Position numbers and translations under genes: made by a program
From: Aurantimonas sp. Leaf443
GTDB lineage: Bacteria; Pseudomonadota; Alphaproteobacteria; Rhizobiales; Rhizobiaceae
Direction: 5' to 3'
NCBI RefSeq assembly: GCF_001425575.1
Contig: NZ_LMRD01000001.1
Location: 64,537-128,536 of the forward strand
Length of the DNA: 64,000 nt
Notes under the pieces: model-generated
What the model saw: the letters and a program-made list of their open reading frames with translations, nothing else
Told to the model about the DNA's origin: nothing
Databases searched by the model: none
In this document: positions 1-64,000 of the stretch, piece by piece
Position numbering within the stretch: position 1 is the first letter of the stretch
Layout of the letters: every line of letters begins with the position of its first letter

Positions 1-99
1 GATGTTGACGTCGGCGGCGGACGCCGCGCCCGTGAGGGCGGTGCCGGCAAGGGCGCCGATCACCAGCGAGCGCAGGGAGCGGGCGAGAAGCGGGGACAT
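1..99 (-). CDS. Exported protein, N-terminal fragment (possible iron ABC transporter substrate-binding protein)
   Basis: Only the first 33 codons lie in the window; the gene runs off the left edge. They read as a Sec signal peptide: basic start (MSPLLARSLRS), hydrophobic core (LVIGALAGTALTG) and an A-S-A signal peptidase I site, with the mature protein beginning near ADVNI. That start resembles ferric-iron ABC transporter periplasmic proteins, and two Irr-like iron boxes lie about 170 bp upstream of the ATG. The export signal is seen; the iron-transport role is inference from the boxes and a five-residue resemblance. Other secreted proteins remain possible. Confidence 0.55.
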   Translation of the reverse strand, partial: MSPLLARSLRSLVIGALAGTALTGAASAADVNI

Positions 100-267
100 C
101 GTCGAGACCTCGAAGCTGCGGGCGAACCCTTGGAACGGGTGGCACGCGGCCGCGGGGCCGGCCGTTGTCGCGCCGGCTCCGCGACAGGTGCCGGGAACGG
201 GCCCTGAATGCCGGGGGCGCAGCCTCCTGGCAAGCCGAAAACGACAAAAGAACAGTCAAATCATATG

Positions 268-300
268 GTTAGAACTGTTCCAATTTTGAACCGTTCTAAA
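268..300. promoter_or_regulatory. Two adjacent Irr/ICE-like iron boxes
   Basis: Two 17-bp imperfect palindromes abut in an AT-rich pocket upstream of the exported protein starting at 99. The right one (284-300) reads TTTTGAA-CCG-TTCTAAA, one base away from a perfect TTTAGAA-N3-TTCTAAA palindrome. The left one (268-284) reads GTTAGAA-CTG-TTCCAAT, with three differences. This shape matches the iron control element bound by Irr in Hyphomicrobiales. They face the minus-strand gene, since the other neighbour ends here. Binding by Irr rather than another Fur-family protein is inferred. Confidence 0.55.
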
Positions 301-332
301 CTGGAGCCGTCCCCTCCGAAATCCCGCCGGCC

Positions 333-3300
333 TCAGTCGGCGAGAACACGTTGGGCGGGAAAGGAAATTTCCACCAGGGTGCCCTCTCCGGGCGAGGAGG
401 AGATGGCGAAGGCGGCACGGTTGGCCTCCGTCAGCGCCTTGGTCAGCGGCAGGCCGAGCCCGGTGCCTTCGCCGCGCCCGCGCTCGCCTGGCCGCACCTG
501 GCGGAAGGGCGTCAGCGCGATCTCGATCTCGCTCTCGGTCATGCCGATGCCGCTGTCGCGCACCCGCATGACCACCGCGCCGTCGTTCGCATAGCTCGTC
601 GAGACGATGATCTGACCGCCGCTGGAGGTGAAGCGGATGGCGTTGGAGACGAGGTTCAGCGCGATCTGCCGGATCGACCGGCGGTCGGCGACGACGGGGG
701 GCACCGAGGAGGGCAGGTTGGAGCGCACGATGACGCGCTCGCGCATGGCCTGGGGCTGCAGCAGCGAGACGGCTTCGGCGATCACGTCGTTCAGGAGCAC
801 GGATTCGAAGGTGAGATCCACCTTGCCCGCCTCGATCTTGGACAGGTCGAGAAGGTCGTTGACGAGATCGAGGAGGTGGTGGCCCGAGCGCTTGATGTCG
901 TCGAGGTATTCCAGGTAGCGCTCCGAGCCGAGCGGGCCGTGGCTCTCGCTCGCCATGACGTCGGCGAAGCCGATGATGGCGTTGAGCGGCGTGCGCAGCT
1001 CATGGCTGATATTGGCGAGGAAGCGCGTCTTCTGCTGGCTCGCCTCCTCGGCCTCGCGTCGGGCGGAGACGAGATCCTGCTCGATCGTCTTCCAGTGCGC
1101 GATGTCGCGGATCACGGCGCAGATGGCGCCGGCATCCGGCAGGCGGCCGAGGGTGAGGGACAGCGGGATGAAGCCGCCCTGCGCCACGCGGCCGATGACC
1201 TCGCGGCCCTCGCCGATGAGACCGGCCACCCCGTCCCGCTTCAGCGTCTCCAGATAGTCGAGCGTGGAACGCTGGCTCTCGTGGGCGAAGAGCGTGACGA
1301 AGGGCCGCCCGGCCGCGTCGTCCGGCTCGATGCCGAAGAGGGAGAGGGCCGAGCCGTTCATGGCGCGGATGCGCCCGGCCGCGTCGAGCAGCACCACGCC
1401 GTCCGTCGCCGTGTCGAGGACGACGCGCAGCTCGGCATTCTCGCGCCGAAGCCGCGCCAGCTCGCCGTCGCCGTCGTTCGAGGGCTCCGGCCGCTCGTCC
1501 TGCGCCTTCGCCGCCTCGGCATCGCCCGCCTCCACGAAGGACATGACGAGGCAGGAGCGCCCGGCGAGCGTCAGGCGCTGGAGATGGGCGCGCACGGGAA
1601 GGGTCTCGTCGTCGGCGCGGCGGATATGCACGATGCCTTCGGTCCCCGGCAGGTCGCTGGTGGCGAAGAGGCGGGCGAGCCCGCCGGTGGCGCCGAGCGC
1701 CTGCGCCTCGTGGCCGGTGAGGGCGCGGAAGCGCGCATTGGCATAGACCAGCGCCTCGCGCACCTGGACCAGGACGGCCAGCGGCATCGTGCCGTAGAGC
1801 GTGTCGAGTTCGGCGACGAGATCGGCCGGCGCGCCGGCTTCCTCCACGCTCTCCTCGGCCTCGCCGGCCTCGGCTGCGGCGGCGTCGCCCGTCGCCTGGG
1901 CCTCGGCCTCGTCCATCGCCCTCACGCGGGCGGCGGCGGCGCGGATCGCCTCCTTCAGTCCCTTGTCCGGGTTCTTCTCGCCGAGCGTGGCCCCGATCGC
2001 CCGGAAGGCGGCCTCTTCCGTGGAGGAAAGCGAGGGCTCGCGACCCCGGCGACGCTCTTCCAGGCGGATCACCTTCTGCGGCGCGTCCTCGCTTTCGGGC
2101 GGCGTCTCGCGCCGGCCGAAGGACACGGGCGCGGCATTGACGCGCGTCAGCGGATCGCCGTCCGCGTCCGCGTCCGCGTCGCTCTCGCCCGGCATGGGCC
2201 CGACATCCTCGAGCGCGAAATCGGCACGGGCGAGATCGAGGCCGAGACCGTCCGGGTCCTCGATCGTCTCGGCGAGGCGCACGATGCCGAAACCGCGGAA
2301 TCCGTCGAAGCTGCGGTCGCGTGCATAGACGGGCAGCGCCGCCAGATCGATGGGCGCCTTGCGGGCGGAATTCTCCACCGGCCAGTAGACGGTGCGCCCG
2401 GACCAGGTGTCGCGGCGCTCCAGAAGCTGCTGCACCTCGCCGTCCGGATCGAGCCCGTAGGCCGAGGCGACTTCGCGGAAACCGAGATCGAGGACGTCGG
2501 CCGAGCGCGGCCCGACGGCGGCGGCAAATTCGGGCGAGAGCGAGCGGAAGCGGCCCTGCTCGTCGATGCGCCAGACGAAGCGCACCGGCGCGCCGTCGAA
2601 GCGCGGGCGGAAGGGAAGCTCGGGTGCCGCGCCCGCCTCGGCCGCAACGGAGCCCGGCGTGTCGTCGGTCTCAAGGGCAGGGGCCTCGGGGGCGGGCGCC
2701 GCGCGCCTGTCCTCGTCGGCGCGCGGAGCACTGTCGTCCGGTGCGATCGGGGCGGGCGCCGGCGCCATGGCGTCGCGGTTCGGCTCCACGTCACGTTGCG
2801 CGTCGCCGCGCAGGAAAGGCGCCTCATCCGGCGTCCCGGCATCGAGGGCGGCCGCCTCTTCGGTGCCGGCCGGCGGTTCGGGGAAGGCCTGCTCGGCCTC
2901 GAGGGCGGGATCGACCGGCGCTGCGACGGCGGCAGGCGCGTCGGCGGGCGTCTCGGTCCCGTCCGCATGCGGCTCGGCCACGACCGGCGCGCCCCAGACC
3001 GAGCACAGGGCCGGCCGCGGGGCGGCGGAAACGAGGGATGCGGCCGGCAAGGCGGCCGGCACGGGCGCCTCCGGCGCGCTCTGCGTGGAGGCGGCATCCG
3101 GCGCCATGTCCTGCGGCGCGCGTTCGTCGGAGGACGCGTGCGTTCCCGGCGCTTCGCCGGTCCGCGCGACCGCCGGGGCGTGCGACGCCTGCCCGGCCGC
3201 GTCGCCTGTCCCGGGCTCGCCCGAAGGCGCCGCCTCCGTCGCCGCGGCGTCCTCCGCCGGCGCGCGCAGGCCGACGGCGCTTTCGAGCCGCGAGTGCCAG

Positions 3301-4151
3301 CGTTCCAGAAGTGCGCCGATGGCGCTGCGGCGCGGTGCGTCCGCCCCGTCCTCGGACCCGCCGAGACTGTCCGCCGCCGCCTCCGCAAGGGCGGCCGGGC
3401 TCGGCGCCTGCGCCTCGGGCGCGGCCTCGATGGCGGCGGCGACATGATCGCCGGCAAGGCGCCAGAAGCGCGCGGCGCGCCCGTCGGCCAGCACGCGCGC
3501 GGCGCGGCGGTCCGCGCCGGCGCGGAAGCCCTCGAGCGCCTCGTCGAGCAGGGCCTCTCCCAGCGTCTCTTCGGGCGAGAGCAGCGCCACGGAAGCGTCC
3601 TTCAGCTCCGCGGCAAGGCGCGCGCGCCCGGCGACGGGATCCTGCGAAGCGGCCCGCAGGTCGGAGGCGAAGGCGAGGGCGAAGGGCGCGCCGTCGATCT
3701 CGATCGTGGAAAGCGCGATCGTCGCGGCCTGGCCGATGGAGCGGCCGGCCCCCGGCAGGAGGGCGCTTGCCGAACCGCTGCGCGAGAAGGCGCGGGAGGC
3801 CGCGCTCAGCTGGCGCAGCGCGGCGCTGGGGCGCGCGACGGCCCCGTCCTGCAGCCCGGGCCCGCCGAGCCCGAGAAGCGCCGCGGCGAGGGGATTGGCG
3901 AAGATCGGCCGCGCCAGATCGGCGCTGAACACGGCGAGAAACGCGCCGGGCCCGTCGCGGTCGGCGACGTCGGCCAGCGACAGGATCTCGAGCGCGTTCG
4001 GCAGGGAAGTCGGCGCCATGCGATGCATCCAGTTCGTCGGGGCGACAGGTCTTGAGGCAGGACGCCGGACCTCCGGCAACAGGCCCGTCTTTACGAATGA
4101 TTCATACTCGCGACAGGCGCACGAATCCAGAACGGCGGCCTGCGAGACCAC
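333..4151 (-). CDS. Large multi-PAS sensor histidine kinase, PdhS/PleC/DivJ-like
   Basis: About 1272 residues. A PAS-like N-terminus (about 50-170) is followed by a long Ala/Glu/Pro-rich, probably disordered stretch (about 260-520). PAS-like blocks follow near 525-640, 780-880 and 910-1020, then a short coiled linker. HisKA carries the phospho-acceptor His in SHELRTPLN near 1050, and a complete HATPase_c has an N box (NLVSNAIRF), DSGIGM and GEGTGLGL. No transmembrane helix or receiver domain is evident, so it is probably cytoplasmic. The kinase core resembles the alphaproteobacterial family that controls DivK/CtrA; that partner is inferred. The catalytic His separates it from DivL. The GTG start at 4151 has an AGGAG six bases upstream; ATGs at 4028 and 4019 are alternatives and begin a more protein-like sequence. 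Confidence 0.85.
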   Translation of the reverse strand: MVSQAAVLDSCACREYESFVKTGLLPEVRRPASRPVAPTNWMHRMAPTSLPNALEILSLADVADRDGPGAFLAVFSADLARPIFANPLAAALLGLGGPGLQDGAVARPSAALRQLSAASRAFSRSGSASALLPGAGRSIGQAATIALSTIEIDGAPFALAFASDLRAASQDPVAGRARLAAELKDASVALLSPEETLGEALLDEALEGFRAGADRRAARVLADGRAARFWRLAGDHVAAAIEAAPEAQAPSPAALAEAAADSLGGSEDGADAPRRSAIGALLERWHSRLESAVGLRAPAEDAAATEAAPSGEPGTGDAAGQASHAPAVARTGEAPGTHASSDERAPQDMAPDAASTQSAPEAPVPAALPAASLVSAAPRPALCSVWGAPVVAEPHADGTETPADAPAAVAAPVDPALEAEQAFPEPPAGTEEAAALDAGTPDEAPFLRGDAQRDVEPNRDAMAPAPAPIAPDDSAPRADEDRRAAPAPEAPALETDDTPGSVAAEAGAAPELPFRPRFDGAPVRFVWRIDEQGRFRSLSPEFAAAVGPRSADVLDLGFREVASAYGLDPDGEVQQLLERRDTWSGRTVYWPVENSARKAPIDLAALPVYARDRSFDGFRGFGIVRLAETIEDPDGLGLDLARADFALEDVGPMPGESDADADADGDPLTRVNAAPVSFGRRETPPESEDAPQKVIRLEERRRGREPSLSSTEEAAFRAIGATLGEKNPDKGLKEAIRAAAARVRAMDEAEAQATGDAAAAEAGEAEESVEEAGAPADLVAELDTLYGTMPLAVLVQVREALVYANARFRALTGHEAQALGATGGLARLFATSDLPGTEGIVHIRRADDETLPVRAHLQRLTLAGRSCLVMSFVEAGDAEAAKAQDERPEPSNDGDGELARLRRENAELRVVLDTATDGVVLLDAAGRIRAMNGSALSLFGIEPDDAAGRPFVTLFAHESQRSTLDYLETLKRDGVAGLIGEGREVIGRVAQGGFIPLSLTLGRLPDAGAICAVIRDIAHWKTIEQDLVSARREAEEASQQKTRFLANISHELRTPLNAIIGFADVMASESHGPLGSERYLEYLDDIKRSGHHLLDLVNDLLDLSKIEAGKVDLTFESVLLNDVIAEAVSLLQPQAMRERVIVRSNLPSSVPPVVADRRSIRQIALNLVSNAIRFTSSGGQIIVSTSYANDGAVVMRVRDSGIGMTESEIEIALTPFRQVRPGERGRGEGTGLGLPLTKALTEANRAAFAISSSPGEGTLVEISFPAQRVLAD

Positions 4152-4227
4152 CGCCGTCTCCTGCCACGGTTAATGGCGGCGGCGGCGCCGGGATCTCGCG
4201 GGCGCGAACGGTGCCTGCCCAATTATG

Positions 4228-4305
4228 TTGCATTGCACAATGAAAATTGCTAGGTGGTCGGTGTCTGTGATCTTTGCAAAGCCGGGTGCTGCTGCAAGTC
4301 TGCAG
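4228..4305 (+). promoter_or_regulatory. TGC/GCA repeats in phasin leader, possible PhaR operators
   Basis: The AT-rich region upstream of the phasin holds a TGC-N3-GCA palindrome inside TTGCATTGCACAA (4228-4240). A second CTGC-N6-GCAG repeat lies at 4292-4305, just before the ribosome binding site. PhaR, the repressor of phasin genes in alphaproteobacteria, binds TGC-rich inverted repeats of the CTGC-N-GCAG kind. The repeats are seen in the sequence; assignment to PhaR is inference. Confidence 0.35.
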
Positions 4306-4331
4306 GCAAGATCACGCAAGAGGAGGCAAAG

Positions 4332-4793
4332 ATGTCGAATACAGGAAACGATCCGTTCGGTTTCGGTGGCCAGTCGCCGATGATGGGCATGGATCCCTCG
4401 CAGCTCAACGAGACGTTCCGCGCCATGACGCAGAAGTCGATGGAGCAGTCCAAGGAGGCCTACGGCCGGATGAAGGCTGCCGCCGACGAGGCGACGCGTT
4501 CGCTCGAATCGACCATGGAGAACGCCCATCAGGGGTCGCTCCAGCTCTCCAAGAAGGCCATCGACGCCATGCGCGCCAATGCCGAGGCGGGCTTTTCGCA
4601 TCTCGAGAACCTCATGGCCTCGAAGTCCTTCGCCGAAGTGATCGAGAAGCAGACGGCCTACGTGCGCAAGCAGGTCGAGCTCGCCACCGATCAGGTGAAG
4701 GAGATGCAGGCCATCACCCAGTCCGTCGCGCAGGACATGATGCGCCCGGGCAAGGAAGCCTTCCAGAAGGCGGCGGACTCGATGAAGCGCTAA
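4332..4793 (+). CDS. Phasin family protein
   Basis: 153 residues, mostly one long amphipathic helical stretch rich in Ala, Glu, Lys, Met and Gln, which is the Phasin_2 pattern. Phasins coat polyhydroxyalkanoate granules and influence granule size and number. The N-terminus is flexible and Gly/Met-rich (PFGFGGQSPMMGMDP), and the helical body begins near residue 25. The start is fixed by AGGAGG at 4321-4326, five bases before the ATG; an earlier in-frame ATG at 4254 would add a Cys-rich piece without protein-like character. The gene is monocistronic, with a terminator overlapping its stop. No PHA synthase is in the window, so a granule role rests on the family. Confidence 0.9.
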   Translation: MSNTGNDPFGFGGQSPMMGMDPSQLNETFRAMTQKSMEQSKEAYGRMKAAADEATRSLESTMENAHQGSLQLSKKAIDAMRANAEAGFSHLENLMASKSFAEVIEKQTAYVRKQVELATDQVKEMQAITQSVAQDMMRPGKEAFQKAADSMKR

Positions 4794-4838
4794 GGCGCTT
4801 CCGGGTTTTTCGACAAGCCGGGCCGAACGCGGCCCGGC
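4785..4838 (+). terminator. Rho-independent terminator of the phasin gene
   Basis: A short perfect stem, AAGCGC-TAAG-GCGCTT (4785-4800), overlaps the stop codon and is followed by CCGGG and five T (4806-4810). A second GC-rich stem (4817-4824 with 4831-4838) follows at once. Together they should end transcription between the phasin and the tRNA. Confidence 0.55.
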
Positions 4839-4905
4839 CGCTCCCTCGCGCGCCGTCGCGGGGAGACCATCGCCGCTCCGTGACGAACGGACCGGCGCAA
4901 ATCAC

Positions 4906-4934
4906 TTGCCAGCGCCCGCGAAAGATTTTATGGG
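4906..4934 (+). promoter_or_regulatory. Candidate promoter of tRNA-His
   Basis: TTGCCA (4906-4911), a 17-bp spacer and TATGGG (4929-4934), then a G-rich discriminator, precede the tRNA by about 35 bp. The arrangement resembles housekeeping-sigma stable-RNA promoters, although the -10 matches only partly. Confidence 0.35.
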
Positions 4935-4968
4935 CAGGGGGCAAGTCGGGGCTCGCCAGCCCCTGCAT

Positions 4969-5045
<77 letters not shown>

Positions 5046-5448
5046 CCTTGCTTTTCCCTTTCTTGAGACAAGCCGCCGCTGCAAAGAGCAAGGCTTATCC
5101 GCGCCCACGGGCTCGAACCCGACGCCGCGCGCCGTCCCGTCCGACCCCGGATGATGGCCCCTCGGGAGTGGCAGGCCGCCTGGACGCGGTCGTCTCGTAG
5201 GCTGGCGCGAGGTGAGGTCCGCCGGACCGGCATTTCTGGACGAGGGCGGCGCTGAATGAAGGCGTCGGCTCGGCAAGCCTTTTCCGGTCTCGTCCTTCGT
5301 TTCGCCGTCCTGCGGATCGGCCGAGCCACCCGGCGGAGGCGGACAGGGACGGCCGATCCTCCGGCCCCGTCGCGACCATGGGTCGCCTGCCCGATCCTCT
5401 CCCTCTCGACCCCTCTTCCATGCGATCGGACGACCCCGCCCGCTGCGT
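5046..5448. other. Intergenic region without a recognisable gene
   Basis: 403 bp between tRNA-His and the end of xseA. All open frames here look like random high-GC translation: Arg/Pro/Ser-rich, no family likeness, no good ribosome site. It holds a T-rich stretch after the tRNA (5047-5066) that could help termination, and a spaced inverted repeat GGATCGGCC (5314-5322) / GGCCGATCC (5351-5359) downstream of xseA. I see nothing else. Confidence 0.5.
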
Positions 5449-7143
5449 CTAGAACAGCGAGCCCTGGCCGGGCGCGATGGCCTTGGCGCGGGCGGCGCGG
5501 CGGCGGATGGGGGCGGCGGGCAGGGTCCGGTCGCCGGGCACGCTGCCGAGCGGGGCGTCGCCGTCGGTCGCCACCGCCTCGCGGCGCTGCGTGCGCGTGG
5601 CGGGGTCGTCGTCCGGGCGCCAGTCGGGATTGGCGAACTCCACCTGGAATCGCGTGCCGGGGCCGAGCGCGTCGGCGCGGGTGATCGGCGTGCGGCCGTC
5701 CTCGGCATAGACGATGGCATAGCCGCGTTCGAGCACCTTGCGCGGATCGAGCGTGCCGGCGATGCGCCAGAGACCGCCGAGCGTCTCGCGCCGGCGCTCG
5801 GCGGCGCGCCGCTCCAGCGTCTGGAGGCCCGCGCCGAGCGCGTCGAGGCGCAGGCGCGCGGCCTCGCTGCGGGCGCGGATGATGTGGGGCTGCAGGCCGC
5901 TCGCCGCCTCGTCGTAGCCCCGGCGCAGGCGATGCAGGATGCTGCCGATGCCGCGGGCGGCATCGCTCTCCTGCTGGCGCAGACGCGCGCGGCGCTCGCG
6001 CAGCGCCCCGTCGAGAATGCCCGGCGACAGGCGGCCGGCGCTTTCCGCCAGATGCCGGCGCCGGTCGGACAGCGCCAGCGACAGGCCGCGCGTCAGCCCG
6101 CTCTCGGCCTCGTCGAGGCGTCGGCGCGGCAGGGCGAGCAGCATGTCGGGCGCCGGCAGGGCGCGCGCGGTCGCGGCGAGCGCGCGCGCCTCGCGATCGA
6201 GCCGGCGCGTGACGGCCCCGCCGAGCCGGGCCTCGAGGCCGGCAAGCACGGCCTTCAGTTCGGCCCGCACCGGCACCACGATCTCGGCGGCGCCCGTCGG
6301 CGTCGGCGCGCGCCGGTCGGCGGCATGGTCGAGAAGCGTCCAGTCCGTCTCGTGGCCGACGGCCGAGACGAGCGGGATCGCCGAGGCGGCGGCCGCGCGC
6401 ACCAGCGTCTCGTCGTTGAAGCCCCAGAGATCCTCCAGGCTCCCGCCGCCGCGCGCCACGATGAGGACGTCCGGCCGCGGCACCGGGCCGCCGGGTTCGA
6501 TGGCGTTGAAGCCCTCGATCGCCGCCGTCACCTCCGCCGCGCTCGTCTCGCCCTGCACGCGCACGGGCCAGACGAGGACATGCAGCGGGAAACGGTCGGC
6601 GACGCGGTGCAGGATGTCGCGGATCACGGCGCCGGTCGGCGAGGTGACGACGCCGACCACGTTCGGCAGGTAGGGCAGCGGGCGCTTGCGCGCGGCGGCG
6701 AAGAGGCCTTCGGCCTCGAGTCTCGCCTTGCGCTCGTTGAGGAGCGCCATCAGCGCGCCGGCGCCCGCCGGCTCCAGCGTCTCGATGACGATCTGGTATT
6801 TCGACGAGCCGGGATAGGTCGTGAGCTTGCCCGTCGCGATCACCTCCAGCCCCTCCTCGGGGCGGAAGGGCAGGGCGGCGAAGGCGGTGCGCCAGACGAC
6901 GGCGTCGATGCGCGCCTTGTCGTCCTTCAGGCAGAAATAGGCGTGGCCGGAGGAATGCGGCCCGCGATAGCCCGAGACCTCGCCCCGCACGCGCACATGG
7001 CCGAACTGGTCCTCGATCGTGCGCTTGAGCTTGTTGGAGAGGTCGGAGACCGACAGTTCCAGGACATTGGGCACGCCGCCCTGCGGGACGGCGGCGGCGG
7101 TGCGGGCCGAGAGCGGCGTGCGTCCCCCCCTCGCGCTCACCAT
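5449..7143 (-). CDS. xseA: Exodeoxyribonuclease VII large subunit
   Basis: 564 residues. XseA forms exonuclease VII with several XseB subunits and degrades single-stranded DNA. An N-terminal OB fold (LELSVSDLSNKLK through GEVSGYRG and HAYFCLKDD) precedes the catalytic region with VGVVTSPTGAVIRDI, DVLIVARGGGSLEDL and VSAVGHETD, then a long helical segment and the C-terminal RKVLERGYAIV motif. The last 80 residues form a basic extension. The ATG at 7143 overlaps the end of the LysR gene by 7 bp, implying one transcript. The start could lie slightly downstream, because the first 25 residues are poorly conserved in character. No xseB lies nearby. Confidence 0.93.
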   Translation of the reverse strand: MVSARGGRTPLSARTAAAVPQGGVPNVLELSVSDLSNKLKRTIEDQFGHVRVRGEVSGYRGPHSSGHAYFCLKDDKARIDAVVWRTAFAALPFRPEEGLEVIATGKLTTYPGSSKYQIVIETLEPAGAGALMALLNERKARLEAEGLFAAARKRPLPYLPNVVGVVTSPTGAVIRDILHRVADRFPLHVLVWPVRVQGETSAAEVTAAIEGFNAIEPGGPVPRPDVLIVARGGGSLEDLWGFNDETLVRAAAASAIPLVSAVGHETDWTLLDHAADRRAPTPTGAAEIVVPVRAELKAVLAGLEARLGGAVTRRLDREARALAATARALPAPDMLLALPRRRLDEAESGLTRGLSLALSDRRRHLAESAGRLSPGILDGALRERRARLRQQESDAARGIGSILHRLRRGYDEAASGLQPHIIRARSEAARLRLDALGAGLQTLERRAAERRRETLGGLWRIAGTLDPRKVLERGYAIVYAEDGRTPITRADALGPGTRFQVEFANPDWRPDDDPATRTQRREAVATDGDAPLGSVPGDRTLPAAPIRRRAARAKAIAPGQGSLF

Positions 7144-8093
7144 CCGGCGGCCACCATGCCCGGGCGATGGCGCTGCGAGCGGATGATGCGCGTCTCCGGC
7201 ACCTGGCTGGGCTTGGCCTGCGTCTCCACCGGGGCGAGATTGGCGAGGCTCGCGCGGATATGCTCGACGAGGGCGTCGACCGCGGGCGCATCGGCGGTGC
7301 GCGCCCGCATCACGCCGATCTCGGTCTCCTTGAGGGTCGGGAAGCCCTCGTGTTCGCCGAGGATGCGCATGCCCGGCCGCAGCGCGCATTCGGCGAGCAC
7401 GCTGACGGCCAGGCCCGACAGGACCGCCGAGGTGATGATCTGCGCCGACCAGGAGGTGAAGAGCACCTTGTAGCGCCGCCCGATCGCGTCGAGCGCCTGA
7501 CAGCCCTCCACGCGCCACGCGCAGTCGAGGCGCCCCACCGCCAGCGGCAGGATCTCGGCGCGGTGCACGTCGTGCGAAGCGGAGGTGACGAAATGCAGAG
7601 GCTCGCGCCGCACGATCTCCACGCCGTTGAAGTTGCGGTGGCAGTCGGTGACGAGCGCGACGTCGAGCCGGCCCTTCTCGACATGCTCCACGAGATGGCT
7701 CGTCGGCTCGCAGGCGATCTGCAGCTCGACCAGAGGGTTGGAGCGGGAGAAGCGCGCCAGGATCTCCGGCAGGAAGCGCTCGGCATAGTCGTCCGGCAGG
7801 CCGATGCGCACATGGCCCTGGACGGCCTCGTCGTCGAAGGCGAGCAGCGCCTCGTGGCTGAGCGTCAGGAGGCGCCGCGCATAGGTGAGGAGCCGCGCGC
7901 CCCCCTCCGTCAGCCGCACGGCGCGGCCGTTGCGCTCGAACAGGGAGAGGCCGAGCCGCTCCTCAAGCCGGCGCATCTGCATGGAGACGGCCGACTGCGT
8001 CTTGAAGACGTCCTCGGCGGCGCGGGTGAAGCTGCCGCTGTCGACGATGGCGACGAAGGTGCGGAGCTGGTCGAGATCGAGCGGAGAGGCCAT
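7137..8093 (-). CDS. LysR-family transcriptional regulator, LrhA-like
   Basis: 318 residues. The N-terminal winged HTH (LDQLRTFVAIVDSGSFTRAA, then TQSAVSMQMRRLEERLG) is the LrhA/HdfR type. The effector-binding region follows from about 90 to 295 (HVRIGLPDDYAERFLPEIL). A Pro/Gln/Arg tail of about 25 residues ends the protein. It is divergent from the DUF1127 gene across a 194-bp gap holding a perfect CCAAC-N4-GTTGG palindrome 38 bp from its own start, so autoregulation and control of the DUF1127 transcript are likely. Such LysR/DUF1127 pairs occur in other alphaproteobacteria. The effector is unknown. Confidence 0.92.
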   Translation of the reverse strand: MASPLDLDQLRTFVAIVDSGSFTRAAEDVFKTQSAVSMQMRRLEERLGLSLFERNGRAVRLTEGGARLLTYARRLLTLSHEALLAFDDEAVQGHVRIGLPDDYAERFLPEILARFSRSNPLVELQIACEPTSHLVEHVEKGRLDVALVTDCHRNFNGVEIVRREPLHFVTSASHDVHRAEILPLAVGRLDCAWRVEGCQALDAIGRRYKVLFTSWSAQIITSAVLSGLAVSVLAECALRPGMRILGEHEGFPTLKETEIGVMRARTADAPAVDALVEHIRASLANLAPVETQAKPSQVPETRIIRSQRHRPGMVAAGW

Positions 8094-8130
8094 GCGGTTT
8101 TCTCATCACGAACGCTGATGGGTGAGATTA

Positions 8131-8144
8131 CCAACATTCGTTGG
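8131..8144. promoter_or_regulatory. LysR-type operator palindrome
   Basis: A perfect inverted repeat CCAAC-ATTC-GTTGG sits in an AT-richer patch between the divergent LysR and DUF1127 genes. Flanking TGA...TCA bases extend the symmetry imperfectly. Size and position fit a LysR recognition site controlling both directions. Binding is inferred. Confidence 0.55.
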
Positions 8145-8149
8145 CGTCA

Positions 8150-8247
8150 TCAATCGCGCCGGCCTACCTTCCTCCCTGTCAGGAAGACCTCGGGAGCCCA
8201 CCAGCCCCGCCCGCACAGCATGCGGGCGGGAACGGGCTCCCCTTTTT
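8150..8247 (+). ncRNA. Candidate small RNA or attenuated leader upstream of DUF1127
   Basis: Two stem-loops lie in the leader of the DUF1127 gene. The first is CTTCCT-CCCTGTC-AGGAAG (8168-8186), with a pyrimidine-rich anti-Shine-Dalgarno-like loop. The second is a long bipartite stem: GGGAGCCC (8192-8199) pairs with GGGCTCCC (8234-8241) around the inner stem CCCGCCCGCA-CAGCA-TGCGGGCGGG (8206-8230), followed by C and five T (8243-8247). This is a textbook intrinsic terminator, placed 40 bp before a start codon instead of after a gene. A terminated small RNA of roughly 80-100 nt, or an attenuator, would explain it. The 5' end is not known. Confidence 0.5.
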
Positions 8248-8287
8248 CCCGAGGACCAGAAGTGGCTGTTTGAAAGGAAACTAGGCC

Positions 8288-8554
8288 ATGACGATCGTTG
8301 CGAGACCCACCAGAACCACCCGGTTCCTGCCTCTCACCCTGCGCCCGGCCATCGCCGCCCTGCGCGCGATCGTGAAAGCCCTGATCAATCGCCGCGCCGC
8401 CATGCGCGTGTCGGAGATGCCGGACCGCATGCTGAAGGATATCGGCCTGCGGCGCGACGACATCCACGACGCCCTGCATGCCGACTGGCGCGACGATCCG
8501 ACCTTCCGCCTGGCGATCGCCGCCGCCCGCGCGCGCCACCGCATGGAGCCGTGA
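8288..8554 (+). CDS. DUF1127 small basic protein
   Basis: 88 residues. The C-terminal half carries the DUF1127 pattern: RVSEMPDRMLKDIGLRRDDI, then an Arg-rich end. DUF1127 proteins are small, basic, widespread in alphaproteobacteria and often stress-induced; some affect RNA turnover. The first 30 residues (Arg/Thr/Leu-rich) are an extension before the domain. AGGA lies about ten bases before the ATG. A candidate small RNA with its own terminator lies directly upstream, a linkage known for C-rich-loop small RNAs and DUF1127 genes in Rhodobacter. Function here is unknown beyond the family. Confidence 0.85.
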   Translation: MTIVARPTRTTRFLPLTLRPAIAALRAIVKALINRRAAMRVSEMPDRMLKDIGLRRDDIHDALHADWRDDPTFRLAIAAARARHRMEP

Positions 8555-8586
8555 CGCCCGGCCGACACGGCCCCGGACCCGATCCC

Positions 8587-8621
8587 GAAGACGCCCGGCG
8601 CCCCACGCGCCGGGCGTCTTC
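8587..8621. terminator. Bidirectional hairpin between convergent genes
   Basis: A perfect 15-bp stem (8587-8601 with 8607-8621) around CCCAC lies between the convergent DUF1127 gene and the CNNM/CBS gene. There is no strong T tract, but the position and stability fit a shared terminator. Confidence 0.6.
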
Positions 8622-8630
8622 GCTTGGAGG

Positions 8631-9950
8631 TCAGCCGGCCGAGGCGTCGCCGCCCTCGGTATGGCCGAGGAGTTCGTTGGTCATCAGGATCTTGTCGATC
8701 CGGTGCCCGTCGAGGTCGATGACCTCGATCGTCCAGCCGCTCCAGGCGACCGATTCGCCCGCCTCGGGAATGTGGCCCATCCGGTCGAGCACGAAGCCCG
8801 CCACCGTTTCGTAGTCGCGCTTGCGCGGGAAGGAGACGCCGGGAACCTTCTCCTCCAGCTGGTCGATCGGCATGGCGGCGTCGACGAGCCAGGAGCCGTC
8901 GTTGCGCTGGATCGCGGTGAGATCGTCCTCGTTGCCCTCGGGGAGGGAGCCGGCGATGGCGATGAGGATGTCGGTCGGCGTGGCGACGCCCTCGAAGGAA
9001 CCGTACTCGTCGAGAACGATCGCCATGTGGATCGAGCCGGTGCGGAAGCGCTCCAGGAGCTTCAGGATCGGCATCGTCTCGTGCACGTAGAGCGGCTCGC
9101 GCATGGCGCCCTTGAGATCGATCGTGCCGGTGTGGCGCTGCTGCTCGAGAAGGTCCTTGGTCTGCACGATGCCGACGACCTCGTCGGTCTCTGTGTCGAT
9201 GACGGGGTAGCGCGAATGGGCCGTCGCCTGGATCTCGTCGAGGAGCGTCGAGGCGTCGTCCTTCATGTCGAGCCAGATCGTGTCGGGGCGCGGCACCATG
9301 ATGGAGCGCACGGTGCGGTCGGCGATGCGGATCACCCCTTCCAGCATCTCGCGTTCCTTTGGCTTGAAGACGCCGGTCTGCGTGCCCTCGGCGATCATCG
9401 CCTTGACGTCCTCCTCCGTCACGCCGTCGTCGCGCTCGCCCCCGCCGCCCAGGAGCGCGGCGACGCCGTCCGTCGAGATGCGCAGCAGCCAGACGATCGG
9501 CGCGCCGATCTTGGCGATCACCGTCATGATCGGCGCGACCTTGGCGGCGATCGCCTCGGCCCGGTTGAGGGCGAAGCGCTTGGGGACGAGTTCGCCCAGG
9601 ATGAGCGAGAGATAGGTGATGATGACGACGACGATCACGAAGGCGACCGTCTCGGCATAGGGGCCGACGACGGGCCAGTCGGCCATGGCCGCGCCGAGCG
9701 GCGCGGCGAAGACCGAGCCGCCATAGGCGCCGGCGAAGATGCCGACCAGCGTGATGCCGACCTGCACGGTGGAGAGGAACTCGGTCGGGTCCTCCATCAG
9801 CTTCAGCGCGCGGCCGGCGCCGCGGCTTCCGTCCTTGCGCATCTGCTCCAGCCGAGAGCGCCGGGCCGAGACGAGCGCCAGCTCGCTCATGGCGAAGAAG
9901 CCGTTGAGGAGGATGAGGAAGAGGACGATGGCGACGTTTGTCAGAAGCAC
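8631..9950 (-). CDS. CNNM/CBS-domain membrane protein (hemolysin C / CorC family)
   Basis: 439 residues. The N-terminal CNNM region (about 1-185) has hydrophobic helices and the typical motifs NGFFAMSELALVSARR and LILGELVPKRFAL. Two CBS domains follow (about 210-330), beginning with the R-x-IMVPR motif (RSIMVPRPD) and continuing through HMAIVLDEYGSFEGV. A C-terminal CorC_HlyC domain ends the protein. Relatives are linked to magnesium or cobalt efflux or resistance; the older hemolysin name does not mean cell lysis. The start is a GTG without a clear Shine-Dalgarno sequence. The 283 bp beyond its start hold its promoter and nothing else I can recognise. Confidence 0.9.
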   Translation of the reverse strand: MLLTNVAIVLFLILLNGFFAMSELALVSARRSRLEQMRKDGSRGAGRALKLMEDPTEFLSTVQVGITLVGIFAGAYGGSVFAAPLGAAMADWPVVGPYAETVAFVIVVVIITYLSLILGELVPKRFALNRAEAIAAKVAPIMTVIAKIGAPIVWLLRISTDGVAALLGGGGERDDGVTEEDVKAMIAEGTQTGVFKPKEREMLEGVIRIADRTVRSIMVPRPDTIWLDMKDDASTLLDEIQATAHSRYPVIDTETDEVVGIVQTKDLLEQQRHTGTIDLKGAMREPLYVHETMPILKLLERFRTGSIHMAIVLDEYGSFEGVATPTDILIAIAGSLPEGNEDDLTAIQRNDGSWLVDAAMPIDQLEEKVPGVSFPRKRDYETVAGFVLDRMGHIPEAGESVAWSGWTIEVIDLDGHRIDKILMTNELLGHTEGGDASAG

Positions 9951-10233
9951 TGGGATACCGATCGGGACACGAGGGCGTCGGTCGGCGCCTGGAGGCGCTC
10001 GACCGGCGTCGGGCCGGAGCCGGCGGGGCCGGGCTCCGGGGGCAGATGGGCCGCCTGCGGTGAGGTGGTCTCGACCCGTCGCAGGGCAAGGCCCGTGGAG
10101 AAGGCGCAGCCGGCGGCGATGCGCCGGGCGACGGGCGCGCGCCGGCTTTTCCGGTGGCGGTCCGGTTCCGCCGGCACGCCGCCGCGGAAGGGGGCGCGCG
10201 CAGGCGGCGAGAGCGAGGGGGATCGTCGGGTCT

Positions 10234-11178
10234 TCAAGAGGCCTTGCCGGCGAAGCCGTCCTGGTAGCGCTTGAACAGCGCCATCATCTCGCGGGCATAG
10301 TCTTCCTGCATGCGACGCCCGTCGCGGGCCATCGCCTCCAGGATCGGCGGCGCGCCCTCGCCGGTCTCGTCCTCGGCCGGCTTTGCTGCCGGGGCGGGGT
10401 CCGGCGTCTTTCTCGCCTCGGCGGGCGCGGCGGCCTTCGGCCCGGCGGACTCTTCCGTGGAGAGGCCGCGCGAGAAGCCGTCGAGCATGGCGGTCAGCGG
10501 CAGGAAGGGGTCGAAGCTCTCCAGCGAGGGCGCGATCGTCGTCTCGCGCCGGGGCGCCGGCGCGGGGGGGCGGGCGCCGGCGGTGGGCGGCAGCCAGGGC
10601 AGGCCGCCCTTCAGCGTGCCGGCGAAGATCTTCTCGAGCGTGTCGGAGGCGAAGAGCCCGCCCGGCTGCGGCCGCCGCTGGTCGGAGGGGCGGCCCATCG
10701 CCTCCACCGCGTTCGCCCCGCGCCGCATCATCTCGGCGATGGCGCCGGGATAGTCGCCCTCCAGGAGGCCGGCGGGCTGGTTGCGCGCCATGTTCGCCAT
10801 CATCATGCCGAGCATGGCCTGCACGGTCATCAGCGACAGGTTCTGCATCAGCTTCTCGACGACGTCCGGCGCGATGCCGCAGGCGACCGAGGCCTGGCGC
10901 GCGACGGCCGAGGAGAGGCCCTGCGAGCCGAACAGGGTCTCGGAAAGGCCCGAGCCGACATCGACGCGGCTGTCGTTCATCAGCGGCACGAAGCGGCGCC
11001 AGAGCTCGGACCAGGCGAAGGGATCGTTCATCGCCTTCTGCAGGGCGATACTGTAGGCCGGCGCCAGCGCCTCCGTCGTGCGGCGCATCTCCTCGTGACT
11101 CAGCCGGTAGAAGCTCGCCAGCCGGTCGGCCGCAAGTCCGGAATCGGTCGCCGTCAGCCAGTCGAAGAAATCGGTCAT
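10234..11178 (-). CDS. DUF937-like protein
   Basis: 314 residues. The N-terminal half is helical and resembles DUF937/YidB-type proteins: FFDWLTATDSGLAADRLA, then HEEMRRTTEALAPAYS, with a Met-rich hydrophobic segment (MTVQAMLGMMMANMARN) near residue 120. The C-terminal half is Pro/Ala-rich and probably flexible, ending in a short charged helix (DYAREMMALFKRYQDG). No signal peptide or catalytic motif is visible. It follows gshA on the same strand after a hairpin, so it is probably transcribed separately. The family is fairly clear; the function is unknown. Confidence 0.72.
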   Translation of the reverse strand: MTDFFDWLTATDSGLAADRLASFYRLSHEEMRRTTEALAPAYSIALQKAMNDPFAWSELWRRFVPLMNDSRVDVGSGLSETLFGSQGLSSAVARQASVACGIAPDVVEKLMQNLSLMTVQAMLGMMMANMARNQPAGLLEGDYPGAIAEMMRRGANAVEAMGRPSDQRRPQPGGLFASDTLEKIFAGTLKGGLPWLPPTAGARPPAPAPRRETTIAPSLESFDPFLPLTAMLDGFSRGLSTEESAGPKAAAPAEARKTPDPAPAAKPAEDETGEGAPPILEAMARDGRRMQEDYAREMMALFKRYQDGFAGKAS

Positions 11179-11311
11179 CGCATCCGCCCGGAGGCCGCCC
11201 CGTCGCAGCCGGCCCGCCCGGTGAGAATGGACCGGGGCGGCCGGTCTGCCAAGCCTCTGACATGCGATCGTCCGGCGATTCGGCAACCGTCGCAGGCGAT
11301 TTTGGGGGATC

Positions 11312-11342
11312 GGGCGGCTTTCGCCGCCGCGAAAAGCCGCCC
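11312..11342 (-). terminator. Hairpin downstream of gshA
   Basis: A 10-bp stem, GGGCGGCTTT paired with AAAGCCGCCC, begins ten bases after the gshA stop. No T tract follows on the minus strand, so it may end transcription weakly or protect the 3' end. Confidence 0.4.
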
Positions 11343-11351
11343 GCGCGGCCT

Positions 11352-12725
11352 TCAGAAGGCCAGGTGATCGAAGACGCGGGCCATCGAGCGCTCCCACTGC
11401 GTCTCGTAGAGGCGCACCAGTTCCTCGGCCGAGGTCGTGCCGCGCGCCAGCGCCTCCTCGAGCGGGGCGAGGAAATGGCTCTCGTCGTCGCCGTCCTCGT
11501 TGAGGAGCGCGCGGGCGGCGAGCCCCTTGCGCGAGAGCGCCACCGCCTCGCGGGCGAGATCCAGCACGCGCCCGTCGCGGAAGGGCGTGGCGAAGCCCTT
11601 CTCCGGCACGCCGTCGCGCAAGGCCTGCACCTCCTCGAAGCTCCAGTCGGCCGTCATCGCCTCGGCCGCCGCGAGGGTCGCCTCGTCGTAGAGAAGGCCC
11701 ACCCAGAAGGCCGGCAGGGCGCAGATGCGCCGCCACGGGCCGCCGTCGGCGCCGCGCATCTCCAGGAAGCGCTTCAGCCGCACGTCGGGGAAGAGGGTGG
11801 AGAGATGGTTCGTCCAGTCGCCGAGCGTCGGCTCGGGATCCTCGATCCGCCCCGTCAGCGCCCCGTCCATGAACTGGCGGAAGGTGACGTCCGTCGCCTG
11901 GTTGTAGCGCCCGCCGCGCGTGACGAAATACATCGGCACGTCGAGCGCCCAGTCGACATAGTCGCGATAGCCGAAACCCGCCTCGAAGGCGAAGGGCAGG
12001 AGGCCCGAGCGCTGGTTGTCGACGTCCTTCCAGACCTCCGAGCGCCAGGAGACGAGCCCGTTCGGCCGCCCCTCGGTGAAGGGGGAATTGGCGAAGAGGG
12101 CGGTCGCGATCGGCTGCAGGCGCATGCCGACGCGCATCTTGCGGGCCATGTCGGCCTCGCTGGAGAAGTCGAGATTGACCTGGATCGTCGTGGTGCGGAA
12201 CATCATGTCGAGCCCGCGCGTGCCGACCTGCGGCATGTAGCGTTCCATGATGGCGTAGCGCGACTTGGGCATGCGCGGCGTCTCGGCGAGCGTCCAGGAG
12301 GGCGAGGCGCCGAGGCCGAGGAAGCCGATGCCCAGATCCTTGGCCACCGCCCGCACGTCGGCCAGATGCCGGTTCGATTCGACGCAGGTCTCGTGCAGGG
12401 TGGCGAGCGGGGCGCCCGAGAGTTCGAACTGGCCCCCCGGCTCCAGCGAGATCGCGCCCTGGCCGTCGGGCCCGGCGAGCCCGATGATGCGGTCCGCGTC
12501 CACGATCGGCTCCCAGCCGGTGATCGCCTGCATCCCCGTCAGGAGCTTCTCGATCCCGCGCTCGCCCTCGTAGGGCACCGGCGACAGGTCCTCCCGGTAG
12601 AAGGGGAACTTCTCGTGCTCCGTGCCGATCCTGAACTGCGAGGCGGGCTTCTCGCCGGCCCGGATATGGGCGGTGAGGTCCTCGATCGAGGAGATCGGCG
12701 TCAGGTCCGTCGTGTCGCGTGCCAT
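11352..12725 (-). CDS. gshA: Glutamate-cysteine ligase, plant/alphaproteobacterial type
   Basis: 457 residues, the usual size for this class. It joins L-glutamate and L-cysteine using ATP, the first and limiting step of glutathione synthesis. Recognisable motifs are FRIGTEHEKFPF, ISLEPGGQFELSG, GLGASPSW, TTTIQVNLDFSSE and FTEGRPNGL. The sequence belongs to the GCS2 family of plants and alphaproteobacteria, not the E. coli GshA type. The ATG at 12725 has AGGA six bases upstream; the frame stays open upstream but without protein-like sequence. Plant homologues are redox regulated through cysteine pairs; I do not see clear equivalents. Confidence 0.95.
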   Translation of the reverse strand: MARDTTDLTPISSIEDLTAHIRAGEKPASQFRIGTEHEKFPFYREDLSPVPYEGERGIEKLLTGMQAITGWEPIVDADRIIGLAGPDGQGAISLEPGGQFELSGAPLATLHETCVESNRHLADVRAVAKDLGIGFLGLGASPSWTLAETPRMPKSRYAIMERYMPQVGTRGLDMMFRTTTIQVNLDFSSEADMARKMRVGMRLQPIATALFANSPFTEGRPNGLVSWRSEVWKDVDNQRSGLLPFAFEAGFGYRDYVDWALDVPMYFVTRGGRYNQATDVTFRQFMDGALTGRIEDPEPTLGDWTNHLSTLFPDVRLKRFLEMRGADGGPWRRICALPAFWVGLLYDEATLAAAEAMTADWSFEEVQALRDGVPEKGFATPFRDGRVLDLAREAVALSRKGLAARALLNEDGDDESHFLAPLEEALARGTTSAEELVRLYETQWERSMARVFDHLAF

Positions 12726-12855
12726 TCCAAATCCTAACGCGGGCGCATCTGGCGAAGGGCGGATGCGGGTCGTCTCCCGGCGCGAGGTGCCCGGTTTTCT
12801 CCCGTCCCGCAAGATGCCCGAGGCGCGGCGAGGTCTCGCGCCCCGAAACGGGCCG

Positions 12856-13605
12856 TCAACGCGGCGCCGTCCAATCCCCGAGCGTGGCCTGCACGAGCGC
12901 GAGCGCGGCGACCGCCGCCGTGTCGGCGCGCAGGATGCGGGGGCCGAGCGACAGGACGGTGACGAAGGGTCGCGCCTTCAGCATCGCGCGCTCGGACGCC
13001 GAGAAGCCGCCCTCGGGGCCGACGAGAAGGGCGAGCGGCCCCGGCGCCGTCGCGCGCAGCGTCTCGACCGGGCTCTGCGCGTCCTCGCGCTCGTCGCAGA
13101 AGAACAGGCGGCGGTCCGCGTCCCAGCCCGACAGCAGCGCCTCCAGCCGCACCGGCTCGCGGCAGTCCGGCAGGGTCAGGATGCCGCACTGCTCGGCGGC
13201 CTCGATCGCGTTGGCGCGCATGCGGTCCGTGTTGAGGCGCGAGGCCTGCACGTGCTGCGTCATCACCGGCTGCAGCGTGCCGGCGCCCATCTCCACCGCC
13301 TTCTGCACCATGTAGTCGAGCCGCGCGTGCTTGAGCGGCGCGAAGAGGTAATGGAGATCGGCCGAAGCGCTCTGCGCGCGCGTGCGCCGCTCGGGCACGA
13401 GGTCGAGCTTCTTCTTGGCCGGCTTGTCGAGCCTCGCGCTCCATTCGCCGTCGCGGCCGTTGAAGACCAGAACGCGGTCGTCCTGCGACAGGCGCAGCAC
13501 GTTGAGGAGATAGTTCGCCTGCACCGGCGTCGCGGCCACGGGCAGGCCTTCGGCGAGCGCGGCGTCGAGGAAGAGGCGGGTGGCGGAAAAATCGTGGGTA
13601 GCCAT
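12856..13605 (-). CDS. rsmE: 16S rRNA m3U1498 methyltransferase RsmE
   Basis: 249 residues. RsmE uses S-adenosylmethionine to methylate N3 of U1498 in 16S rRNA, near the decoding centre. An N-terminal PUA-like part (about 1-80, with HYLLNVLRL-type sequence) is followed by a SPOUT knotted domain. Key motifs are [26 protein letters not shown] (SAM loop) and [16 protein letters not shown] (knot). The start is supported by GGGAGGG nine bases before the ATG. It lies upstream of gshA on the same strand, 130 bp away, and is divergent from the SDR gene across 93 bp. Confidence 0.95.
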
Positions 13606-13698
13606 CGTTTCGAACCCTCCCGCGGCGCGCCCCGTGCGAAACCTTCGCGTCGCGCCTTCCGTTGTCACGGCGAAACAGCAAGGGCAAGGACGGACCCC

Positions 13699-14496
13699 AT
13701 GGATCTCCTCATCCGCGACCGCGTCGCGATCGTCACGGGCGCCACCGGCGGCATGGGCTTCGCCACCGCGCGGCTTCTCGCCGAGGAGGGCGCAAGGCTC
13801 GTCCTGACCGACCGGACGGTGGACCAGCTGACGGCGGACGCGCGCGAACTTCCCGCCGAGACCCATGTCGTCGCCGCCGACATGCTGCATCAGGCACAGG
13901 TCGACCGGGTGGTGGAGGAGGCCGTCTCGCGCTTCGGCAAGCTCGACATCGTCGTCCACACATGCGGGATCACCGGCGCCAAGGGCGACCCGATCGCCAT
14001 GAGCGACGACGACTATCGGGAGGCCTACGAGACCGACTTCCTCTCGGCCGTGCGCATGGCCCGCGCGGCGCTGCCGCAGATGAGGAAGGGCGGCTGGGGC
14101 CGCTTCGTCTGCGTCACGTCCGAGAACGCCGTCCAGCCCTATTGGGAGGAGGCGACCTACAACACGGCCAAGGCCGCGCTTGCCGCCTTCATGAAGGGCC
14201 TCTCCTACCGCTCGGCCGAGGACGGCATCCTCGTCAACACCGTGGCGCCCGCCTTCATCGCCACCGGCATGACCGACGGGATGATGCGCGAGCGCGCCAG
14301 GGAGCGCGGCACGTCCTTCGAGGAGGCGATCGAGAGCTTCCTGGAGGAGGAGCGTCCGGGCATCTCGCTGAAGCGGCGGGGCCGGGCGGAGGAGGTGGCC
14401 GCGGCCATCGCGCTCCTGTGCTCGGAGCGCGCCTCCTTCATCAACGGCACGAATCTTCGCGTCGACGGGGGCTCGGTCCTGTCGGTCCAGAGCTGA
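13699..14496 (+). CDS. Short-chain dehydrogenase/reductase
   Basis: 265 residues, classical SDR length. The Rossmann nucleotide motif is TGATGGMG (13-20). The catalytic set is Ser141, Tyr154 and Lys158 in YNTAK. An Asp at the end of strand 2 (Asp38) suggests NAD(H). The conserved NNAG motif is replaced by HTCG (87-90), an unusual feature that removes the usual structural Asn. The C-terminus has the standard [12 protein letters not shown]. Substrate cannot be told. AAGGA lies eight bases before the ATG. The gene stands alone between rsmE (divergent) and a small convergent gene. Confidence 0.9.
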
Positions 14497-14547
14497 GGAG
14501 AGGCGCCCGGACGATGCGGCGCGGAGCGGCGCCGCATCGTCGCCCCG

Positions 14548-14751
14548 TCAGCGCTCTTCGGGCAGGAGCGGCACCGTCGGGTCGGCGTCGGCGAGCGGCT
14601 CCTCGCTGGTCTCGTCGACGCCCGCCACGTTCTCCATCGTGGTGTCCGTGCCCTCGGCCTGCTCCACCCCTTCCTCCGCCGCCCGTTCGGGGCGGCCGGG
14701 CAGGCGGGGGCCGTCGGGGACGGGGCCGGGCTTCGGGGGGTGGTCGGTCAT
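14548..14751 (-). CDS. Small acidic hypothetical protein
   Basis: 67 residues, very acidic and Pro-rich, without membrane segment or known domain. It starts MTDHPPKPGPVP, and most of the middle is Glu, Asp, Thr and Ala. A strong AGGAGG eight bases before the ATG and a composition unlike a shadow frame support a real gene. It is convergent with the SDR, ending 51 bp from it. It is probably intrinsically disordered. Function unknown. Confidence 0.55.
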   Translation of the reverse strand: MTDHPPKPGPVPDGPRLPGRPERAAEEGVEQAEGTDTTMENVAGVDETSEEPLADADPTVPLLPEER

Positions 14752-14818
14752 CGTTGGCGCCTCCTCGGGTTCGGGAGGGCAACGACGCCGGCGTGCCGCC
14801 CGTTCCCGGCGCCGCGGA

Positions 14819-15367
14819 TCAGGCGAGCGCGGCCTCCAGCGCGCGGGCGTAGATCACGGCGTCCTCGTCGGTGAAGCAGCACAGGACGATGCGCTCGAAC
14901 CCCCGCGCGGCCAGCGCCTCGCGCGTGGCGATTTCGGCGGCGCGAGCCTTCGGGAAGCCGTAGACGCCCGTGGAGATGGCGGGAAAGGCGATGGATGTCA
15001 GGCCCTTCTCGGCGGCGCGCGCGAAGGCGCTGCGATAGGCCGAGGCGAGGTCGCGATCCTCGTTGCGCCCGCCGCCTTCCCAGACCGGACCGACGGCGTG
15101 GATCACGTGGCGGGCCCGCAGCTCGTAGCCGTGGGTGATCTTCGCCTCGCCCGTCCGGCACCCGCCGAGCGTCAGGCATTCCTCGTAGAGGCGGGGACCG
15201 GCCGCCCGGTGGATCGCCCCGTCGACGCCGCCCCCGCCCAGAAGCGAGCCGTTCGCCGCGTTGACGATCGCGTCGAGCCGCAGACGCGTGATGTCGCCGA
15301 CCACCACTTCCAGCACCGTGCCGTGCTCCAGCACTCGTCTCAACACCGCCTCCCCGCGTCGTTGCAT
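14819..15367 (-). CDS. Macrodomain protein, O-acetyl-ADP-ribose deacetylase type
   Basis: 182 residues filled by one macrodomain. Diagnostic motifs are [35 protein letters not shown] and [14 protein letters not shown]. These place it with the MacroD-type hydrolases (E. coli YmdB relatives) that remove O-acetyl-ADP-ribose or mono-ADP-ribose from Asp/Glu. The catalytic Asn and Asp positions are present. It is cytoplasmic. The first 18 residues before VLEVVVGDI are extra, so a downstream start is possible. Divergent from DUF3422. Confidence 0.92.
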
Positions 15368-15550
15368 CGCCCTGCCATGCCTGGAAGCGGAGCATGGCCC
15401 GAGAGGCTGTCGCTTCCAAGCCGCAGATTGCGGCGGCGCCTACGCGCGCGCGCGGCGCGAACCATGGCGCGGGCGCGAAAAGCAATTTCGCTCGCCTGCG
15501 CGATGGGGTAGCAAGGCCCGTCGCCGGGAGGGCGGCACGGGAGACGACAC

Positions 15551-16849
15551 ATGAACCGCATGACGCTCGGGCCGGGCTCGCTGGAGCGATTCGCGACCGA
15601 TCCGCGCAGGGCCGCCGTGCTGGGGGAGCTGCACGCGCGCCCGTTCCCGCTGCTCAAGCTGCCGCGGGCCGTGGTGGTCCTCGCCTTCATGACGCAGGAC
15701 CAGGGCGAGGGCGACATCGCGCTCCTCTCCAAGATGAGCGTGCAGCGCGGCGTGCCGCCGCCGGTGCCCGAGGCCCGCACGCATTCCTTCGCCTTCGGCA
15801 AGGGCAAGCTGCGCTGGGAGCGCCACTCGGAATTCTCCACCTATTCGTGGGAAGGCCCCCCGCCCGAGCGCTTCGGCGCGGCCGTGGAGGGGCATCCGTT
15901 CGGCGCCGAGTTCGCCGCGCCCGGGCCGATGATCGCGGGCGTGCATCTGGAACTGCGCGCGAGCGACCCGGAGGGCGAGGCGGGGCTCGAGATCTTCGAC
16001 AAGACGAGCCTGTGCCATTCGATGATGGACGGCGGGCTGGCCGAGGCGGCGACGGACTTCCGCCAGGACGCGGACGGGCTGACGCGCATTCTCGTCCTCG
16101 ACCGCGGCCTGTCGCCCCAGCGCGCCGGCGCGCTCGCCATGCGCCTCGTGGAGATCGAGCTCTACCGCACGCTGGCGCTGCTCGGCCTGCCGCTCGCCCA
16201 GTCCATCGCGCCGGCCGTGGGCGCGCTGGAATCGCGCCTCATGACCATCGCGCAGGAGATGATGGACGGGGCCGAGGACAGCCGCGAACTCCTGCAGGAG
16301 ATCACCCGCGCCGCGGCCGAGGCGGAGGCCTCCGCGGCCTCCGTCCTCTACCGCTTCGGCGCGAGCCGCGCCTATGACGACATCGTGCGCGAGCGCCTCG
16401 TGGCCGTGGGCGAGCAGCCGATCCTCGGCAAGGAGAGCTGGAGCGCCTTCCTCAAGCGGCGCATGGCGCCGGCCATGCGCACCTGCCAGGCGCTGGAGGA
16501 CCGGCAGGAGGCGGTCTCGGCCAAGCTCGGCCGGGCGGCCAACCTCCTGCGCACGCGCATCGACGTGGAGCTGGAGCACCAGAATCGCGATCTCCTGGCC
16601 TCCATGGACCGGCGCGCCCGCCTGCAGCTGCGGCTGCAGCAGACGGTGGAGGGCCTGTCGGTCGCGGCCATCGCCTATTACGTCGTCGGGCTCTTCGGCT
16701 ATCTGGCCAAGGCCGCCGAACACGAGGGCTTTCCCATCTCCTCGCCGGTCCTCATCGCCGGCTTCGTGCCGGTGGCGCTGCTCGGCGTCTGGTTCGTCGT
16801 CCATCGCATCCGCCACCACCACATGCGCCGCGCCGGCGACGGCCACTGA
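15551..16849 (+). CDS. DUF3422 membrane-anchored protein
   Basis: 432 residues. The N-terminal part has DUF3422 features (LGELHARPFPLLKLPR, HSEFSTYSWEG). The middle (about 230-360) is helical, with long charged segments likely to form coiled coils. Two C-terminal transmembrane helices (about 375-395 and 405-422) end in a His/Arg-rich tail (HRIRHHHMRR). The topology suggests an inner-membrane protein with a large soluble domain. A GGGAG seven bases before the ATG supports the start. No function is established for the family that I can name. Confidence 0.88.
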   Translation: MNRMTLGPGSLERFATDPRRAAVLGELHARPFPLLKLPRAVVVLAFMTQDQGEGDIALLSKMSVQRGVPPPVPEARTHSFAFGKGKLRWERHSEFSTYSWEGPPPERFGAAVEGHPFGAEFAAPGPMIAGVHLELRASDPEGEAGLEIFDKTSLCHSMMDGGLAEAATDFRQDADGLTRILVLDRGLSPQRAGALAMRLVEIELYRTLALLGLPLAQSIAPAVGALESRLMTIAQEMMDGAEDSRELLQEITRAAAEAEASAASVLYRFGASRAYDDIVRERLVAVGEQPILGKESWSAFLKRRMAPAMRTCQALEDRQEAVSAKLGRAANLLRTRIDVELEHQNRDLLASMDRRARLQLRLQQTVEGLSVAAIAYYVVGLFGYLAKAAEHEGFPISSPVLIAGFVPVALLGVWFVVHRIRHHHMRRAGDGH

Positions 16850-16862
16850 GGCGAAGGTCTAG

Positions 16863-16885
16863 GGGGCCCGTCCTTTACGGGCCCC
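16863..16885. terminator. Hairpin between DUF3422 and glcD
   Basis: A 9-bp perfect stem GGGGCCCGT / ACGGGCCCC around CCTTT lies 13 bp after the DUF3422 stop. No T tract follows, so termination is plausible but not certain. Confidence 0.4.
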
Positions 16886-16925
16886 GGCCGGGGGCTTACC
16901 TTCGGGCGATACAGGGAGAATCGCC

Positions 16926-18419
16926 ATGACGATCGCCATGCCCAAGCCCTCGCAGGCCGTGCTGTCGCGCCGGGCCGAGATCGTGGCGGCGCTCAAGGCG
17001 ATCGTGCCGGGCGAGGGCGTCGTCGACGCCTCGAACGAGATGGCCGTCTTCGAGAGCGACGGGCTCACCGCCTATCGCCAGCTGCCGCTCGTCGTCGTTC
17101 TGCCGAAGACGGTGGCCGAGGTCGCCGCCATCCTGAAATATTGCCACGCCAACGAGATCCCCGTCGTGCCGCGCGGCTCGGGCACCTCGCTCTCGGGCGG
17201 CGCGCTGCCGCTGCAGGACGGGGTGCTGCTCGTCCTCTCCAGGTTCAACAAGGTGCTAGAGATCGACTTCGACAACCGCTGCGCCGTGGTGCAGCCGGGC
17301 GTCACCAATCTCGGCATCACCAGGGCGGTGGAGCATCGCGGCTTCTACTACGCGCCCGATCCCTCCTCGCAGATCGCCTGCTCGATCGGGGGCAACGTCG
17401 CGGAGAATTCGGGCGGCGTGCACTGCCTGAAATACGGGCTCACCTCCAACAACGTCATCGGCGTCGAGTTCGTCACGATCGAGGGCGAGGTGATGCGCCT
17501 CGGCGGCAAGCATCTCGATTCGGAAGGCTATGATCTCCTCGGCCTGATGACGGGCTCGGAAGGGCTGCTCGGCGTCGTCACGGAGGTCACCGTGCGCATC
17601 CTGCAGGCGCCCGAGACCGCGCGCGCGCTCCTCATCGGCTTCCCCACCTCCGAACAGGCCGGGGCCTGCGTCGCCCGGATCATCGCCGAGGGCATCATCC
17701 CCGGCGGCATGGAGATGATGGACCGGCCGGCGATCCACGCGGCGGAGGCCTTCGTCAATGCCGGCTATCCGCTCGACGTCGAGGCGCTCCTGATCGTCGA
17801 GCTCGACGGGCCGAAGGCCGAGGTCGACCATCTCATCGCCGCCGTCGAGACGATCGCCACCGCCAACGGCGCGACGACCGCCCGCATCTCCCATTCCGAC
17901 GAGGAGCGCGCCGCCTTCTGGGCCGGGCGCAAGGCGGCCTTCCCCGCCGTCGGGCGCATCTCCCCCGACTATTACTGCATGGACGGCACGATCCCGCGCA
18001 AGGAACTGCCGAAGGTGCTGGCCGGCATGAAGGCCCTGTCGGAGAAATACGGTCTGGGCGTCGCCAACGTCTTCCATGCCGGCGACGGCAACCTGCATCC
18101 GCTCATCCTCTACGACGCCAACAAGAAGGGCGAGCTGAACCGGGCCGAATCCTTCGGCAACGACATCCTGCGCCTCTGCGTGGAGGTGGGCGGCGTGCTG
18201 ACCGGCGAGCACGGGGTGGGCGTGGAGAAGCGCGACCTCATGCCCGAGATGTTCTCCGAGGACGACCTGAAGCATCAGCAGCGCGTCAAATGCGCCTTCG
18301 ACGCCAAGCATCTCCTCAATCCCGGCAAGGTCTTCCCCGTCCTCCACCGCTGCGCCGAACTCGGCCGCATGCATGTCCACAAGGGCGAGGTCGCCTTTCC
18401 CGACCTGCCGCGCTTCTAG
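16926..18419 (+). CDS. glcD: Glycolate oxidase FAD-linked subunit GlcD
   Basis: 497 residues. GlcD is the FAD subunit that oxidises glycolate (and D-lactate) to glyoxylate, working with GlcE and GlcF. The N-terminal FAD_binding_4 domain shows VVPRGSGTSLSGGALP, YYAPDPSSQIACSIGGNVAENSGG and LLGLMTGSEGLLGVVTEV. The C-terminal oxidase domain ends with VFHAGDGNLHPLI, GGVLTGEHGVGVEKR and the typical LNPGKVFP. AGGGAG lies seven bases before the ATG. It is first in the operon glcD-glcE-(two inserted genes)-glcF. No glcC-type regulator is adjacent. Confidence 0.95.
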   Translation: MTIAMPKPSQAVLSRRAEIVAALKAIVPGEGVVDASNEMAVFESDGLTAYRQLPLVVVLPKTVAEVAAILKYCHANEIPVVPRGSGTSLSGGALPLQDGVLLVLSRFNKVLEIDFDNRCAVVQPGVTNLGITRAVEHRGFYYAPDPSSQIACSIGGNVAENSGGVHCLKYGLTSNNVIGVEFVTIEGEVMRLGGKHLDSEGYDLLGLMTGSEGLLGVVTEVTVRILQAPETARALLIGFPTSEQAGACVARIIAEGIIPGGMEMMDRPAIHAAEAFVNAGYPLDVEALLIVELDGPKAEVDHLIAAVETIATANGATTARISHSDEERAAFWAGRKAAFPAVGRISPDYYCMDGTIPRKELPKVLAGMKALSEKYGLGVANVFHAGDGNLHPLILYDANKKGELNRAESFGNDILRLCVEVGGVLTGEHGVGVEKRDLMPEMFSEDDLKHQQRVKCAFDAKHLLNPGKVFPVLHRCAELGRMHVHKGEVAFPDLPRF

Positions 18420-18496
18420 GGGCGGGAGATGGGTCGCCTCGGATCGTCCTTCTGCAACCGTCGCTGCGTCGACACAGGTCGGGGCAACGCCGCGCC

Positions 18497-19726
18497 ATGA
18501 GCCTTGCGAATTCGTCTCCGCTGGAAACGGTCTATCGCCCGCGCGGCGTCGAAGAGGTGCGCGACATCGTCGCCGCCTCCGTCTCGGCCGGCGAGCCGCT
18601 CAGCGTCGAGGGCACGGGTTCCAAGCGCGGCCTCGGCCGGCCGGTCCAGGCGGCGCGCACGCTGTCCCTGTCGGCGATGAGCGGCGTCACGCTCTACGAG
18701 CCGGAGGAACTGGTTCTCTCGGCCAGGGCCGGCACGCCGATCGCCGAGATCGAGGCGCTGGTGGACGCGAACCGCCAGCGGCTCGAATTCGAGCCGATGG
18801 ATCTCGGGCCGCTGTTCGGCCGGCCGCAAGGCGAGGGCACGCTCGGCGGCGTGGTCTCCTGCAACCTGTCGGGCCCGCGCCGCCTGAAGCAGGGCGCGGC
18901 GCGCGACCACGTGCTCGGCCTCACCGCCGTGTCCGGGCGCGCGGAGATCTTCAAGGCCGGCGGGCGCGTGGTGAAGAACGTCACCGGCTACGATCTCTCG
19001 AAGGGGCTGACGGGCTCCTTCGGCACGCTCGCCGTCCTCACCGACATCACGATCAAGGTCCTGCCGAAGGCGCAGACGGAGACGACGCTCGTCCTGCGCG
19101 GGCTGTCCGAGGAGGAGGCGGCCGGCGCGATGGCCGCGGCCATGGGCTCGCCGGCCGAGGTCTCGGGCGCCGCGCATCTGCCGGCCCATGTCGCCGCCCG
19201 GGTCGCGTCCGGCGCGCTCGGCCGCGAATCCGCCACGGCCATCCGGCTCGAAGGGTTCGGCCCCTCGGTCGCCGCGCGCGCCGAGCATCTGGGCAAGGCG
19301 CTCGGCAAGGTGGCGCCGCTGGAGCGCCTGGAAGGCGAGGCCTCGCAGGCGCTCTGGCGCGACATCCGCGACGTGCGCCCCTTCGCCGACGGCACGCAGC
19401 GCCCGGTCTGGCGCATCTCCTGCACGCCGACGCGCGGCCATGAGATCGTCATGGCGCTGCGCATGGCGGCGGCGGCGGAAGCCTTCTACGACTGGCAGGG
19501 CGGCCTCGTCTGGCTGCGCCTCGACGGCGATCCGGAAGCGGCGGCCGTGCGCGAGGCCGTGCGCCGCCACGGCGGCGGCCACGCGATGCTGGTGCGCGCG
19601 GCGGACGGCCTTCGCGCGGCGGCCGACGTCTTCCACCCCCAGCCCGCCCCGCTCGCCGCGCTGTCCCGGCGGCTGAAGGAGCAGTTCGACCCCGCGGGCG
19701 TGCTCAATCCGGGCCGGATGGGATGA
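18497..19726 (+). CDS. glcE: Glycolate oxidase subunit GlcE
   Basis: 409 residues. This second FAD-binding subunit has a PCMH-type FAD domain, shorter than GlcD. Motifs include VEGTGSKRGLGRP, GEGTLGGVVSCNLSGPRRL and GGRVVKNVTGYDLSKGLTGSFGTL (split across 18960-19030), with LNPGRMG at the C-terminus. It begins 77 bp after glcD. Its TGA falls where an ATG for a longer form of the next gene would overlap (ATGA at 19723), so the inserted DUF433 gene is read on the glc transcript. Confidence 0.93.
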   Translation: MSLANSSPLETVYRPRGVEEVRDIVAASVSAGEPLSVEGTGSKRGLGRPVQAARTLSLSAMSGVTLYEPEELVLSARAGTPIAEIEALVDANRQRLEFEPMDLGPLFGRPQGEGTLGGVVSCNLSGPRRLKQGAARDHVLGLTAVSGRAEIFKAGGRVVKNVTGYDLSKGLTGSFGTLAVLTDITIKVLPKAQTETTLVLRGLSEEEAAGAMAAAMGSPAEVSGAAHLPAHVAARVASGALGRESATAIRLEGFGPSVAARAEHLGKALGKVAPLERLEGEASQALWRDIRDVRPFADGTQRPVWRISCTPTRGHEIVMALRMAAAAEAFYDWQGGLVWLRLDGDPEAAAVREAVRRHGGGHAMLVRAADGLRAAADVFHPQPAPLAALSRRLKEQFDPAGVLNPGRMG

Positions 19727-19737
19727 GGGACGAGGCG

Positions 19738-19992
19738 ATGGCGATCGAGCCGAAGGATGTGATGAGTTGCGATCCTGGCGTGGTTTCCGGGGCCGTGGTC
19801 TTCAGGGGGACGCGCGTATCGGTGGACGCGCTGTTCGACAATCTCGCAGACGGAATGTCTCTCGGCGACTTCTTCGAGTGCTTCCCAACCGTTCAGCCCT
19901 GGCAGGTGGAAGAGGCGCTGATGCTCGCCAAGCGCGAGATCATCGGCGCCATGAAAGTTTCTTCGGACGGGAAGGCGCTTGCAAGTGCGTGA
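19738..19992 (+). CDS. DUF433 antitoxin-like protein
   Basis: 84 residues from the ATG at 19738 (GAGGG eight bases upstream); an ATG at 19723 would add five residues and overlap the glcE stop. The core RGTRVSVDALFDNLADGMS, then FFECFPTVQPWQVEEALMLA, is the DUF433 fold: a small winged-helix-like protein usually encoded as the antitoxin of a DUF5615 PIN-like toxin. Here no PIN protein follows. The next gene overlaps its 3' end by 8 bp and encodes a PD-(D/E)XK nuclease. Codon use is less GC-biased than glcE and glcF, suggesting acquisition. The antitoxin role with this partner is inference. Confidence 0.82.
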   Translation: MAIEPKDVMSCDPGVVSGAVVFRGTRVSVDALFDNLADGMSLGDFFECFPTVQPWQVEEALMLAKREIIGAMKVSSDGKALASA

Positions 19993-20719
19993 GGATTACC
20001 CGGCCTGGCTCCAGGCCCAGGCCTATGCCGACAACACCTGTCAAGCTCAGATCCAGCGCATCCGGAAGGTGGAAGACGCCTATGGCGATCTGGCCCAACG
20101 GCAGATCGACCAGGGCTACGACGTGCTGATCGGCGAGCTGACCTACAGCCTCGCCGACGAGCGATCGGGCAAGCCCAATCCCTCGCGCATCCGCATCGAG
20201 GGAAACATCCGGAACGGCCTGCAATCCTACAAGAGCGCGGTCGTGCGGTATCGGACGTTCCTGACGCAGACGCGGGAAGCGTCCGTCATTCTCGAACCGT
20301 CGCCGATGCCGGCGATCCGGCCTGTGCCGGCCGACGACCCGTTGCTGCAGAAATTCTCCCTGGAACGCGACATGCAGGCCTCGCTGCGACGCCATGTCGG
20401 TTTCCTCGAGGAAGGACTGCGCGTCGTCGACGACGGCGCCGAACGATCGGTGGAGACCGGCTTCATCGACATCACCTGTCGGGACCGCGACGACAGGCTC
20501 GTGGTCGTCGAACTCAAGGCCGGGACGGCCGACAACCGGGCGATCGGGCAGATCCTCGGCTACATGGGCGACCTCGGCCGGGAAGAGAACTCCAACGACA
20601 TCCGGGGCCTCCTCGTGGCTCATGCCTTCGACAAGCGGACGCGATCCGCAGCACGCATGCTTCCGAACGTGACCCTGGTGCGCTACGCCTTACGGTTCGC
20701 GTTCGAGGTTGAGGAATAG
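19985..20719 (+). CDS. NucS-like PD-(D/E)XK endonuclease with helical N-terminal domain
   Basis: 244 residues from the GTG at 19985 (GGAAGG nine bases upstream); a TTG at 19979 is the alternative. Residues about 1-95 are helical and resemble a SAM-like DNA-binding module (YPAWLQAQAYADNTCQAQI, then PNPSRIRIEGNIRNGLQSY). Residues about 120-244 match the NucS/EndoMS C-terminal nuclease: ERDMQASLRRHVGFLEEGL, then GFIDIT (Asp162), VVVELKAG (Glu176, Lys178) and AIGQILGYMG (Gln189). The catalytic D-ExK set is intact. It overlaps the DUF433 gene by 8 bp, and glcF starts 5 bp after it with its ribosome site inside this gene. The NucS N-terminal dimer domain is absent, so mismatch repair is not implied; restriction-like or toxin activity is more likely. 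Confidence 0.8.
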   Translation: MREDYPAWLQAQAYADNTCQAQIQRIRKVEDAYGDLAQRQIDQGYDVLIGELTYSLADERSGKPNPSRIRIEGNIRNGLQSYKSAVVRYRTFLTQTREASVILEPSPMPAIRPVPADDPLLQKFSLERDMQASLRRHVGFLEEGLRVVDDGAERSVETGFIDITCRDRDDRLVVVELKAGTADNRAIGQILGYMGDLGREENSNDIRGLLVAHAFDKRTRSAARMLPNVTLVRYALRFAFEVEE

Positions 20720-20724
20720 CGCCG

Positions 20725-22068
20725 ATGCAGACCTCCTTCACGCCCGCCCAGCTCGCCAAGCCCGATCTCGCCGATTCCGAGCAGATCATCCGCAAATGCG
20801 TGCATTGCGGCTTCTGCACCGCGACCTGCCCGACCTATGTCACGCTCGGCAACGAGCTCGACAGTCCGCGCGGCCGCATCTACCTCATCAAGGAGATGCT
20901 GGAGAACGACCGCCCGGCCGACGAGAAGGTCGTCACCCATATCGACCGCTGCCTCTCCTGCCTCGCCTGCATGACGACCTGCCCGTCCGGCGTGAACTAC
21001 ATGCATCTCGTCGACCACGCGCGCGTGCATATCGAGAAGACTTACAGGCGCCCGCTCCTCGACCGGCTGATCCGGCAGGTCCTGGCGATGGTTCTGCCCT
21101 ATCCCGGCCGCTTCCGGGCAAGCCTGACGCTGGCGCGCCTCGCCCGTCCGCTCGCCGGCGCCTTCGACGCGGTGAAGCCGCTGCGCCCGCTCGCCGCCAT
21201 GCTGCGGCTCGCCCCGCGCGCCGTGCCGGCGGCCTCGCCGGTCGACCGGCCGGCCTCGCACCGGCCGCAGGGACAGAGGCGCGGGCGCGTGGCGCTCTTG
21301 CGCGGCTGTGCGCAGTCGGTGCTCGACCCGAAGATCAACGAGGCGACTGTGCGCCTCCTCACGCGGCTCGGCGTCGAGGTGGTGGTGCCGAAGGGGGAGG
21401 GCTGCTGCGGCGCGCTCGTCCACCATATGGGCCGCGAGGACGACGCGCTCGATTTCGCCCGGCGCAATGTCGACGTCTGGGCGAAGGCGGCCGACGAGGG
21501 TGGGCTCGACGCCATCGTCATCACCGCCTCCGGCTGCGGCACCACGATCAAGGACTACGGCTTCATGCTGCGGCTCGACCCCGCCTATGCGCAGAAGGCC
21601 GCCCGCGTCTCGGCGCTCGCCAAGGACGTGACCGAATATCTCGCCGCGCTCGACCTGCCGGTGCCCGCGAACCCGACCGATCTTCGCGTCGCCTATCATT
21701 CCGCCTGCTCGATGCAGCACGGGCAGAAGATCGTGAAGGCGCCGAAAGTGCTTCTGGCGGAGGCCGGCTTCACCGTGCGGGACGTGCCGGAGGGGCATCT
21801 GTGCTGCGGCTCGGCCGGCACCTACAACATCCTCCAGCCCGAGATCGCCGGCCAGCTGCGCGACCGCAAGGTGCGCAATATCGAGAGCGTGACGCCGCAG
21901 GTGATCGCCACCGGCAATATCGGCTGCATGACGCAGATCGGCGGCGGCACCGCCATTCCCGTCCTCCACACGGTGGAGCTTCTGGACTGGGCCTTCGGCG
22001 GCGAGAAGCCGGCACGCCTGTCCGGCATCGAGCCCGAAGGGTCCCCGGCGCTCGTCGCGGCGGAGTAG
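20725..22068 (+). CDS. glcF: Glycolate oxidase iron-sulfur subunit GlcF
   Basis: 447 residues. GlcF passes electrons from the GlcD/GlcE flavins to the membrane chain. Two 4Fe-4S ferredoxin motifs sit near the N-terminus: Cys25/28/31/35 (CVHCGFCTATCPTY) and Cys76/79/82/86 (CLSCLACMTTCPSG). Two CCG domains follow (EGCCGALVHHMG and GHLCCGSAGTYN), as in heterodisulfide-reductase-type subunits. GAGGA at 20711-20715, inside the upstream nuclease gene, precedes the ATG, so its translation depends on the inserted module being on the same message. It converges on the L,D-transpeptidase gene 47 bp away. Confidence 0.95.
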   Translation: MQTSFTPAQLAKPDLADSEQIIRKCVHCGFCTATCPTYVTLGNELDSPRGRIYLIKEMLENDRPADEKVVTHIDRCLSCLACMTTCPSGVNYMHLVDHARVHIEKTYRRPLLDRLIRQVLAMVLPYPGRFRASLTLARLARPLAGAFDAVKPLRPLAAMLRLAPRAVPAASPVDRPASHRPQGQRRGRVALLRGCAQSVLDPKINEATVRLLTRLGVEVVVPKGEGCCGALVHHMGREDDALDFARRNVDVWAKAADEGGLDAIVITASGCGTTIKDYGFMLRLDPAYAQKAARVSALAKDVTEYLAALDLPVPANPTDLRVAYHSACSMQHGQKIVKAPKVLLAEAGFTVRDVPEGHLCCGSAGTYNILQPEIAGQLRDRKVRNIESVTPQVIATGNIGCMTQIGGGTAIPVLHTVELLDWAFGGEKPARLSGIEPEGSPALVAAE

Positions 22069-22115
22069 TGGTTCCGGGTGCGGAGCGCCGGCCGGGCGCC
22101 CCGCCTCTTTCGCCG

Positions 22116-22811
22116 TCAGTTGCCGAAGATCGTCTCCAGGAGGCCGCGACGCACGGGGCCGAGATCGGCATAGAGGCCGCTCGCCGTCTCGCGCGGGCCG
22201 ACGACGATGACCTTGGTGCCGGAGGGCACGCGGCCATAGAGGTGCTCCACGTCCTCGTTCATCATGCGGATGCAGCCCGAGGACATTTCGTGGCCGATCG
22301 TCCAGGGCTGGTTGGTGCCGTGGATGCGGAACATGGAATCGCGCCCGCCGCGATAGAGATACATGGCGCGCGCGCCGAGCGGATTGCCGGGGCCGCCCGC
22401 CATGTAGGCCGGCAGGATGCGGCCCTTGGCGCGCTCGCGCACCACCATGGCGGCCGGCGGCGTCCAGCCCGGCCATTCGGCCTTGCGCCCGACGCTCATG
22501 CGGCCCGACCAGCCGAAGCCCTCCTTGCCGACGCCCACGCCGTAGCGCGTCGCCGTGCCGCCCGGCTCGACGAAGTAGAGATACTTGCGCCGCGAATCGA
22601 CGATGATCGTGCCCGGCGCCTCGGCGGTCCGCAGCTTCACCTGCCGGCGCATGAATTCGGGCGCGGGCTTGCGCTTCATCAGCTGGCGCTCGGCCGGCGT
22701 CATGCCGGTGACAGCGGCCTGATAGCCGAAGCCGCGCGTCTCCTGGGCCTGCGCGCCGCCGCAGAGGCCGAGCCCCAGGATCGCCGCGGCCAGAATGGTC
22801 CTCATCGTCAT
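22116..22811 (-). CDS. L,D-transpeptidase (YkuD family), short paralogue
   Basis: 231 residues. A Sec signal peptide (hydrophobic LAAAILGLGLCGGAQAQ) directs it to the periplasm. The YkuD domain has His164 in FRIHGTNQPW and the catalytic Cys180 in SSGCIRM. Such enzymes form 3-3 peptidoglycan cross-links or attach proteins to peptidoglycan. The whole catalytic half closely parallels the upstream gene at 22927-23799, including RERAKGRILP and NPLGAR, so they are tandem paralogues. ATGs at 22811 and 22805 are both possible. Substrate role cannot be told apart from sequence. Confidence 0.93.
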   Translation of the reverse strand: MTMRTILAAAILGLGLCGGAQAQETRGFGYQAAVTGMTPAERQLMKRKPAPEFMRRQVKLRTAEAPGTIIVDSRRKYLYFVEPGGTATRYGVGVGKEGFGWSGRMSVGRKAEWPGWTPPAAMVVRERAKGRILPAYMAGGPGNPLGARAMYLYRGGRDSMFRIHGTNQPWTIGHEMSSGCIRMMNEDVEHLYGRVPSGTKVIVVGPRETASGLYADLGPVRRGLLETIFGN

Positions 22812-22926
22812 GTCGTCCCTCTCCCTCGCAAGGCCGCGCCCTGGCGCCAGACCTCCCGGCCAGAAGGCCGGTCCCCGTTCCGTTCGTGGGCCCGCGCCGC
22901 CCCGGCGCGAGTCTTCGGCGTCGTGC

Positions 22927-23799
22927 TCAGCGCACGGTGACGCGGGTGCCGACCTTCACCCGCTCGTAGAGGTCGGTCACGTCCTCGTTGCGCATGCGGA
23001 TGCAGCCGGAGGAGACGGCCGAGCCGATCGTCCAGGGCTGGTTGGTGCCGTGGATGCGGTAGAGCGTGGAGCCGAGATAGAGCGCGCGGGCGCCGAGCGG
23101 GTTCGCCTCGCCGCCGTCCATGCGCACCGGCAGGATGCGGCCCTTGGCGCGTTCGCGCGCCCGCATCTGCGCGGGCGGCGTCCAGGAGGGCCACTCGGCC
23201 TTGCGGGTGATGGCGTGCGAGCCCTTCCAGGCGAAGCCCGGCTTGCCGACGCCGACCCCGTAGCGCCGCGCCATGCCGTTCTTGCCGACATGGTAGAGGA
23301 ACTTCGCCCGCGTATCGATGACGATCGTGCCGGGCTTGCCGTCGTAGGGCACGTCCTGCGGCAGGAAGACGGGGTCGATCTCGCGCTGCGGGCTGACGGC
23401 GCGGGGCGCGCGCACGGCCTGCCGGGGACCGCCGACGACGTAGCCCGCGCTCATGCCCGGCACGATGCGCTGCTGCTGCTGCAGGCGCTGCGGCTGCTGC
23501 ACCACGGTGCCCTGGCCCATGAGCGGCACGTAGCTCGGCCGGCCGCCGCCCGAGCGCCGGTCGACCCGCATCATGGGCTGGGCGATGACCTGGCCGGCGA
23601 CGCGCTGCGGCCGGGCATCGGCGCGCGCAGCGCCGGAGCCCGGCGAGAGCTGCAGCGTCCATTCCGCCTGGAGGCCCGGCGAGACCTCCACCGGCGGCAG
23701 CGTGCCGTAGCGCGCCTGCGCCAGGGTTCCGCTCGTCGTTCCGCCGAGGGAGGCGAGGAGCGCGGCGATGGCGAGGCCGGCCGTCTTCGTGAAGCGCAT
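22927..23799 (-). CDS. L,D-transpeptidase (YkuD family), long paralogue
   Basis: 290 residues. A signal peptide (AGLAIAALLASLGG...LAQA) is followed by a 110-residue linker rich in Pro, Gln and Arg, with a polyglutamine-like patch (QRLQQQQR) near 104-111. The YkuD domain covers about 150-290, with His250 and catalytic Cys266 in SSGCIRM. The linker, absent from the downstream paralogue, could span or contact the wall. Both genes share a strand and are 115 bp apart. The AT-rich region upstream (about 23915-23945) probably holds the promoter. Confidence 0.93.
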   Translation of the reverse strand: MRFTKTAGLAIAALLASLGGTTSGTLAQARYGTLPPVEVSPGLQAEWTLQLSPGSGAARADARPQRVAGQVIAQPMMRVDRRSGGGRPSYVPLMGQGTVVQQPQRLQQQQRIVPGMSAGYVVGGPRQAVRAPRAVSPQREIDPVFLPQDVPYDGKPGTIVIDTRAKFLYHVGKNGMARRYGVGVGKPGFAWKGSHAITRKAEWPSWTPPAQMRARERAKGRILPVRMDGGEANPLGARALYLGSTLYRIHGTNQPWTIGSAVSSGCIRMRNEDVTDLYERVKVGTRVTVR

Positions 23800-24241
23800 G
23801 ACAGTTCCCCGAATGGAAAAGACCCGGCTCCGGGAGCGGGTCGCAGGGTGTCGAGACTGCGGCCAAAGCCCGACGGAATGGTGAATCGGGCGTCCTTCTC
23901 AGGCAAGCCGCCGGAAGAACTATTCTTAAGGTAAACGATGCGTTTCACCGCAAGGTTGTGCCGGTCGCGTCCGACCTCGCTTCGGCGGATACAGCGGAAG
24001 GTGACCCTGAGGAAAGTCTGCAACAGTTCGGAAAGTATAAGAAATAGGCATTGCGGGCGGACGCACGAAATGTAGGCTGCCTTCACCGGACGCAGGAGCC
24101 GGACGAGGGCGGGCGAGACGATCCGCGAGACGGGGCGAAAACGCAGGAGAGGGCATGTCACGGCGGGCCGCCGGGAGGCGGGCGGCACGCGAGCGCCCAT
24201 AACCGAGCCGCCAGGAGCGGCCCCCGAGCGAGACCCTTTCC
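23800..24241. other. Long divergent intergenic region with AT-rich promoter-like patches
   Basis: 442 bp between the divergent transpeptidase and small-protein genes, with no credible coding frame. It is much richer in A+T than its surroundings. On the minus strand, GTTTACCTTAAGAATAG (around 23922-23938) has a half-site weakly like the CtrA box TTAACC. A run near 24022-24050 (CAGTTCGGAAAGTATAAG and beyond) is also AT-rich. A GACCCG...CGGGTC stem (23820-23841) lies in the transpeptidase leader. Promoters in both directions are likely; exact elements are uncertain. Confidence 0.4.
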
Positions 24242-24436
24242 ATGATCGCCCTCACGCTGATCGTCTGCCTCAACGCCACGCCCGGCGACTGCCGCCCGGA
24301 AAAGGTGGCCTTCGAGGGATCCGTGCTGCAATGCGCCATGTTCGGCCAGGCGGCGGCCGCGCAATGGCTGACCGCCAAGCCGAAATGGCACCTGAAGAAA
24401 TGGCGCTGCGACGGCCGCCCGCTCGACGACGCCTGA
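24242..24436 (+). CDS. Conserved small cysteine-containing hypothetical protein
   Basis: 64 residues starting MIALTLIVCLNATPGDCR and ending KWHLKKWRCDGRPLDDA. It has four cysteines (positions 9, 17, 31 and 56), a Trp/Lys-rich C-terminal part and no clear cleavable signal peptide. I recognise the pattern as a small conserved hypothetical of Rhizobiales with spaced cysteines and a KW-x(5)-KWRC ending. Cysteine number and spacing suggest disulfides or metal binding, which is inference. It stands alone, divergent from the long transpeptidase. Function unknown. Confidence 0.6.
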   Translation: MIALTLIVCLNATPGDCRPEKVAFEGSVLQCAMFGQAAAAQWLTAKPKWHLKKWRCDGRPLDDA

Positions 24437-24541
24437 CCGAGGCGGGCATGCGCCCGCGATCGCCTTCGCCCGGGGTGGGAAGAGAGGCGGCGTCGGCGCT
24501 TGACGCCCCGCTCTTGTCGTCGGCGCCACCGCAGCTCGGCT

Positions 24542-24572
24542 GCCTCCTTCTCCCGGGACGGGAGAAGGAGGC
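24542..24572. repeat. Dispersed-type intergenic palindrome (REP-like)
   Basis: A perfect 13-bp inverted repeat, GCCTCCTTCTCCC / GGGAGAAGGAGGC, around GGGAC. It resembles the CTTCTCCC...GGGAGAAG palindromes scattered in many copies through intergenic DNA of rhizobial genomes. It could act as a transcript stabiliser or REP element. Only one good copy is in this window, so its repeated nature is from general knowledge. Confidence 0.5.
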
Positions 24573-24652
24573 GCGTCATCGTTCGGGGCCTTCCCTGGGG
24601 CCGGCTTGCGGCGGCGCTTGCCTCCCGCCCGGGGCTCTGCCATCGACACGCC

Positions 24653-25318
24653 ATGAGCGACGACCCAGCCCTTCCCGATCCCGCTGCCGCGCCGGGCCTC
24701 GCCCTTTCGCCCGACGGCCGTCATCGCTGCGCCTGGGGCGAGGGGAGCGAACTGTACCGCGCCTATCACGACGCGGAATGGGGCCGGCCGAGCGGTGACG
24801 ACGACCGGCTCTTCGAGAAACTGTGCCTCGAAGGGTTTCAGGCGGGCCTCTCCTGGATCACGATCCTGCGCAAGCGCGAGGCCTTCCGCGAACGCTTCCA
24901 CGGTTTCGCGGTGAGCCGCGTCGCCGCCATGGACGAGGCGGATGTCGAGCGCATCGTCGCGGATGCGCGCATCGTGCGCCACCGCGCCAAGATCGTCTCG
25001 GCGCTGAACAACGCCCGCCGCGTCGAGGCGCTGCGGCAGGAGACGGGTGCTTCCTTCGCCGCCTTTCTCTGGGCGCACGAGCCGCCGGCGGCCGAGCGTC
25101 CCGCCACCGTCACCGGTGCCTGGATGCGCGCCAACCCGGTGACGCCCGCGTCCGCGCGCCTGTCGAAGGCGCTGAAGGGGCGGGGCTTCAGCTTCGTCGG
25201 ACCCACGACGGTCTACGCGTTCCTGCAGTCGATGGGCTTCGTGAACGACCATATCGAGGGCTGCTGCGCGCGGGGCCCGTGCGAGGCGGCCCGGGCGCGC
25301 TTCGTGCGGCCGCGCTAA
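24653..25318 (+). CDS. tag: DNA-3-methyladenine glycosylase I
   Basis: 221 residues. Tag removes 3-methyladenine (and 3-methylguanine) from alkylated DNA to start base excision repair. Motifs are [20 protein letters not shown] at the N-terminus, [20 protein letters not shown], and [20 protein letters not shown] with EGCC at the C-terminus. The Cys and His zinc ligands of the E. coli enzyme (Cys4, His17, His175, Cys179) all have equivalents here. The start is the ATG at 24653; the N-terminus is about 20 residues longer than in E. coli. Confidence 0.95.
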
Positions 25319-25529
25319 AAGCGCGAGCGCCGCCGAACCGTCCGAGCGTCGGGTGACGCGCGCCGGGGGCGCCGAAGCCGACCCGATCCGCCGCCGGAAA
25401 ACCCTTCCCATCGCCGCGCTCGCGCCGCTTCCGCCCGGCGAGGCCGATGGCACCGGCGTTGATTTTGCCGGTCGATCCGTTACGACGCGGACCAGACAAG
25501 ACCGACATCCCCGCACAGACGAGCGATCC

Positions 25530-27116
25530 ATGGCCCCGAAGAAGCCCTCCCGCGTCAAGGCGCGCAAGCCGCGCGGCTTCGTCGACCGCGACGCGCAGGA
25601 CCTGCGCGCGCAAGGGAAGATGATGGACGTCATCCGCCGCGTCTACGAGACCTACGGGTTCGAGCCGGTGGAGACGCCGGTCTTCGAATATACCGACGCG
25701 CTCGGCAAGTTCCTGCCCGACAGTGACCGGCCCAACGAGGGCGTCTTCTCGCTGCAGGACGAGGACGAGGCGTGGATGAGCCTGCGCTACGACCTCACCG
25801 CGCCGCTCGCCCGCTATGTCGCGGAGAATTTCGAGGACCTGCCCAAGCCCTATCGCAGCTATCGCGCCGGCTATGTCTTCCGCAACGAGAAGCCGGGCCC
25901 GGGGCGCTTCCGCCAGTTCATGCAGTTCGACGCCGATATCGTCGGCGCGCCGAACGTCTCGGCCGATGCCGAGATGGCCATGATGATGGCCGACACGATG
26001 GAAGCGCTGGGCATAAAGCGCGGCGAGTACGTGATCCGCGTGAACAACCGCAAGGTGCTCGACGGCATGATGGAGGCGATCGGCCTCGGCGGCGAGGAGA
26101 ATGCCGGGCGGCGGCTGAGCGTGCTGCGGGCGATCGACAAGCTGGACAAGTTCGGCGTCGAGGGTGTGCGGCTGCTGCTGGGCGAGGGTCGGCGGGACGA
26201 GAGCGGGGATTTCACGCCGGGTGCGCGGCTCGACGAGCCCGGCATTCAGCGAATCCTGTCCTATTTAGCGGTCGGAAAGCTGCTTTCAGTCGATCCATCG
26301 CGCAGTGTTTTCACCGATCCTGACCTGCGCAAAGCCGATTTCGCACAAGATCAGAACCTACCGACACTTGTTGCAGCGCTTCGCCACTCCGTCGAAGGAT
26401 CCACAGGAGGGCAGCAAGGGGTCGAGGAGTTGGCTTCGATAGGCGAGATGATATCCGTTGCGGGATACAATGGTCGCATCCGCATCGACCCCTCCGTCGT
26501 CCGCGGCCTCGAATACTATACCGGCCCCGTCTTCGAGGCCGAACTCCTTTTCGACGTGCCCAACGAGAAGGGCCAGAAGGTGCAGTTCGGCTCGGTCGGC
26601 GGCGGCGGGCGCTATGATGGGCTCGTCTCGCGCTTCATGAGCCAGCCCGTGCCCGCGACGGGCTTTTCCATCGGCGTCTCCCGCCTGATGACGGCCCTGA
26701 AGAATCTCGGCCGGCTGGAGGACGAGGCGCCGTCCGGCCCCGTCGTCGTCACCGTCATGGATCGCGACCGCATGGCCGACTATCAGGCCATGGCGACCAA
26801 GCTGCGGACGGCTCTCAACAAGCCCGGCCAGCCCGTCGTCCCCGTCGAGGTCTTCCAGGGCAACCCGAAGCAATTCGGCAAGCAGCTCCAATATGCCGAC
26901 CGGCGCGGCGCGCCCGTCGTCGTCATCCAGGGCGGCGACGAGAAGGCGGCGGGCAAGGTGCAGGTGAAGGATCTGGCGCTCGGCAAGGAACTCTCCGCCG
27001 GCGTCGAGGACAATGCCGAATGGCGCGAGATGCGCGCCGGCCAGGAGCTCGTGGACGAGGCCGATCTTGTGTCCGCCGTCGAGGCGATCCTGTCGCGCAC
27101 GGCCGGACACACGTGA
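25530..27116 (+). CDS. hisS: Histidyl-tRNA synthetase
   Basis: 528 residues, somewhat longer than the roughly 500 usual in this order. Class II motifs are present: [67 protein letters not shown] and [14 protein letters not shown]; the anticodon-binding domain follows from about 420. The alphaproteobacterial type recognises tRNA-His without G-1, consistent with the tRNA at 4969. Codons about 240-315 (26245-26480) are strikingly AT-rich, using TTA, CTA, ATA, TCA and ACA, rare in the flanks, and include extra residues ([20 protein letters not shown]). This looks like an acquired or recombined segment. hisZ and hisG follow directly. Confidence 0.96.
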
Positions 27117-27118
27117 GC

Positions 27119-28261
27119 ATGGCCGCCCGCCCCGCCTTGCGTCCCGACGGATCGACCGGCGCCGACCCGCTCGGCGCCTTCTTCGACGCGCGCGGCGCGG
27201 TGCGCGTGGAGACGCCCATCCTCCAGCCGGCCGACCCCTATCTCGACACGGCGGGCGAGGCCTTCCGGCGCCGCATCTTCCTCACGCGCGGCGAGGGCGG
27301 CGAGGCGCTGTGCCTGCGGCCCGACTTCACCATTCCCGTCTGCATCGCCCATATCGCGGCCGGCGCCGGCCTGCCGCGCCGCTACGCCTATGACGGCACG
27401 ATCTTCCGCCAGCGCGGCGACGGCGCCTCCGAGTTCCGGCAGGCCGGCATCGAGGATCTGGGCGATGCCGACCGCGCCGGGGCCGACGCGCGCGCGCTCG
27501 CCGCCGCCCTGGAGGCCATGGCGCTGCTCGGCCTCGACGGGGCGGGCCTGACGCTCGTCCTCGGCGATCAGGCGCTGTTCGAGGCCTTCCTGAAGGGCCT
27601 CGGCCTGCCCGCCGGCTGGCAGCGGCGTCTCGTGCGCACCTTCGGCCATGACGGGCTGCTCGAGCGGGCGCTGGGCGACCTGTCGCGCGGCGGCGACGCG
27701 GGGCTCGCCGGCATCGATCCGCACATCGCCGACCTTGCCCGGCAGGGCCGGCTGGAGGAGATCGCCGACGATCTCGACGCGCGCATGGAGGCGGCGGGCC
27801 TGCCCCCGCACCGCCGGCGCACCGGCGCCGAGATCGCCGCGCGCCTCGCCGAGAAGGTCGCCGACGCCGACACGCGGCTCGACGCGGGCGCGCTCGCCCA
27901 GCTGCGCGCCTTCCTGTCGATCGACTGCCCGCTCTCGCAGGCCGTGGCCGCGCTGAAGGCCTCGGCGAGCGGCGCCGGCGCGGGGCTCGGCACGGCGCTC
28001 GCCTTCTTCGAGGCGCGCAACGCGGCGCTGGAGCGCGCCGGGCTCGATCTGGCCGGGCTGCGCTACCGCGCCGCCTTCGGCCGCCCGATCGACTACTATA
28101 CCGGCCTCGTCTTCGAGATCGCGCAAGGGGGCGGCGAGCCGCTCGCCGCCGGCGGGCGCTACGACCGGCTCGTCTCCTATCTGGGCGCGCGCGAGCCGAT
28201 CCCGGCCGTCGGCTTCTCGGTCTGGATGGACCGCGCGGCGCTTGCGAAGGGAGCGGCCTGA
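27119..28261 (+). CDS. hisZ: ATP phosphoribosyltransferase regulatory subunit HisZ
   Basis: 380 residues, a HisRS-like catalytic-domain paralogue without the anticodon domain. HisZ binds short-form HisG and is required for ATP phosphoribosyltransferase activity and histidine feedback. HisRS-derived motifs are [35 protein letters not shown] and [16 protein letters not shown], with residues needed for aminoacylation changed. A GTG at 27113 overlapping the hisS stop (GTGA) is an alternative start. It overlaps hisG by one base (TGATG), so translation is coupled. Confidence 0.93.
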
Positions 28262-28959
28262 TGGGCGCGACGCTGGCCCTGCCCTCCAAGGGGCGGCTCA
28301 AGGAACAGTCGATCGCCGCGCTCGCGGGCGCCGGCATCACCGTGCATCCCGATGCCGACGCGCGCTCCTACCGCACGCGCGTGGAAGGCGCTGAAGGGCT
28401 GGAAGTGCTTCTCCTCTCGGCCTCCGAGATCGCGCGCGAACTGCGCGACGGGGCCATCGACTTCGGCGTGACCGGCGAGGATCTCCTGCGCGAATCCTGC
28501 CCGGTGATGGAGGAGAAGGTCGAGATCGTCGCCCGGCTCGGCTTCGGCCATGCCGACGTCATCGTCGCCGTGCCCGAGGCCTGGGTGGACGTGACGACGA
28601 TGGAGGATCTCGCCGACGTCGCCGCCGGCTTCCGCGCCCGCCACGGGCGCCGCCTGCGCATCGCCACCAAATACTGGCGGCTGACGCAGAACCACTTCAC
28701 CCGGCTCCACGGCATCCACTCCTACCGCATCGTGGAAAGCCTCGGCGCCACGGAGGGCGCGCCGGCGGCGGGCTCGGCCGACCTCATCGTCGACATCACC
28801 TCCACCGGCTCGACGCTGACGGCCAACCGCCTGCGCGTCCTCGACGACGGGCTGATCCTGTCGAGCGAGGCCTGCCTCGTCCGCTCGCTCGCCTCCGCGC
28901 GGCGCGGCGATGCCGTCGCCGAGGCGGTCATGGCGCGTTTCGCGAGATTGCCGGCCTGA
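28261..28959 (+). CDS. hisG: ATP phosphoribosyltransferase catalytic subunit, short form
   Basis: 232 residues, the short HisG lacking the C-terminal regulatory domain; it therefore needs HisZ, encoded just upstream. It joins ATP and PRPP to give phosphoribosyl-ATP, the committed step of histidine synthesis. Motifs are [11 protein letters not shown] near the start, [22 protein letters not shown] and the PRPP loop [18 protein letters not shown] hairpin follows its stop, closing the hisS-hisZ-hisG operon. Confidence 0.96.
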
Positions 28960-28994
28960 ACGGCGGCGGAGCGGCGCGAGACGCCCGAACGCGA

Positions 28995-29022
28995 AACGCC
29001 GCCGCCTTGCGGCGACGGCGTT
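28995..29022 (+). terminator. Terminator of hisS-hisZ-hisG
   Basis: AACGCCGCCGCC pairs with GGCGACGGCGTT (11 of 12) around TTGC, 36 bp after hisG; four T follow about ten bases later. It lies between the convergent hisG and DoxX genes. Confidence 0.5.
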
Positions 29023-29071
29023 GCAGGGTCTGGCTTTTGCGCCCGCACCCGGACGGTGCGGCGCCCCTCCG

Positions 29072-29467
29072 TCAGAGGCGCGAGCTGCTCCGGGCGCCGG
29101 AGGAGCGCGCGTCCACCGAATAGGCGCCGGGGCCGGCCGCGGCGAGCACGAGATAGCCGCCGGCAAGGCCGACATTCTTCAGAAGCGTGGTCATCTGGTC
29201 GGGCGCCATATGCGCGATGACGCCGGTCGCGATGCAGAAGGCGGCGAGCGCGTAGCCGGCGATCGTCGTCTTGAAGCCGACGAGGACGGCAAGGCCGCCG
29301 GCGAGCTCGAACAGGCCGACGAGATAGGCCATGGCGAGCGGGGCGGGGAAGCCCAGCACGCCGAGATAGCCGGCGAAGCCCTCCGCGCCGGTGAGCTTTC
29401 CGAAGCCGCCGACGAGGAAGATGATGGAGAGAAGGATGCGGCCGACGAGGAGGACGGTCGAGTTCAC
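29072..29467 (-). CDS. DoxX family membrane protein
   Basis: 131 residues with four predicted transmembrane helices (about 5-25, 45-65, 67-87 and 100-118). The pattern GRILLSIIFLVGGFGKL, then GFPAPLAMAYLVGLFELAGG, is characteristic of DoxX/YphA-like proteins. The C-terminal tail is short and Ser/Arg-rich. The start is GTG with GGAG eight bases upstream. The promoter region holds a perfect CCAATC-N4-GATTGG repeat. DoxX proteins have been linked to thiosulfate:quinone oxidation or redox stress; no sulfur genes are here, so the role is open. Confidence 0.88.
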   Translation of the reverse strand: MNSTVLLVGRILLSIIFLVGGFGKLTGAEGFAGYLGVLGFPAPLAMAYLVGLFELAGGLAVLVGFKTTIAGYALAAFCIATGVIAHMAPDQMTTLLKNVGLAGGYLVLAAAGPGAYSVDARSSGARSSSRL

Positions 29468-29597
29468 GGCAAGGCTCCGGGGATCGAGGAGGAGGGCGGG
29501 GCCGGTCTGGCCCCTTGCGGTCCTGACGCTCTTGAACCCCAGCGCGGGCCGGGCGACCAGCCGCCTCGGCCGCAACTCTATGTTCACTTTCTCGCGC

Positions 29598-29633
29598 CCA
29601 ATCCCCCGATTGGTCGGATTTCTCTTTCCAATC
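29598..29633. promoter_or_regulatory. Candidate operator upstream of DoxX
   Basis: A perfect inverted repeat CCAATC-CCCC-GATTGG (29598-29613) and a third CCAATC exactly 30 bp on (29628-29633) lie about 130 bp upstream of the DoxX GTG, in an AT-rich patch. Phasing of three helical turns suggests cooperative binding. The regulator is unknown. Confidence 0.4.
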
Positions 29634-29670
29634 AGGGGCGTGCGCGAGCGTCGGTGCGGCAGTCCGGGGA

Positions 29671-31059
29671 TCAGCCCGGACGCGTCATCGCGGCGGGATC
29701 CACGATACGGTCGTAATCCGCCTCGCTGACGAGGCCCGTGGCGAGCGCCTCTTCCTTCAGTGTGGTGCCGTTCTTGTGCGCGGTCTTGGCGATCTTGGCG
29801 GCATTGTCGTAGCCGATCGTCGGCGCGAGCGCGGTGACGAGCATCAGCGAGCGGTTCAGCGCGGCCTTGATATTGTCCTCGCGGGCCTCGATGCCGGTCA
29901 CGCAATTGTCGGTGAAGGAGACGGAAGCGTCGGCGAGGAGGCGCACCGACTGCAGGAAGTTGTAGGCCATCACCGGGTTGAAGACGTTCAGCTCGAAATG
30001 GCCCTGGCTGCCGGCGAAGGTGAGCGCGGCGTGGTTGCCGAAGACCTGCACGCAGACCTGCGTCAGCGCCTCGCACTGCGTCGGGTTCACCTTGCCCGGC
30101 ATGATCGAGGAGCCCGGCTCGTTCTCCGGCAGCTGCAGCTCTCCGAGGCCCGAGCGCGGGCCCGAGCCGAGGAAGCGGATGTCGTTGGCGATCTTGAACA
30201 GCGAGGCGGCGACGGTGTTGATGGCGCCGTGGCTGAACACCATCGCGTCGTGGGCGGCCAGCGCCTCGAACTTGTTGGGGGCGGAGGTGAAGGGCAGGCC
30301 GGTGATCTCGGCGATGCGGCTCGCCACGCCTTCGGCGAAGCCGATGGGCGCGTTCAGGCCGGTGCCGACCGCCGTGCCGCCCTGCGCGAGCTGCATCAGC
30401 GCCGGCAGGGTCATCTCGATGCGGGCGATGCCGTTCTCGACCTGCTTGGCATAGCCGGAGAATTCCTGGCCGAGGGTGAGGGGCGTGGCGTCCTGCGTGT
30501 GCGTGCGGCCGATCTTGATGATCGGCTCGAAGGCTTTCGCCTTCTCGTCCAGCGCGGCATGCAGGTGCTTGAGCGCCGGCACGAGCCGGTGCACCAGCTC
30601 CTCGGCGCAGGCGATGTGCATGGCCGTCGGATAGGTGTCGTTCGACGACTGGCTCATGTTGACGTGGTCGTTCGGGTGGACGGGCGTCTTGGAGCCCATC
30701 TCGCCGCCCATCATCTCGATCGCCCGGTTCGAGATCACCTCGTTGGCGTTCATGTTGGACTGCGTGCCCGAGCCCGTCTGCCAGACGACGAGCGGGAAGT
30801 GCTCGTTCAGCTTGCCGTCGATCACCTCCTGCGCGGCCGAGACGATCGCCTCGGCGAGCTTGGCGTCCAGCCGGTCGAGCGAGCGGTTGGTCTCGGCGGC
30901 GGCGCGCTTTACGATGCCGAGCGCGCGCACGATGGGCAGGGGCTGCTTCTCCCAGCCGATCTTGAAGTTGCCGAGCGAGCGCTGCGCCTGGGCGCCCCAG
31001 TACCTGTCGGATTCCACCTCGATCGGGCCGAACGTGTCGGTCTCGCGCCGTGTGCTCAT
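29671..31059 (-). CDS. fumC: Fumarate hydratase class II
   Basis: 462 residues, standard length for this iron-independent tetrameric fumarase of the citric acid cycle. The family signature [13 protein letters not shown] is intact, as are [33 protein letters not shown] and [15 protein letters not shown]. It stands alone between DoxX (same strand, about 200 bp apart) and panB. AAGGGG about ten bases before the ATG supports the start. Confidence 0.97.
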
Positions 31060-31176
31060 CTTTCGCGTGCCCCTTCGTCTTCGCCAGGCGTCTGGCCTCG
31101 CCGCACCCTTAAGCGCGCGGGCGCCGGACCGGAAGGGGCGGCGTGGGGCTAAAATCGGTTGAAGCCGGCCGGGCGC

Positions 31177-31995
31177 TCAGGGCTTGCGGCGGTAGACGTG
31201 CTCGGGGCCGGGAAACGCGCGCGAGCGCACCGCGCCGGCATAGTCGGCGACCGCCCGATCCGCGGCCTCGCCGAGAGCGCCGAACTTCCGCACGAAGCGC
31301 GGGACGCGTTCGTTGAAGCCGAGCATGTCCTCCAGGACGAGGATCTGGCCGTCGCAGGCGCTGGAGGCGCCGATGCCGATCGTCGGCACCTTGCACCGCG
31401 CGGTGATGGCGACCGCCAGCGGCTCGACGACGCCTTCGAGCACCACCGCGAAGGCTCCCGCCTCCTCCACCGCCGCCGCGTCCGCCGCGATGGACGAGAA
31501 TGCCGCCTCGTCGTGGCCCTGGCTGCGGAAGCCGCCGAGCGCCATCACCGCCTGCGGCGTCAGGCCGACATGGGCCATCACCGGAATGCCGCGCGCGGCG
31601 AGGAAGGCGATCGTCGGCGCCATCCTGCGCCCGCCCTCGAGCTTCACGGCCGAGCAGCCCGTCTCGGCCATCACCCGCGCGGCGCTGGCGAAGGCGGTCT
31701 GCGGCGAGGCCTCGTAGGAGCCGAAGGGCAGGTCCACCGTCACCAGCGCGCGGCTCGAGCCGCGCACCGCGCTCGCCCCGTGCAGGATCATCATCTCCAG
31801 CGTCGCGCCGAGCGTCGTCTCCAGCCCGTGCTCGACCATCGCCACGCTGTCGCCGACGAGGATGATGTCGGCATGGGGATCGACGAGCCGGGCGGTGAGG
31901 GCGCTGTAGGCGGTGAGCGCGACGAGCGGCGCGCCGCCCTTGGCGGCGGCGATCTCCGGCGCCGTGCGGCGCTTCAGGCAGATTTCGGCGCTCAT
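31177..31995 (-). CDS. panB: 3-methyl-2-oxobutanoate hydroxymethyltransferase
   Basis: 272 residues. PanB transfers a hydroxymethyl group from 5,10-methylene-THF to 2-oxoisovalerate to make ketopantoate. Metal and substrate motifs include [13 protein letters not shown] (Mg ligand Asp), [18 protein letters not shown] and [11 protein letters not shown], with the catalytic Glu in VLEGV. Its ATG overlaps the panC stop (ATGA), so the pair is translationally coupled with panC first. No panD or panE is in the window. Confidence 0.96.
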
Positions 31996-32858
31996 GCCGG
32001 GCTCTCCACGGGCGCGGCGATCTCGCGCTGGTCGATGAGGAGGACGGCGCCGAAATGGGCCGTCACCAGGATCACGGCCGGCCGCTTGCCGAGCGTCTCG
32101 ACGGGTGCAAGGCTCGCCGCGTCGCAGATGTCGAGGGACTGCAGACGGCAGCGCGGCTCGCGGGCGAGATGGGCCTTCATCGCCTGCACCAGCCGCCCGG
32201 CGTCGCGCTCGCCGGCGGCGACGCGCGCCTGCGCGAGCGCCAGCGCCTGCGGGATCGCGACCGCCGCGGCCCGGTCCTGCGGCGTCAGCTTCGCGTTGCG
32301 CGAGGAGGCGGCCAGCCCGTCGGCCTCGCGCACCGTCGGAACGCTGACGATCTCCACGTCGAAGGAGAGGTCGGCGACCATGCGCCGGACGATGGCAAGC
32401 TGCTGGAAATCCTTCTCGCCGAAGAAGGCGCGGTCCGGCTGGACGATGTTGAGGAGCTTGGCGACGACGGTCGCCACACCCCGGAAATGCCCCGGCCGGT
32501 GGCGGCCGATGAGGATGTCCGACAAGGAGGCGACCTCGACATGGGTCTCGATCGGGGTCTGATACATGGCCGACACGTCCGGCGCGAAGACCGCGTCGAC
32601 GCCGTGGGCGCGGCAGAGGTCGAGATCGGCGGGCAGGTCGCGGGGATAGGTCGCCAGATCCTCGTTCGGTCCGAACTGCGTGGGGTTCACGAAGATCGAG
32701 ACGACCACGCGGTCGCAAGCCGCGCGCGCGCGGTCGACGAGCGCCATGTGGCCGGCATGCAGATATCCCATCGTCGGCACGAGGCCGATGCTGCGCCCCG
32801 CGCGCCGCTCCGGCGACAGCGCCGCCCGCAGTTCCGCGATGCTCTCGAAGACGTCCAA
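31992..32858 (-). CDS. panC: Pantothenate synthetase
   Basis: 288 residues from a TTG start. PanC condenses pantoate with beta-alanine using ATP. The HxGH nucleotide motif lies in [13 protein letters not shown], and other motifs are [37 protein letters not shown] and the KMS-like SSRNAKLT. The TTG at 32858 has GGGAGG seven bases upstream and gives the usual N-terminus; another TTG at 32873 lacks such a site. The weak start codon may hold down expression of the panC-panB operon. Confidence 0.95.
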
Positions 32859-32983
32859 GGTCCTGCCTCCCAAGCGGGGGCCCGCGCGGGCGCCCGTCCG
32901 GGCACGGCTGATAGCATCGCTGAGCCCCCTGCGTCAGGCCCCCCGCGCTCATCCGGCGAGACGGCGCCCTCCCGCCGGAAGGC

Positions 32984-33019
32984 GAACGGGGCGGGCCGGC
33001 AGAGCGGCCCGCCCCGTTC
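32984..33019. terminator. Strong hairpin between cytochrome c and panC
   Basis: A perfect 15-bp stem, GAACGGGGCGGGCCG with its complement, around GCAGAG lies in the 318-bp gap between the cytochrome gene stop and panC. It probably ends the molybdenum-enzyme operon, about 160 bp after its last stop. T tracts are weak on both strands. The rest of the gap (33020-33176) shows no gene. Confidence 0.5.
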
Positions 33020-33176
33020 GAAGGGCGGTCATCGGCAGGGGAGGGTCCAATACCGCGGCGCGTTTGAAATGGCCCCGCTTGGCCGTTTCCGCGCGGCGGC
33101 GGCCCGCGCGGAGATCGGGCGTCTTCCAGCACCGCATGGAATGACCCCGAAGGGTCAGTTCATGGGCGGGCCGGCC

Positions 33177-33884
33177 TCACTCGCCGGGGCAATGGGCGCC
33201 GGTGGCGGCCCAGGCCTTGTAGAGCTCGCCGAACTCGGCCTGCGTGCCCGGTGCCGGCTCGCGGCCCTTGCCGGGAGTCCAGCCCCAGCCCACGAGGTCG
33301 TCGGCGGCCATGTGCTCCACGAGCGCGGCGAGGTCCTTCCCGCCGTTGCGGTTCACGTCCTTGATCTGCACGCAGATCTCGGCGAGCGTCTTGCCTTCCC
33401 AGGCCATCTCGATGGGCGCGAGATGCCAGTTCGGATTGCCGGGGACGGACTGCAGCCCCTCCGCCTGCGCCACGACCTCGACATTGGCCGGGCCGTGGCA
33501 GGTGTTGCACTGCATGCCCGGCGCGCCGAAATTGGCCTCGCCCCGCACCACGGGCGGCTGATGCGGCTTCATGTCCATGTTCTGCAGCGGCGCGTTGCCG
33601 GCCGGATGGCAGTTCACGCAGCGCGGATGCAGGAGCACCTTGCCGGTCTCCTCGAAGATCGCGATGGAACGCGCCTTCTCGTCGGCGATGCCGTCGAAGG
33701 CGGAGACGGGCTGGAGCTGGGCCGGCGCGGGCGCGGCGGGCTGCGCCACGGGGGTCGAGGGCGCGGGGGCCTCGGGCGCCTTGTCCTGGGCGGTCGCGGG
33801 TGCGCCGAGGAACAGGAGGGCGAGCGCGGCGGCGAGCGCCGCGCGGGCGGGGCGGTGCCGCGTGGGGAGGGTTCTCGAAGTCAC
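33177..33884 (-). CDS. Periplasmic c-type cytochrome
   Basis: 235 residues. A signal peptide ([19 protein letters not shown]) is followed by a Pro/Ala-rich linker, then two CxxCH haem sites: CVNCHP (near 90) and CNTCHG (near 127). The sequence fits an Isc/IorB-linked cytochrome that accepts electrons from a periplasmic molybdenum hydroxylase. It starts with GTG 15 bp after the Mo-subunit gene, as the last of three genes (2Fe-2S subunit, Mo subunit, cytochrome). Met axial ligands are plausible (NMDMKP) but not assigned. Confidence 0.88.
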
Positions 33885-33898
33885 TGGTCTGTCCCGTT

Positions 33899-36055
33899 TC
33901 AGGCCGTCAGGGCGCCGACGATCGGCAGGCGTCGCACCGGTGCTCCGGAGAGCCGGCGCCAGGCATTGGCGACCGCCGGGCCGACGGGCGGAACGCCCGG
34001 CTCGCCGACGCCGGTCGGCGCTTCCGTGGACTTGACGATCGCCACCTCCACCTGCGGCATCTCGTTGATGCGCAGCGAGCGGTAGTCGTGGAAGTTCGAC
34101 TGCACGACCTTGCCGCCCTCGCCGAGATCGATCGCGTCGAAGAGCACGGCGCCGAGCCCGTAGCCGATGCCGCCCTCCATCTGCGCCCGGATGACGTTCG
34201 GGTTCACCGCGACGCCGCAGTCCACCGCGCACCAGACCTTGTGGACGCGCGGGGCGCCCGCCTCGTTGATCGAGACCTCGGCGATCTCGGCGACATAGGT
34301 GCCGAAGCTCTTGTGCACGGCGACGCCGCGCTGGCGGCCTTCGGGCAGAGGCTCGCCCCATTTGGCAAGCTCGGCCACCGCCTTCAGGACGCCGACATGG
34401 CGCGGGCTCTCCTGGAGGAGCGCGAGGCGCCCCTCGACCGGATCCTTGCCGGCCTTCTCCAGGAGTTCGTCGAGGAAGGTCTCCACCGCGAAGGCCGTGT
34501 GCGTGTGGCCGACCGAGCGCCACCACAGGATCGGCACCGGAAGCTTGGTCTGGTGCGCCTGGACGCGCAGGTTCGGCAGCGCGTAGGGCAGGTCCGAGAC
34601 GCCCTCGACCACGGTGTCGTCGAGCTCCTCCTTGCCCATAATCGACTGACCGGCGATCCGGTGGTCCCAGGCCGCGATCTGGCCGTCGGCCCCGAGCGCG
34701 CCCTTGATCGAATGCACGTAGATCGGCCGGTAGTAGCCGCCACGCACGTCGTCCTCGCGCGTCCACAGGTGCTTGACGGGCCGCGTCATGCCCGAGGCTT
34801 TGAACACCTCGGCGGCCTCGCGCATGTAGGGCGAGCCGAACTGCGCGCGGCGCCCGAAGGAGCCGCCGGCGAGCTGCGTGGAGACGCGCACCTTCGCGGG
34901 ATCGACGCCGCAGACCTCGGCGATGGCCGCCTTGTCCTGGCCGGGGAACTGCGAGCCGTTGTAGCAGTCGATCGAGCCGTCCTCGGCGCGCACGAGCACC
35001 GCGTCGAGCGGCTCCATCGGCGCGTGGGCGAGGAAGGGGAAGACCATCTCCGATTCGAGGCGCGTGATGCCCTCGGCCGAGAAGGCCCCGTCCACGTCGC
35101 CGCGATTGGCCGCCTCGATCCCGTTGCGGTCGAAGAGGGCGCGGTAGTCCTGGTAGATCTGGTCGCTCGAGCGCTTCTCGGCCGCGTCGAGATTCCAGTC
35201 GATGACGAGAGCCGCGCGGCCCTTGAGCGCCGCGAAGGTGGTCTCGGCGTAGACCGCCACGCCCTGCGGCACCTGCTTCACGTCGACGACGCCCGGCACC
35301 TGACGCGCGGCGCTGTCGTCGAAGCTCGCCACCCGCGCGCCGAAATGGGCGGGATGGGCGACCATGGCCACCAGCATGTTCGGCGCGGTGACGTCGATGG
35401 TGAAGACGGCCGTGCCGTTCGTCTTGGCCGGCGTGTCGAGCTTGGGCCGGTCGGTGCCGATGAGGACGAAATCCTTCGGGTCCTTCAGCGGCGGGTTCTC
35501 GGGCGCCGGCATCGCGGCGGCCTTCTCGGCGAAGGCGCCGAAGCCGCTTTCGCGCGAGGAGGCGGCATGGGCGATGCGCCCCTTCGCCACGGCGATCTCT
35601 CCGGCCGGGACGCCCCATTCGGCCGCGGCCGCGGCGACCAGCATGGCGCGCGCCGTCGCGCCCGCCTTGCGCATCTGCTCGTAGGAATTGGCGATGGCCG
35701 TCGAGCCGCCCGTGCCCTGCAGTCCGAAGGCGAGATTCTTGTAGACGGCGTCGTCGGCGGGCGCGTGCGCGGCGCGCATCTGGCTCCAGTCGGCGTCCAT
35801 CTCCTCGGCGACGAGCGTGGCAAGGCCCGTGAACGGGCCCTGGCCGAACTCGATATGCTTGGAGAGGATGGTCACCGTGTCGTCGGGCGCCACGTGAACG
35901 AAGGCGTTCAGCGCGCGGGCCTCGGGCGGCCCGCCGGCCTGCGTGCCCTTGGAAATGGCTGCGGCGAAGGCGCGGGGGCTGAGCGCCACGCCGATGACGA
36001 GACCGGCGCCGCCCAAGAAGGCACGGCGCGTGGACCGGATGTCGTGGATGCCCAT
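33899..36055 (-). CDS. Molybdopterin-binding subunit, isoquinoline 1-oxidoreductase beta-like
   Basis: 718 residues, xanthine-oxidase family. A twin-arginine signal ([17 protein letters not shown]) marks export of the folded enzyme. Motifs include [65 protein letters not shown] and the catalytic-Glu motif [13 protein letters not shown] near the C-terminus. Such enzymes hydroxylate N-heterocycles or oxidise aldehydes. With the small 2Fe-2S subunit (3 bp upstream) and a cytochrome c it forms a periplasmic, FAD-free enzyme; no FAD subunit is encoded. The substrate cannot be inferred. Confidence 0.92.
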
Positions 36056-36058
36056 CGG

Positions 36059-36517
36059 TCAGCCCTCCAGCGTCTTGGCGGCGTCGTGGATCGCCTGCCG
36101 GATGCGTTGATAGGTGGCGCAGCGGCAGATGTTGCCGGCCATGGCGCCGTCGATGTCGCCGTCCGACGGGGCGGGGATCGTCTGCAGGAGCGAGACCGCC
36201 GACATGACCTGGCCGGACTGGCAGTAGCCGCATTGCGGCACGTCGATCGCCGTCCAGGCCGCCTGGACGGCCTTGGCCTCGGGACCGTCGAGCCCCTCGA
36301 TCGTGACGACCTCGGAGCCTTCGATCGAGGAGATGGGGGTGACGCAGGAGCGGCGCGTCGTGCCGTCGAGATGCACCGTGCAGGCGCCGCACTGGGCGAT
36401 GCCGCAGCCGTATTTCGTGCCCGTCAGGCCTTCGCTTTCGCGGATCACCCAGAGAAGCGGCGTGTCGGGATCGCCGTCGAAGGTCTTTTCGACGCCGTTG
36501 AGAATGTAGCGGACCAA
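36059..36517 (-). CDS. 2Fe-2S subunit, isoquinoline 1-oxidoreductase alpha-like
   Basis: 152 residues. An N-terminal plant-type ferredoxin domain holds C-x4-C-x2-C...C ([15 protein letters not shown]). A C-terminal helical domain carries the second cluster ([23 protein letters not shown]). It transfers electrons from the Mo site to the cytochrome. The start is a TTG with AAGGAG seven bases upstream; no ATG fits the family N-terminus MVRYILNG. It has no signal peptide and is presumably exported together with the twin-arginine Mo subunit. Confidence 0.93.
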
Positions 36518-36730
36518 GGAACGTCTCCTTCGCAGAAGGTCGCGTCCCCACGGCACGGGCAAGCCCTGGCACGGCGCGGCACGCGAGACTGGATTGGTTC
36601 CAAGGTAGACCCGCGGGCGCAAAGGGCAACCGCTATTGTCCGTCCGCCTGACGAAAGAGCCCGTGCGGGCGCGCCGCGGGCCCGGTTCGGGTCGAAGCGC
36701 CGCACCCGCGGGCGGAGCGTCCCCGTCATG

Positions 36731-36762
36731 AAAACGGCCGCCCCGGAGTTCGGAGCGGCCGT
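36731..36762 (-). terminator. Rho-independent terminator of csbD
   Basis: On the minus strand ACGGCCGC (36755-36762) pairs with GCGGCCGT (36734-36741) around an inner CCG...CGG stem and is followed by TTTT (36731-36734). It begins 24 bp after the csbD stop. Confidence 0.65.
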
Positions 36763-36786
36763 CCTGGCGATTGCGGGGTACCGCGA

Positions 36787-36969
36787 TCAGTTCAGCGTGT
36801 CGCGGACCGCGTCCTTCATCTTGCCGGCGTTCTTCTCGATCTTGCCCTCGACCTGATCGGCGCGCCCTTCGGCGGCGAGGCGATCGTTGCCGACGAGCTT
36901 GCCCGCCGCTTCCTTGAGCTTGCCGCCGAGTTCCTTGGCGCCGCCCGTCACTTCGTGCTTGTCAACCAT
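36787..36969 (-). CDS. CsbD family stress protein
   Basis: 60 residues, filled by one CsbD domain: [19 protein letters not shown], then [19 protein letters not shown]. CsbD-like proteins are small, hydrophilic and general-stress induced. GGAGG five bases before the ATG fixes the start. Monocistronic, with its own terminator. Molecular function is unknown. Confidence 0.92.
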
Positions 36970-37108
36970 GCTGGCCTCCATCGGTTCTGCGGGACGAAGC
37001 GTCCCTTCGGCCTCGAGAATGCCCGGACGCCGCGCTTGTTCCCGCGGGGAGACTCGAGGCGCCATGGCGGCGGCGCGGGCCCTTGGACGACCCGGCCCCG
37101 GAACGCAG

Positions 37109-37138
37109 GAGGCCCGGCGGATGTCTCCGCCGGGCCTC
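37109..37138 (-). terminator. Hairpin terminator of groES-groEL
   Basis: A 13-bp stem (GAGGCCCGGCGGA on one side, loop of four) lies 55 bp after the groEL stop on the minus strand. No long T tract follows. Position and stability support termination. Confidence 0.5.
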
Positions 37139-37192
37139 GCTTCCGATCGATGGCGGTGGGGGCCTTCGGCCTTCCCGGACCCTTGGCGGGTC

Positions 37193-39218
<2,026 letters not shown>

Positions 39219-39289
39219 GGTCGTCGAACCCTTTAAATCTGGTCGATGAAGAGGACGGGCCCTCGAGCGGCACCCATCCGGGATGAGGC

Positions 39290-39316
39290 TTGGCACTCCC
39301 CGATGGAGAGTGCTAA
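39290..39316. promoter_or_regulatory. CIRCE operator (HrcA binding site)
   Basis: TTGGCACTC-N9-GAGTGCTAA, one base off the CIRCE consensus TTAGCACTC-N9-GAGTGCTAA. It lies at the expected transcription start of groES-groEL, so HrcA repression in the absence of heat stress is expected. hrcA is not in this window. Confidence 0.95.
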
Positions 39317-39324
39317 CAGCCGGG

Positions 39325-39354
39325 CAGATAGGCCATGCTGCGGCGTCTTGTCAA
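39325..39354 (-). promoter_or_regulatory. Promoter of groES-groEL
   Basis: On the minus strand CTTGACA (-35, ending at 39354) and CCTATCTG (-10 around 39325-39331) are 18 bp apart, and the predicted start falls on the CIRCE edge. TTGACA/TATCTG suits the housekeeping sigma factor; CTTGACA with CTATCT also resembles the alphaproteobacterial RpoH consensus, so dual control is possible. Confidence 0.65.
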
Positions 39355-39549
39355 GGTCGGCGCAAGCCTGCGAGGGGCGCGGCGCGAGAATTCCGCCATC
39401 GTCCCGGGCCCCGGGGGGAGACGAAGGACCGGCGCAGCCCGCCCGCCGGCCGCCCGTCGCGCCGGCGTGGCAGCACGCCCGCCTTGACCCGTCGCGGACC
39501 CGCCTCTATCGCCACCCCCGTGGCTTTTCATAGCGATGGCGGACCTTCG

Positions 39550-40404
39550 ATGACCCATGCCGACGACAGACCGGTCTCGAAGATCGCGTCCCTCTCCGAC
39601 GTCGCGGGAGAGTATCCGGTCGTCTTCTGCGACGTCTGGGGCGTCGTCCACAACGGCGTCGAGATGCATCCGGCCGCCCATGCCGCGCTCGCGGCGGCGC
39701 GCCGCGCCGGTTCGCGCGTCGTCCTCCTCACCAACTCGCCCCGCCCGGGCGCGGGCGTGCGCGCCCAGCTCGACGCCCTCGGTTTCACCGACGAGGCCTA
39801 TGACGAGATCGTCACTTCCGGCGACGTGACCCGCGCGCTCATCGAGGAGGCGCCCGGCCGCGTCTTCCATATCGGCCCGGCGCGCGACGTCGACATCTTC
39901 GCCGGCCTTCCCGTCGAGCGCGTGGCGGAGGCGCAGGCCGAGGTCGTGGTGGCGACGGGCCTCTTCGACGACGAGCGCGAGACGCCGGCCGACTATGCGC
40001 AGCTCCTGGCGCGCCTTGCCGAACGCGGCCTGCCGCTGATCTGCGCCAATCCCGACATCGTCGTCCATCGCGGCGACCGGCTGATCTTCTGCGCCGGCGC
40101 GCTCGCCCGCGACTACGAGACCATCGGCGGCCCGGTGCGCCTTGCCGGCAAGCCGCATCTGCCGATCTACGAGCATGCCGCCCGGCGCATCGGGCTCGCC
40201 GCGGGCGAGAGGCTGCTCGCCATCGGCGACGGGCTCCTGACCGACATTGCCGGCGCCAACGCCTACGGCGCCGACGCGCTCCTCATCGTCGCGGGCATCC
40301 ACGGCGACGAGTTCGGCGGCCCCGAGGCCTCGCCCGAGGCAGTCGCGCGCGTCCTGTCCGAGCGCCGCCTTTCCGCCCGCTTCTGCATGGCGGCGCTTCG
40401 ATGA
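39550..40404 (+). CDS. TIGR01459 family HAD hydrolase
   Basis: 284 residues. The HAD motif I is altered or of the NagD type ([11 protein letters not shown]), motif II is LLTNSPRPG, and the C-terminal motif is [13 protein letters not shown]. This type IIA HAD phosphatase is found next to ribF in many alphaproteobacteria, and a role as a phosphatase in flavin metabolism has been considered. Its last bases overlap the ribF start (ATGA), so they are translated together. Substrate is not known. Confidence 0.9.
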
Positions 40405-41384
40405 GCCACGCGCCCCTGCGGCGGATCGCGGGCGTTCGCGCCGTGCCCGGCGAGGATCGCGGCGCGGTCGTGGCCGTCGGCAATTTCGACGGGGTGCATC
40501 GCGGCCACCAGGCGGTGCTGGACGTGGCGCGCGCCGCCGCCGAGGCGAGCGGCCGGCCGCTCGTCTGCCTCACCTTCGAGCCGCATCCGCGCTCGGTCTT
40601 CCGGCCCGACCACCCGGTGGCGCGCCTGACCCCGGCGCCGATGAAGGCGCGCATCCTGGCGGCCCTCGGCTTCGACGCCGTGGTCGAGCAGCCCTTCGAC
40701 CGCGCCTTCGCCAGCCAGGCGCCGGAGGCCTTCGTCGAGACCGCGCTGATCGAGAGCCTCGCCGTCTCGCATGTCGTGGCCGGCTTCGACTTCCACTACG
40801 GCGCCCGGCGCACCGGCACGCCGGCGACGCTCGCGGAGGCGGGCGCGCGGCACGGCTTCGCCGTCACCATCGTCGAGGCTTATCGCGACGAGGGCGATGT
40901 CAGCATCTCCTCGAGCCGCATCCGCGCGCTCCTGCGTGCCGGCGACGCGCCGGGCGCGGCCGCGCTCCTGGGCTACCGCTGGTGCTTTTCCGGCCCCGTC
41001 GTGCACGGCGCCAAGCTCGGCCGCACGCTCGGCTATCCCACCGCCAATCTCGTCTTGTCGCCCGACGACCTCCTCGCCCACGGCATCTACGCCGTCCGCG
41101 TGCGACGGGCCGACGGCAGCCTCTTCGACGGCGTGGCGAGCTACGGCCGGCGTCCGACCTTCGACAACGGCGCCGCGCTCTTCGAGACCTTCCTCTTCGA
41201 CTTCTCGGGCGATCTCTATGGCGAGGAGATCGCGATCTCCCTCGTGGCGCGCCTGCGCGGCGAGGAGCGCTTCGAGACCGTGGAGGCGCTCGTCGCGCGC
41301 ATGGATATCGACGCGGCGCAAGCGCGCGCCTGCCTCTCCGGTCTGACGCCGCTGTCGCCCCTGGACGCGCGGCTGACATTCTGA
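40401..41384 (+). CDS. ribF: Bifunctional riboflavin kinase / FAD synthetase
   Basis: 327 residues. The N-terminal FAD synthetase (nucleotidyltransferase) half has [14 protein letters not shown] and [11 protein letters not shown], with [13 protein letters not shown]. The C-terminal riboflavin kinase half has [15 protein letters not shown] and [16 protein letters not shown]. It makes FMN and then FAD from riboflavin and ATP. It overlaps the HAD gene by 4 bp; ileS begins 290 bp later, a common alphaproteobacterial order. That gap shows no gene, only GC-rich inverted repeats near 41415-41460. Confidence 0.97.
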
Positions 41385-41674
41385 GAGTTGGCGGCTTCGG
41401 CAAGCCCCCCTCATCGCCCCGCCGGGCAGGTCTCCCGCCGGCGGCAAGGTGGCGCGACGCCGGCCGACGTCCGTCTTCCCCTGTCGCGCCCGACTTGCTA
41501 AAGCCCGGGCCATGCCGGTTTCCATCGCTCGACGTCGATCGCGAATTCCAAGCCCGGCCCTCTGAACGGCCCGACGGCCTGCGAGGGTCCGGGACGCCAT
41601 GCGAAACCGCCGCCCCATCCGACCTTTCGGCCGGGCGCCTTCGAGGCGCCGGCCCGACGAACTGGCCAGCCTTC

Positions 41675-44600
41675 ATGAGCGACACCGCCGAGACGACGCA
41701 AGCAACGGTCCCGGACTATTCCGCGACCCTCTTCCTGCCCCAGACCGAGTTTCCCATGCGCGCGGGCCTGCCGCAGAAGGAGCCGGAATGGCTTCAGCGC
41801 TGGGAGGCGATGGACCTCTACGGCAAGCTGCGCGCCGATGCCGCCGGTCGGCCGAAATACGTCCTCCATGACGGGCCGCCCTATGCCAACGGCAACCTGC
41901 ATATCGGCCACGCGCTCAACAAGATCCTGAAGGACGTCATCACCCGCTCCTTCCAGATGCGCGGGCGCGACGCCAATTACGTGCCGGGCTGGGACTGCCA
42001 CGGCCTGCCGATCGAGTGGAAGATCGAGGAGGAGAACTACCGCTCCAAGGGCAAGCCCAAGCCCGATCTCCTCGATTCCGCCGCCATGATCGCCTTCCGC
42101 CAGGAATGCCGGGCCTATGCCACGCACTGGGTGGGCGTGCAGTCGGCCGAGTTCCGGCGCCTCGGCGTCGAGGGCGACTTCAAGGACCCGTATCTGACCA
42201 TGGCCTACGGGGCCGAGAGCGTCATCGCGGGCGAACTCCTGAAATTCGCGATGTCCGGCCAGCTCTATCGCGGGTCGAAGCCGGTCATGTGGTCGGTGGT
42301 CGAGAAGACCGCGCTCGCCGAGGCCGAGGTCGAATATGACGACTACGAGAGCGACACGGTCTGGGTGAAGTTTCCGGTCAAGGGTCACACGTCGGCAGTT
42401 ACGAACGACCAGATCGACGTCGCCGCCTCGAACCACGATGTTGTCTTTGCCGGCCTCGCTGACGACCTCTTGAGCGCCTCCATCGTCATCTGGACGACGA
42501 CGCCCTGGACCATGCCCGGCAACCGGGCCATCGCCTATTCCGATCGTGTCGCCTACGGCCTTTATCGCGTCACGGCCGCGGACGATACCGAGAATCCGCG
42601 CTGGGCACGACAGGGCGAGAAGCTGATCCTCGCCGACAAGCTCGCCGCCGACGTCTTCGCCAAGGCGCGCGTTCCGGACGGTGCATGGGAACGACTGCGC
42701 GACGTTCCGCCCTCGATCCTCGCCGGGATGCAGTGCGACCATCCCCTGAAAGGCCTCGCCGGCGGTTACGAGTTCACAGTCCCGCTCCTCGAAGGCGAGC
42801 ACGTCACGGACGATGCCGGCACCGGCTTCGTGCACACCGCGCCGTCCCACGGCCGCGAGGACTTCGACGTCTGGACCGCCACGACGCGCGCGCTGCGCGA
42901 GCGCGGCATCGACACCGCCATCCCCTTCACCGTCGACGACGACGGCTTCTACACCAAGGACGCGCCGGGCTTCGGGCCGGATGCCGAGGGCGGGCCGGCG
43001 CGCGTCATCGACGACAAGGGCAAGAAGGGCGACGCCAACAAGCGCGTCATCGAGGCGCTGATCGCGCGCGGCAATCTCCTGGCGCGCGGCCGGCTGAAAC
43101 ATTCCTATCCCCATTCCTGGCGCTCCAAGAAGCCGGTCATCTTCCGCAACACGCCGCAATGGTTCGTCCACATGGACAAGGAGCTCGACGGTTCCGGCCT
43201 GCGCGAGCAGGCCCTGAGCGAGGGGGCGGACACGCTGCGCGCCCGCGCGCTGCGCGCCATCGAGGAGACGCGCTTCGTGCCCGCCAGCGGGCAGAACCGC
43301 CTGCGCGGCATGATCGCCGACCGGCCGGACTGGGTGCTCTCGCGCCAGCGCGCCTGGGGCGTGCCGATCTGCGTCTTCGTGGACGCGGACGGAGAGGTCC
43401 TGAAGGACGAGGCGGTGAACGCGCGCATTCTCGAGGCCTTCGCCAAGGAGGGCGCCGACGCCTGGTTCGCGGAAGGCGCCAAGGAGCGCTTCCTCGGCAA
43501 CGCGCACGACGCCGCGCGCTGGACCATGGTGCGCGACATTCTCGACGTCTGGTTCGATTCGGGGAGCACCCACGCCTTCTGCCTGGAGAAGCGGCCGGAC
43601 CTCAAATGGCCCGCCGACCTCTATCTCGAGGGCTCCGACCAGCATCGCGGCTGGTTCCACTCCTCGCTGCTGGAATCCTGCGGCACGCGCGGGCGCGCGC
43701 CCTACGACGCGGTGCTGACGCACGGCTTCGTCATGGACGAGGAGGGGCGCAAGATGTCGAAGTCGCTCGGCAACGTCGTCACCCCGCAGGAAGTCATCAA
43801 GCAGTCGGGCGCCGACATCCTGCGGCTCTGGGTGGTCTCGTCGGACTATTCGGAGGACCTGCGCCTCGGCAAGACGATCCTGCAGACCAATGTCGACAGC
43901 TACCGCAAGCTGCGCAACACGCTGCGCTGGATGCTCGGCACGCTCGCCCACGACACGGGCGAGCGCATGGACGTGGCCGAGATGCCCGAGCTGGAGCGGC
44001 TGATGCTGCACCGGCTGTCCGAACTGGAGGAGATCGTCCAGCGCGGCTACGACGCGTTCGACTTCAAGCGCATCGCCCGCGCGCTGCTCGATTTCGTGGT
44101 GGTGGAGCTCTCCGCCTTCTATTTCGACATCCGCAAGGACGCGCTCTACTGCGACCCGATCTCCTCCACGCGCCGCAGGGCCGCGCTGCAGACGGTGGCG
44201 ATCCTCTTCGACCGGCTGGTGACGTGGATGGCGCCGATGCTGCCCTTCACGATGGAAGAGGCCTGGCTGGAGCGCCATCCGCAGTCCGTCTCGGTGCATC
44301 TCGAACAGTTCCGCCCGGCCGAGCCCGGCTGGCGCGACGAGGCGCTCGGCCAGCGCTGGCAGGCGCTGCGGCGCGTGCGGCGCGTCGTCATGGGCGCGCT
44401 GGAGGAGAAGCGGCGCGACAAGACGATCGGCTCCTCGCTGGAGGCGGCGCCCACCGTCCATATCGAGGACGAGGCGCTGCGCGCGCTCGCCGCGTCGGTG
44501 GATTTCGCCGAGATCGCCATCACCTCCGCGGCGACGATCGCCGGCGGGCCGGCGCCCGACGGCGCCTTCCGCCTGCCGGACGTTTCGGGCGTCGCGGTCG

Positions 44601-44749
44601 TCTTCGCGAAGGCACAGGGGCGCAAATGCGCGCGCTCCTGGAAGATCGGCGCCGATGTCGGCTCCGATCCCGACTATCCGCATGTGACGCCGCGCGACGC
44701 GCAGGCGCTGCGCGAACTGGCCGCGGCCGGGCGCCTGCCGGCCGCGTGA
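41675..44749 (+). CDS. ileS: Isoleucyl-tRNA synthetase
   Basis: 1024 residues, class I. The HIGH motif is in [13 protein letters not shown] and KMSKS is in [10 protein letters not shown]. The editing domain shows [15 protein letters not shown] and [16 protein letters not shown]. The start at 41675 gives the expected MSDTAETT N-terminus. The C-terminal zinc motif is incomplete (KCARSW instead of CxRCW), as in related Rhizobiales. A stretch about 42375-42620, inside the editing domain, carries extra residues ([18 protein letters not shown]) and less GC-biased codons than its flanks. Confidence 0.97.
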
Positions 44750-44755
44750 GGCGAG

Positions 44756-44781
44756 GGCGGCGGCGCCCTGGCGCCGCCGCC
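44756..44781 (+). terminator. Hairpin after ileS
   Basis: A perfect 12-bp stem GGCGGCGGCGCC-CT-GGCGCCGCCGCC begins 7 bp after the ileS stop. It lacks a T tract. It probably ends ileS transcription or protects the 3' end. Confidence 0.45.
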
Positions 44782-44922
44782 TGCCGCGGGCCTTGCTTGC
44801 GGGCGGGCCCCGCCCGCCTTAAGACTGCGGGCCTTGCAATTTCGCCGGAATTGCCTGTCAGGCGGGTCCGGGCCGGCGCTTGCGCCGGCATGCTGCCATG
44901 GAACGGTCAGGGGGCCGCAGAG

Positions 44923-45600
44923 ATGAGTTCGAACTTCGCCCGCCTCCTCGTGGGCGCGACGCTTCTGGCGGCGCCGCTGGTCCTGTCCGGCTGCCTCGGG
45001 CCGACCTACGGCACCGGCAAGTCGCAGGGCGAGACCCTTTTTGACGATATCGACGGGCTCGTCTCGCTCGGCGGATCGCGCGCGCAGGCGATCGACTACA
45101 AGCCGCGCCCCGGTCTGGTGAAGCCCGAGAACACCTCCGTCCTGCCGCCGCCGCAGACGCGCGTCGCCGGCGCCGAGGGCAACTGGCCGGAATCGCCCGA
45201 GCAGCGCTCGGCCCGCATCCGCGCCTCCGCCTATCAGGCCGAGGACGGCGAGCTCGTCTCGTCCGAATTCGCCACCAAGCGCAAGGAAGGCGCCCGCAAC
45301 GGCACGGACCTGAATCGCCTGGGCTCCAACGCCTTCACCACCGCGCGCGACAGCGACCCGCTCTCGCCGAGCGAGCTGCGCTCGCGCAAGGACCTCTACG
45401 CCCAGCGCCTGCAGGCCTCCAAGCAGGGCAGCCCGCAGCAGCGCGCCTATCTCTCCGAGCCGCCGCTGGCCTATCGCCAGCCCGCCGCCAGCGCCCCCGT
45501 CGGCGTGCAGGGCGAGGACGAGAGCGTGAAGGAGCGCCGCATCCGCAACGACACGGAAGAAGGGCTCGGCACCAAGCTGCGCAACCTCCTGCCGTTCTGA
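44923..45600 (+). CDS. Lipoprotein of unknown function
   Basis: 225 residues. A lipoprotein signal peptide (LLVGATLLAAPLVLSGC, lipobox LSGC with Cys24) means anchoring to a membrane by lipid. The mature part is hydrophilic and Ser/Arg/Glu-rich, likely partly disordered, with a more ordered middle (GDGELVSSEFATKRKEG region). The C-terminus has the charged segment KERRIRNDTEEGLGTKLRNLLPF. I recognise no domain. It sits between ileS and tadA (convergent, 13 bp). Confidence 0.8.
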   Translation: MSSNFARLLVGATLLAAPLVLSGCLGPTYGTGKSQGETLFDDIDGLVSLGGSRAQAIDYKPRPGLVKPENTSVLPPPQTRVAGAEGNWPESPEQRSARIRASAYQAEDGELVSSEFATKRKEGARNGTDLNRLGSNAFTTARDSDPLSPSELRSRKDLYAQRLQASKQGSPQQRAYLSEPPLAYRQPAASAPVGVQGEDESVKERRIRNDTEEGLGTKLRNLLPF

Positions 45601-45613
45601 GGCGGGCGCGCGA

Positions 45614-46069
45614 TCAGGCCTCGCGCCGGTCTCGGAAGAATTCGCGCAGGATGCGCGCGGCCGGCGTCTCGGCGATGCCCGAATAGACCTCCGGCGCATG
45701 GTGGCAGGTGGGCTGGGCGAAGAAGCGACCGCCGCTCTCCACCGCCCCGCCCTTGGGATCCTGGGCGCCGTAATAGAGCCGGCGGATGCGCGCGAAGGAG
45801 ATGGCCCCGGCGCACATGGCGCAGGGCTCCAGCGTCACGTAGAGGTCGCAGCCGACGAGCCGCTCCGAGGCGAGCGCCGTGCCCGCCCGCCGGATCGCCA
45901 GCACCTCGGCATGGGCCGTCGGGTCGAACAGCGCCCGCGTCTCGTTGCCCGCCGCGGCGACGATCGCCCCGTCCCGGACGACGACCGCGCCGACCGGCGT
46001 CTCGCCGCGCGCGGCGGCGGCCTCGGCCTCCCGCAGGGCGGCGTCCATGAAATTTCCGGGCAGGCGCAT
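45614..46069 (-). CDS. tadA: tRNA-specific adenosine deaminase
   Basis: 151 residues. TadA converts A34 to inosine in tRNA-Arg(ACG). The zinc site is complete: HAEVLAI (His and the catalytic Glu) and PCAMCAGAI (two Cys). Additional motifs are GAVVVRDG and LYYGAQDPKGGAVESG. The ATG at 46069 with GGGAG five bases upstream is preferred to the ATG at 46048. Divergent from the pseudouridine synthase gene across 198 bp, which should hold both promoters. Confidence 0.95.
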   Translation of the reverse strand: MRLPGNFMDAALREAEAAAARGETPVGAVVVRDGAIVAAAGNETRALFDPTAHAEVLAIRRAGTALASERLVGCDLYVTLEPCAMCAGAISFARIRRLYYGAQDPKGGAVESGGRFFAQPTCHHAPEVYSGIAETPAARILREFFRDRREA

Positions 46070-46267
46070 CTTATCTCCCAGCCGGCGACCTGTTACAGGA
46101 ACCGTTCCGTCCCCAAGCACGGCCGCTTTCGCGCGGGGTCCCGCCTTTGCCGGGCACGCGCCGCGCTGTCGTCCGTCCGGGGCCATTGAATTGTCACGTC
46201 ACGCGGGCGGGGCGCGTCGAGGATCCGTGTCGATCCGCCGCGCCGCCGCAGCGAAAGGTTTTTCGAG

Positions 46268-48664
46268 ATGAGCGATACGACGAAAGGCGGCGGCGGAAAA
46301 GGCCGCGGCGGGCAGGGCTTTGGCAAGGGCCGCGGCCCCGGCGGCGGCTCGCGCGGCGGTCCCGGCGGGCAGGGCCGGCCGGGCGGCAAGCCGCCTTTCG
46401 CCGGGCGTGGCGAATCCGCCGGCAAGGCCCCCAGCCGTCCCGGCCGCGCCGAGCGCGCAGGCCAGGCCCATCCCTCCGCCGGCAAGCCGCGCTTCGGCAA
46501 GCGCCCGGACGGCGCGCGCGCCGAGGGCGGCCGGTCCGATGGACCGGCGGGCGAGAAGCCGCGCTTCGGCAAGCCCGGCGGCTTTGCCGGCGACAAGCCG
46601 CGCTTCGACAAGCCGCGCGGCGAGCGCCCGGGCGGCGAACGTCCCCGCACCGATCGACCGCGCGGCGAGCGCCCGACCGGCGAGCGCCCGAAATTCGACC
46701 GGGCCCGGTCCGACCGCCCGGCCGGCGAGGCACCGCGCGCCGAGCGCCCCTATCGCGACGGCCCGCGCCCCGAGCGCGGCGAGGCCGGCCTAGAGACCCG
46801 CGAGCGCCGGGCCTTTCGCGCGCCGCGCGGCCGCGACGAGGCATCGCAGGAGGCCGCCCCGCGCGAGGCCCGCGCCGAGCGTGCGCCCCGGCCCGAACGG
46901 TCGGAGCGCCCGAACCGCGCCCATGAACGAACGCCCGACGGCGAGCGCCCGCGCGGCCGCGGCCGCCCCGAGGCGCCGCGCGATGTCGCGCCGGCGCGGG
47001 ATGGAGAGGTGCCCCGCAAGGCTGAGGTTTCGGCCGCGCCGGAGACTGCGCCCGAGCCGAAGGTCGAGCGGGCCGCCTGGGCGCCGCAGCCGGCGAGCGA
47101 GCGCCCCGAGCGGCCGGCCCGCGCTCCCCGGCCCGCGCGCGCCGACGACGGCGAGACGCCCGCGCAGAAGCGCGAGTTCCGGCCGAAGAGCCGGGGCATG
47201 CTGAGCCATGGCGGCGCGCGCGACGGCGAGGGCGAGGCCCCGCGGCGCAGCACCGGCCGCCGCGAGCCCGACGGCGTCGTCACGCAGAAGCCCGACCGCC
47301 CCCGCCCGCCGCGCCGCGAGATGCGCGAGCCTGACGCCGGCGAGGAGAGCGCGCGCGGCGTCGAGACCATGCGCATCGCCAAGCGTCTGGCGCGGGCCGG
47401 CATCGCCTCGCGCCGCGAGGCCGAGGGCATGATCGCCGACGGGCGCATCGCGGTGAACGGCAAGGTGCTGGAAAGCCCGGCCCTCGACGTGACGGCCAAG
47501 GACCGCATCGAGATCGACGGCCAGCCGATCCCGGCCATCGAGCGCACCCGCCTCTGGCTCTTCCACAAGCCGGCCGGCACGGTGACGACGAACCACGATC
47601 CCGAAGGCCGCCCGACCGTCTTCGACCGCCTGCCCGAGGACATGCCGCGCGTCCTTTCGGTCGGCCGGCTCGACATCAACACCGAAGGCCTGCTGCTCCT
47701 GACCAATGACGGCGGGCTCGCGCGCATGCTGGAACTGCCGGCCACCGGCTGGCTGCGGCGCTACCGCGTGCGCGCCCATGGCGAGATCGACCAGGCCCGG
47801 CTCGACGAGCTGCGCCAGGGCATCGCGGTGGACGGCGTCTTCTACGGCGCCATCGAGGCGACGCTCGACCGCACGCAAGGGGCGAATGTCTGGCTTTCCA
47901 TCGGCCTGCGCGAGGGCAAGAACCGCGAGGTCAAGCGCGTCCTCGGCCATCTCGGCCTCGAGGTCAACCGCCTCATCCGCCTCTCCTTCGGCCCGTTCCA
48001 GCTGGCCGATCTGGAGGAGGGGGCCGTGCGCGAGATCAAGGGCCGCACGCTGCGCGACCAGCTCGGCGAGCGGCTGATCGAGGAATCGGGCGCCGATTTC
48101 GACGCACCGGTCGTCAACGCCTTCTCCAACAAGCCGGTCAAGGCCGAGCCGACGCCGGCGCTCGCCCCCAAGCCGCAGAAGCGCGGCGACTGGATCAGCG
48201 CCAGCGACACCGCGCCCAACCGCAAGCGCGCCCGCGAGGACAAGCGCGACGACGCGCTCGGCCGGCTCGACACGCGGCCCGGCCGCTCCGGCGGCGAGGG
48301 CCGCTCCTTCGGCGCGCGCCCTGAGCGCGAGGGCGGCTTCGACGGGCCAAAGAAGAGCTTCGGCGAGCGCAAGCCCTTCGGCGACAAGAAACCGTTCGGC
48401 GAGCGCAAGCCCTTCGGCGGGCGCGACGACAAGGCCGGCGGCCCGCCACGCGCCCCCGCCGCGCCGCGCCGCTCCGCCAATGTCTGGATGGCGCCGGGCG
48501 CCCGCCCGCGCAAGGCCGACGAAGGCGAGGCCGAGGGCGGCCGGCCGAGAGGCGAGGGCGGCTTCAAGCCCCGCTCCGAGGGCGGCGCCAAGCCCGGGTT
48601 CCAGGGTCCGAAGCGGCCGGTCTCGCCGGGCGGTCCCAAGCGCCCGCCGCGCGGCCGGGGTTGA
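46268..48664 (+). CDS. rRNA pseudouridine synthase (RluB/RsuA family) with long disordered tails
   Basis: 798 residues, far longer than E. coli RluB (about 290). The catalytic unit is about 365-615: an S4 domain (RIAKRLARAGIASRREAEGM), then the RsuA-like synthase with the catalytic Asp in SVGRLDINTEGLLLLTND. It makes pseudouridine in 23S (RluB) or 16S rRNA. The first 360 residues are Arg/Gly/Pro/Glu-rich with GERP and FGKP repeats. The last 180 have FGERKPFGDKKPFG-type repeats. Both are highly charged and disordered, suited to RNA binding. rsmD follows 5 bp later, so both rRNA-modifying enzymes share a message. Confidence 0.92.
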   Translation: MSDTTKGGGGKGRGGQGFGKGRGPGGGSRGGPGGQGRPGGKPPFAGRGESAGKAPSRPGRAERAGQAHPSAGKPRFGKRPDGARAEGGRSDGPAGEKPRFGKPGGFAGDKPRFDKPRGERPGGERPRTDRPRGERPTGERPKFDRARSDRPAGEAPRAERPYRDGPRPERGEAGLETRERRAFRAPRGRDEASQEAAPREARAERAPRPERSERPNRAHERTPDGERPRGRGRPEAPRDVAPARDGEVPRKAEVSAAPETAPEPKVERAAWAPQPASERPERPARAPRPARADDGETPAQKREFRPKSRGMLSHGGARDGEGEAPRRSTGRREPDGVVTQKPDRPRPPRREMREPDAGEESARGVETMRIAKRLARAGIASRREAEGMIADGRIAVNGKVLESPALDVTAKDRIEIDGQPIPAIERTRLWLFHKPAGTVTTNHDPEGRPTVFDRLPEDMPRVLSVGRLDINTEGLLLLTNDGGLARMLELPATGWLRRYRVRAHGEIDQARLDELRQGIAVDGVFYGAIEATLDRTQGANVWLSIGLREGKNREVKRVLGHLGLEVNRLIRLSFGPFQLADLEEGAVREIKGRTLRDQLGERLIEESGADFDAPVVNAFSNKPVKAEPTPALAPKPQKRGDWISASDTAPNRKRAREDKRDDALGRLDTRPGRSGGEGRSFGARPEREGGFDGPKKSFGERKPFGDKKPFGERKPFGGRDDKAGGPPRAPAAPRRSANVWMAPGARPRKADEGEAEGGRPRGEGGFKPRSEGGAKPGFQGPKRPVSPGGPKRPPRGRG

Positions 48665-48669
48665 GCGGC

Positions 48670-49227
48670 ATGCGCATCGTCGGCGGCGAGTTCCGCGGCC
48701 GGGCGCTCGCCACGCCCGGCGGCGATGCGATCCGCCCGACCTCGGACCGCAATCGCGAGACGCTGTTCAACATGCTGAGCCACCGCGAGGGCTTCCGCCT
48801 TCCGGGCGTTCGCGTGCTCGATCTCTTCGCCGGCACGGGAGCGCTCGGGCTGGAGGCACTGTCGCGCGGCGCGAAGTTCTGCGTCTTCATCGAGGAGGGC
48901 GTCGAGGGGCGCGGCCTCATCCGGCGCAATGTCGAGACGTTCGGGCTGCAGGGCCGCACCAAGATCTTCCGGCGCGACGCGACGCGGCTCGGCGAGGTCG
49001 GCACGATGGAGCCCTTCGGGCTCATCCTCGCCGACCCGCCCTATGGCCGCAGCCTCGGCACGGCGGCGCTCGCCGCCGCCGCCGCCGGCGGATGGATGGC
49101 GCCCGGCGCGCTTCTCGTGCTCGAGGAGGCGCGCGGCGCGCCCTTCGAATGCCCGGCCGATCTGGTGCTGGAGGAGGAGCGGGCGCTCGGCGAGACGACG
49201 GTCCTGCGCTTCCTGCGCGCCGCCTGA
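48670..49227 (+). CDS. rsmD: 16S rRNA m2G966 methyltransferase RsmD
   Basis: 185 residues. It methylates N2 of G966 of 16S rRNA. Motifs are MRIVGGEFRGR, RPTSDRNRETLFNML, LDLFAGTGALGLEALSRGA (SAM binding) and the N6/N2 methylase motif LADPPYG. The ATG lies 5 bp after the pseudouridine synthase stop; a TTG at 48661 is an alternative. In the same operon as the RluB-like gene. Confidence 0.95.
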   Translation: MRIVGGEFRGRALATPGGDAIRPTSDRNRETLFNMLSHREGFRLPGVRVLDLFAGTGALGLEALSRGAKFCVFIEEGVEGRGLIRRNVETFGLQGRTKIFRRDATRLGEVGTMEPFGLILADPPYGRSLGTAALAAAAAGGWMAPGALLVLEEARGAPFECPADLVLEEERALGETTVLRFLRAA

Positions 49228-49459
49228 GCGAATTTTCGGCGCAGGGTCGAAAGCGTCGTATCGCTGAAATGACGAAACCGTAAGTGGCCCGCGGGCGGGC
49301 GCTGCGTCATCATCCGCGTTCCAGTCGCGCTTCCGGCCTCGGTTCGCCCGAGAGCGGGGGCGCATCGGCGCATCGAGCCGCCGCCGCATGGCGAAGAGCG
49401 TGGGGAGAGCGTGTCGCCGCTCCCGCCCGGACCCTTTGGCGATGCCACAGACCTTGAGG

Positions 49460-50959
49460 ATGCCCTTCCCGATGCCGAGCCCACGCCGCGCCGGACCTGC
49501 CGCCGCCATCGCCCTGTGCCTCTGCGGGCCGGCGCTCGCGCAAGACGCCTCCACGCAGCCGCCGGCGCCCCCGCCGGCCGAGGCCCGCACGCTGCCCGAT
49601 GCGCCCAAGCCCGCGCCCGGCGCCACCCAGAAGATCGGCGCCGTCACCACCTTCACCCTCGGCAACGGCCTGCAGGTCGTGGTGCTGCCGGACCGGCGCG
49701 CCCCGGTCGTCACGCAGATGGTCTATTACAAGGTCGGCTCGGCCGACGAGACGCCCGGCAAGAGCGGCAATGCGCATTTCCTCGAACACCTGATGTTCAA
49801 GGGCACGAAGACCCATCCCGCCGGCGAGTTCTCGGCCCGCGTCGCCGAGATCGGCGGCCAGGAGAACGCCTTCACCACGTCCGACTATACCGGCTACTAC
49901 CAGCAGGTGCCGGCGGACGCCCTGAAGATGGTGATGGAGTTCGAGTCCGACCGCATGGCCAATCTCGTCCTCTCCGACGAGGCCGTCCTGCCCGAGCGCG
50001 ACGTGATCCTGGAGGAGCGGCGCATGCGGGTCGATTCCGACCCCGGCTCCAAGCTCTCGGAGGCCGTGCAGTCCGCGCTCTTCCAGAACAGCCCCTACGG
50101 CCTGCCGGTGATCGGCTGGCGTCCGGAGATCGAGGCGCTGTCGCGCGCCGACGCCATCGCCTTCTACGACAAGTACTATACGCCCAACAACGCGATCCTG
50201 CTCGTGGCCGGCGATGTCGACGAGGCGACCGTTCGAACGCTCGCCGAGGAGACCTACGGCAAGCTGGAGCGGCGCGCCGAGCCGGGGCCGCGCAAGCGCC
50301 CGGCCGAGCCCGAGCCCGTGGCCGAGCGCGACGTGAAGCTCTCCGATCCGCGCGTCACCCAGCCGAGCCTGCAGACGCTCTATCTCGTGCCCTCCGACAC
50401 GACGGCGCGCGACGGCGAGGCCGAGGCGCTCGACATCCTCTCCGACATCCTGGGCTCGGGCACGACGAGCCGGCTCTACCGCGCGCTCGTCGTTGACAAG
50501 GGCATCGCCGCGGCCACCGGCGCCTATTATGCGGGCACCGCGCTCGACGACGGCCAGTTCGTCACCTACGGCACGCCGCGCGGCGAGGCCGACCTTGAGG
50601 CGATCGAGGCGGGCATCGCCGAGGAGGTGGCCAAGCTCCAGCGCGACGGCATCACCGAGGCCGAGCTGGAGCGCGCCAAGAACCGCGTGCGCAAGAACGT
50701 CATCTATCTCAAGGACAGCCAGACCGCGATGGCGCGCCGGCTGGGCGCCGCGCTCGCCACCGGCCGCACGATCGAGGATGTCGAGACCTGGCCGCAGCGC
50801 ATCGAGGCCGTGACGGTGGATCAGGTGAACGCCGTCGCCCGCAAATACCTGAAGCCCGAGCGCTCGGTGAGCGGCTACCTTCTGCCGGCCGACCGGACGG
50901 CGGCCGAGGCCGCCCCGGCGCCTGCGCCGGCCGCCGCCCCCGCCGCTCCGCGCACGTGA
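49460..50959 (+). CDS. M16 family zinc peptidase (catalytic subunit)
   Basis: About 500 residues. A signal peptide (AGPAAAIALCLCGPALAQ) is followed by a Pro/Ala-rich linker and two M16 domains. The inverted zinc motif HxxEH is present as HFLEHLMFKG, with the distal Glu in an EERRMR context. It resembles periplasmic pitrilysin/MPP-like proteases such as PqqL relatives. Start is uncertain: in-frame ATGs at 49388, 49442, 49460 and 49472. The next gene, a second M16 protein without the zinc motif, starts 17 bp later, so they probably form a heterodimer. Confidence 0.92.
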   Translation: MPFPMPSPRRAGPAAAIALCLCGPALAQDASTQPPAPPPAEARTLPDAPKPAPGATQKIGAVTTFTLGNGLQVVVLPDRRAPVVTQMVYYKVGSADETPGKSGNAHFLEHLMFKGTKTHPAGEFSARVAEIGGQENAFTTSDYTGYYQQVPADALKMVMEFESDRMANLVLSDEAVLPERDVILEERRMRVDSDPGSKLSEAVQSALFQNSPYGLPVIGWRPEIEALSRADAIAFYDKYYTPNNAILLVAGDVDEATVRTLAEETYGKLERRAEPGPRKRPAEPEPVAERDVKLSDPRVTQPSLQTLYLVPSDTTARDGEAEALDILSDILGSGTTSRLYRALVVDKGIAAATGAYYAGTALDDGQFVTYGTPRGEADLEAIEAGIAEEVAKLQRDGITEAELERAKNRVRKNVIYLKDSQTAMARRLGAALATGRTIEDVETWPQRIEAVTVDQVNAVARKYLKPERSVSGYLLPADRTAAEAAPAPAPAAAPAAPRT

Positions 50960-50976
50960 AGGCCCCAAGGACCGCC

Positions 50977-52287
50977 ATGATGAACTTCCGCTCCCCCGTC
51001 CTCTTCGCGCCGCTTCTCGCCCTTCTCCTCGCCGGTCCGGCATCGGCCGTCGAGATCGAGGCGGTCACCAGCCCCGGCGGCATCAAGGCGCTGCTCGTCG
51101 AGGACTATGCCAACCCGCTGATCGCGATGAAATTCGCCTTCGAGGGCGCCGGCTCCACGCAGGACGAGCCCGGCCGCGAGGGCACCGCCAACCTTCTCAC
51201 TGGCCTTCTCGACGAGGGCGCCGGCGACATCGCGAGCCAGGCCTTCCAGGAGAAGCTCGACGAGCTCGGCGTCTCCATGGGCTTCGATGCCAGCTCCGAC
51301 AATTTCACCGGCTCCTTCCAGACCATCGTCGAGGACAAGGACGAGGCCTTCGACCTCCTGCGCCTCGCGCTGAACGAGCCGCGCTTCGACGAGGAGCCGG
51401 TCGCGCGCATCCGCGGGCAGATCGTCACCGGCATCCGCGCGTCGGAAAACGATCCGGGCACGCTCGCGGGCGACGCCTTCCGCGAGACGCTGTTTCCCGG
51501 CCACCCCTATTCGCGCCGCACCGAGGGCACGGCCGAGACGCTGGCGGGCGTCGGCAAGCCCGAGCTCGACGCCTTCCGCCGCCGCGTGATGGCGCGCGAC
51601 AACCTCGTCGTCGGCGTCGTCGGGGCGATCGATCCCAAGACCCTCGGCCAGGTTCTCGACCGCGTCTTCGGCGCCCTGCCGGAAAAGGCCGACCTCAAGC
51701 CCGTGCCGGACGTGGCGCCCGTGCTCGGCAAGCGGATCGACGTGGAACTGGCCGTGCCCCAGACCACGATCCGCTTCGCCCTGCCGGGCGTGAAGCGCGC
51801 CGACAAGGACTTCTTCGCCGCCTATCTCATGAACCACGTGCTCGGCGGCGGGTCCTTCACCTCGCGCCTCTACGAGGAGATCCGCGAGAAGCGGGGCCTC
51901 GCCTACGGCGCGGGCTCGTATCTGGCGACCTACGACCATGCCGCGCTGATCGGCGGCTCCACCGCCACGCGCGCCGACAAGGCGGGCGAGAGCGTCGCCA
52001 TCATCAGGGCCGAGCTGAAGCGCATGGCCGAGAACGGGCCGACGCCGGAGGAACTCGCCAAGGCCAAGGCCTATGTGAAGGGCTCCTACGCCATCCAGAA
52101 CCTCGACAGCTCGCTCGCCATCGCCTCGACGCTGGTCGGCATTCAGCTCGACGATCTCGGCATCGCCTATATCGACGAGCGACAGGCCCTCATCGACAAG
52201 GTCTCGCTCGACGACGTCAAGCGCGTCGCCCGGGCGCTGCTCTCGGCCGAGCCGACCATCGTGACCGTCGGTCCTTCGGGGGCCTGA
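50977..52287 (+). CDS. M16 family peptidase-like protein (non-catalytic subunit)
   Basis: 436 residues with a signal peptide (LFAPLLALLLAGPASA). The M16 fold is recognisable (GTANLLTGLLDEGAG, EEIREKRGLAYGAGSYL, LGGGSFTSRLY), but the HxxEH position has no zinc ligands. It therefore probably serves as the structural partner of the upstream catalytic subunit, like the two-chain mitochondrial processing peptidase. AAGGA five bases before the ATG fixes the start. The patatin gene follows 2 bp later. Confidence 0.92.
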   Translation: MMNFRSPVLFAPLLALLLAGPASAVEIEAVTSPGGIKALLVEDYANPLIAMKFAFEGAGSTQDEPGREGTANLLTGLLDEGAGDIASQAFQEKLDELGVSMGFDASSDNFTGSFQTIVEDKDEAFDLLRLALNEPRFDEEPVARIRGQIVTGIRASENDPGTLAGDAFRETLFPGHPYSRRTEGTAETLAGVGKPELDAFRRRVMARDNLVVGVVGAIDPKTLGQVLDRVFGALPEKADLKPVPDVAPVLGKRIDVELAVPQTTIRFALPGVKRADKDFFAAYLMNHVLGGGSFTSRLYEEIREKRGLAYGAGSYLATYDHAALIGGSTATRADKAGESVAIIRAELKRMAENGPTPEELAKAKAYVKGSYAIQNLDSSLAIASTLVGIQLDDLGIAYIDERQALIDKVSLDDVKRVARALLSAEPTIVTVGPSGA

Positions 52288-52289
52288 CG

Positions 52290-53189
52290 ATGGGGGCCGC
52301 CTCGCACCCGCCCTTCGCGCTCGCGCTCGGCGGGGGCGGCGCGCGGGGCATCGCGCATATCCACGTCCTGGAGGCGATGGACGAGCTCGGCGTGCGCCCG
52401 GCGCGCATCGCCGGCTCCTCGATCGGGGCGATGATGGGCGCCGGCTACGCGGCGGGCCTGACGGGCGCCGACATCCGCGCCCATACGCTGGAGACCTTCG
52501 TGCACCGGCGCGCCGTCGCCGCGCGCGTCTGGCAGGCGCGGCCCACGAGCCTGCGCGACTTCTTCGCCGATGGCGGCGTGCGCTTCGGGCAGCTGAACGC
52601 CGTGCGCCTTCTCAAGGTCTTCCTGCCCTCGGCCATCCCCGAGCGGTTCGAGGATCTCTCGATCCCGCTCGGCGTCATGGCGACGGACTTCTTCGCCCAT
52701 GTGGAATGCGAGATCGACAGCGGCGATCTCGTCTCCGCGCTCGCCGGCTCCATCGCGCTGCCCGCCGTCTTCCGTCCCGTGCGGCGCGAGGATCGCGTCC
52801 TCATCGACGGCGGCATCTTCAACCCGCTGCCTTTCGACCGCCTCTCCGGCCAGGGGCGGGCGGTCGTGGCCGTCGATGTCAACGGCGCGCCGCAGGCCCG
52901 CGGCGGCCTCCTGCCGACGCCGATGGAAGCCATGGTCGGCGCCTCGCAGCTGATGATGATGTCGATCATCGAGACCAAGCTGCGCGTCGATCCGCCCGAC
53001 CTCGTCTTCCGCCCGGACGTCTCGGCCTTCCGCGTCTTCGACTTCCTGCGCACGCCCGAGATCCTGTCGGCGACGTCGGGCCTGAAGGAGGACGCCAAGC
53101 GCGCGCTGGCGAGGCTTCTCGACCGGCCCGGGGCAGAGGCCGGTCGCTCGGGCGCCGCGGCGAGGGAGACGGCGGTCGCGGTGATCTAG
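52290..53189 (+). CDS. Patatin-like phospholipase
   Basis: 299 residues. It has the glycine-rich oxyanion loop (GGGGARGIAH), the nucleophile Ser44 in GSSIG and Asp173 in DGG, completing the patatin Ser-Asp dyad. It should hydrolyse acyl lipids; no signal peptide is seen, so it may act from the cytoplasm at the inner membrane. It is 2 bp downstream of the M16 pair, so probably one operon. Its TAG stop shares the palindrome CTAG with the convergent topoisomerase gene. Confidence 0.92.
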   Translation: MGAASHPPFALALGGGGARGIAHIHVLEAMDELGVRPARIAGSSIGAMMGAGYAAGLTGADIRAHTLETFVHRRAVAARVWQARPTSLRDFFADGGVRFGQLNAVRLLKVFLPSAIPERFEDLSIPLGVMATDFFAHVECEIDSGDLVSALAGSIALPAVFRPVRREDRVLIDGGIFNPLPFDRLSGQGRAVVAVDVNGAPQARGGLLPTPMEAMVGASQLMMMSIIETKLRVDPPDLVFRPDVSAFRVFDFLRTPEILSATSGLKEDAKRALARLLDRPGAEAGRSGAAARETAVAVI

Positions 53190-54217
53190 CCGGAAGCGGC
53201 GGCCTCGAGGAAGCGCATCAGCCCGGTCTCGACGCGCGTCAGCCCCTCGCGCGGGCGCCCCTTCAGGAGGTCGGGAGAGAGGGTCTGCGCCTCGTAGGCC
53301 TCGACAATGCCCGGATGCACGTAGCTCGTGCGCGCCACGGCCGGCGTGTTGCGCAGGGTCTGCGACACCGAGCGCATGGCGGCGGCGACGGCGCGGCGGC
53401 GCTTGGCCTCGCTCGGCGCCTCGCCGGCCTCCTCCAGAAGAAAGCGCAAAGCCTCGGCCGAGCCGTGGAAGGTGCGGAAGTCCTTGGCCGAGACGCGGGC
53501 GCCGGCCGCGTCCTGGATGTAGTCGTTGAGAAGCGTCGCCGTCAGGTCGCGCTGGCCGTGCTTCTCGTCGCTGTAGCGGAAGAGGCGCTGGCCCGCGCCC
53601 TGGCGCACGCGCGCGAGCGAGGAGACGAGCGTGCGGTCGGCGATCTCGACGCGGTTCGGCTGCGCCGACTTGCCGACGAATTTCAGCACCGCCGTCTTTT
53701 TGACGATGCGCAGGTTCTGCTTGCGCAGGGAGGCGACGCCCCGTCCGCCGTCCTCGGCGTATTTCTCGTGGCCCGGCCGCATGGACGCGACGTCGATGAG
53801 GCGCGTGGCGACCGCGGAGGTCACCGTCCGGTCCAGCTTGCGCCGCCGCATGTCGGCCTCAATGCGCCGGCGCAGCTTCGGCAGCGCCTTGCCGAAGCGC
53901 AGGAGCCGCTCGGTCTTCACCGCGTTGCGCACCTCCACCCAGCGGTCGTGGTAGCGATATTGCACGCGGCCCTTCTCGTCGCGGCCCGTCGCCTGGATAT
54001 GGCCGTTCTCCTCCACGCAGATGCGCACGTCCCGCCAAGCGGGCGGCAGAACCAGCGCCTTGACCCGCGCCTTCAGCCGCTTGTCGTGGATCGGCTCGCC
54101 GGTGCGGAAGCAGACCTTGAAGCCGCGCCCGTGGCGGCGCCGCTCGGCGGTGAAGCTCTCGGGATCGACCATCGACAGGCCGAACTGCTCGGCGTGAAAG
54201 GCAAGGCGCTTGTCCAT
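53186..54217 (-). CDS. DNA topoisomerase IB
   Basis: 343 residues, the short bacterial/poxvirus type. It relaxes supercoils by transient 3'-phosphotyrosine nicking, without ATP. Motifs are the N-terminal RRRHGRGF, PPAWRDVRICVEENGHIQATGRD and the active region KFVGKSAQPNRVEI, DYIQDAAGARVSAKDFRTFHGS and Tyr299 in TSYVHP. The catalytic Tyr and the K/R/H set are in place. It is divergent from DUF2945, across a region with a perfect hairpin, and tail-to-tail with the patatin gene (4-bp overlap). Confidence 0.95.
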   Translation of the reverse strand: MDKRLAFHAEQFGLSMVDPESFTAERRRHGRGFKVCFRTGEPIHDKRLKARVKALVLPPAWRDVRICVEENGHIQATGRDEKGRVQYRYHDRWVEVRNAVKTERLLRFGKALPKLRRRIEADMRRRKLDRTVTSAVATRLIDVASMRPGHEKYAEDGGRGVASLRKQNLRIVKKTAVLKFVGKSAQPNRVEIADRTLVSSLARVRQGAGQRLFRYSDEKHGQRDLTATLLNDYIQDAAGARVSAKDFRTFHGSAEALRFLLEEAGEAPSEAKRRRAVAAAMRSVSQTLRNTPAVARTSYVHPGIVEAYEAQTLSPDLLKGRPREGLTRVETGLMRFLEAAASG

Positions 54218-54243
54218 CGACCGAAAGGGGCTCCTCCATCCCC

Positions 54244-54266
54244 GCCGGGACCTCTCAGGTCCCGGC
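54244..54266. repeat. Perfect inverted repeat in the topoisomerase/DUF2945 divergent region
   Basis: GCCGGGACCT-CTC-AGGTCCCGGC, a 10-bp perfect stem (11 bp with one flanking pair), 27 bp upstream of the topoisomerase start. It lies between divergent genes, so it is not a gene-end terminator. It may be a leader hairpin or an operator. Confidence 0.4.
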
Positions 54267-54402
54267 GCGTGGAGACAAACGGGCGCCCCGAACGCCCGGT
54301 TCCCCGCCGGTGCTGCGACGAAACGGCCGCCGGGCGGGCGGGAACGAAGGCGGCGCGGCCGGGTTCGACTCGCCGATCGACCACCCGACGGAGAACGAGG
54401 CC

Positions 54403-54624
54403 ATGTCAAAATTTCGCAAGGGCGAGCATGTGGAATGGAAGTGGGGCAACGGCACCGCGACCGGCAAGATCGCCGAACGCTTCACCGAGAAGGTGACGCG
54501 AACGATCAAGGGCGAGGAGATCACCCGAAACGCCGACAACGACAATCCGGCCTATCTCGTGGAGCAGGAGGACGGGTCCAGGGCGCTGAAGTCGGAATCC
54601 GAACTCTCCAAGCCCAAGGGCTGA
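54403..54624 (+). CDS. DUF2945 (HVA1 / tudor-like) small protein
   Basis: 73 residues. The pattern FRKGEHVEWKWGNGTATGKI, then EEITRNADNDNPAYLVEQEDG, matches DUF2945, a small beta-barrel (SH3/tudor-like) domain. Known copies are linked to stress or virulence in fungi and are common in bacteria without assigned function. It is divergent from topoisomerase IB, and its 3' end faces the antiporter gene. Confidence 0.9.
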   Translation: MSKFRKGEHVEWKWGNGTATGKIAERFTEKVTRTIKGEEITRNADNDNPAYLVEQEDGSRALKSESELSKPKG

Positions 54625-54646
54625 GCCAAGGGCCGGCGGGCCGGTC

Positions 54647-56425
54647 TCAGGCCGGCTCGCGCACCTTCGGGGGCTTGGGCCGCACCAGCGGTTCGGGCCG
54701 CACGACGCGCGTCGTCACCATGTCGCGGCCGGCATAGATGCCCTCGGCCTGCTGCACCAGGAGCCGGTCGCGATCGCGCCGGCGCACGTCCTCCACGATG
54801 CGCTCCGCCAGCGCGTCCTCGATGCCGAGGCCGTCCAGCGTCGCGCCGCCGAAGACGAGGGCGGATTCCACCGTCTCGCGGATCTCGAAATCGACCCCGC
54901 GCGCCATCAGCGACAGCGAATGGGAGCGGTCGTAGGAGCGCACGAAGAGGCGCACGTTCGGGTATTCGACCCGGATGAGGTCGACGATCCGGTCCGTGAC
55001 CTCGCGCGAATTGGTGCACACGCAGACGAGCTTGGCCCGCCTGATGCCGGCGGCCTCGAGCACGTCGAGGCGCATGCCCGAGCCGAAGAAGATGCGGAAG
55101 CCGAACTCGGTCGCGTTGCGGATGCGCTCGGCCGAGGAATCGAGGATCGTCACCTCCGTGCCGCTCGACAGGAGCACCTGCGCGACGATCTGCCCGAAGC
55201 GCGAGAAGCCGATGAGGAGGACGTCCGACCCCGCTCCCTCGAACGTCTCCTCCATCTCCTCGCCGGGCTCGCTCGTCTGGGGCAGGCGCCGGGCAAGCGC
55301 GGCCACGAGCGGCGTCAGCGCCATGGAGGCGGTGACGATGGCGATGAGCACCGAGGCGCTCTCGCGCGACACGATGAGGCTGGAGGCGGCGGCGGTGAAG
55401 AGGACGAAGCCGAACTCGCCGCCCTGCGGCAGGAGCGTCGCCACCTTGAACGCGTCGCGCCGCCCCTGCCCGAACAGGCGGCAGAGCCCGTAGAGCACGA
55501 GCCCCTTCACGGCGAAGAGAACGGGGATCGCCACCACGATCGCCAGCCAGTGCTCCTGCAGCACCTGCAGGTCGAGCGACAGGCCGACGGCGATGAAGAA
55601 GAGGCCGAGGAGGAGCCCGCGGAAGGGCTCGATATTGGCCTCCAGCTCGTGCCGGTAGGAGGATTCGGCCAGGAGCACGCCGGCGAGGAAGGCGCCCATC
55701 GCCATCGAGAAGCCGGCCAGGGCCATCGCCATGGCCGATCCGAGCACGACGAGGAGCGCGGCGCCCAGCATCACCTCGCGCGCGCCGGCCGTCGCGATCA
55801 GCCGGAACACGGGATTGAGGAGGAAGCGCCCGGCAAGCACCAGCGCGACGAGCGAGCCGACGGAGACGGCGACGTCGGCGAGGCCTGGGCTTTCGCCGGT
55901 GGCGAACGGCGCCAGGAAGGGCAGGAGGGCCAGGAGCGGCACGACCGCGAGGTCCTGGAAGAGGAGGATCGAGAAGGCCGTCTGCCCGTGCCGGTCGTTG
56001 GTCTCGCCCGCATCGTCCAGGAGCTGCAGGCCGATGGCGGTGGAGGAGAGGGCGAGGCCGAAGCCGACGATCACCGCCCCCTGCCAGGTCGGCAGGGCGA
56101 GGCTGGCGGCGCCCGTCAGCGCCAGACCCGAGACCACGACCTGCGCGAGCCCGAGGCCGAAGATCTGCCGGCGCAGCGCCCACAGGCGCGAGGCCTGCAG
56201 TTCGAGGCCGATGAGGAACAGGAGGAAGACGACGCCGAGTTCGCCGATATGCAGGATCTCGCCGTCATGCGCATCGATCAGCCGCAGCACGGGCCCGAGG
56301 ACGATGCCCGCCACGAGATAGCCGAGCACCGTGCCGAGCCCCATGCGCTTGAACAGCGTTCCGGCGAAGGTGCCGCCCGCCAGCAGCAGCACGACGGTCA
56401 GGAAGAGCGGGCTGGTTGCTTCCAA
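54647..56425 (-). CDS. Kef-type cation:proton antiporter with TrkA-N domain
   Basis: 592 residues. About 12-13 transmembrane helices (1-385) form a CPA2 exchanger, with LVAGIVLGP near the start, ALSSTAIGLQLL, SILLFQDLAVVP and GGEFGFVLF. A cytoplasmic RCK/TrkA-N domain follows (LLIGFSRFGQIVAQVLL, about 405-520), then a basic tail. The family exports K+ in exchange for H+, and KefB/C are gated by glutathione adducts. The start appears to be a TTG, because an in-frame stop lies just upstream; no good ribosome site is visible. Divergent from pmbA. Confidence 0.93.
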   Translation of the reverse strand: MEATSPLFLTVVLLLAGGTFAGTLFKRMGLGTVLGYLVAGIVLGPVLRLIDAHDGEILHIGELGVVFLLFLIGLELQASRLWALRRQIFGLGLAQVVVSGLALTGAASLALPTWQGAVIVGFGLALSSTAIGLQLLDDAGETNDRHGQTAFSILLFQDLAVVPLLALLPFLAPFATGESPGLADVAVSVGSLVALVLAGRFLLNPVFRLIATAGAREVMLGAALLVVLGSAMAMALAGFSMAMGAFLAGVLLAESSYRHELEANIEPFRGLLLGLFFIAVGLSLDLQVLQEHWLAIVVAIPVLFAVKGLVLYGLCRLFGQGRRDAFKVATLLPQGGEFGFVLFTAAASSLIVSRESASVLIAIVTASMALTPLVAALARRLPQTSEPGEEMEETFEGAGSDVLLIGFSRFGQIVAQVLLSSGTEVTILDSSAERIRNATEFGFRIFFGSGMRLDVLEAAGIRRAKLVCVCTNSREVTDRIVDLIRVEYPNVRLFVRSYDRSHSLSLMARGVDFEIRETVESALVFGGATLDGLGIEDALAERIVEDVRRRDRDRLLVQQAEGIYAGRDMVTTRVVRPEPLVRPKPPKVREPA

Positions 56426-56509
56426 GGCGAGAGACGGTTCCTATGTACGGGCCACCGAAGCCGCATGCCGAGACGATGAGCGCTTGATGGCGGCCGCGCC
56501 GCACAATAG

Positions 56510-56524
56510 ATGGTTTGAAACCAT
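56510..56524. promoter_or_regulatory. Perfect palindrome upstream of pmbA
   Basis: ATGGTTT-G-AAACCAT, a perfect 7+1+7 palindrome ending 17 bp before the pmbA start codon and preceded by an AT-rich ACAATAG that could be a -10. Located between the divergent antiporter and pmbA genes. Its position over the predicted transcription start suggests repressor binding. The regulator is unknown. Confidence 0.45.
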
Positions 56525-56541
56525 AAGCCAGAAGGCTCCCC

Positions 56542-57879
56542 ATGCAAGACGACACCGCGCGCCTCCTGACGCTTGCCGAGCGCCTCATCGAGATCGCAGG
56601 CAGGGCCGGAGCCGACGCGAGCGACGCGGCGGTGGTGCGCTCCTTCGGCCGCTCCGCCACCGTGCGCCTCGGCAAGGTGGAGGACACCGAGAGCGCCGAG
56701 AGCGAGGATCTGTCACTGCGCGTCTTCGTCGGCCAGCGCGTCGCCACCGTCTCGGCGGACATCCATGCCGATCTGGAGCGTCTCGCGGAACGCGCCGTCG
56801 CCATGGCCCGCGTCTCGCCCGAGGATCGCTTCGCAGGCCTCGCCGACCCCTCGCTCCTCGCCACCGGCCCGCTCGATCTCGACCTCCACGACGCGACCGA
56901 ACTGCCGGCCGCGCGGCTCGTCGAGGAGGCGCTGGAGATGGAGGCCGCCGCGCTCGCCGTGTCCGGCGTCACGAATTCGGGCGGCGCCTCGGTCTCGGCC
57001 GGCTCCAGCGGCCTCGTCCTCGCCACCTCCACCGGCTTCCTCGGCCATCGCATGCGCTCGGGCTTCTCGCGCTCGGTGAGCGTCATCGCCGGCGAGGGCA
57101 CCGCCATGCAGCGCGATTACGAGTTCGATTCGCGCATCCACTATGCCGATCTCGACGATCCCGCGGGCATCGGCCGGCGCGCCGGCGAGCGCGCGGCCCG
57201 GCGCGTGAACCCGCGCAAGGTTCCGACCGGGCGCTATCCGGTCGTCTTCGACCCGCGCCTGTCGCGCGGCCTCGTCGGCTCGATCCTCTCGGCCATCAAC
57301 GGCGCGGCCATCGCCCGCGGCACGAGTTTCCTGAAGGACCGCATGGGCGAGGCGATCCTTCCCCCAGGCATCGACCTCGTCGACGACCCGCTCCTGGCGC
57401 GCCGGCCCGGCTCGCGCCCCTTCGACGGCGAGGGCGTGCGGACCGGCGCGCTGAAGCTCGTGGAGGACGGCGTCCTGAAGAGCTGGATCCTCGACACGGC
57501 GACCGGCCGCGAGCTCGGGCTCGCCACCAACGGGCGCGCCTCGCGCGGGGGCGGGGGCGTGTCGCCGTCCTCGACCAACGTCACCATGTCGGCGGGCGAG
57601 CGCAGCCCGCAGGAGCTGATCGCCTCGATCGATTGCGGGCTCTACGTGGATGAACTGATCGGCCAGGGCGTCAATCTCGTCACCGGCGACTACAGCCGCG
57701 GGGCGTCCGGCTATCTCATCGAGAAGGGCGAGCTGACCCATCCGATCTCCGAGATCACCATTGCCGGCAACCTGCGCGACATGCTCCTCTCGCTGGTGCC
57801 GGCCAACGACCGCGACGAGCGCTTCTCCACCGTCGCGCCCACCCTGCTCGTGCCCTCCATGACGGTGGCGGGCGCATGA
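56542..57879 (+). CDS. pmbA: TldE/PmbA family metalloprotease subunit
   Basis: 445 residues. PmbA (TldE) pairs with TldD as a protease that processes peptides such as microcin B17 and CcdA. Domain motifs include VEDTESAESEDLSLRVFVGQR, ATSTGFLGH, GRYPVVFDPRLSRGL and TGRELGLATNGRASRG. The TldE subunit lacks the zinc motif of TldD, as here. AGAAGG lies six bases before the ATG. It begins a long operon: the next gene overlaps it by 4 bp. No tldD is in the window. Confidence 0.93.
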   Translation: MQDDTARLLTLAERLIEIAGRAGADASDAAVVRSFGRSATVRLGKVEDTESAESEDLSLRVFVGQRVATVSADIHADLERLAERAVAMARVSPEDRFAGLADPSLLATGPLDLDLHDATELPAARLVEEALEMEAAALAVSGVTNSGGASVSAGSSGLVLATSTGFLGHRMRSGFSRSVSVIAGEGTAMQRDYEFDSRIHYADLDDPAGIGRRAGERAARRVNPRKVPTGRYPVVFDPRLSRGLVGSILSAINGAAIARGTSFLKDRMGEAILPPGIDLVDDPLLARRPGSRPFDGEGVRTGALKLVEDGVLKSWILDTATGRELGLATNGRASRGGGGVSPSSTNVTMSAGERSPQELIASIDCGLYVDELIGQGVNLVTGDYSRGASGYLIEKGELTHPISEITIAGNLRDMLLSLVPANDRDERFSTVAPTLLVPSMTVAGA

Positions 57880-58679
57880 GCGACACGCCCGCAGTCGCCG
57901 ACGATCTCGCCCTCCTGAAGGAGGCGGCCCGCGAGGCCGGCCGCATCGCCATGCGCTTCTTCCGCAAGGACGCGCAGGTCTGGTGGAAGGAGGGCAACTC
58001 GCCCGTCAGCGAGGCGGACCTCGCGGTGGACGGCTTCCTGCGCGAGACGCTGCTGCATGCGCGCCCCGACTACGGCTGGCTCTCGGAGGAGACCGCGCCG
58101 CTCGACAGCGCCGCCTCGCGCGAGGGCCGCTTCTTCGTGGTCGACCCGATCGACGGCACGCGCGCCTTCCTGCGCGGCGACGACGACTGGTGCGTGTCGC
58201 TGGCCGTCGTCTCGGGCGGGCGGCCCGTCGCCGGCGTGATCGACGCGCCCTCGCGCGAGGAAGTCTATCTCGCCACCGCCGAGAGCGAGGCCAGCCTCAA
58301 CGGCGAGACGATCCGCGTCGCCGAGCCCGGCCGGGACGACCGGCTGCGGCTCGCCATGCCCGACCCCATGCGCCGCCGGCTGGAGGGCGCGCCGGCCGGG
58401 CGCGGCGTCGAGGCGCAGCGCAACGTGCCCTCGCTCGCCTACCGTCTCGCGCTCGTCGCCAGCGGGCGCATCGACGCCACGCTCATCCGCCCGCGCGCCT
58501 GCGACTGGGACATCGCCGCCGGCGACCTCATCCTGGAGCGCGCCGGCGGCCATCTCACCGCCCATGGCGGCGGCGCGCCGGTCTACGAGATCGCCGGGCG
58601 CCGCCACGGGCTCCTGATGGCGGGGCCGCCCTGGGCGCGGGGCCGCCTCGACGAACTCGGCGCCTACCTCGCCGACTGA
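57876..58679 (+). CDS. Inositol monophosphatase family protein (CysQ/SuhB-like)
   Basis: 267 residues. The lithium-sensitive phosphatase metal site is complete: Glu in WLSEET, DPIDGTRAF and CDWDIAAGD. The substrate may be inositol phosphate or 3'-phosphoadenosine 5'-phosphate; length and motifs do not decide. It overlaps pmbA by 4 bp (ATGA). In relatives it lies next to lipid A genes, so a role in making or clearing sugar phosphates is possible. Confidence 0.92.
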   Translation: MSDTPAVADDLALLKEAAREAGRIAMRFFRKDAQVWWKEGNSPVSEADLAVDGFLRETLLHARPDYGWLSEETAPLDSAASREGRFFVVDPIDGTRAFLRGDDDWCVSLAVVSGGRPVAGVIDAPSREEVYLATAESEASLNGETIRVAEPGRDDRLRLAMPDPMRRRLEGAPAGRGVEAQRNVPSLAYRLALVASGRIDATLIRPRACDWDIAAGDLILERAGGHLTAHGGGAPVYEIAGRRHGLLMAGPPWARGRLDELGAYLAD

Positions 58680-58795
58680 GGCCCGCCCGCAGCCGCGGCA
58701 CGCGGCGTTCGGTCGGGAAGACGGCGGGCCGGGACGATCCCTGCGCGGCGGGCTTTCAGGTCCCGCCGCCGATCCACGAGAAGGAAGGAAAGACC

Positions 58796-59032
58796 ATGGT
58801 CGAGGAAACCGAGCCCAAGCAGCGCCTGCATCTCGTCTTCGGCGGCGAGCTGAAGACGCTCGACGGCGTCGATTTCAGGGATCTCTCAGGCCTTGATATC
58901 GTCGGAATCTTCCCGGACTACGCCAGTGCCCAGATGGCCTGGCGGGCCAAGGCCCAGCAGACCGTCGACAACGCGATGATGCGCTACTTCATCGTGCACA
59001 TGCACCGGCTCCTCGAGCCCGAGGCGCAGTGA
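58796..59032 (+). CDS. DUF4170 protein
   Basis: 78 residues, one DUF4170 domain: LHLVFGGELKTLDGVDF, then DLSGLDIVGIFPDYASAQMAW and MRYFIVHMHRLLEPE. It is highly conserved among Rhizobiales and usually sits just before waaA. AAGGAAGGAAAGACC before the ATG gives a strong ribosome site. Function unknown; the gene position suggests a link to LPS assembly. Confidence 0.92.
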   Translation: MVEETEPKQRLHLVFGGELKTLDGVDFRDLSGLDIVGIFPDYASAQMAWRAKAQQTVDNAMMRYFIVHMHRLLEPEAQ

Positions 59033-59877
59033 GGGAGCCAGACGACGAGCGGGAGCCGATGTCCTTCGCAGAGACGATGACGCCCGACCGATCGCACGCC
59101 GCCGCCTCGCCATCGCGCCCGCAGGACAAGGCCGCCCGCAAGGGCTGGGCGAAGCGCGTCTCGGCCCGGCTGCGCCGCTGGCGGCGCGGCGTCCTGCGCT
59201 CGCCGGCGGCGACGCGCGTGTTCGGACGCGCGATCTACGGCGCCCTGCGCCTCGTGGAGGCGACGCAGAGGGTCGCGCCCGGATCGAGCGACGCGCGCGC
59301 GCATCTCTCCTCGCAGCATCCCGCCATCGTCGCGCTCTGGCACGGGCAGCATCTCCTGGCGCCGCTCCTGCGCCCGCGCGAGCTGCCCTATGTCGCGCTC
59401 CTCTCGCGCAATGCCGACGCCGCCGTGAACGCCGACGTGGTCGCGCGCTTCGGCATCGAGACCGTGCGCGGCTCGGGCGGGCGGGTGCGCGAGGCGGCCT
59501 CGCGCAAGGGCGGCGTCGCGGCCCTCATCGCGCTGCGCCGCGCCCTCTCGCGCGGCTTCGGCGTCTGCATGATCGCCGACGTGCCGAAGGGCACGCCGCG
59601 CGACGCGGGGCTCGGCATCGTCACGCTGGCGCGCATTTCCGGCCGGCCGATCCTGCCGTCGGCCGCCGTCACCTCGCGCCGCCTCGTGCTCGCCTCCACC
59701 TGGGACCGCACGACCCTGCCGCTGCCCTTCGGACGTCTGGCGGTCGTCGTCGGCGCGCCCATCCTCGTGCCGGAGGATGCGGACGCGGCCCTTCTCGAAG
59801 AAAAGCGCCTCGCGCTCACCGCCGCCCTCGAAGCGGCCAATGTCGAGGCCGAACGCCTCGCGGATATCCGCCCATGA
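59029..59877 (+). CDS. DUF374 lysophospholipid acyltransferase-like protein
   Basis: 282 residues from the GTG at 59029, which overlaps the DUF4170 stop (GTGA); an ATG at 59059 is the alternative. An N-terminal Arg/Lys-rich segment precedes an LPLAT-like domain. The acyltransferase HxxxxD motif is represented by ALWHGQH, and IADVPKGTPRDAGLGIVTLARISGRPILP resembles the DUF374 core. It should add acyl groups to a lipid A or phospholipid intermediate; the exact substrate is unknown. It sits directly upstream of waaA with a 4-bp overlap. Confidence 0.88.
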   Translation: MREPDDEREPMSFAETMTPDRSHAAASPSRPQDKAARKGWAKRVSARLRRWRRGVLRSPAATRVFGRAIYGALRLVEATQRVAPGSSDARAHLSSQHPAIVALWHGQHLLAPLLRPRELPYVALLSRNADAAVNADVVARFGIETVRGSGGRVREAASRKGGVAALIALRRALSRGFGVCMIADVPKGTPRDAGLGIVTLARISGRPILPSAAVTSRRLVLASTWDRTTLPLPFGRLAVVVGAPILVPEDADAALLEEKRLALTAALEAANVEAERLADIRP

Positions 59878-61202
59878 GCGACGCTTTCGCCAAGGCCGCC
59901 CTCTCGGCCTATCGCCTCGCCGGTTCGCTCGCCTATCCCATGCTCGGCCCCTATGTCGGGCTGCGCGTCTCGCGCGGCAAGGAGGAGGCCGCCCGCCGGC
60001 GCGAGCGCTACGGCGTCGCCGGCACCGAGCGCCCGGCCGGGCCGCTGGTCTGGGTCCATGCGGCGAGCGTCGGCGAGAGCATGGCCGTCGCCCCGCTCGT
60101 GCGCCTCATCGCCGAGAGCGGCATCGCCGTGGTGATGACCACGGGCACGGTGACCTCGGCCGCCCTCGTGGAGGACCGGCTCGGCGACTGCGCCATCCAC
60201 CAATACGTACCGATCGACATGAAGGGGCCGGTCTGCCGCTTCCTCGACCATTGGCGTCCGGATCTGGCGATCGTCGCCGAGAGCGAGATCTGGCCGCTGA
60301 CCATGACGGAACTGGCGCGGCGGCGCGTGCCGCAGGTCCTCGTCAATGCCCGCCTCTCGGACCGGTCCTTCAAGCGGTGGAAGTCGGCGCCCTGGCTTGC
60401 CGAGGCGCTGTTCGAGGGGCTCGCTCATGTCGTGGCGCAGTCCGACATCGACGGCGAGCGCTTCCACGTGCTCGGCGCGCGCACCGTCACCGTCGCCGGC
60501 AATCTGAAGGCCGACGTGCAGCCGCCGCCGGACCAGGCGGACGAGGTCGCGGCGCTGCGCCATGTCCTCGGCGACCGCCCGCGCTGGGCCGCCGTCTCCA
60601 CCCATGCCGGCGAGGAGGCGATCGTCGCCGAGACGCATCTGACGCTGAAGGAGCGTCACGAGCGCATCGTCACCGTTCTCGTGCCGCGCCATGCCGACCG
60701 CGGCGAGACCATCGCGCGCGATCTCGAGAAGCTCGGCCTCTCCGTGCGCCGGCGCAGCCTCGGCGAGATGCCGGACGAGACGACCGACATCCTCCTCGGC
60801 GACACGATGGGCGAGATGGGCCTCTATCTGCGTCTCATCGACATCGTCTTCATGGGCAAGTCGCTGGTGGGCCAAGGCGGGCAGAACCCGCTGGAGGCGG
60901 CCATGCTCGGCAGCGCCATCCTGTCCGGGCGCTACGTGCAGAATTTCCGCGACGTCTACCAGCGCCTCCTGAAGAACGGCGGGGCGCGGCTCGTGGCCGA
61001 CGGCGAGGGGCTCGTCGACTATGTCGACCAGCTCCTCACGGAGCCGGAACTGCGCGCCCGCATGGCGGCGGCGGCCAATGTCACGGTGGGGGAGATGCGC
61101 GGCGCGCTGGCGCGCACGCTGCAGGCGCTGCACCCGTTCCTGCACCCGTTGCGCCTCTCGCTCAGCCTCGAGCAGCGGGGCCGCTCCGCCCTCCTGCGTT
61201 GA
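59874..61202 (+). CDS. waaA: 3-deoxy-D-manno-octulosonic acid transferase
   Basis: 442 residues. WaaA (KdtA) transfers Kdo from CMP-Kdo to lipid IVA at the inner membrane. An N-terminal membrane anchor region (AYRLAGSLAYPMLGPYVGL) is followed by the GT-B fold with VWVHAASVGESMAV (catalytic Glu), ESEIWPLTMTELARR and GQNPLEAAMLGSAIL in the nucleotide-binding half. It overlaps the acyltransferase gene by 4 bp and lpxK by 4 bp. Confidence 0.96.
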   Translation: MSDAFAKAALSAYRLAGSLAYPMLGPYVGLRVSRGKEEAARRRERYGVAGTERPAGPLVWVHAASVGESMAVAPLVRLIAESGIAVVMTTGTVTSAALVEDRLGDCAIHQYVPIDMKGPVCRFLDHWRPDLAIVAESEIWPLTMTELARRRVPQVLVNARLSDRSFKRWKSAPWLAEALFEGLAHVVAQSDIDGERFHVLGARTVTVAGNLKADVQPPPDQADEVAALRHVLGDRPRWAAVSTHAGEEAIVAETHLTLKERHERIVTVLVPRHADRGETIARDLEKLGLSVRRRSLGEMPDETTDILLGDTMGEMGLYLRLIDIVFMGKSLVGQGGQNPLEAAMLGSAILSGRYVQNFRDVYQRLLKNGGARLVADGEGLVDYVDQLLTEPELRARMAAAANVTVGEMRGALARTLQALHPFLHPLRLSLSLEQRGRSALLR

Positions 61203-62233
61203 CGGGTCTTCAGGCGCCGTCCTTCTGGTGGCGTGGAACGGGCTCGCCGGCCTCGATCCTGCTCGCGCCCTTCGCCGCCCTCTACGGGCGCGCCGCGCTG
61301 CGCAACATGGCGCGCGGCGAGCGGGCCGAGACGGGCGTGCCGGTGCTCTGCGTCGGCAATCTCACGGTCGGCGGCGGCGGCAAGACGCCGACCGCGCTGG
61401 CGCTCGGGCGCGCCGCGCTTGGCCTCGGCCTCACGCCGGGCTTCGTCTCGCGCGGCTACGGGCGCAAGGGGCGCGGGGCGACGATGGTCGATCCCGCCCG
61501 ACATACGGCCGCGGATGTCGGCGACGAACCCCTGCTTCTCGCATCTCTCGCCCCAACGGCCGTCGCCGTGGACCGCAAGCAGGCCGCCCGCCTCCTGACG
61601 CAGGAGCGCGGCTGCGATCTCCTCATCATGGACGACGGCTTTCAGAGCGCGCGTCTTGCCATCGACTACGCGCTCGTCGTCGTCGACGCGCGGCGCGGGC
61701 TCGGCAACGGCCGCGTCCTGCCCGCGGGGCCCCTGCGCGCGCCGCTGCCCGAGCAGGTGCAGCGCCTGCAGGCCTTTCTCGTCGTGGGGGAGGGGCCGGG
61801 GGCCGAGCCGACCGTGCGGCTGGCCGCGCGCGCCAACCGGCCGGTCTTCGAGGCCGCGATCCTGCCCTTGGCGGGCGAGCGGCTGGCGGGCCTTCGCTGC
61901 CTCGCGTTTGCGGGCATCGCCGATCCGACGAAGTTCTTCGCGAGCCTGAAGGCTGTCGGCGCCGAGATCGCAGAGGCGCGCGCCTTTCCAGATCACCATG
62001 CCTTCACGAGGGCGGAGATGGACGCGCTCTCGGCCCGGGCCTGGCGGGAGGGGCTGCAGCTCGTGACGACCGCCAAGGACGCCGCGCGCCTGCGCTCCGG
62101 CGGTCAGGCGGGCCAGTTCTTCCTCGCCGAATGCGAGGTGCTGGACGTCGAGCTGCGCTTTTCCTCGCCCCTTCAGGCGCAGCGCATCCTGGCCGAGACG
62201 CTCGAGGCCTTCCGGCATCGGCGCCTCGCCTGA
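61199..62233 (+). CDS. lpxK: Tetraacyldisaccharide 4'-kinase
   Basis: 344 residues. LpxK phosphorylates the 4' position of the lipid A precursor. Motifs are an N-terminal hydrophobic segment (SPASILLAPFAALYGRAALR), VPVLCVGNLTVGGGGKTP (P-loop), FVSRGYGRKG and IMDDGFQ. The start is a TTG overlapping the waaA stop (TTGA), without a clear Shine-Dalgarno, so translation is probably coupled to waaA. Confidence 0.95.
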   Translation: MTGLQAPSFWWRGTGSPASILLAPFAALYGRAALRNMARGERAETGVPVLCVGNLTVGGGGKTPTALALGRAALGLGLTPGFVSRGYGRKGRGATMVDPARHTAADVGDEPLLLASLAPTAVAVDRKQAARLLTQERGCDLLIMDDGFQSARLAIDYALVVVDARRGLGNGRVLPAGPLRAPLPEQVQRLQAFLVVGEGPGAEPTVRLAARANRPVFEAAILPLAGERLAGLRCLAFAGIADPTKFFASLKAVGAEIAEARAFPDHHAFTRAEMDALSARAWREGLQLVTTAKDAARLRSGGQAGQFFLAECEVLDVELRFSSPLQAQRILAETLEAFRHRRLA

Positions 62234-62243
62234 GATCGGGCGC

Positions 62244-62462
62244 TCAGCGCTTGCCGGCGCGCGCCTCCGCTTCGCGGCGATAGGAGGCCTCGGCGTCGCG
62301 ATAGGCTTCCTGGCGCTCCACGCTCCAGTATTTCAGGAGATCGAGCGGGATCTCCTCGCCGGTGACGGCGCAGCGCACGAAGGCGCCGGGCCGCACGACC
62401 TGGAAGTCGGGCGTCCCGTATTTCAGCTTGGCTTCCCCGCCACCTTCCGCCCGGTTCATCAT
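62244..62462 (-). CDS. DUF2093 protein
   Basis: 72 residues. The core LKYGTPDFQVVRPGAFVRCAVTG, then EIPLDLLKYWSVERQEAY, matches DUF2093, a small alphaproteobacterial family. A single Cys lies near residue 31. GAGGA six bases upstream supports the ATG at 62462. It is convergent with lpxK (10 bp) and on the same strand as mutL, which ends 87 bp upstream. Function unknown. Confidence 0.9.
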   Translation of the reverse strand: MMNRAEGGGEAKLKYGTPDFQVVRPGAFVRCAVTGEEIPLDLLKYWSVERQEAYRDAEASYRREAEARAGKR

Positions 62463-62549
62463 CGCTCGTCCTCGCGTCCGCAAAGCGAACGGGTTAGGAG
62501 ATCGCGCCCGCCCCGTCAAATGCCGGGGCCGGCTGGCCAATCGGAGCGC

Positions 62550-64000
62550 TCAGCGCCGCCCGAACATGCGCTCGATGTCGGCGAGCTTCAGCGCGATGAA
62601 GGTCGGGCGCCCGTGGTTGCAGGTGCCCGAGCCCGGCACGGCCTCCATACTCCGCAACAGCGCGTTCATCTCATCCGCCTTCAGGATGCGGCCCGAGCGC
62701 ACCGAGCCGTGGCAGGCCACCGTCGCCGCAACATGGTCGATGCGCGCGCGCAGCGCGTCCGGCGTGCCGGCCTCGGCGAGCTCGTCGGCGATGTCGCGCA
62801 CGAGGCGCCCGCAATCGACGGCGCCCAGGATCGAGGGCGTCTCGCGCACCGCGACGGCGCCCGGCCCGAAGCGCTCGATCGACAGGCCGAGGCGGGCCAG
62901 CGTTTCCGCCGCCTCCGCCAGCCGGTCGGCATCCTCCTCCGAGACGGCCACGATCTCCGGGATGAGCAGGAATTGCGAGGCCAGCGCCCCGCCGCCGTAG
63001 AGCGCGCCCTTCAGCGCCTCGTAGACGAGCCGCTCGTGCGCGGCATGCTGGTCGACGATGACGATCCCGTCCTGCGTCTCCGCGACGATGAAGTTGCCGT
63101 GGATCTGCGCCCGCGCCGCGCCGAGCGGATGGCGCTCGGCCGGCTCCGGCGAATCCGGTTCCGGCTGGTAGGGGGTGGGTGCCTCGTCGAAGCCGAAGGC
63201 CTCGCGCGCTGGCGGGGCGCGGACCCCGTCGAGCGGCCGAAAGGGCGAGGCGTCGGCGGAATAGGGCGTGCCGGGGGAGAAGCTGCCGGGCGCGAAGCCC
63301 TCGAAGCGCGCCATGTCCGGCCGGCGGGGCGCGGCCGTCACCGGCGCGTCGGCGCGGCCCTCGGCGCGCGGGGCGCCGCCGGCAAAGCGCGCCATCAGCC
63401 CGCCGGCATTGGCGGTGGAGGAGCGAAGGCCGTCTTGCGCGAAGCGCTGGCGCAGCGCGCCGACGATGAGGCCGCGCACGAGGCCGGGATCGCGGAAGCG
63501 CACGTCCGCCTTGGCCGGATGGACGTTGACGTCGACGAGCTCGGGATCGATCTCCAGGAACAGCGCGACGACGGGATGGCGGTCCTTGGCCATCGCGTCC
63601 GCATAGGCGCCGCGCAGGGCCGAGAGCAGCATCTTGTCGCGCACCGGCCGCCCGTTGACATAGAGATACTGCGACGCGCTCGTGCCGCGCGAATAGGCGG
63701 GAAGGCCGGCATAGCCGAAGAGGCGCACGCCCTCGCGGCTCGCCTCGACCTCCAGCGCGTTCTCGGCGAACTCGGCGCCGATCACCGCGGCGAGCCGCTC
63801 CAGCGGCGCGTCCGTCATCTCGAAGACGAGGGTCGAGCGGTCGGCGCCCGACAGTTCGAAGCGGATCTGCGGGAAGGCGACGGCGATGCGCCGCACGATC
63901 TCGGTGATCGCCGCGCTCTCGGCCCGCTCGCTCTTCAGGAACTTCAGCCGCGCGGGAACGGCGTGGAAGAGGTCGCGCATCTCCACCACCGTGCCGCGCG
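62550..64000 (-). CDS. mutL: DNA mismatch repair protein MutL, C-terminal part (5' end beyond window)
   Basis: About 480 residues lie in the window; the N-terminal ATPase motifs are beyond the right edge. Seen are the end of the GHL ATPase ([40 protein letters not shown]), a Pro/Ala-rich linker (about residues 200-295 of the visible part) and a C-terminal dimer domain. That domain carries the endonuclease motif DQHA-x2-E-x4-E ([12 protein letters not shown]), ACHGSVRSG and CNHGRP, so this MutL should nick DNA itself, as expected where MutH is absent. Confidence 0.95.

Follow-up and report, generated by a model that had tools for sequence, protein, structure and literature searches.

A predicted Irr operator with two closely spaced boxes upstream of the ferric-iron uptake genes fbpAB in an Aureimonas relative

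Background

The iron regulator Irr and its DNA sites, the ICE boxes, are known from alphaproteobacteria. We take the palindrome TTTAGAA-N3-TTCTAAA to be the Irr/ICE box type, as did an earlier reading of the DNA studied here (below, the sequence-only reading). A passage of a 2020 review describes Irr as a repressor or an activator according to the location of the ICE, and states that no Irr crystal structure was available at that time (PMC7762939). Sections of two other papers present Irr mainly as a repressor (PMC3413700, PMC6386902), and one of them reports there that iron genes are still induced by iron limitation when Irr is absent (PMC3413700). A second regulon, that of RirA, is associated with IRO boxes (TGA-N9-TCA). 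One section of a study on S. fredii gives fbpA as a RirA target, with fbpA rising about 95-fold in a rirA mutant (PMC6386902). Ferric iron itself is imported by ABC transporters of the FbpABC/HitABC kind.

The fbpA locus of Aurantimonas sp. Leaf443 resembles each of these systems in part. It has the same type of box as the Irr regulon, the genome encodes Irr, and its iron-storage, Fe-S and rirA genes bear boxes as well. However, fbpA has two boxes at close spacing, whereas most orthologous fbpA loci have one. Like the FbpABC/HitABC importers, the operon encodes FbpA and a permease, but it differs from them in the absence of an adjoining ATPase gene. RirA is also encoded, although fbpA differs from the RirA regulon in having no exact IRO box at positions 100-345 of the window. 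By the window we mean the whole stretch of 64,000 nucleotides that was analysed (C1:64537-128536), in a genome of 3.9 Mb and 13 contigs that is the sole member of its genus in the genome collection.

The locus would thus be an Irr-controlled ferric-iron uptake operon recognised from sequence alone. The fbpAB operator appears to be an ordinary iron-control switch, whose sole unusual part would be a tightly spaced double site that is common to some related genera.

Results and discussion

Two Irr-like boxes upstream of fbpA

Computation confirmed two palindromes of the TTTAGAA-N3-TTCTAAA type at the place where the sequence-only reading had seen them (Table 1). They are the only matches to this motif with up to three mismatches in the 64 kb. 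The mean number expected by chance is 0.05, and none of 100 dinucleotide shuffles contained two such matches.

The centres of the proximal and distal boxes, at 276 and 292, are separated from the fbpA start codon by 177 and 193 bp. They are 16 bp apart, as had been claimed. Two further claims about their geometry were wrong. The boxes had been said to abut exactly, but when taken as 17-mers they have base 284 in common. They had also been expected to permit tandem binding on the same face of the DNA. Since 16 bp corresponds to 1.52 helical turns at 10.5 bp per turn, we rejected a same-face arrangement and place the boxes on opposite faces of the helix.

Table 1 Features of the fbpA locus and of related loci in Leaf443. 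Plain numbers are positions in the window; mismatches are counted against TTTAGAA-N3-TTCTAAA
Feature	Position	Strand	Remarks
fbpA, first 33 codons	1..99	-	start codon at 99; signal-peptide-like start, then ADVNI; gene runs on to the left of the window
Promoter-like block CTTG-N20-CAT, putative fbpA promoter	208..234	-	block recurs downstream of the box in relatives
Proximal Irr-like box (nearer fbpA)	268..284	-	ATTGGAACAGTTCTAAC (forward strand GTTAGAACTGTTCCAAT); 3 mismatches; counterpart kept in most Aurantimonas/Aureimonas-type fbpA upstreams
Distal Irr-like box (further from fbpA)	284..300	-	TTTAGAACGGTTCAAAA (forward strand TTTTGAACCGTTCTAAA); 1 mismatch
PAS sensor kinase gene, PdhS-like	333-4151	-	1272 residues; upstream of fbpA, same direction
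Phasin-family gene	4254-4793	+	PF09361
tRNA-His gene	4969-5045	+	follows the phasin-family gene
fbpA, full gene	L021:7590-8636		348 residues
fbpB permease gene	L021:5816-7504		85 bases after fbpA; 562 residues, two PF00528 stretches
NYN-domain frame	L021:5193-5807	+	PF01936; converges on fbpB; in-frame stop
Two Irr-like boxes of the dps-type gene	L022:5635-5651 and 5706-5722		centres 71 bp apart; one a perfect match
irr	L027:1408-1842	-	

The gene facing the boxes and its operon

Extending the sequence to the left of the window gave the whole of the gene that the boxes face. Its product has an N-terminus that looks by eye like a signal peptide, followed by ADVNIYSSRQ. The sequence-only reading had called it an exported protein whose ADVNI start was reminiscent of ferric-iron binding proteins, and the likeness proved apt: over nearly its full length, the product matches the PDB entries 1y9u (2.6e-102) and 1q35, an FbpA (1.4e-96). 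It passes no NCBIfam model cut-off, and the best models, below cut-off, are those for aminoethylphosphonate-binding proteins; the iron assignment therefore relies on the PDB matches. By this homology we take the protein to be FbpA, the periplasmic binding protein for ferric iron. Its closest relatives among those found with genus names are from Aureimonas and are 79-85% identical.

The permease gene fbpB comes next (Table 1). The iron-uptake operon that had been predicted just outside the window is therefore there as far as FbpA and a PF00528 permease are concerned, but no ATPase gene (fbpC) adjoins fbpAB in Leaf443. Given that FbpC was not found in the same operon, we use the name fbpAB and not fbpABC. 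The NYN-domain frame, which converges on fbpB and is broken by a stop, comes next downstream, and after it an AMP-binding enzyme. The same absence is seen in relatives, with no ABC signature downstream of fbpA in any of the 72 orthologous loci for which 4 kb or more of sequence downstream is available. Because the Leaf443 genome has 19 TOBE_2 matches elsewhere, it is possible that an ATPase shared from another place in the genome serves FbpAB. The best of these matches, on the same contig and about 8 kb from fbpB, was rejected as FbpC: it is located beside another permease and by eye resembles a polyamine transporter component.

Some neighbouring genes may be noted. The NYN-domain frame, with its in-frame stop, may be a pseudogene. 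The kinase gene upstream of fbpA resembles that of the cell-division kinase PdhS, with a score of 757 bits that is below the model cut-off of 2000. As judged by eye, several Aureimonas loci likewise have the end of a PdhS-like kinase gene before fbpA.

Regulators and further boxes in the genome

Leaf443 encodes three Fur-family proteins. One is Irr, which passes both Irr equivalog models, NF045678 and NF045677 (223.1 bits versus a cut-off of 150, and 206.6 bits versus a cut-off of 170). The protein carries an HHH motif and has no CP dipeptide. The remaining two pass no listed cut-off, and their best matches are Fur and Zur. RirA is encoded too, with 215.6 bits versus a cut-off of 193.

A scan of the genome for the Irr motif had been proposed by the sequence-only reading as a check. 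With up to three mismatches it found 16 places, versus 10 with a reversed pattern, so the weakest matches are unreliable; of the three-mismatch boxes in this genome we use only the proximal fbpA box and one that lies 63 bp before rirA. Five places have at most two mismatches. These are the distal fbpA box, two boxes before a gene for a Dps-type ferritin (55 and 126 bp from the start codon), one before a cysteine desulfurase gene that is followed by sufB, and one at C6:395048. The last, with two mismatches, sits between converging frames and was not counted as a regulatory target. The Dps-type protein passes the Pfam Ferritin model, and its score of 65.6 bits is below the NCBIfam Dps cut-off of 114.

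Conservation of the box at fbpA

Most relatives of FbpA are encoded downstream of a similar box. Within 500 bp upstream of their genes, a box occurs at 75 of 80 loci if three mismatches are allowed, at 67 with two and at 33 with one, whereas the reversed pattern gives 1, 0 and 0 at the same loci. L095, which has almost no upstream DNA, is scored as a miss in these counts. The fbpA upstream of Aureimonas ureilytica NS365 (L039) has no box.

The reading of the palindromes as probable Irr sites is thus supported by the Irr protein of this genome, the FbpA target, the conserved box and the further boxes at iron genes.

In many relatives (fbpA upstreams L042-L112) an ATTGA or CTGAT element follows within a few bases of the box. 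This element lies outside the Irr palindrome and is distinct from the -35 element.

Activation or repression

The mode of regulation depends on where the promoter lies. Of 78 fbpA upstreams (L039 and L095 were left out), 64 have a TTGAC at a distance of 9-90 bp on the downstream side of the box centre, versus 8 with each of the control words GTCAA and CAGTT; in most relatives the box is therefore upstream of the promoter. The distances between TTGAC and the box centre have maxima at 33-34 and 50-56. Were TTGAC the -35 element, most box centres would be roughly at -70 to -90.

A scan of window positions 1-400 with the sigma-70 consensus found no promoter. Of 22 Aurantimonas/Aureimonas-type upstreams, Leaf443 included, 16 carry the promoter-like block CTTG-N20-CAT on the downstream side of the box. 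Some of the 22 are near-copies of one another, and the count leaves out a match at another place in L045 and an additional one in L125. From the position of the block, the two box centres at fbpA are estimated to lie near -78 and -94.

Since the boxes appear to be upstream of the promoter, Irr should activate fbpA in low iron. We consider it likely that together the boxes form an Irr operator of fbpA-fbpB, located upstream of the promoter and activating when iron is low. We infer that Irr binds here, with one dimer on each of two opposite sides of the helix, and that it activates and does not repress. When iron is scarce, and hence heme is scarce, heme-free Irr dimers would bind the fbpA boxes, and from this position upstream of the promoter they would most likely activate fbpAB. 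At dps, suf and rirA, which have a box closer to the start codon, the same Irr would act as a repressor. With ample iron, heme would release Irr from the DNA, and expression of fbpAB would fall. That Irr-like boxes at fbpA are placed upstream of the promoter in many genera would fit activation.

An unlikely alternative is that Irr represses fbpAB, with the true promoter overlapping the boxes and being blocked in low iron, a mode that has been reported for genes of iron storage and heme. The mainly repressive role given to Irr in the sections cited above is consistent with this idea, as is the uncertain position of the promoter in the window, where there is no match to the consensus. However, the location of TTGAC in relatives puts the box upstream of the promoter, and a cell that closed its iron uptake when iron is low would work against its own needs.

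It is slightly less probable again that RirA is the main iron control of fbpA and that the Irr boxes add little. Besides the RirA gene in Leaf443 and the S. fredii mutant result cited above, this proposal can draw on the occurrence of TGA-N9-TCA before fbpA at 23 of 79 loci, versus 1 of the 79 with the pattern reversed. Yet no exact copy of this sequence was found in the part of the window searched (see Background), while Irr-like boxes are present at nearly all of the 80 loci. Moreover, RirA and Irr can act together. Least probable of the three is that the boxes belong to another regulator, either another Fur-family protein, of which two are encoded, or an unrelated palindrome-binding protein (palindromes of such length suit many repressors), because the same motif precedes other iron genes here and has been conserved at fbpA in many genera, and neither of the two Fur-family proteins passes a listed cut-off.

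The double site in other genomes

Unlike the single box, the pair of boxes is not general, and is seen mainly in Aurantimonas-type relatives. Among the 80 loci, two boxes that are 12-25 bp apart, with up to four mismatches each, occur only in L042 (Aurantimonas) and L045 (Fulvimarina), in both cases at 16 bp. Counterparts of the distal box 16 bp from the proximal one also exist in further genomes beyond these two. The Aureimonas loci with species names have the proximal box alone, and the distal counterpart is absent. The one-box and two-box fbpA loci would offer a natural comparison for how Irr activates transcription. A literature search returned no account that we recognised of a 16-bp pair or of Irr in Aurantimonas.

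We scanned 394 genomes of the family for 16-bp pairs with up to two mismatches, and found 18 sites in 17 genomes, versus 1 in the reversed control. Seventeen loci were fetched, including that of Leaf443; this set comprises every site but the second one of G191. By tblastn, 12 of the 17 pairs are located before FbpA. Two others precede a gene for a rubrerythrin-VIT protein (Pfam), presumably MbfA, and two adjoin a frame resembling a hemin-binding protein (L127 matched Peripla_BP_2, and L124 was judged by eye). No iron gene was recognised at L118.

An exact scan of the 394 genomes with a variable gap found paired boxes in 21, versus 0 in the control. The commonest spacings were 26 bp (8 genomes, 7 from a single genus) and 16 bp (4 genomes). 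By tblastn, five of the 17 new loci match the FbpA (1), Dps (1), IscS/SufB (1) or RirA (2) of Leaf443. A ferritin-like frame is present in L146, and the remaining 11 were judged by eye or are unassigned.

A post hoc phase test for half-turn spacing across 14 genera gave p 0.011, or p 0.097 when the 16-bp cases, which are probably one lineage, were counted only once. A general preference for half-turn spacing between boxes is therefore only suggestive. Tentatively, and with considerable doubt, a fixed Irr pair at a half-integer number of turns (16 bp, or 26 bp in another genus) might be a distinct operator architecture under selection. Two dimers gripping the DNA from opposite sides would then make fbpA respond more sharply, or at another iron threshold, than genes with a single box.

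The 26-bp pairs (L133-L139 and L143) are about 300 bp from a frame that by eye resembles bacterioferritin-associated ferredoxin, for which Pfam gave no match in L133.

Follow-up and report, generated by a model that had tools for sequence, protein, structure and literature searches.

A Predicted LysR-Controlled Leader Carrying an Intrinsic Terminator Precedes a DUF1127 Gene in Aurantimonadaceae

The locus lies within a 64-kb stretch of DNA, which as a whole is referred to as the window, and consists of a gene for a LysR-type regulator and a gene for a DUF1127 protein that diverge from one another with 194 bp between their starts (Table 1). The top NCBIfam match of the regulator is LrhA, with a score that falls under the LrhA cut-off, and its gene is flanked by an exonuclease-VII-like open reading frame (assigned by eye) on one side and the DUF1127 gene on the other. 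DUF1127 proteins are small, widespread, and poorly understood, and they have been linked to stress, to phosphate metabolism, and to the processing of small RNAs. The genome has four DUF1127 genes; the one studied here is paired with LysR, and this pairing is kept across Rhizobiaceae s.l. The LysR protein is 67–78% identical to the LysR of Aurantimonas, Fulvimarina, Mangrovicella, and Antarcticirhabdus, and ∼57–64% identical to that of other relatives. It falls in one clade with the Aurantimonadaceae LysR with support of 100/100, and the genome is Aurantimonadaceae-like in its sequence kinship. On the far side of the DUF1127 gene, a perfect hairpin (GAAGACGCCCGGCG/CGCCGGGCGTCTTC, 8587–8621) separates it from a convergent CNNM/CBS/CorC gene (8631–9950) and is probably a terminator shared by the two; elsewhere in the window, a tRNA-His (GTG) gene is found at 4969–5045.

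Table 1. Positions of the genes and of the promoter and leader elements at the locus
Feature	Positions	Strand	Basis
LysR-type regulator	7137–8093	-	PF00126/PF03466; divergent from DUF1127
LysR operator (predicted), AACATTCGTTGGCGTCATCAAT	8133–8154	+	Near-invariant in relatives; half TTGGCGTCATCAA (8141–8153) and dyad AAC-N4-GTT
Likely -35, TTGGCG	8141–8146	+	18-bp spacer to -10; TTGG conserved in relatives
-10 element (predicted), TACCTT	8165–8170	+	TANNNT in Aurantimonadaceae
GTCAGGAA, predicted transcription start and 5' strand of P1	8178–8185	+	8/8 columns invariant in 22 leaders
Predicted terminator hairpin P2, 8 + 10 bp, CAGCA loop (8216–8220)	8192–8241	+	Fold, covariation
Predicted terminator U-tract, TTTTT, one C after the hairpin	8243–8247	+	T-run conserved in 23/24 relatives
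P1 3' strand, UUCCCGAG	8246–8253	+	Pairs with 8178–8185
Start-codon hairpin P3 (GTGGCT/GGCCAT)	8262–8289	+	Start codon in 3' arm; Shine-Dalgarno (8272–8280) in loop
DUF1127 protein, 88 aa	8288–8554	+	PF06568, E 5e-9

The initial annotation had placed a LysR palindrome at a likely promoter, and the comparison bears this out. Across 164 loci, a near-invariant block, AACATTCGTTNGNNTNATCAAT, is seen at 8133–8154, which includes both the -35-like TTGG and a T-N11-A half of the kind that is typical of LysR sites. A conserved T-N11-A box therefore stands beside the -35 in the region that the divergent genes share, the arrangement of a LysR-regulated divergent promoter. The box occurs once in the 64-kb window and 0 times in shuffles, and the operator is present in 282 of the 396 family genomes, usually as one site per genome, while a reversed-pattern control gave 0 in all rows read. 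Because the operator is near-invariant, usually single within a genome, and found in so many genomes of the family, the predicted control of the DUF1127 promoter by LysR is well supported, and the neighboring LysR probably switches the gene on. The downstream promoter elements are conserved as well. T11 and A12 of the -10 are invariant in the 22 Aurantimonadaceae leaders and T16 is nearly so; in the 123 sequences from outside this group, the A at the second position is kept in 121 and the T at the sixth in 83. This conservation beyond Aurantimonadaceae identifies TACCTT as the predicted -10 of the DUF1127 promoter. Since GTCAGGAA is invariant and begins 7 bp after the -10, transcription most likely starts at ∼8178.

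Downstream of this predicted start lies a bipartite hairpin, P2, in which an outer stem (GGGAGCCC, 8192–8199, with GGGCTCCC, 8234–8241) encloses an inner one (CCCGCCCGCA, 8206–8215, with TGCGGGCGGG, 8221–8230) for a total of 18 bp. The fold of 8160–8248 reaches -45.7 kcal/mol (z -4.5), and none of 200 shuffles is as good. A pattern scanner for promoters and terminators, run on the window sequence, found nothing at the locus; it allows loops of 3–8 only, which is the probable reason that it missed the bipartite hairpin. In statistics that ignore kinship among the relatives, P2 arms taken from the same species fit one another better than arms exchanged between species (0/2000 permutations do as well) and the covariation score of the three drawn helices is reached by 0/500 shuffles. 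In the alignment, which is imperfect, both partners vary at six of the eight outer P2 pairs. A terminator-like hairpin is seen in all 19 testable Aurantimonadaceae leaders versus 29 of 103 leaders from outside, most of these 29 with weak T runs; in two relatives, L010 and L021, the U-tract is weak or lost. We find, then, a GC-rich hairpin that runs directly into a U-tract and is itself conserved, with compensatory changes, and the two elements are predicted to be an intrinsic terminator. The hairpin and T tract reported in the initial annotation as standing before the DUF1127 gene are thus present, fold far better than shuffled sequence, and covary in Aurantimonadaceae.

The position of a terminator 5' of a gene could also mean that it closes another unit and that DUF1127 has a promoter of its own 3' of it. 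Only 40 bp separate the terminator from the DUF1127 start at 8288, however, and they are occupied by P1, P3, and the Shine-Dalgarno sequence; the Aurantimonadaceae leader alignment has no -10-like conservation in this interval, and the sole conserved promoter stands 5' of the terminator. We regard a separate unit as very improbable. With no room and no conserved promoter between terminator and gene, DUF1127 would be expressed by readthrough.

The initial annotation had additionally drawn a first stem from CTTCCT (8168–8173) and AGGAAG (8181–8186), with a pyrimidine-rich loop, and had read it as the mark of a stress small RNA of the CcsR/cuckoo family in reversed order to DUF1127. The stem can be drawn, and CTTCCTCCC does lie close to a DUF1127 gene. 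Its 5' arm, however, overlaps the -10 at 8168–8170, and the predicted start falls between the arms, so that AGGAAG lies 3' of the start and the "C-rich loop" is the spacer from -10 to start, 5' of ∼8178. The stem shows no covariation on the alignment, where the observed values are reached by 75/500 and 487/500 shuffles, and it pairs in 64% of alignment cells, which is the same as or below shuffled partners. The pyrimidine "loop" is substituted in relatives, for example by TATGGTGATCAA. Because it overlaps the -10, spans the start site, and pairs no better than shuffled, we reject the first stem as an RNA feature; of the two stems in the initial annotation, only the terminator stem shows compensatory changes.

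In known CcsR/cuckoo RNAs, hairpins whose loops carry CCUCCUCCC are cotranscribed downstream of the short DUF1127 gene ccaF1, and at the CIN1 locus the hairpins and ccaF1 form one transcript from an RpoH promoter (PMC10253847); the same motif is also given in PMC3927594. Here, as there, a structured RNA adjoins a DUF1127 gene, but the RNA is 5' of a longer DUF1127, lacks the C-rich motif, and follows a LysR box with a LysR-linked -35/-10. The motif CCUCCUCCC is absent from the DUF1127 leader locus, which has UUCCUCCC; in the 64-kb window, CCTCCTCCC is matched once, at 14144 of the minus strand. A genuine CIN1-like cuckoo locus is present elsewhere in the same genome (G000 C11:168578-169018 and C12:149573-150182; L184, L185). 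On C11, a different gene encodes a ∼46-aa DUF1127, and behind it tandem hairpins with CCTCCTCCC loops run to the end of the contig, the 3' arrangement expected of a cuckoo transcript (C11:168584-169004); further hairpins of this type occur at the end of C12. With ∼12 motif copies over the two contig ends, the cuckoo array seems to be long and to have been split by a break in the assembly. Given that the real array adjoins another DUF1127 gene, and that the pyrimidine stretch at our locus is promoter spacer, we give a reversed cuckoo-type RNA here practically no credence.

Beyond P2, two helices that were overlooked in the initial annotation are supported by the alignment. P1 joins the 5' end of the leader, GUCAGGAA, to UUCCNGAC, which lies where the U-tract ends and beyond it, so that the whole leader closes into a single rod. 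Of the 7 P1 pairs, at least 6 form in 22 of 24 leaders, with a peak at the true register (zero slide), and 6/7 form in the window. The GUC (GTC) part is fully paired in 17/24 leaders, against a mean of 3.9 and a maximum of 11 in 5000 shuffles. This evidence is one-sided because the 5' strand of P1 hardly varies, and its near-invariance could partly reflect a constraint on the initially transcribed region. In P3, 92% of alignment cells are paired and two-sided changes occur at 2 of 6 pairs, as in L005, where TGGC/GCCA becomes TGAC/GTCA. Against dinucleotide shuffles, the Aurantimonadaceae leaders as a whole have a mean z of -3.1 and a 5' end that is paired at 0.73 versus 0.54 in shuffled sequence; for leaders of other genera, z is -1.3 and the 5' end is paired at 0.50 versus 0.50. 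Separately, the Mesorhizobium-type leaders L006, L041, L123, and L124 open with a small hairpin, centered on CACATG-AGG-CATGTG, at the predicted start site, and 5'-terminal hairpins may recur in the DUF1127 leader through different sequences.

A 5'-terminal stem-loop can act as a stabilizer, of which ompA is an example, and the main role of the rod might be to protect DUF1127 mRNA against degradation, with few transcripts terminated in vivo. Most leaders have P1 pairing at or beside the predicted start nucleotide, which would suit such a role, and in L021, which has lost its U-tract, the fold retains the GUC.GGAA/UUCC.GAC pairing. A stabilizer alone would have no need of the U-tract that all but one of the 24 leaders keep, though, and we consider this explanation unlikely. 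As in ompA-type stabilizers, a stem would seal the 5' end of the mRNA; the leader differs from them in combining that stem with an intrinsic terminator, and stabilization here is a proposal.

The leader appears confined to a narrow lineage. In its own genome, the leader model gives one strong match, which argues that there are no trans copies. The covariance-model search of alphaproteobacterial genomes, for which model R1 was run on 397 genomes of the order, returned strong matches only in the same genome and in one Aurantimonas-like genome, with 12 further matches at 19–25 bits. A 29-nt insert specific to its lineage was cut from L019 before this leader entered alignment A1; the alignment omits L010 and L021, both of which the model still matches (E 1.6e-10 and E 1.4e-5, respectively). 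An Rfam search at gathering and lax E-value thresholds yielded just a tRNA and sub-threshold chance matches, with none for the leader. No conserved uORF is seen in the Aurantimonadaceae leaders, and in the window leader no start codon follows the Shine-Dalgarno-like AGGAA. The sole ATG of the leader (8220) sits in the P2 hairpin and is missing in several aligned relatives. An in-frame upstream start at ATGGCT was also considered and rejected by eye, as its frame relative to the start codon shifts between species and some species have GTGGCT or CGGCT. Among other Rhizobiaceae, the leaders L149, L154, L156, and L158 have hairpins followed by T-rich stretches, such as CACGGGTGTGGGATGACATACCCGTGCCTTTTC, which are possibly independent attenuators.

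These results bear on whether the terminated RNA of ∼70 nt acts in trans as a small RNA, with DUF1127 expressed by readthrough, which is the initial annotation without its C-rich loop. Termination so near the start, at a complete terminator, would yield a discrete RNA, and the Sinorhizobium DUF1127 leader appears as an induced, uORF-containing sRNA (PMC12218461). Against this, the terminated RNA is nearly all paired and lacks a long conserved single strand, the P2 inner stem and loops diverge among relatives, the genome has no second copy and the leader no Rfam match, and leaders outside Aurantimonadaceae are dissimilar. An RNA with so little unpaired sequence, present once per genome and in a limited lineage, is less likely to act in trans, and we view such a role as doubtful. 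What persists of the earlier proposal is the LysR operator and promoter, a short transcript predicted to end near 8247, and the readthrough into DUF1127; its assignment to the C-rich-loop, CcsR/cuckoo kind of small RNA does not.

We therefore favor, with some reservation, a structured cis leader that is controlled by LysR, partly terminated, and limiting for DUF1127. LysR bound at 8133–8154 would set initiation at ∼8178. The first ∼65 nt would fold into the bipartite terminator hairpin, many transcripts, probably most, would end near 8247, and the remainder would read through into DUF1127. In the readthrough RNA, P1 would seal the 5' end of the mRNA, while P3 would keep the start codon in a hairpin with the Shine-Dalgarno sequence in its loop. 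The leader would thus act in cis as a brake on both transcription and translation, and as a stabilizer of the mRNA that escapes. A gap of only 14 nt between predicted start and hairpin leaves no place for a classical antiterminator upstream of the hairpin, and the leader comparison revealed no signal for controlled readthrough. The absence of a conserved uORF as well leaves no evident switch signal, and the brake may either be fixed or depend on a protein that acts on the leader. One candidate, which we rate as a long shot, is the DUF1127 protein itself, which is related to the RNA-binding CcaF1 and might bind its own rod-like leader and so adjust either termination or the opening of the start codon, while initiation is set by LysR. 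If true, the leader would be an autoregulated RNA element that the rest of the family lacks.

Two other systems invite comparison. S. meliloti duf1127_1 is subject to leader attenuation through a 279-nt leader with a translated 29-aa uORF that has C-rich codons; there, Rho is the presumed factor, an intrinsic terminator having been ruled out (PMC12218461). In both cases, the DUF1127 gene follows a leader with a premature transcription stop, which here is predicted. Our ∼110-nt leader, however, has a strong intrinsic terminator and no conserved uORF, translated or with C-rich early codons, and the S. meliloti duf1127_1 leader sequence had no match among the genomes searched. The two may be comparable in role and alike in outcome, but not in mechanism. 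In Brucella, the LysR-type VtlR controls AbcR2 and three DUF1127 genes; it adjoins thioredoxin reductase (trxB), and its reported motif is CAATGCAGCCATGCA (PMC12595884). A LysR-type regulator is tied to DUF1127 genes in both organisms, but here the regulator is divergent from DUF1127 rather than beside trxB, and the conserved box is a different one (AACATTCGTTGG..ATCAAT), which sets it apart from the VtlR/LsrB regulon.

A conserved LysR operator with one target, together with a terminating leader specific to one lineage, would suggest that different relatives restrain their DUF1127 genes at the leader by differing devices, a uORF and probably Rho in Sinorhizobium and an intrinsic terminator in Aurantimonadaceae. 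The defined operator and RNA would also offer a handle for finding the signal to which the LysR regulator responds.
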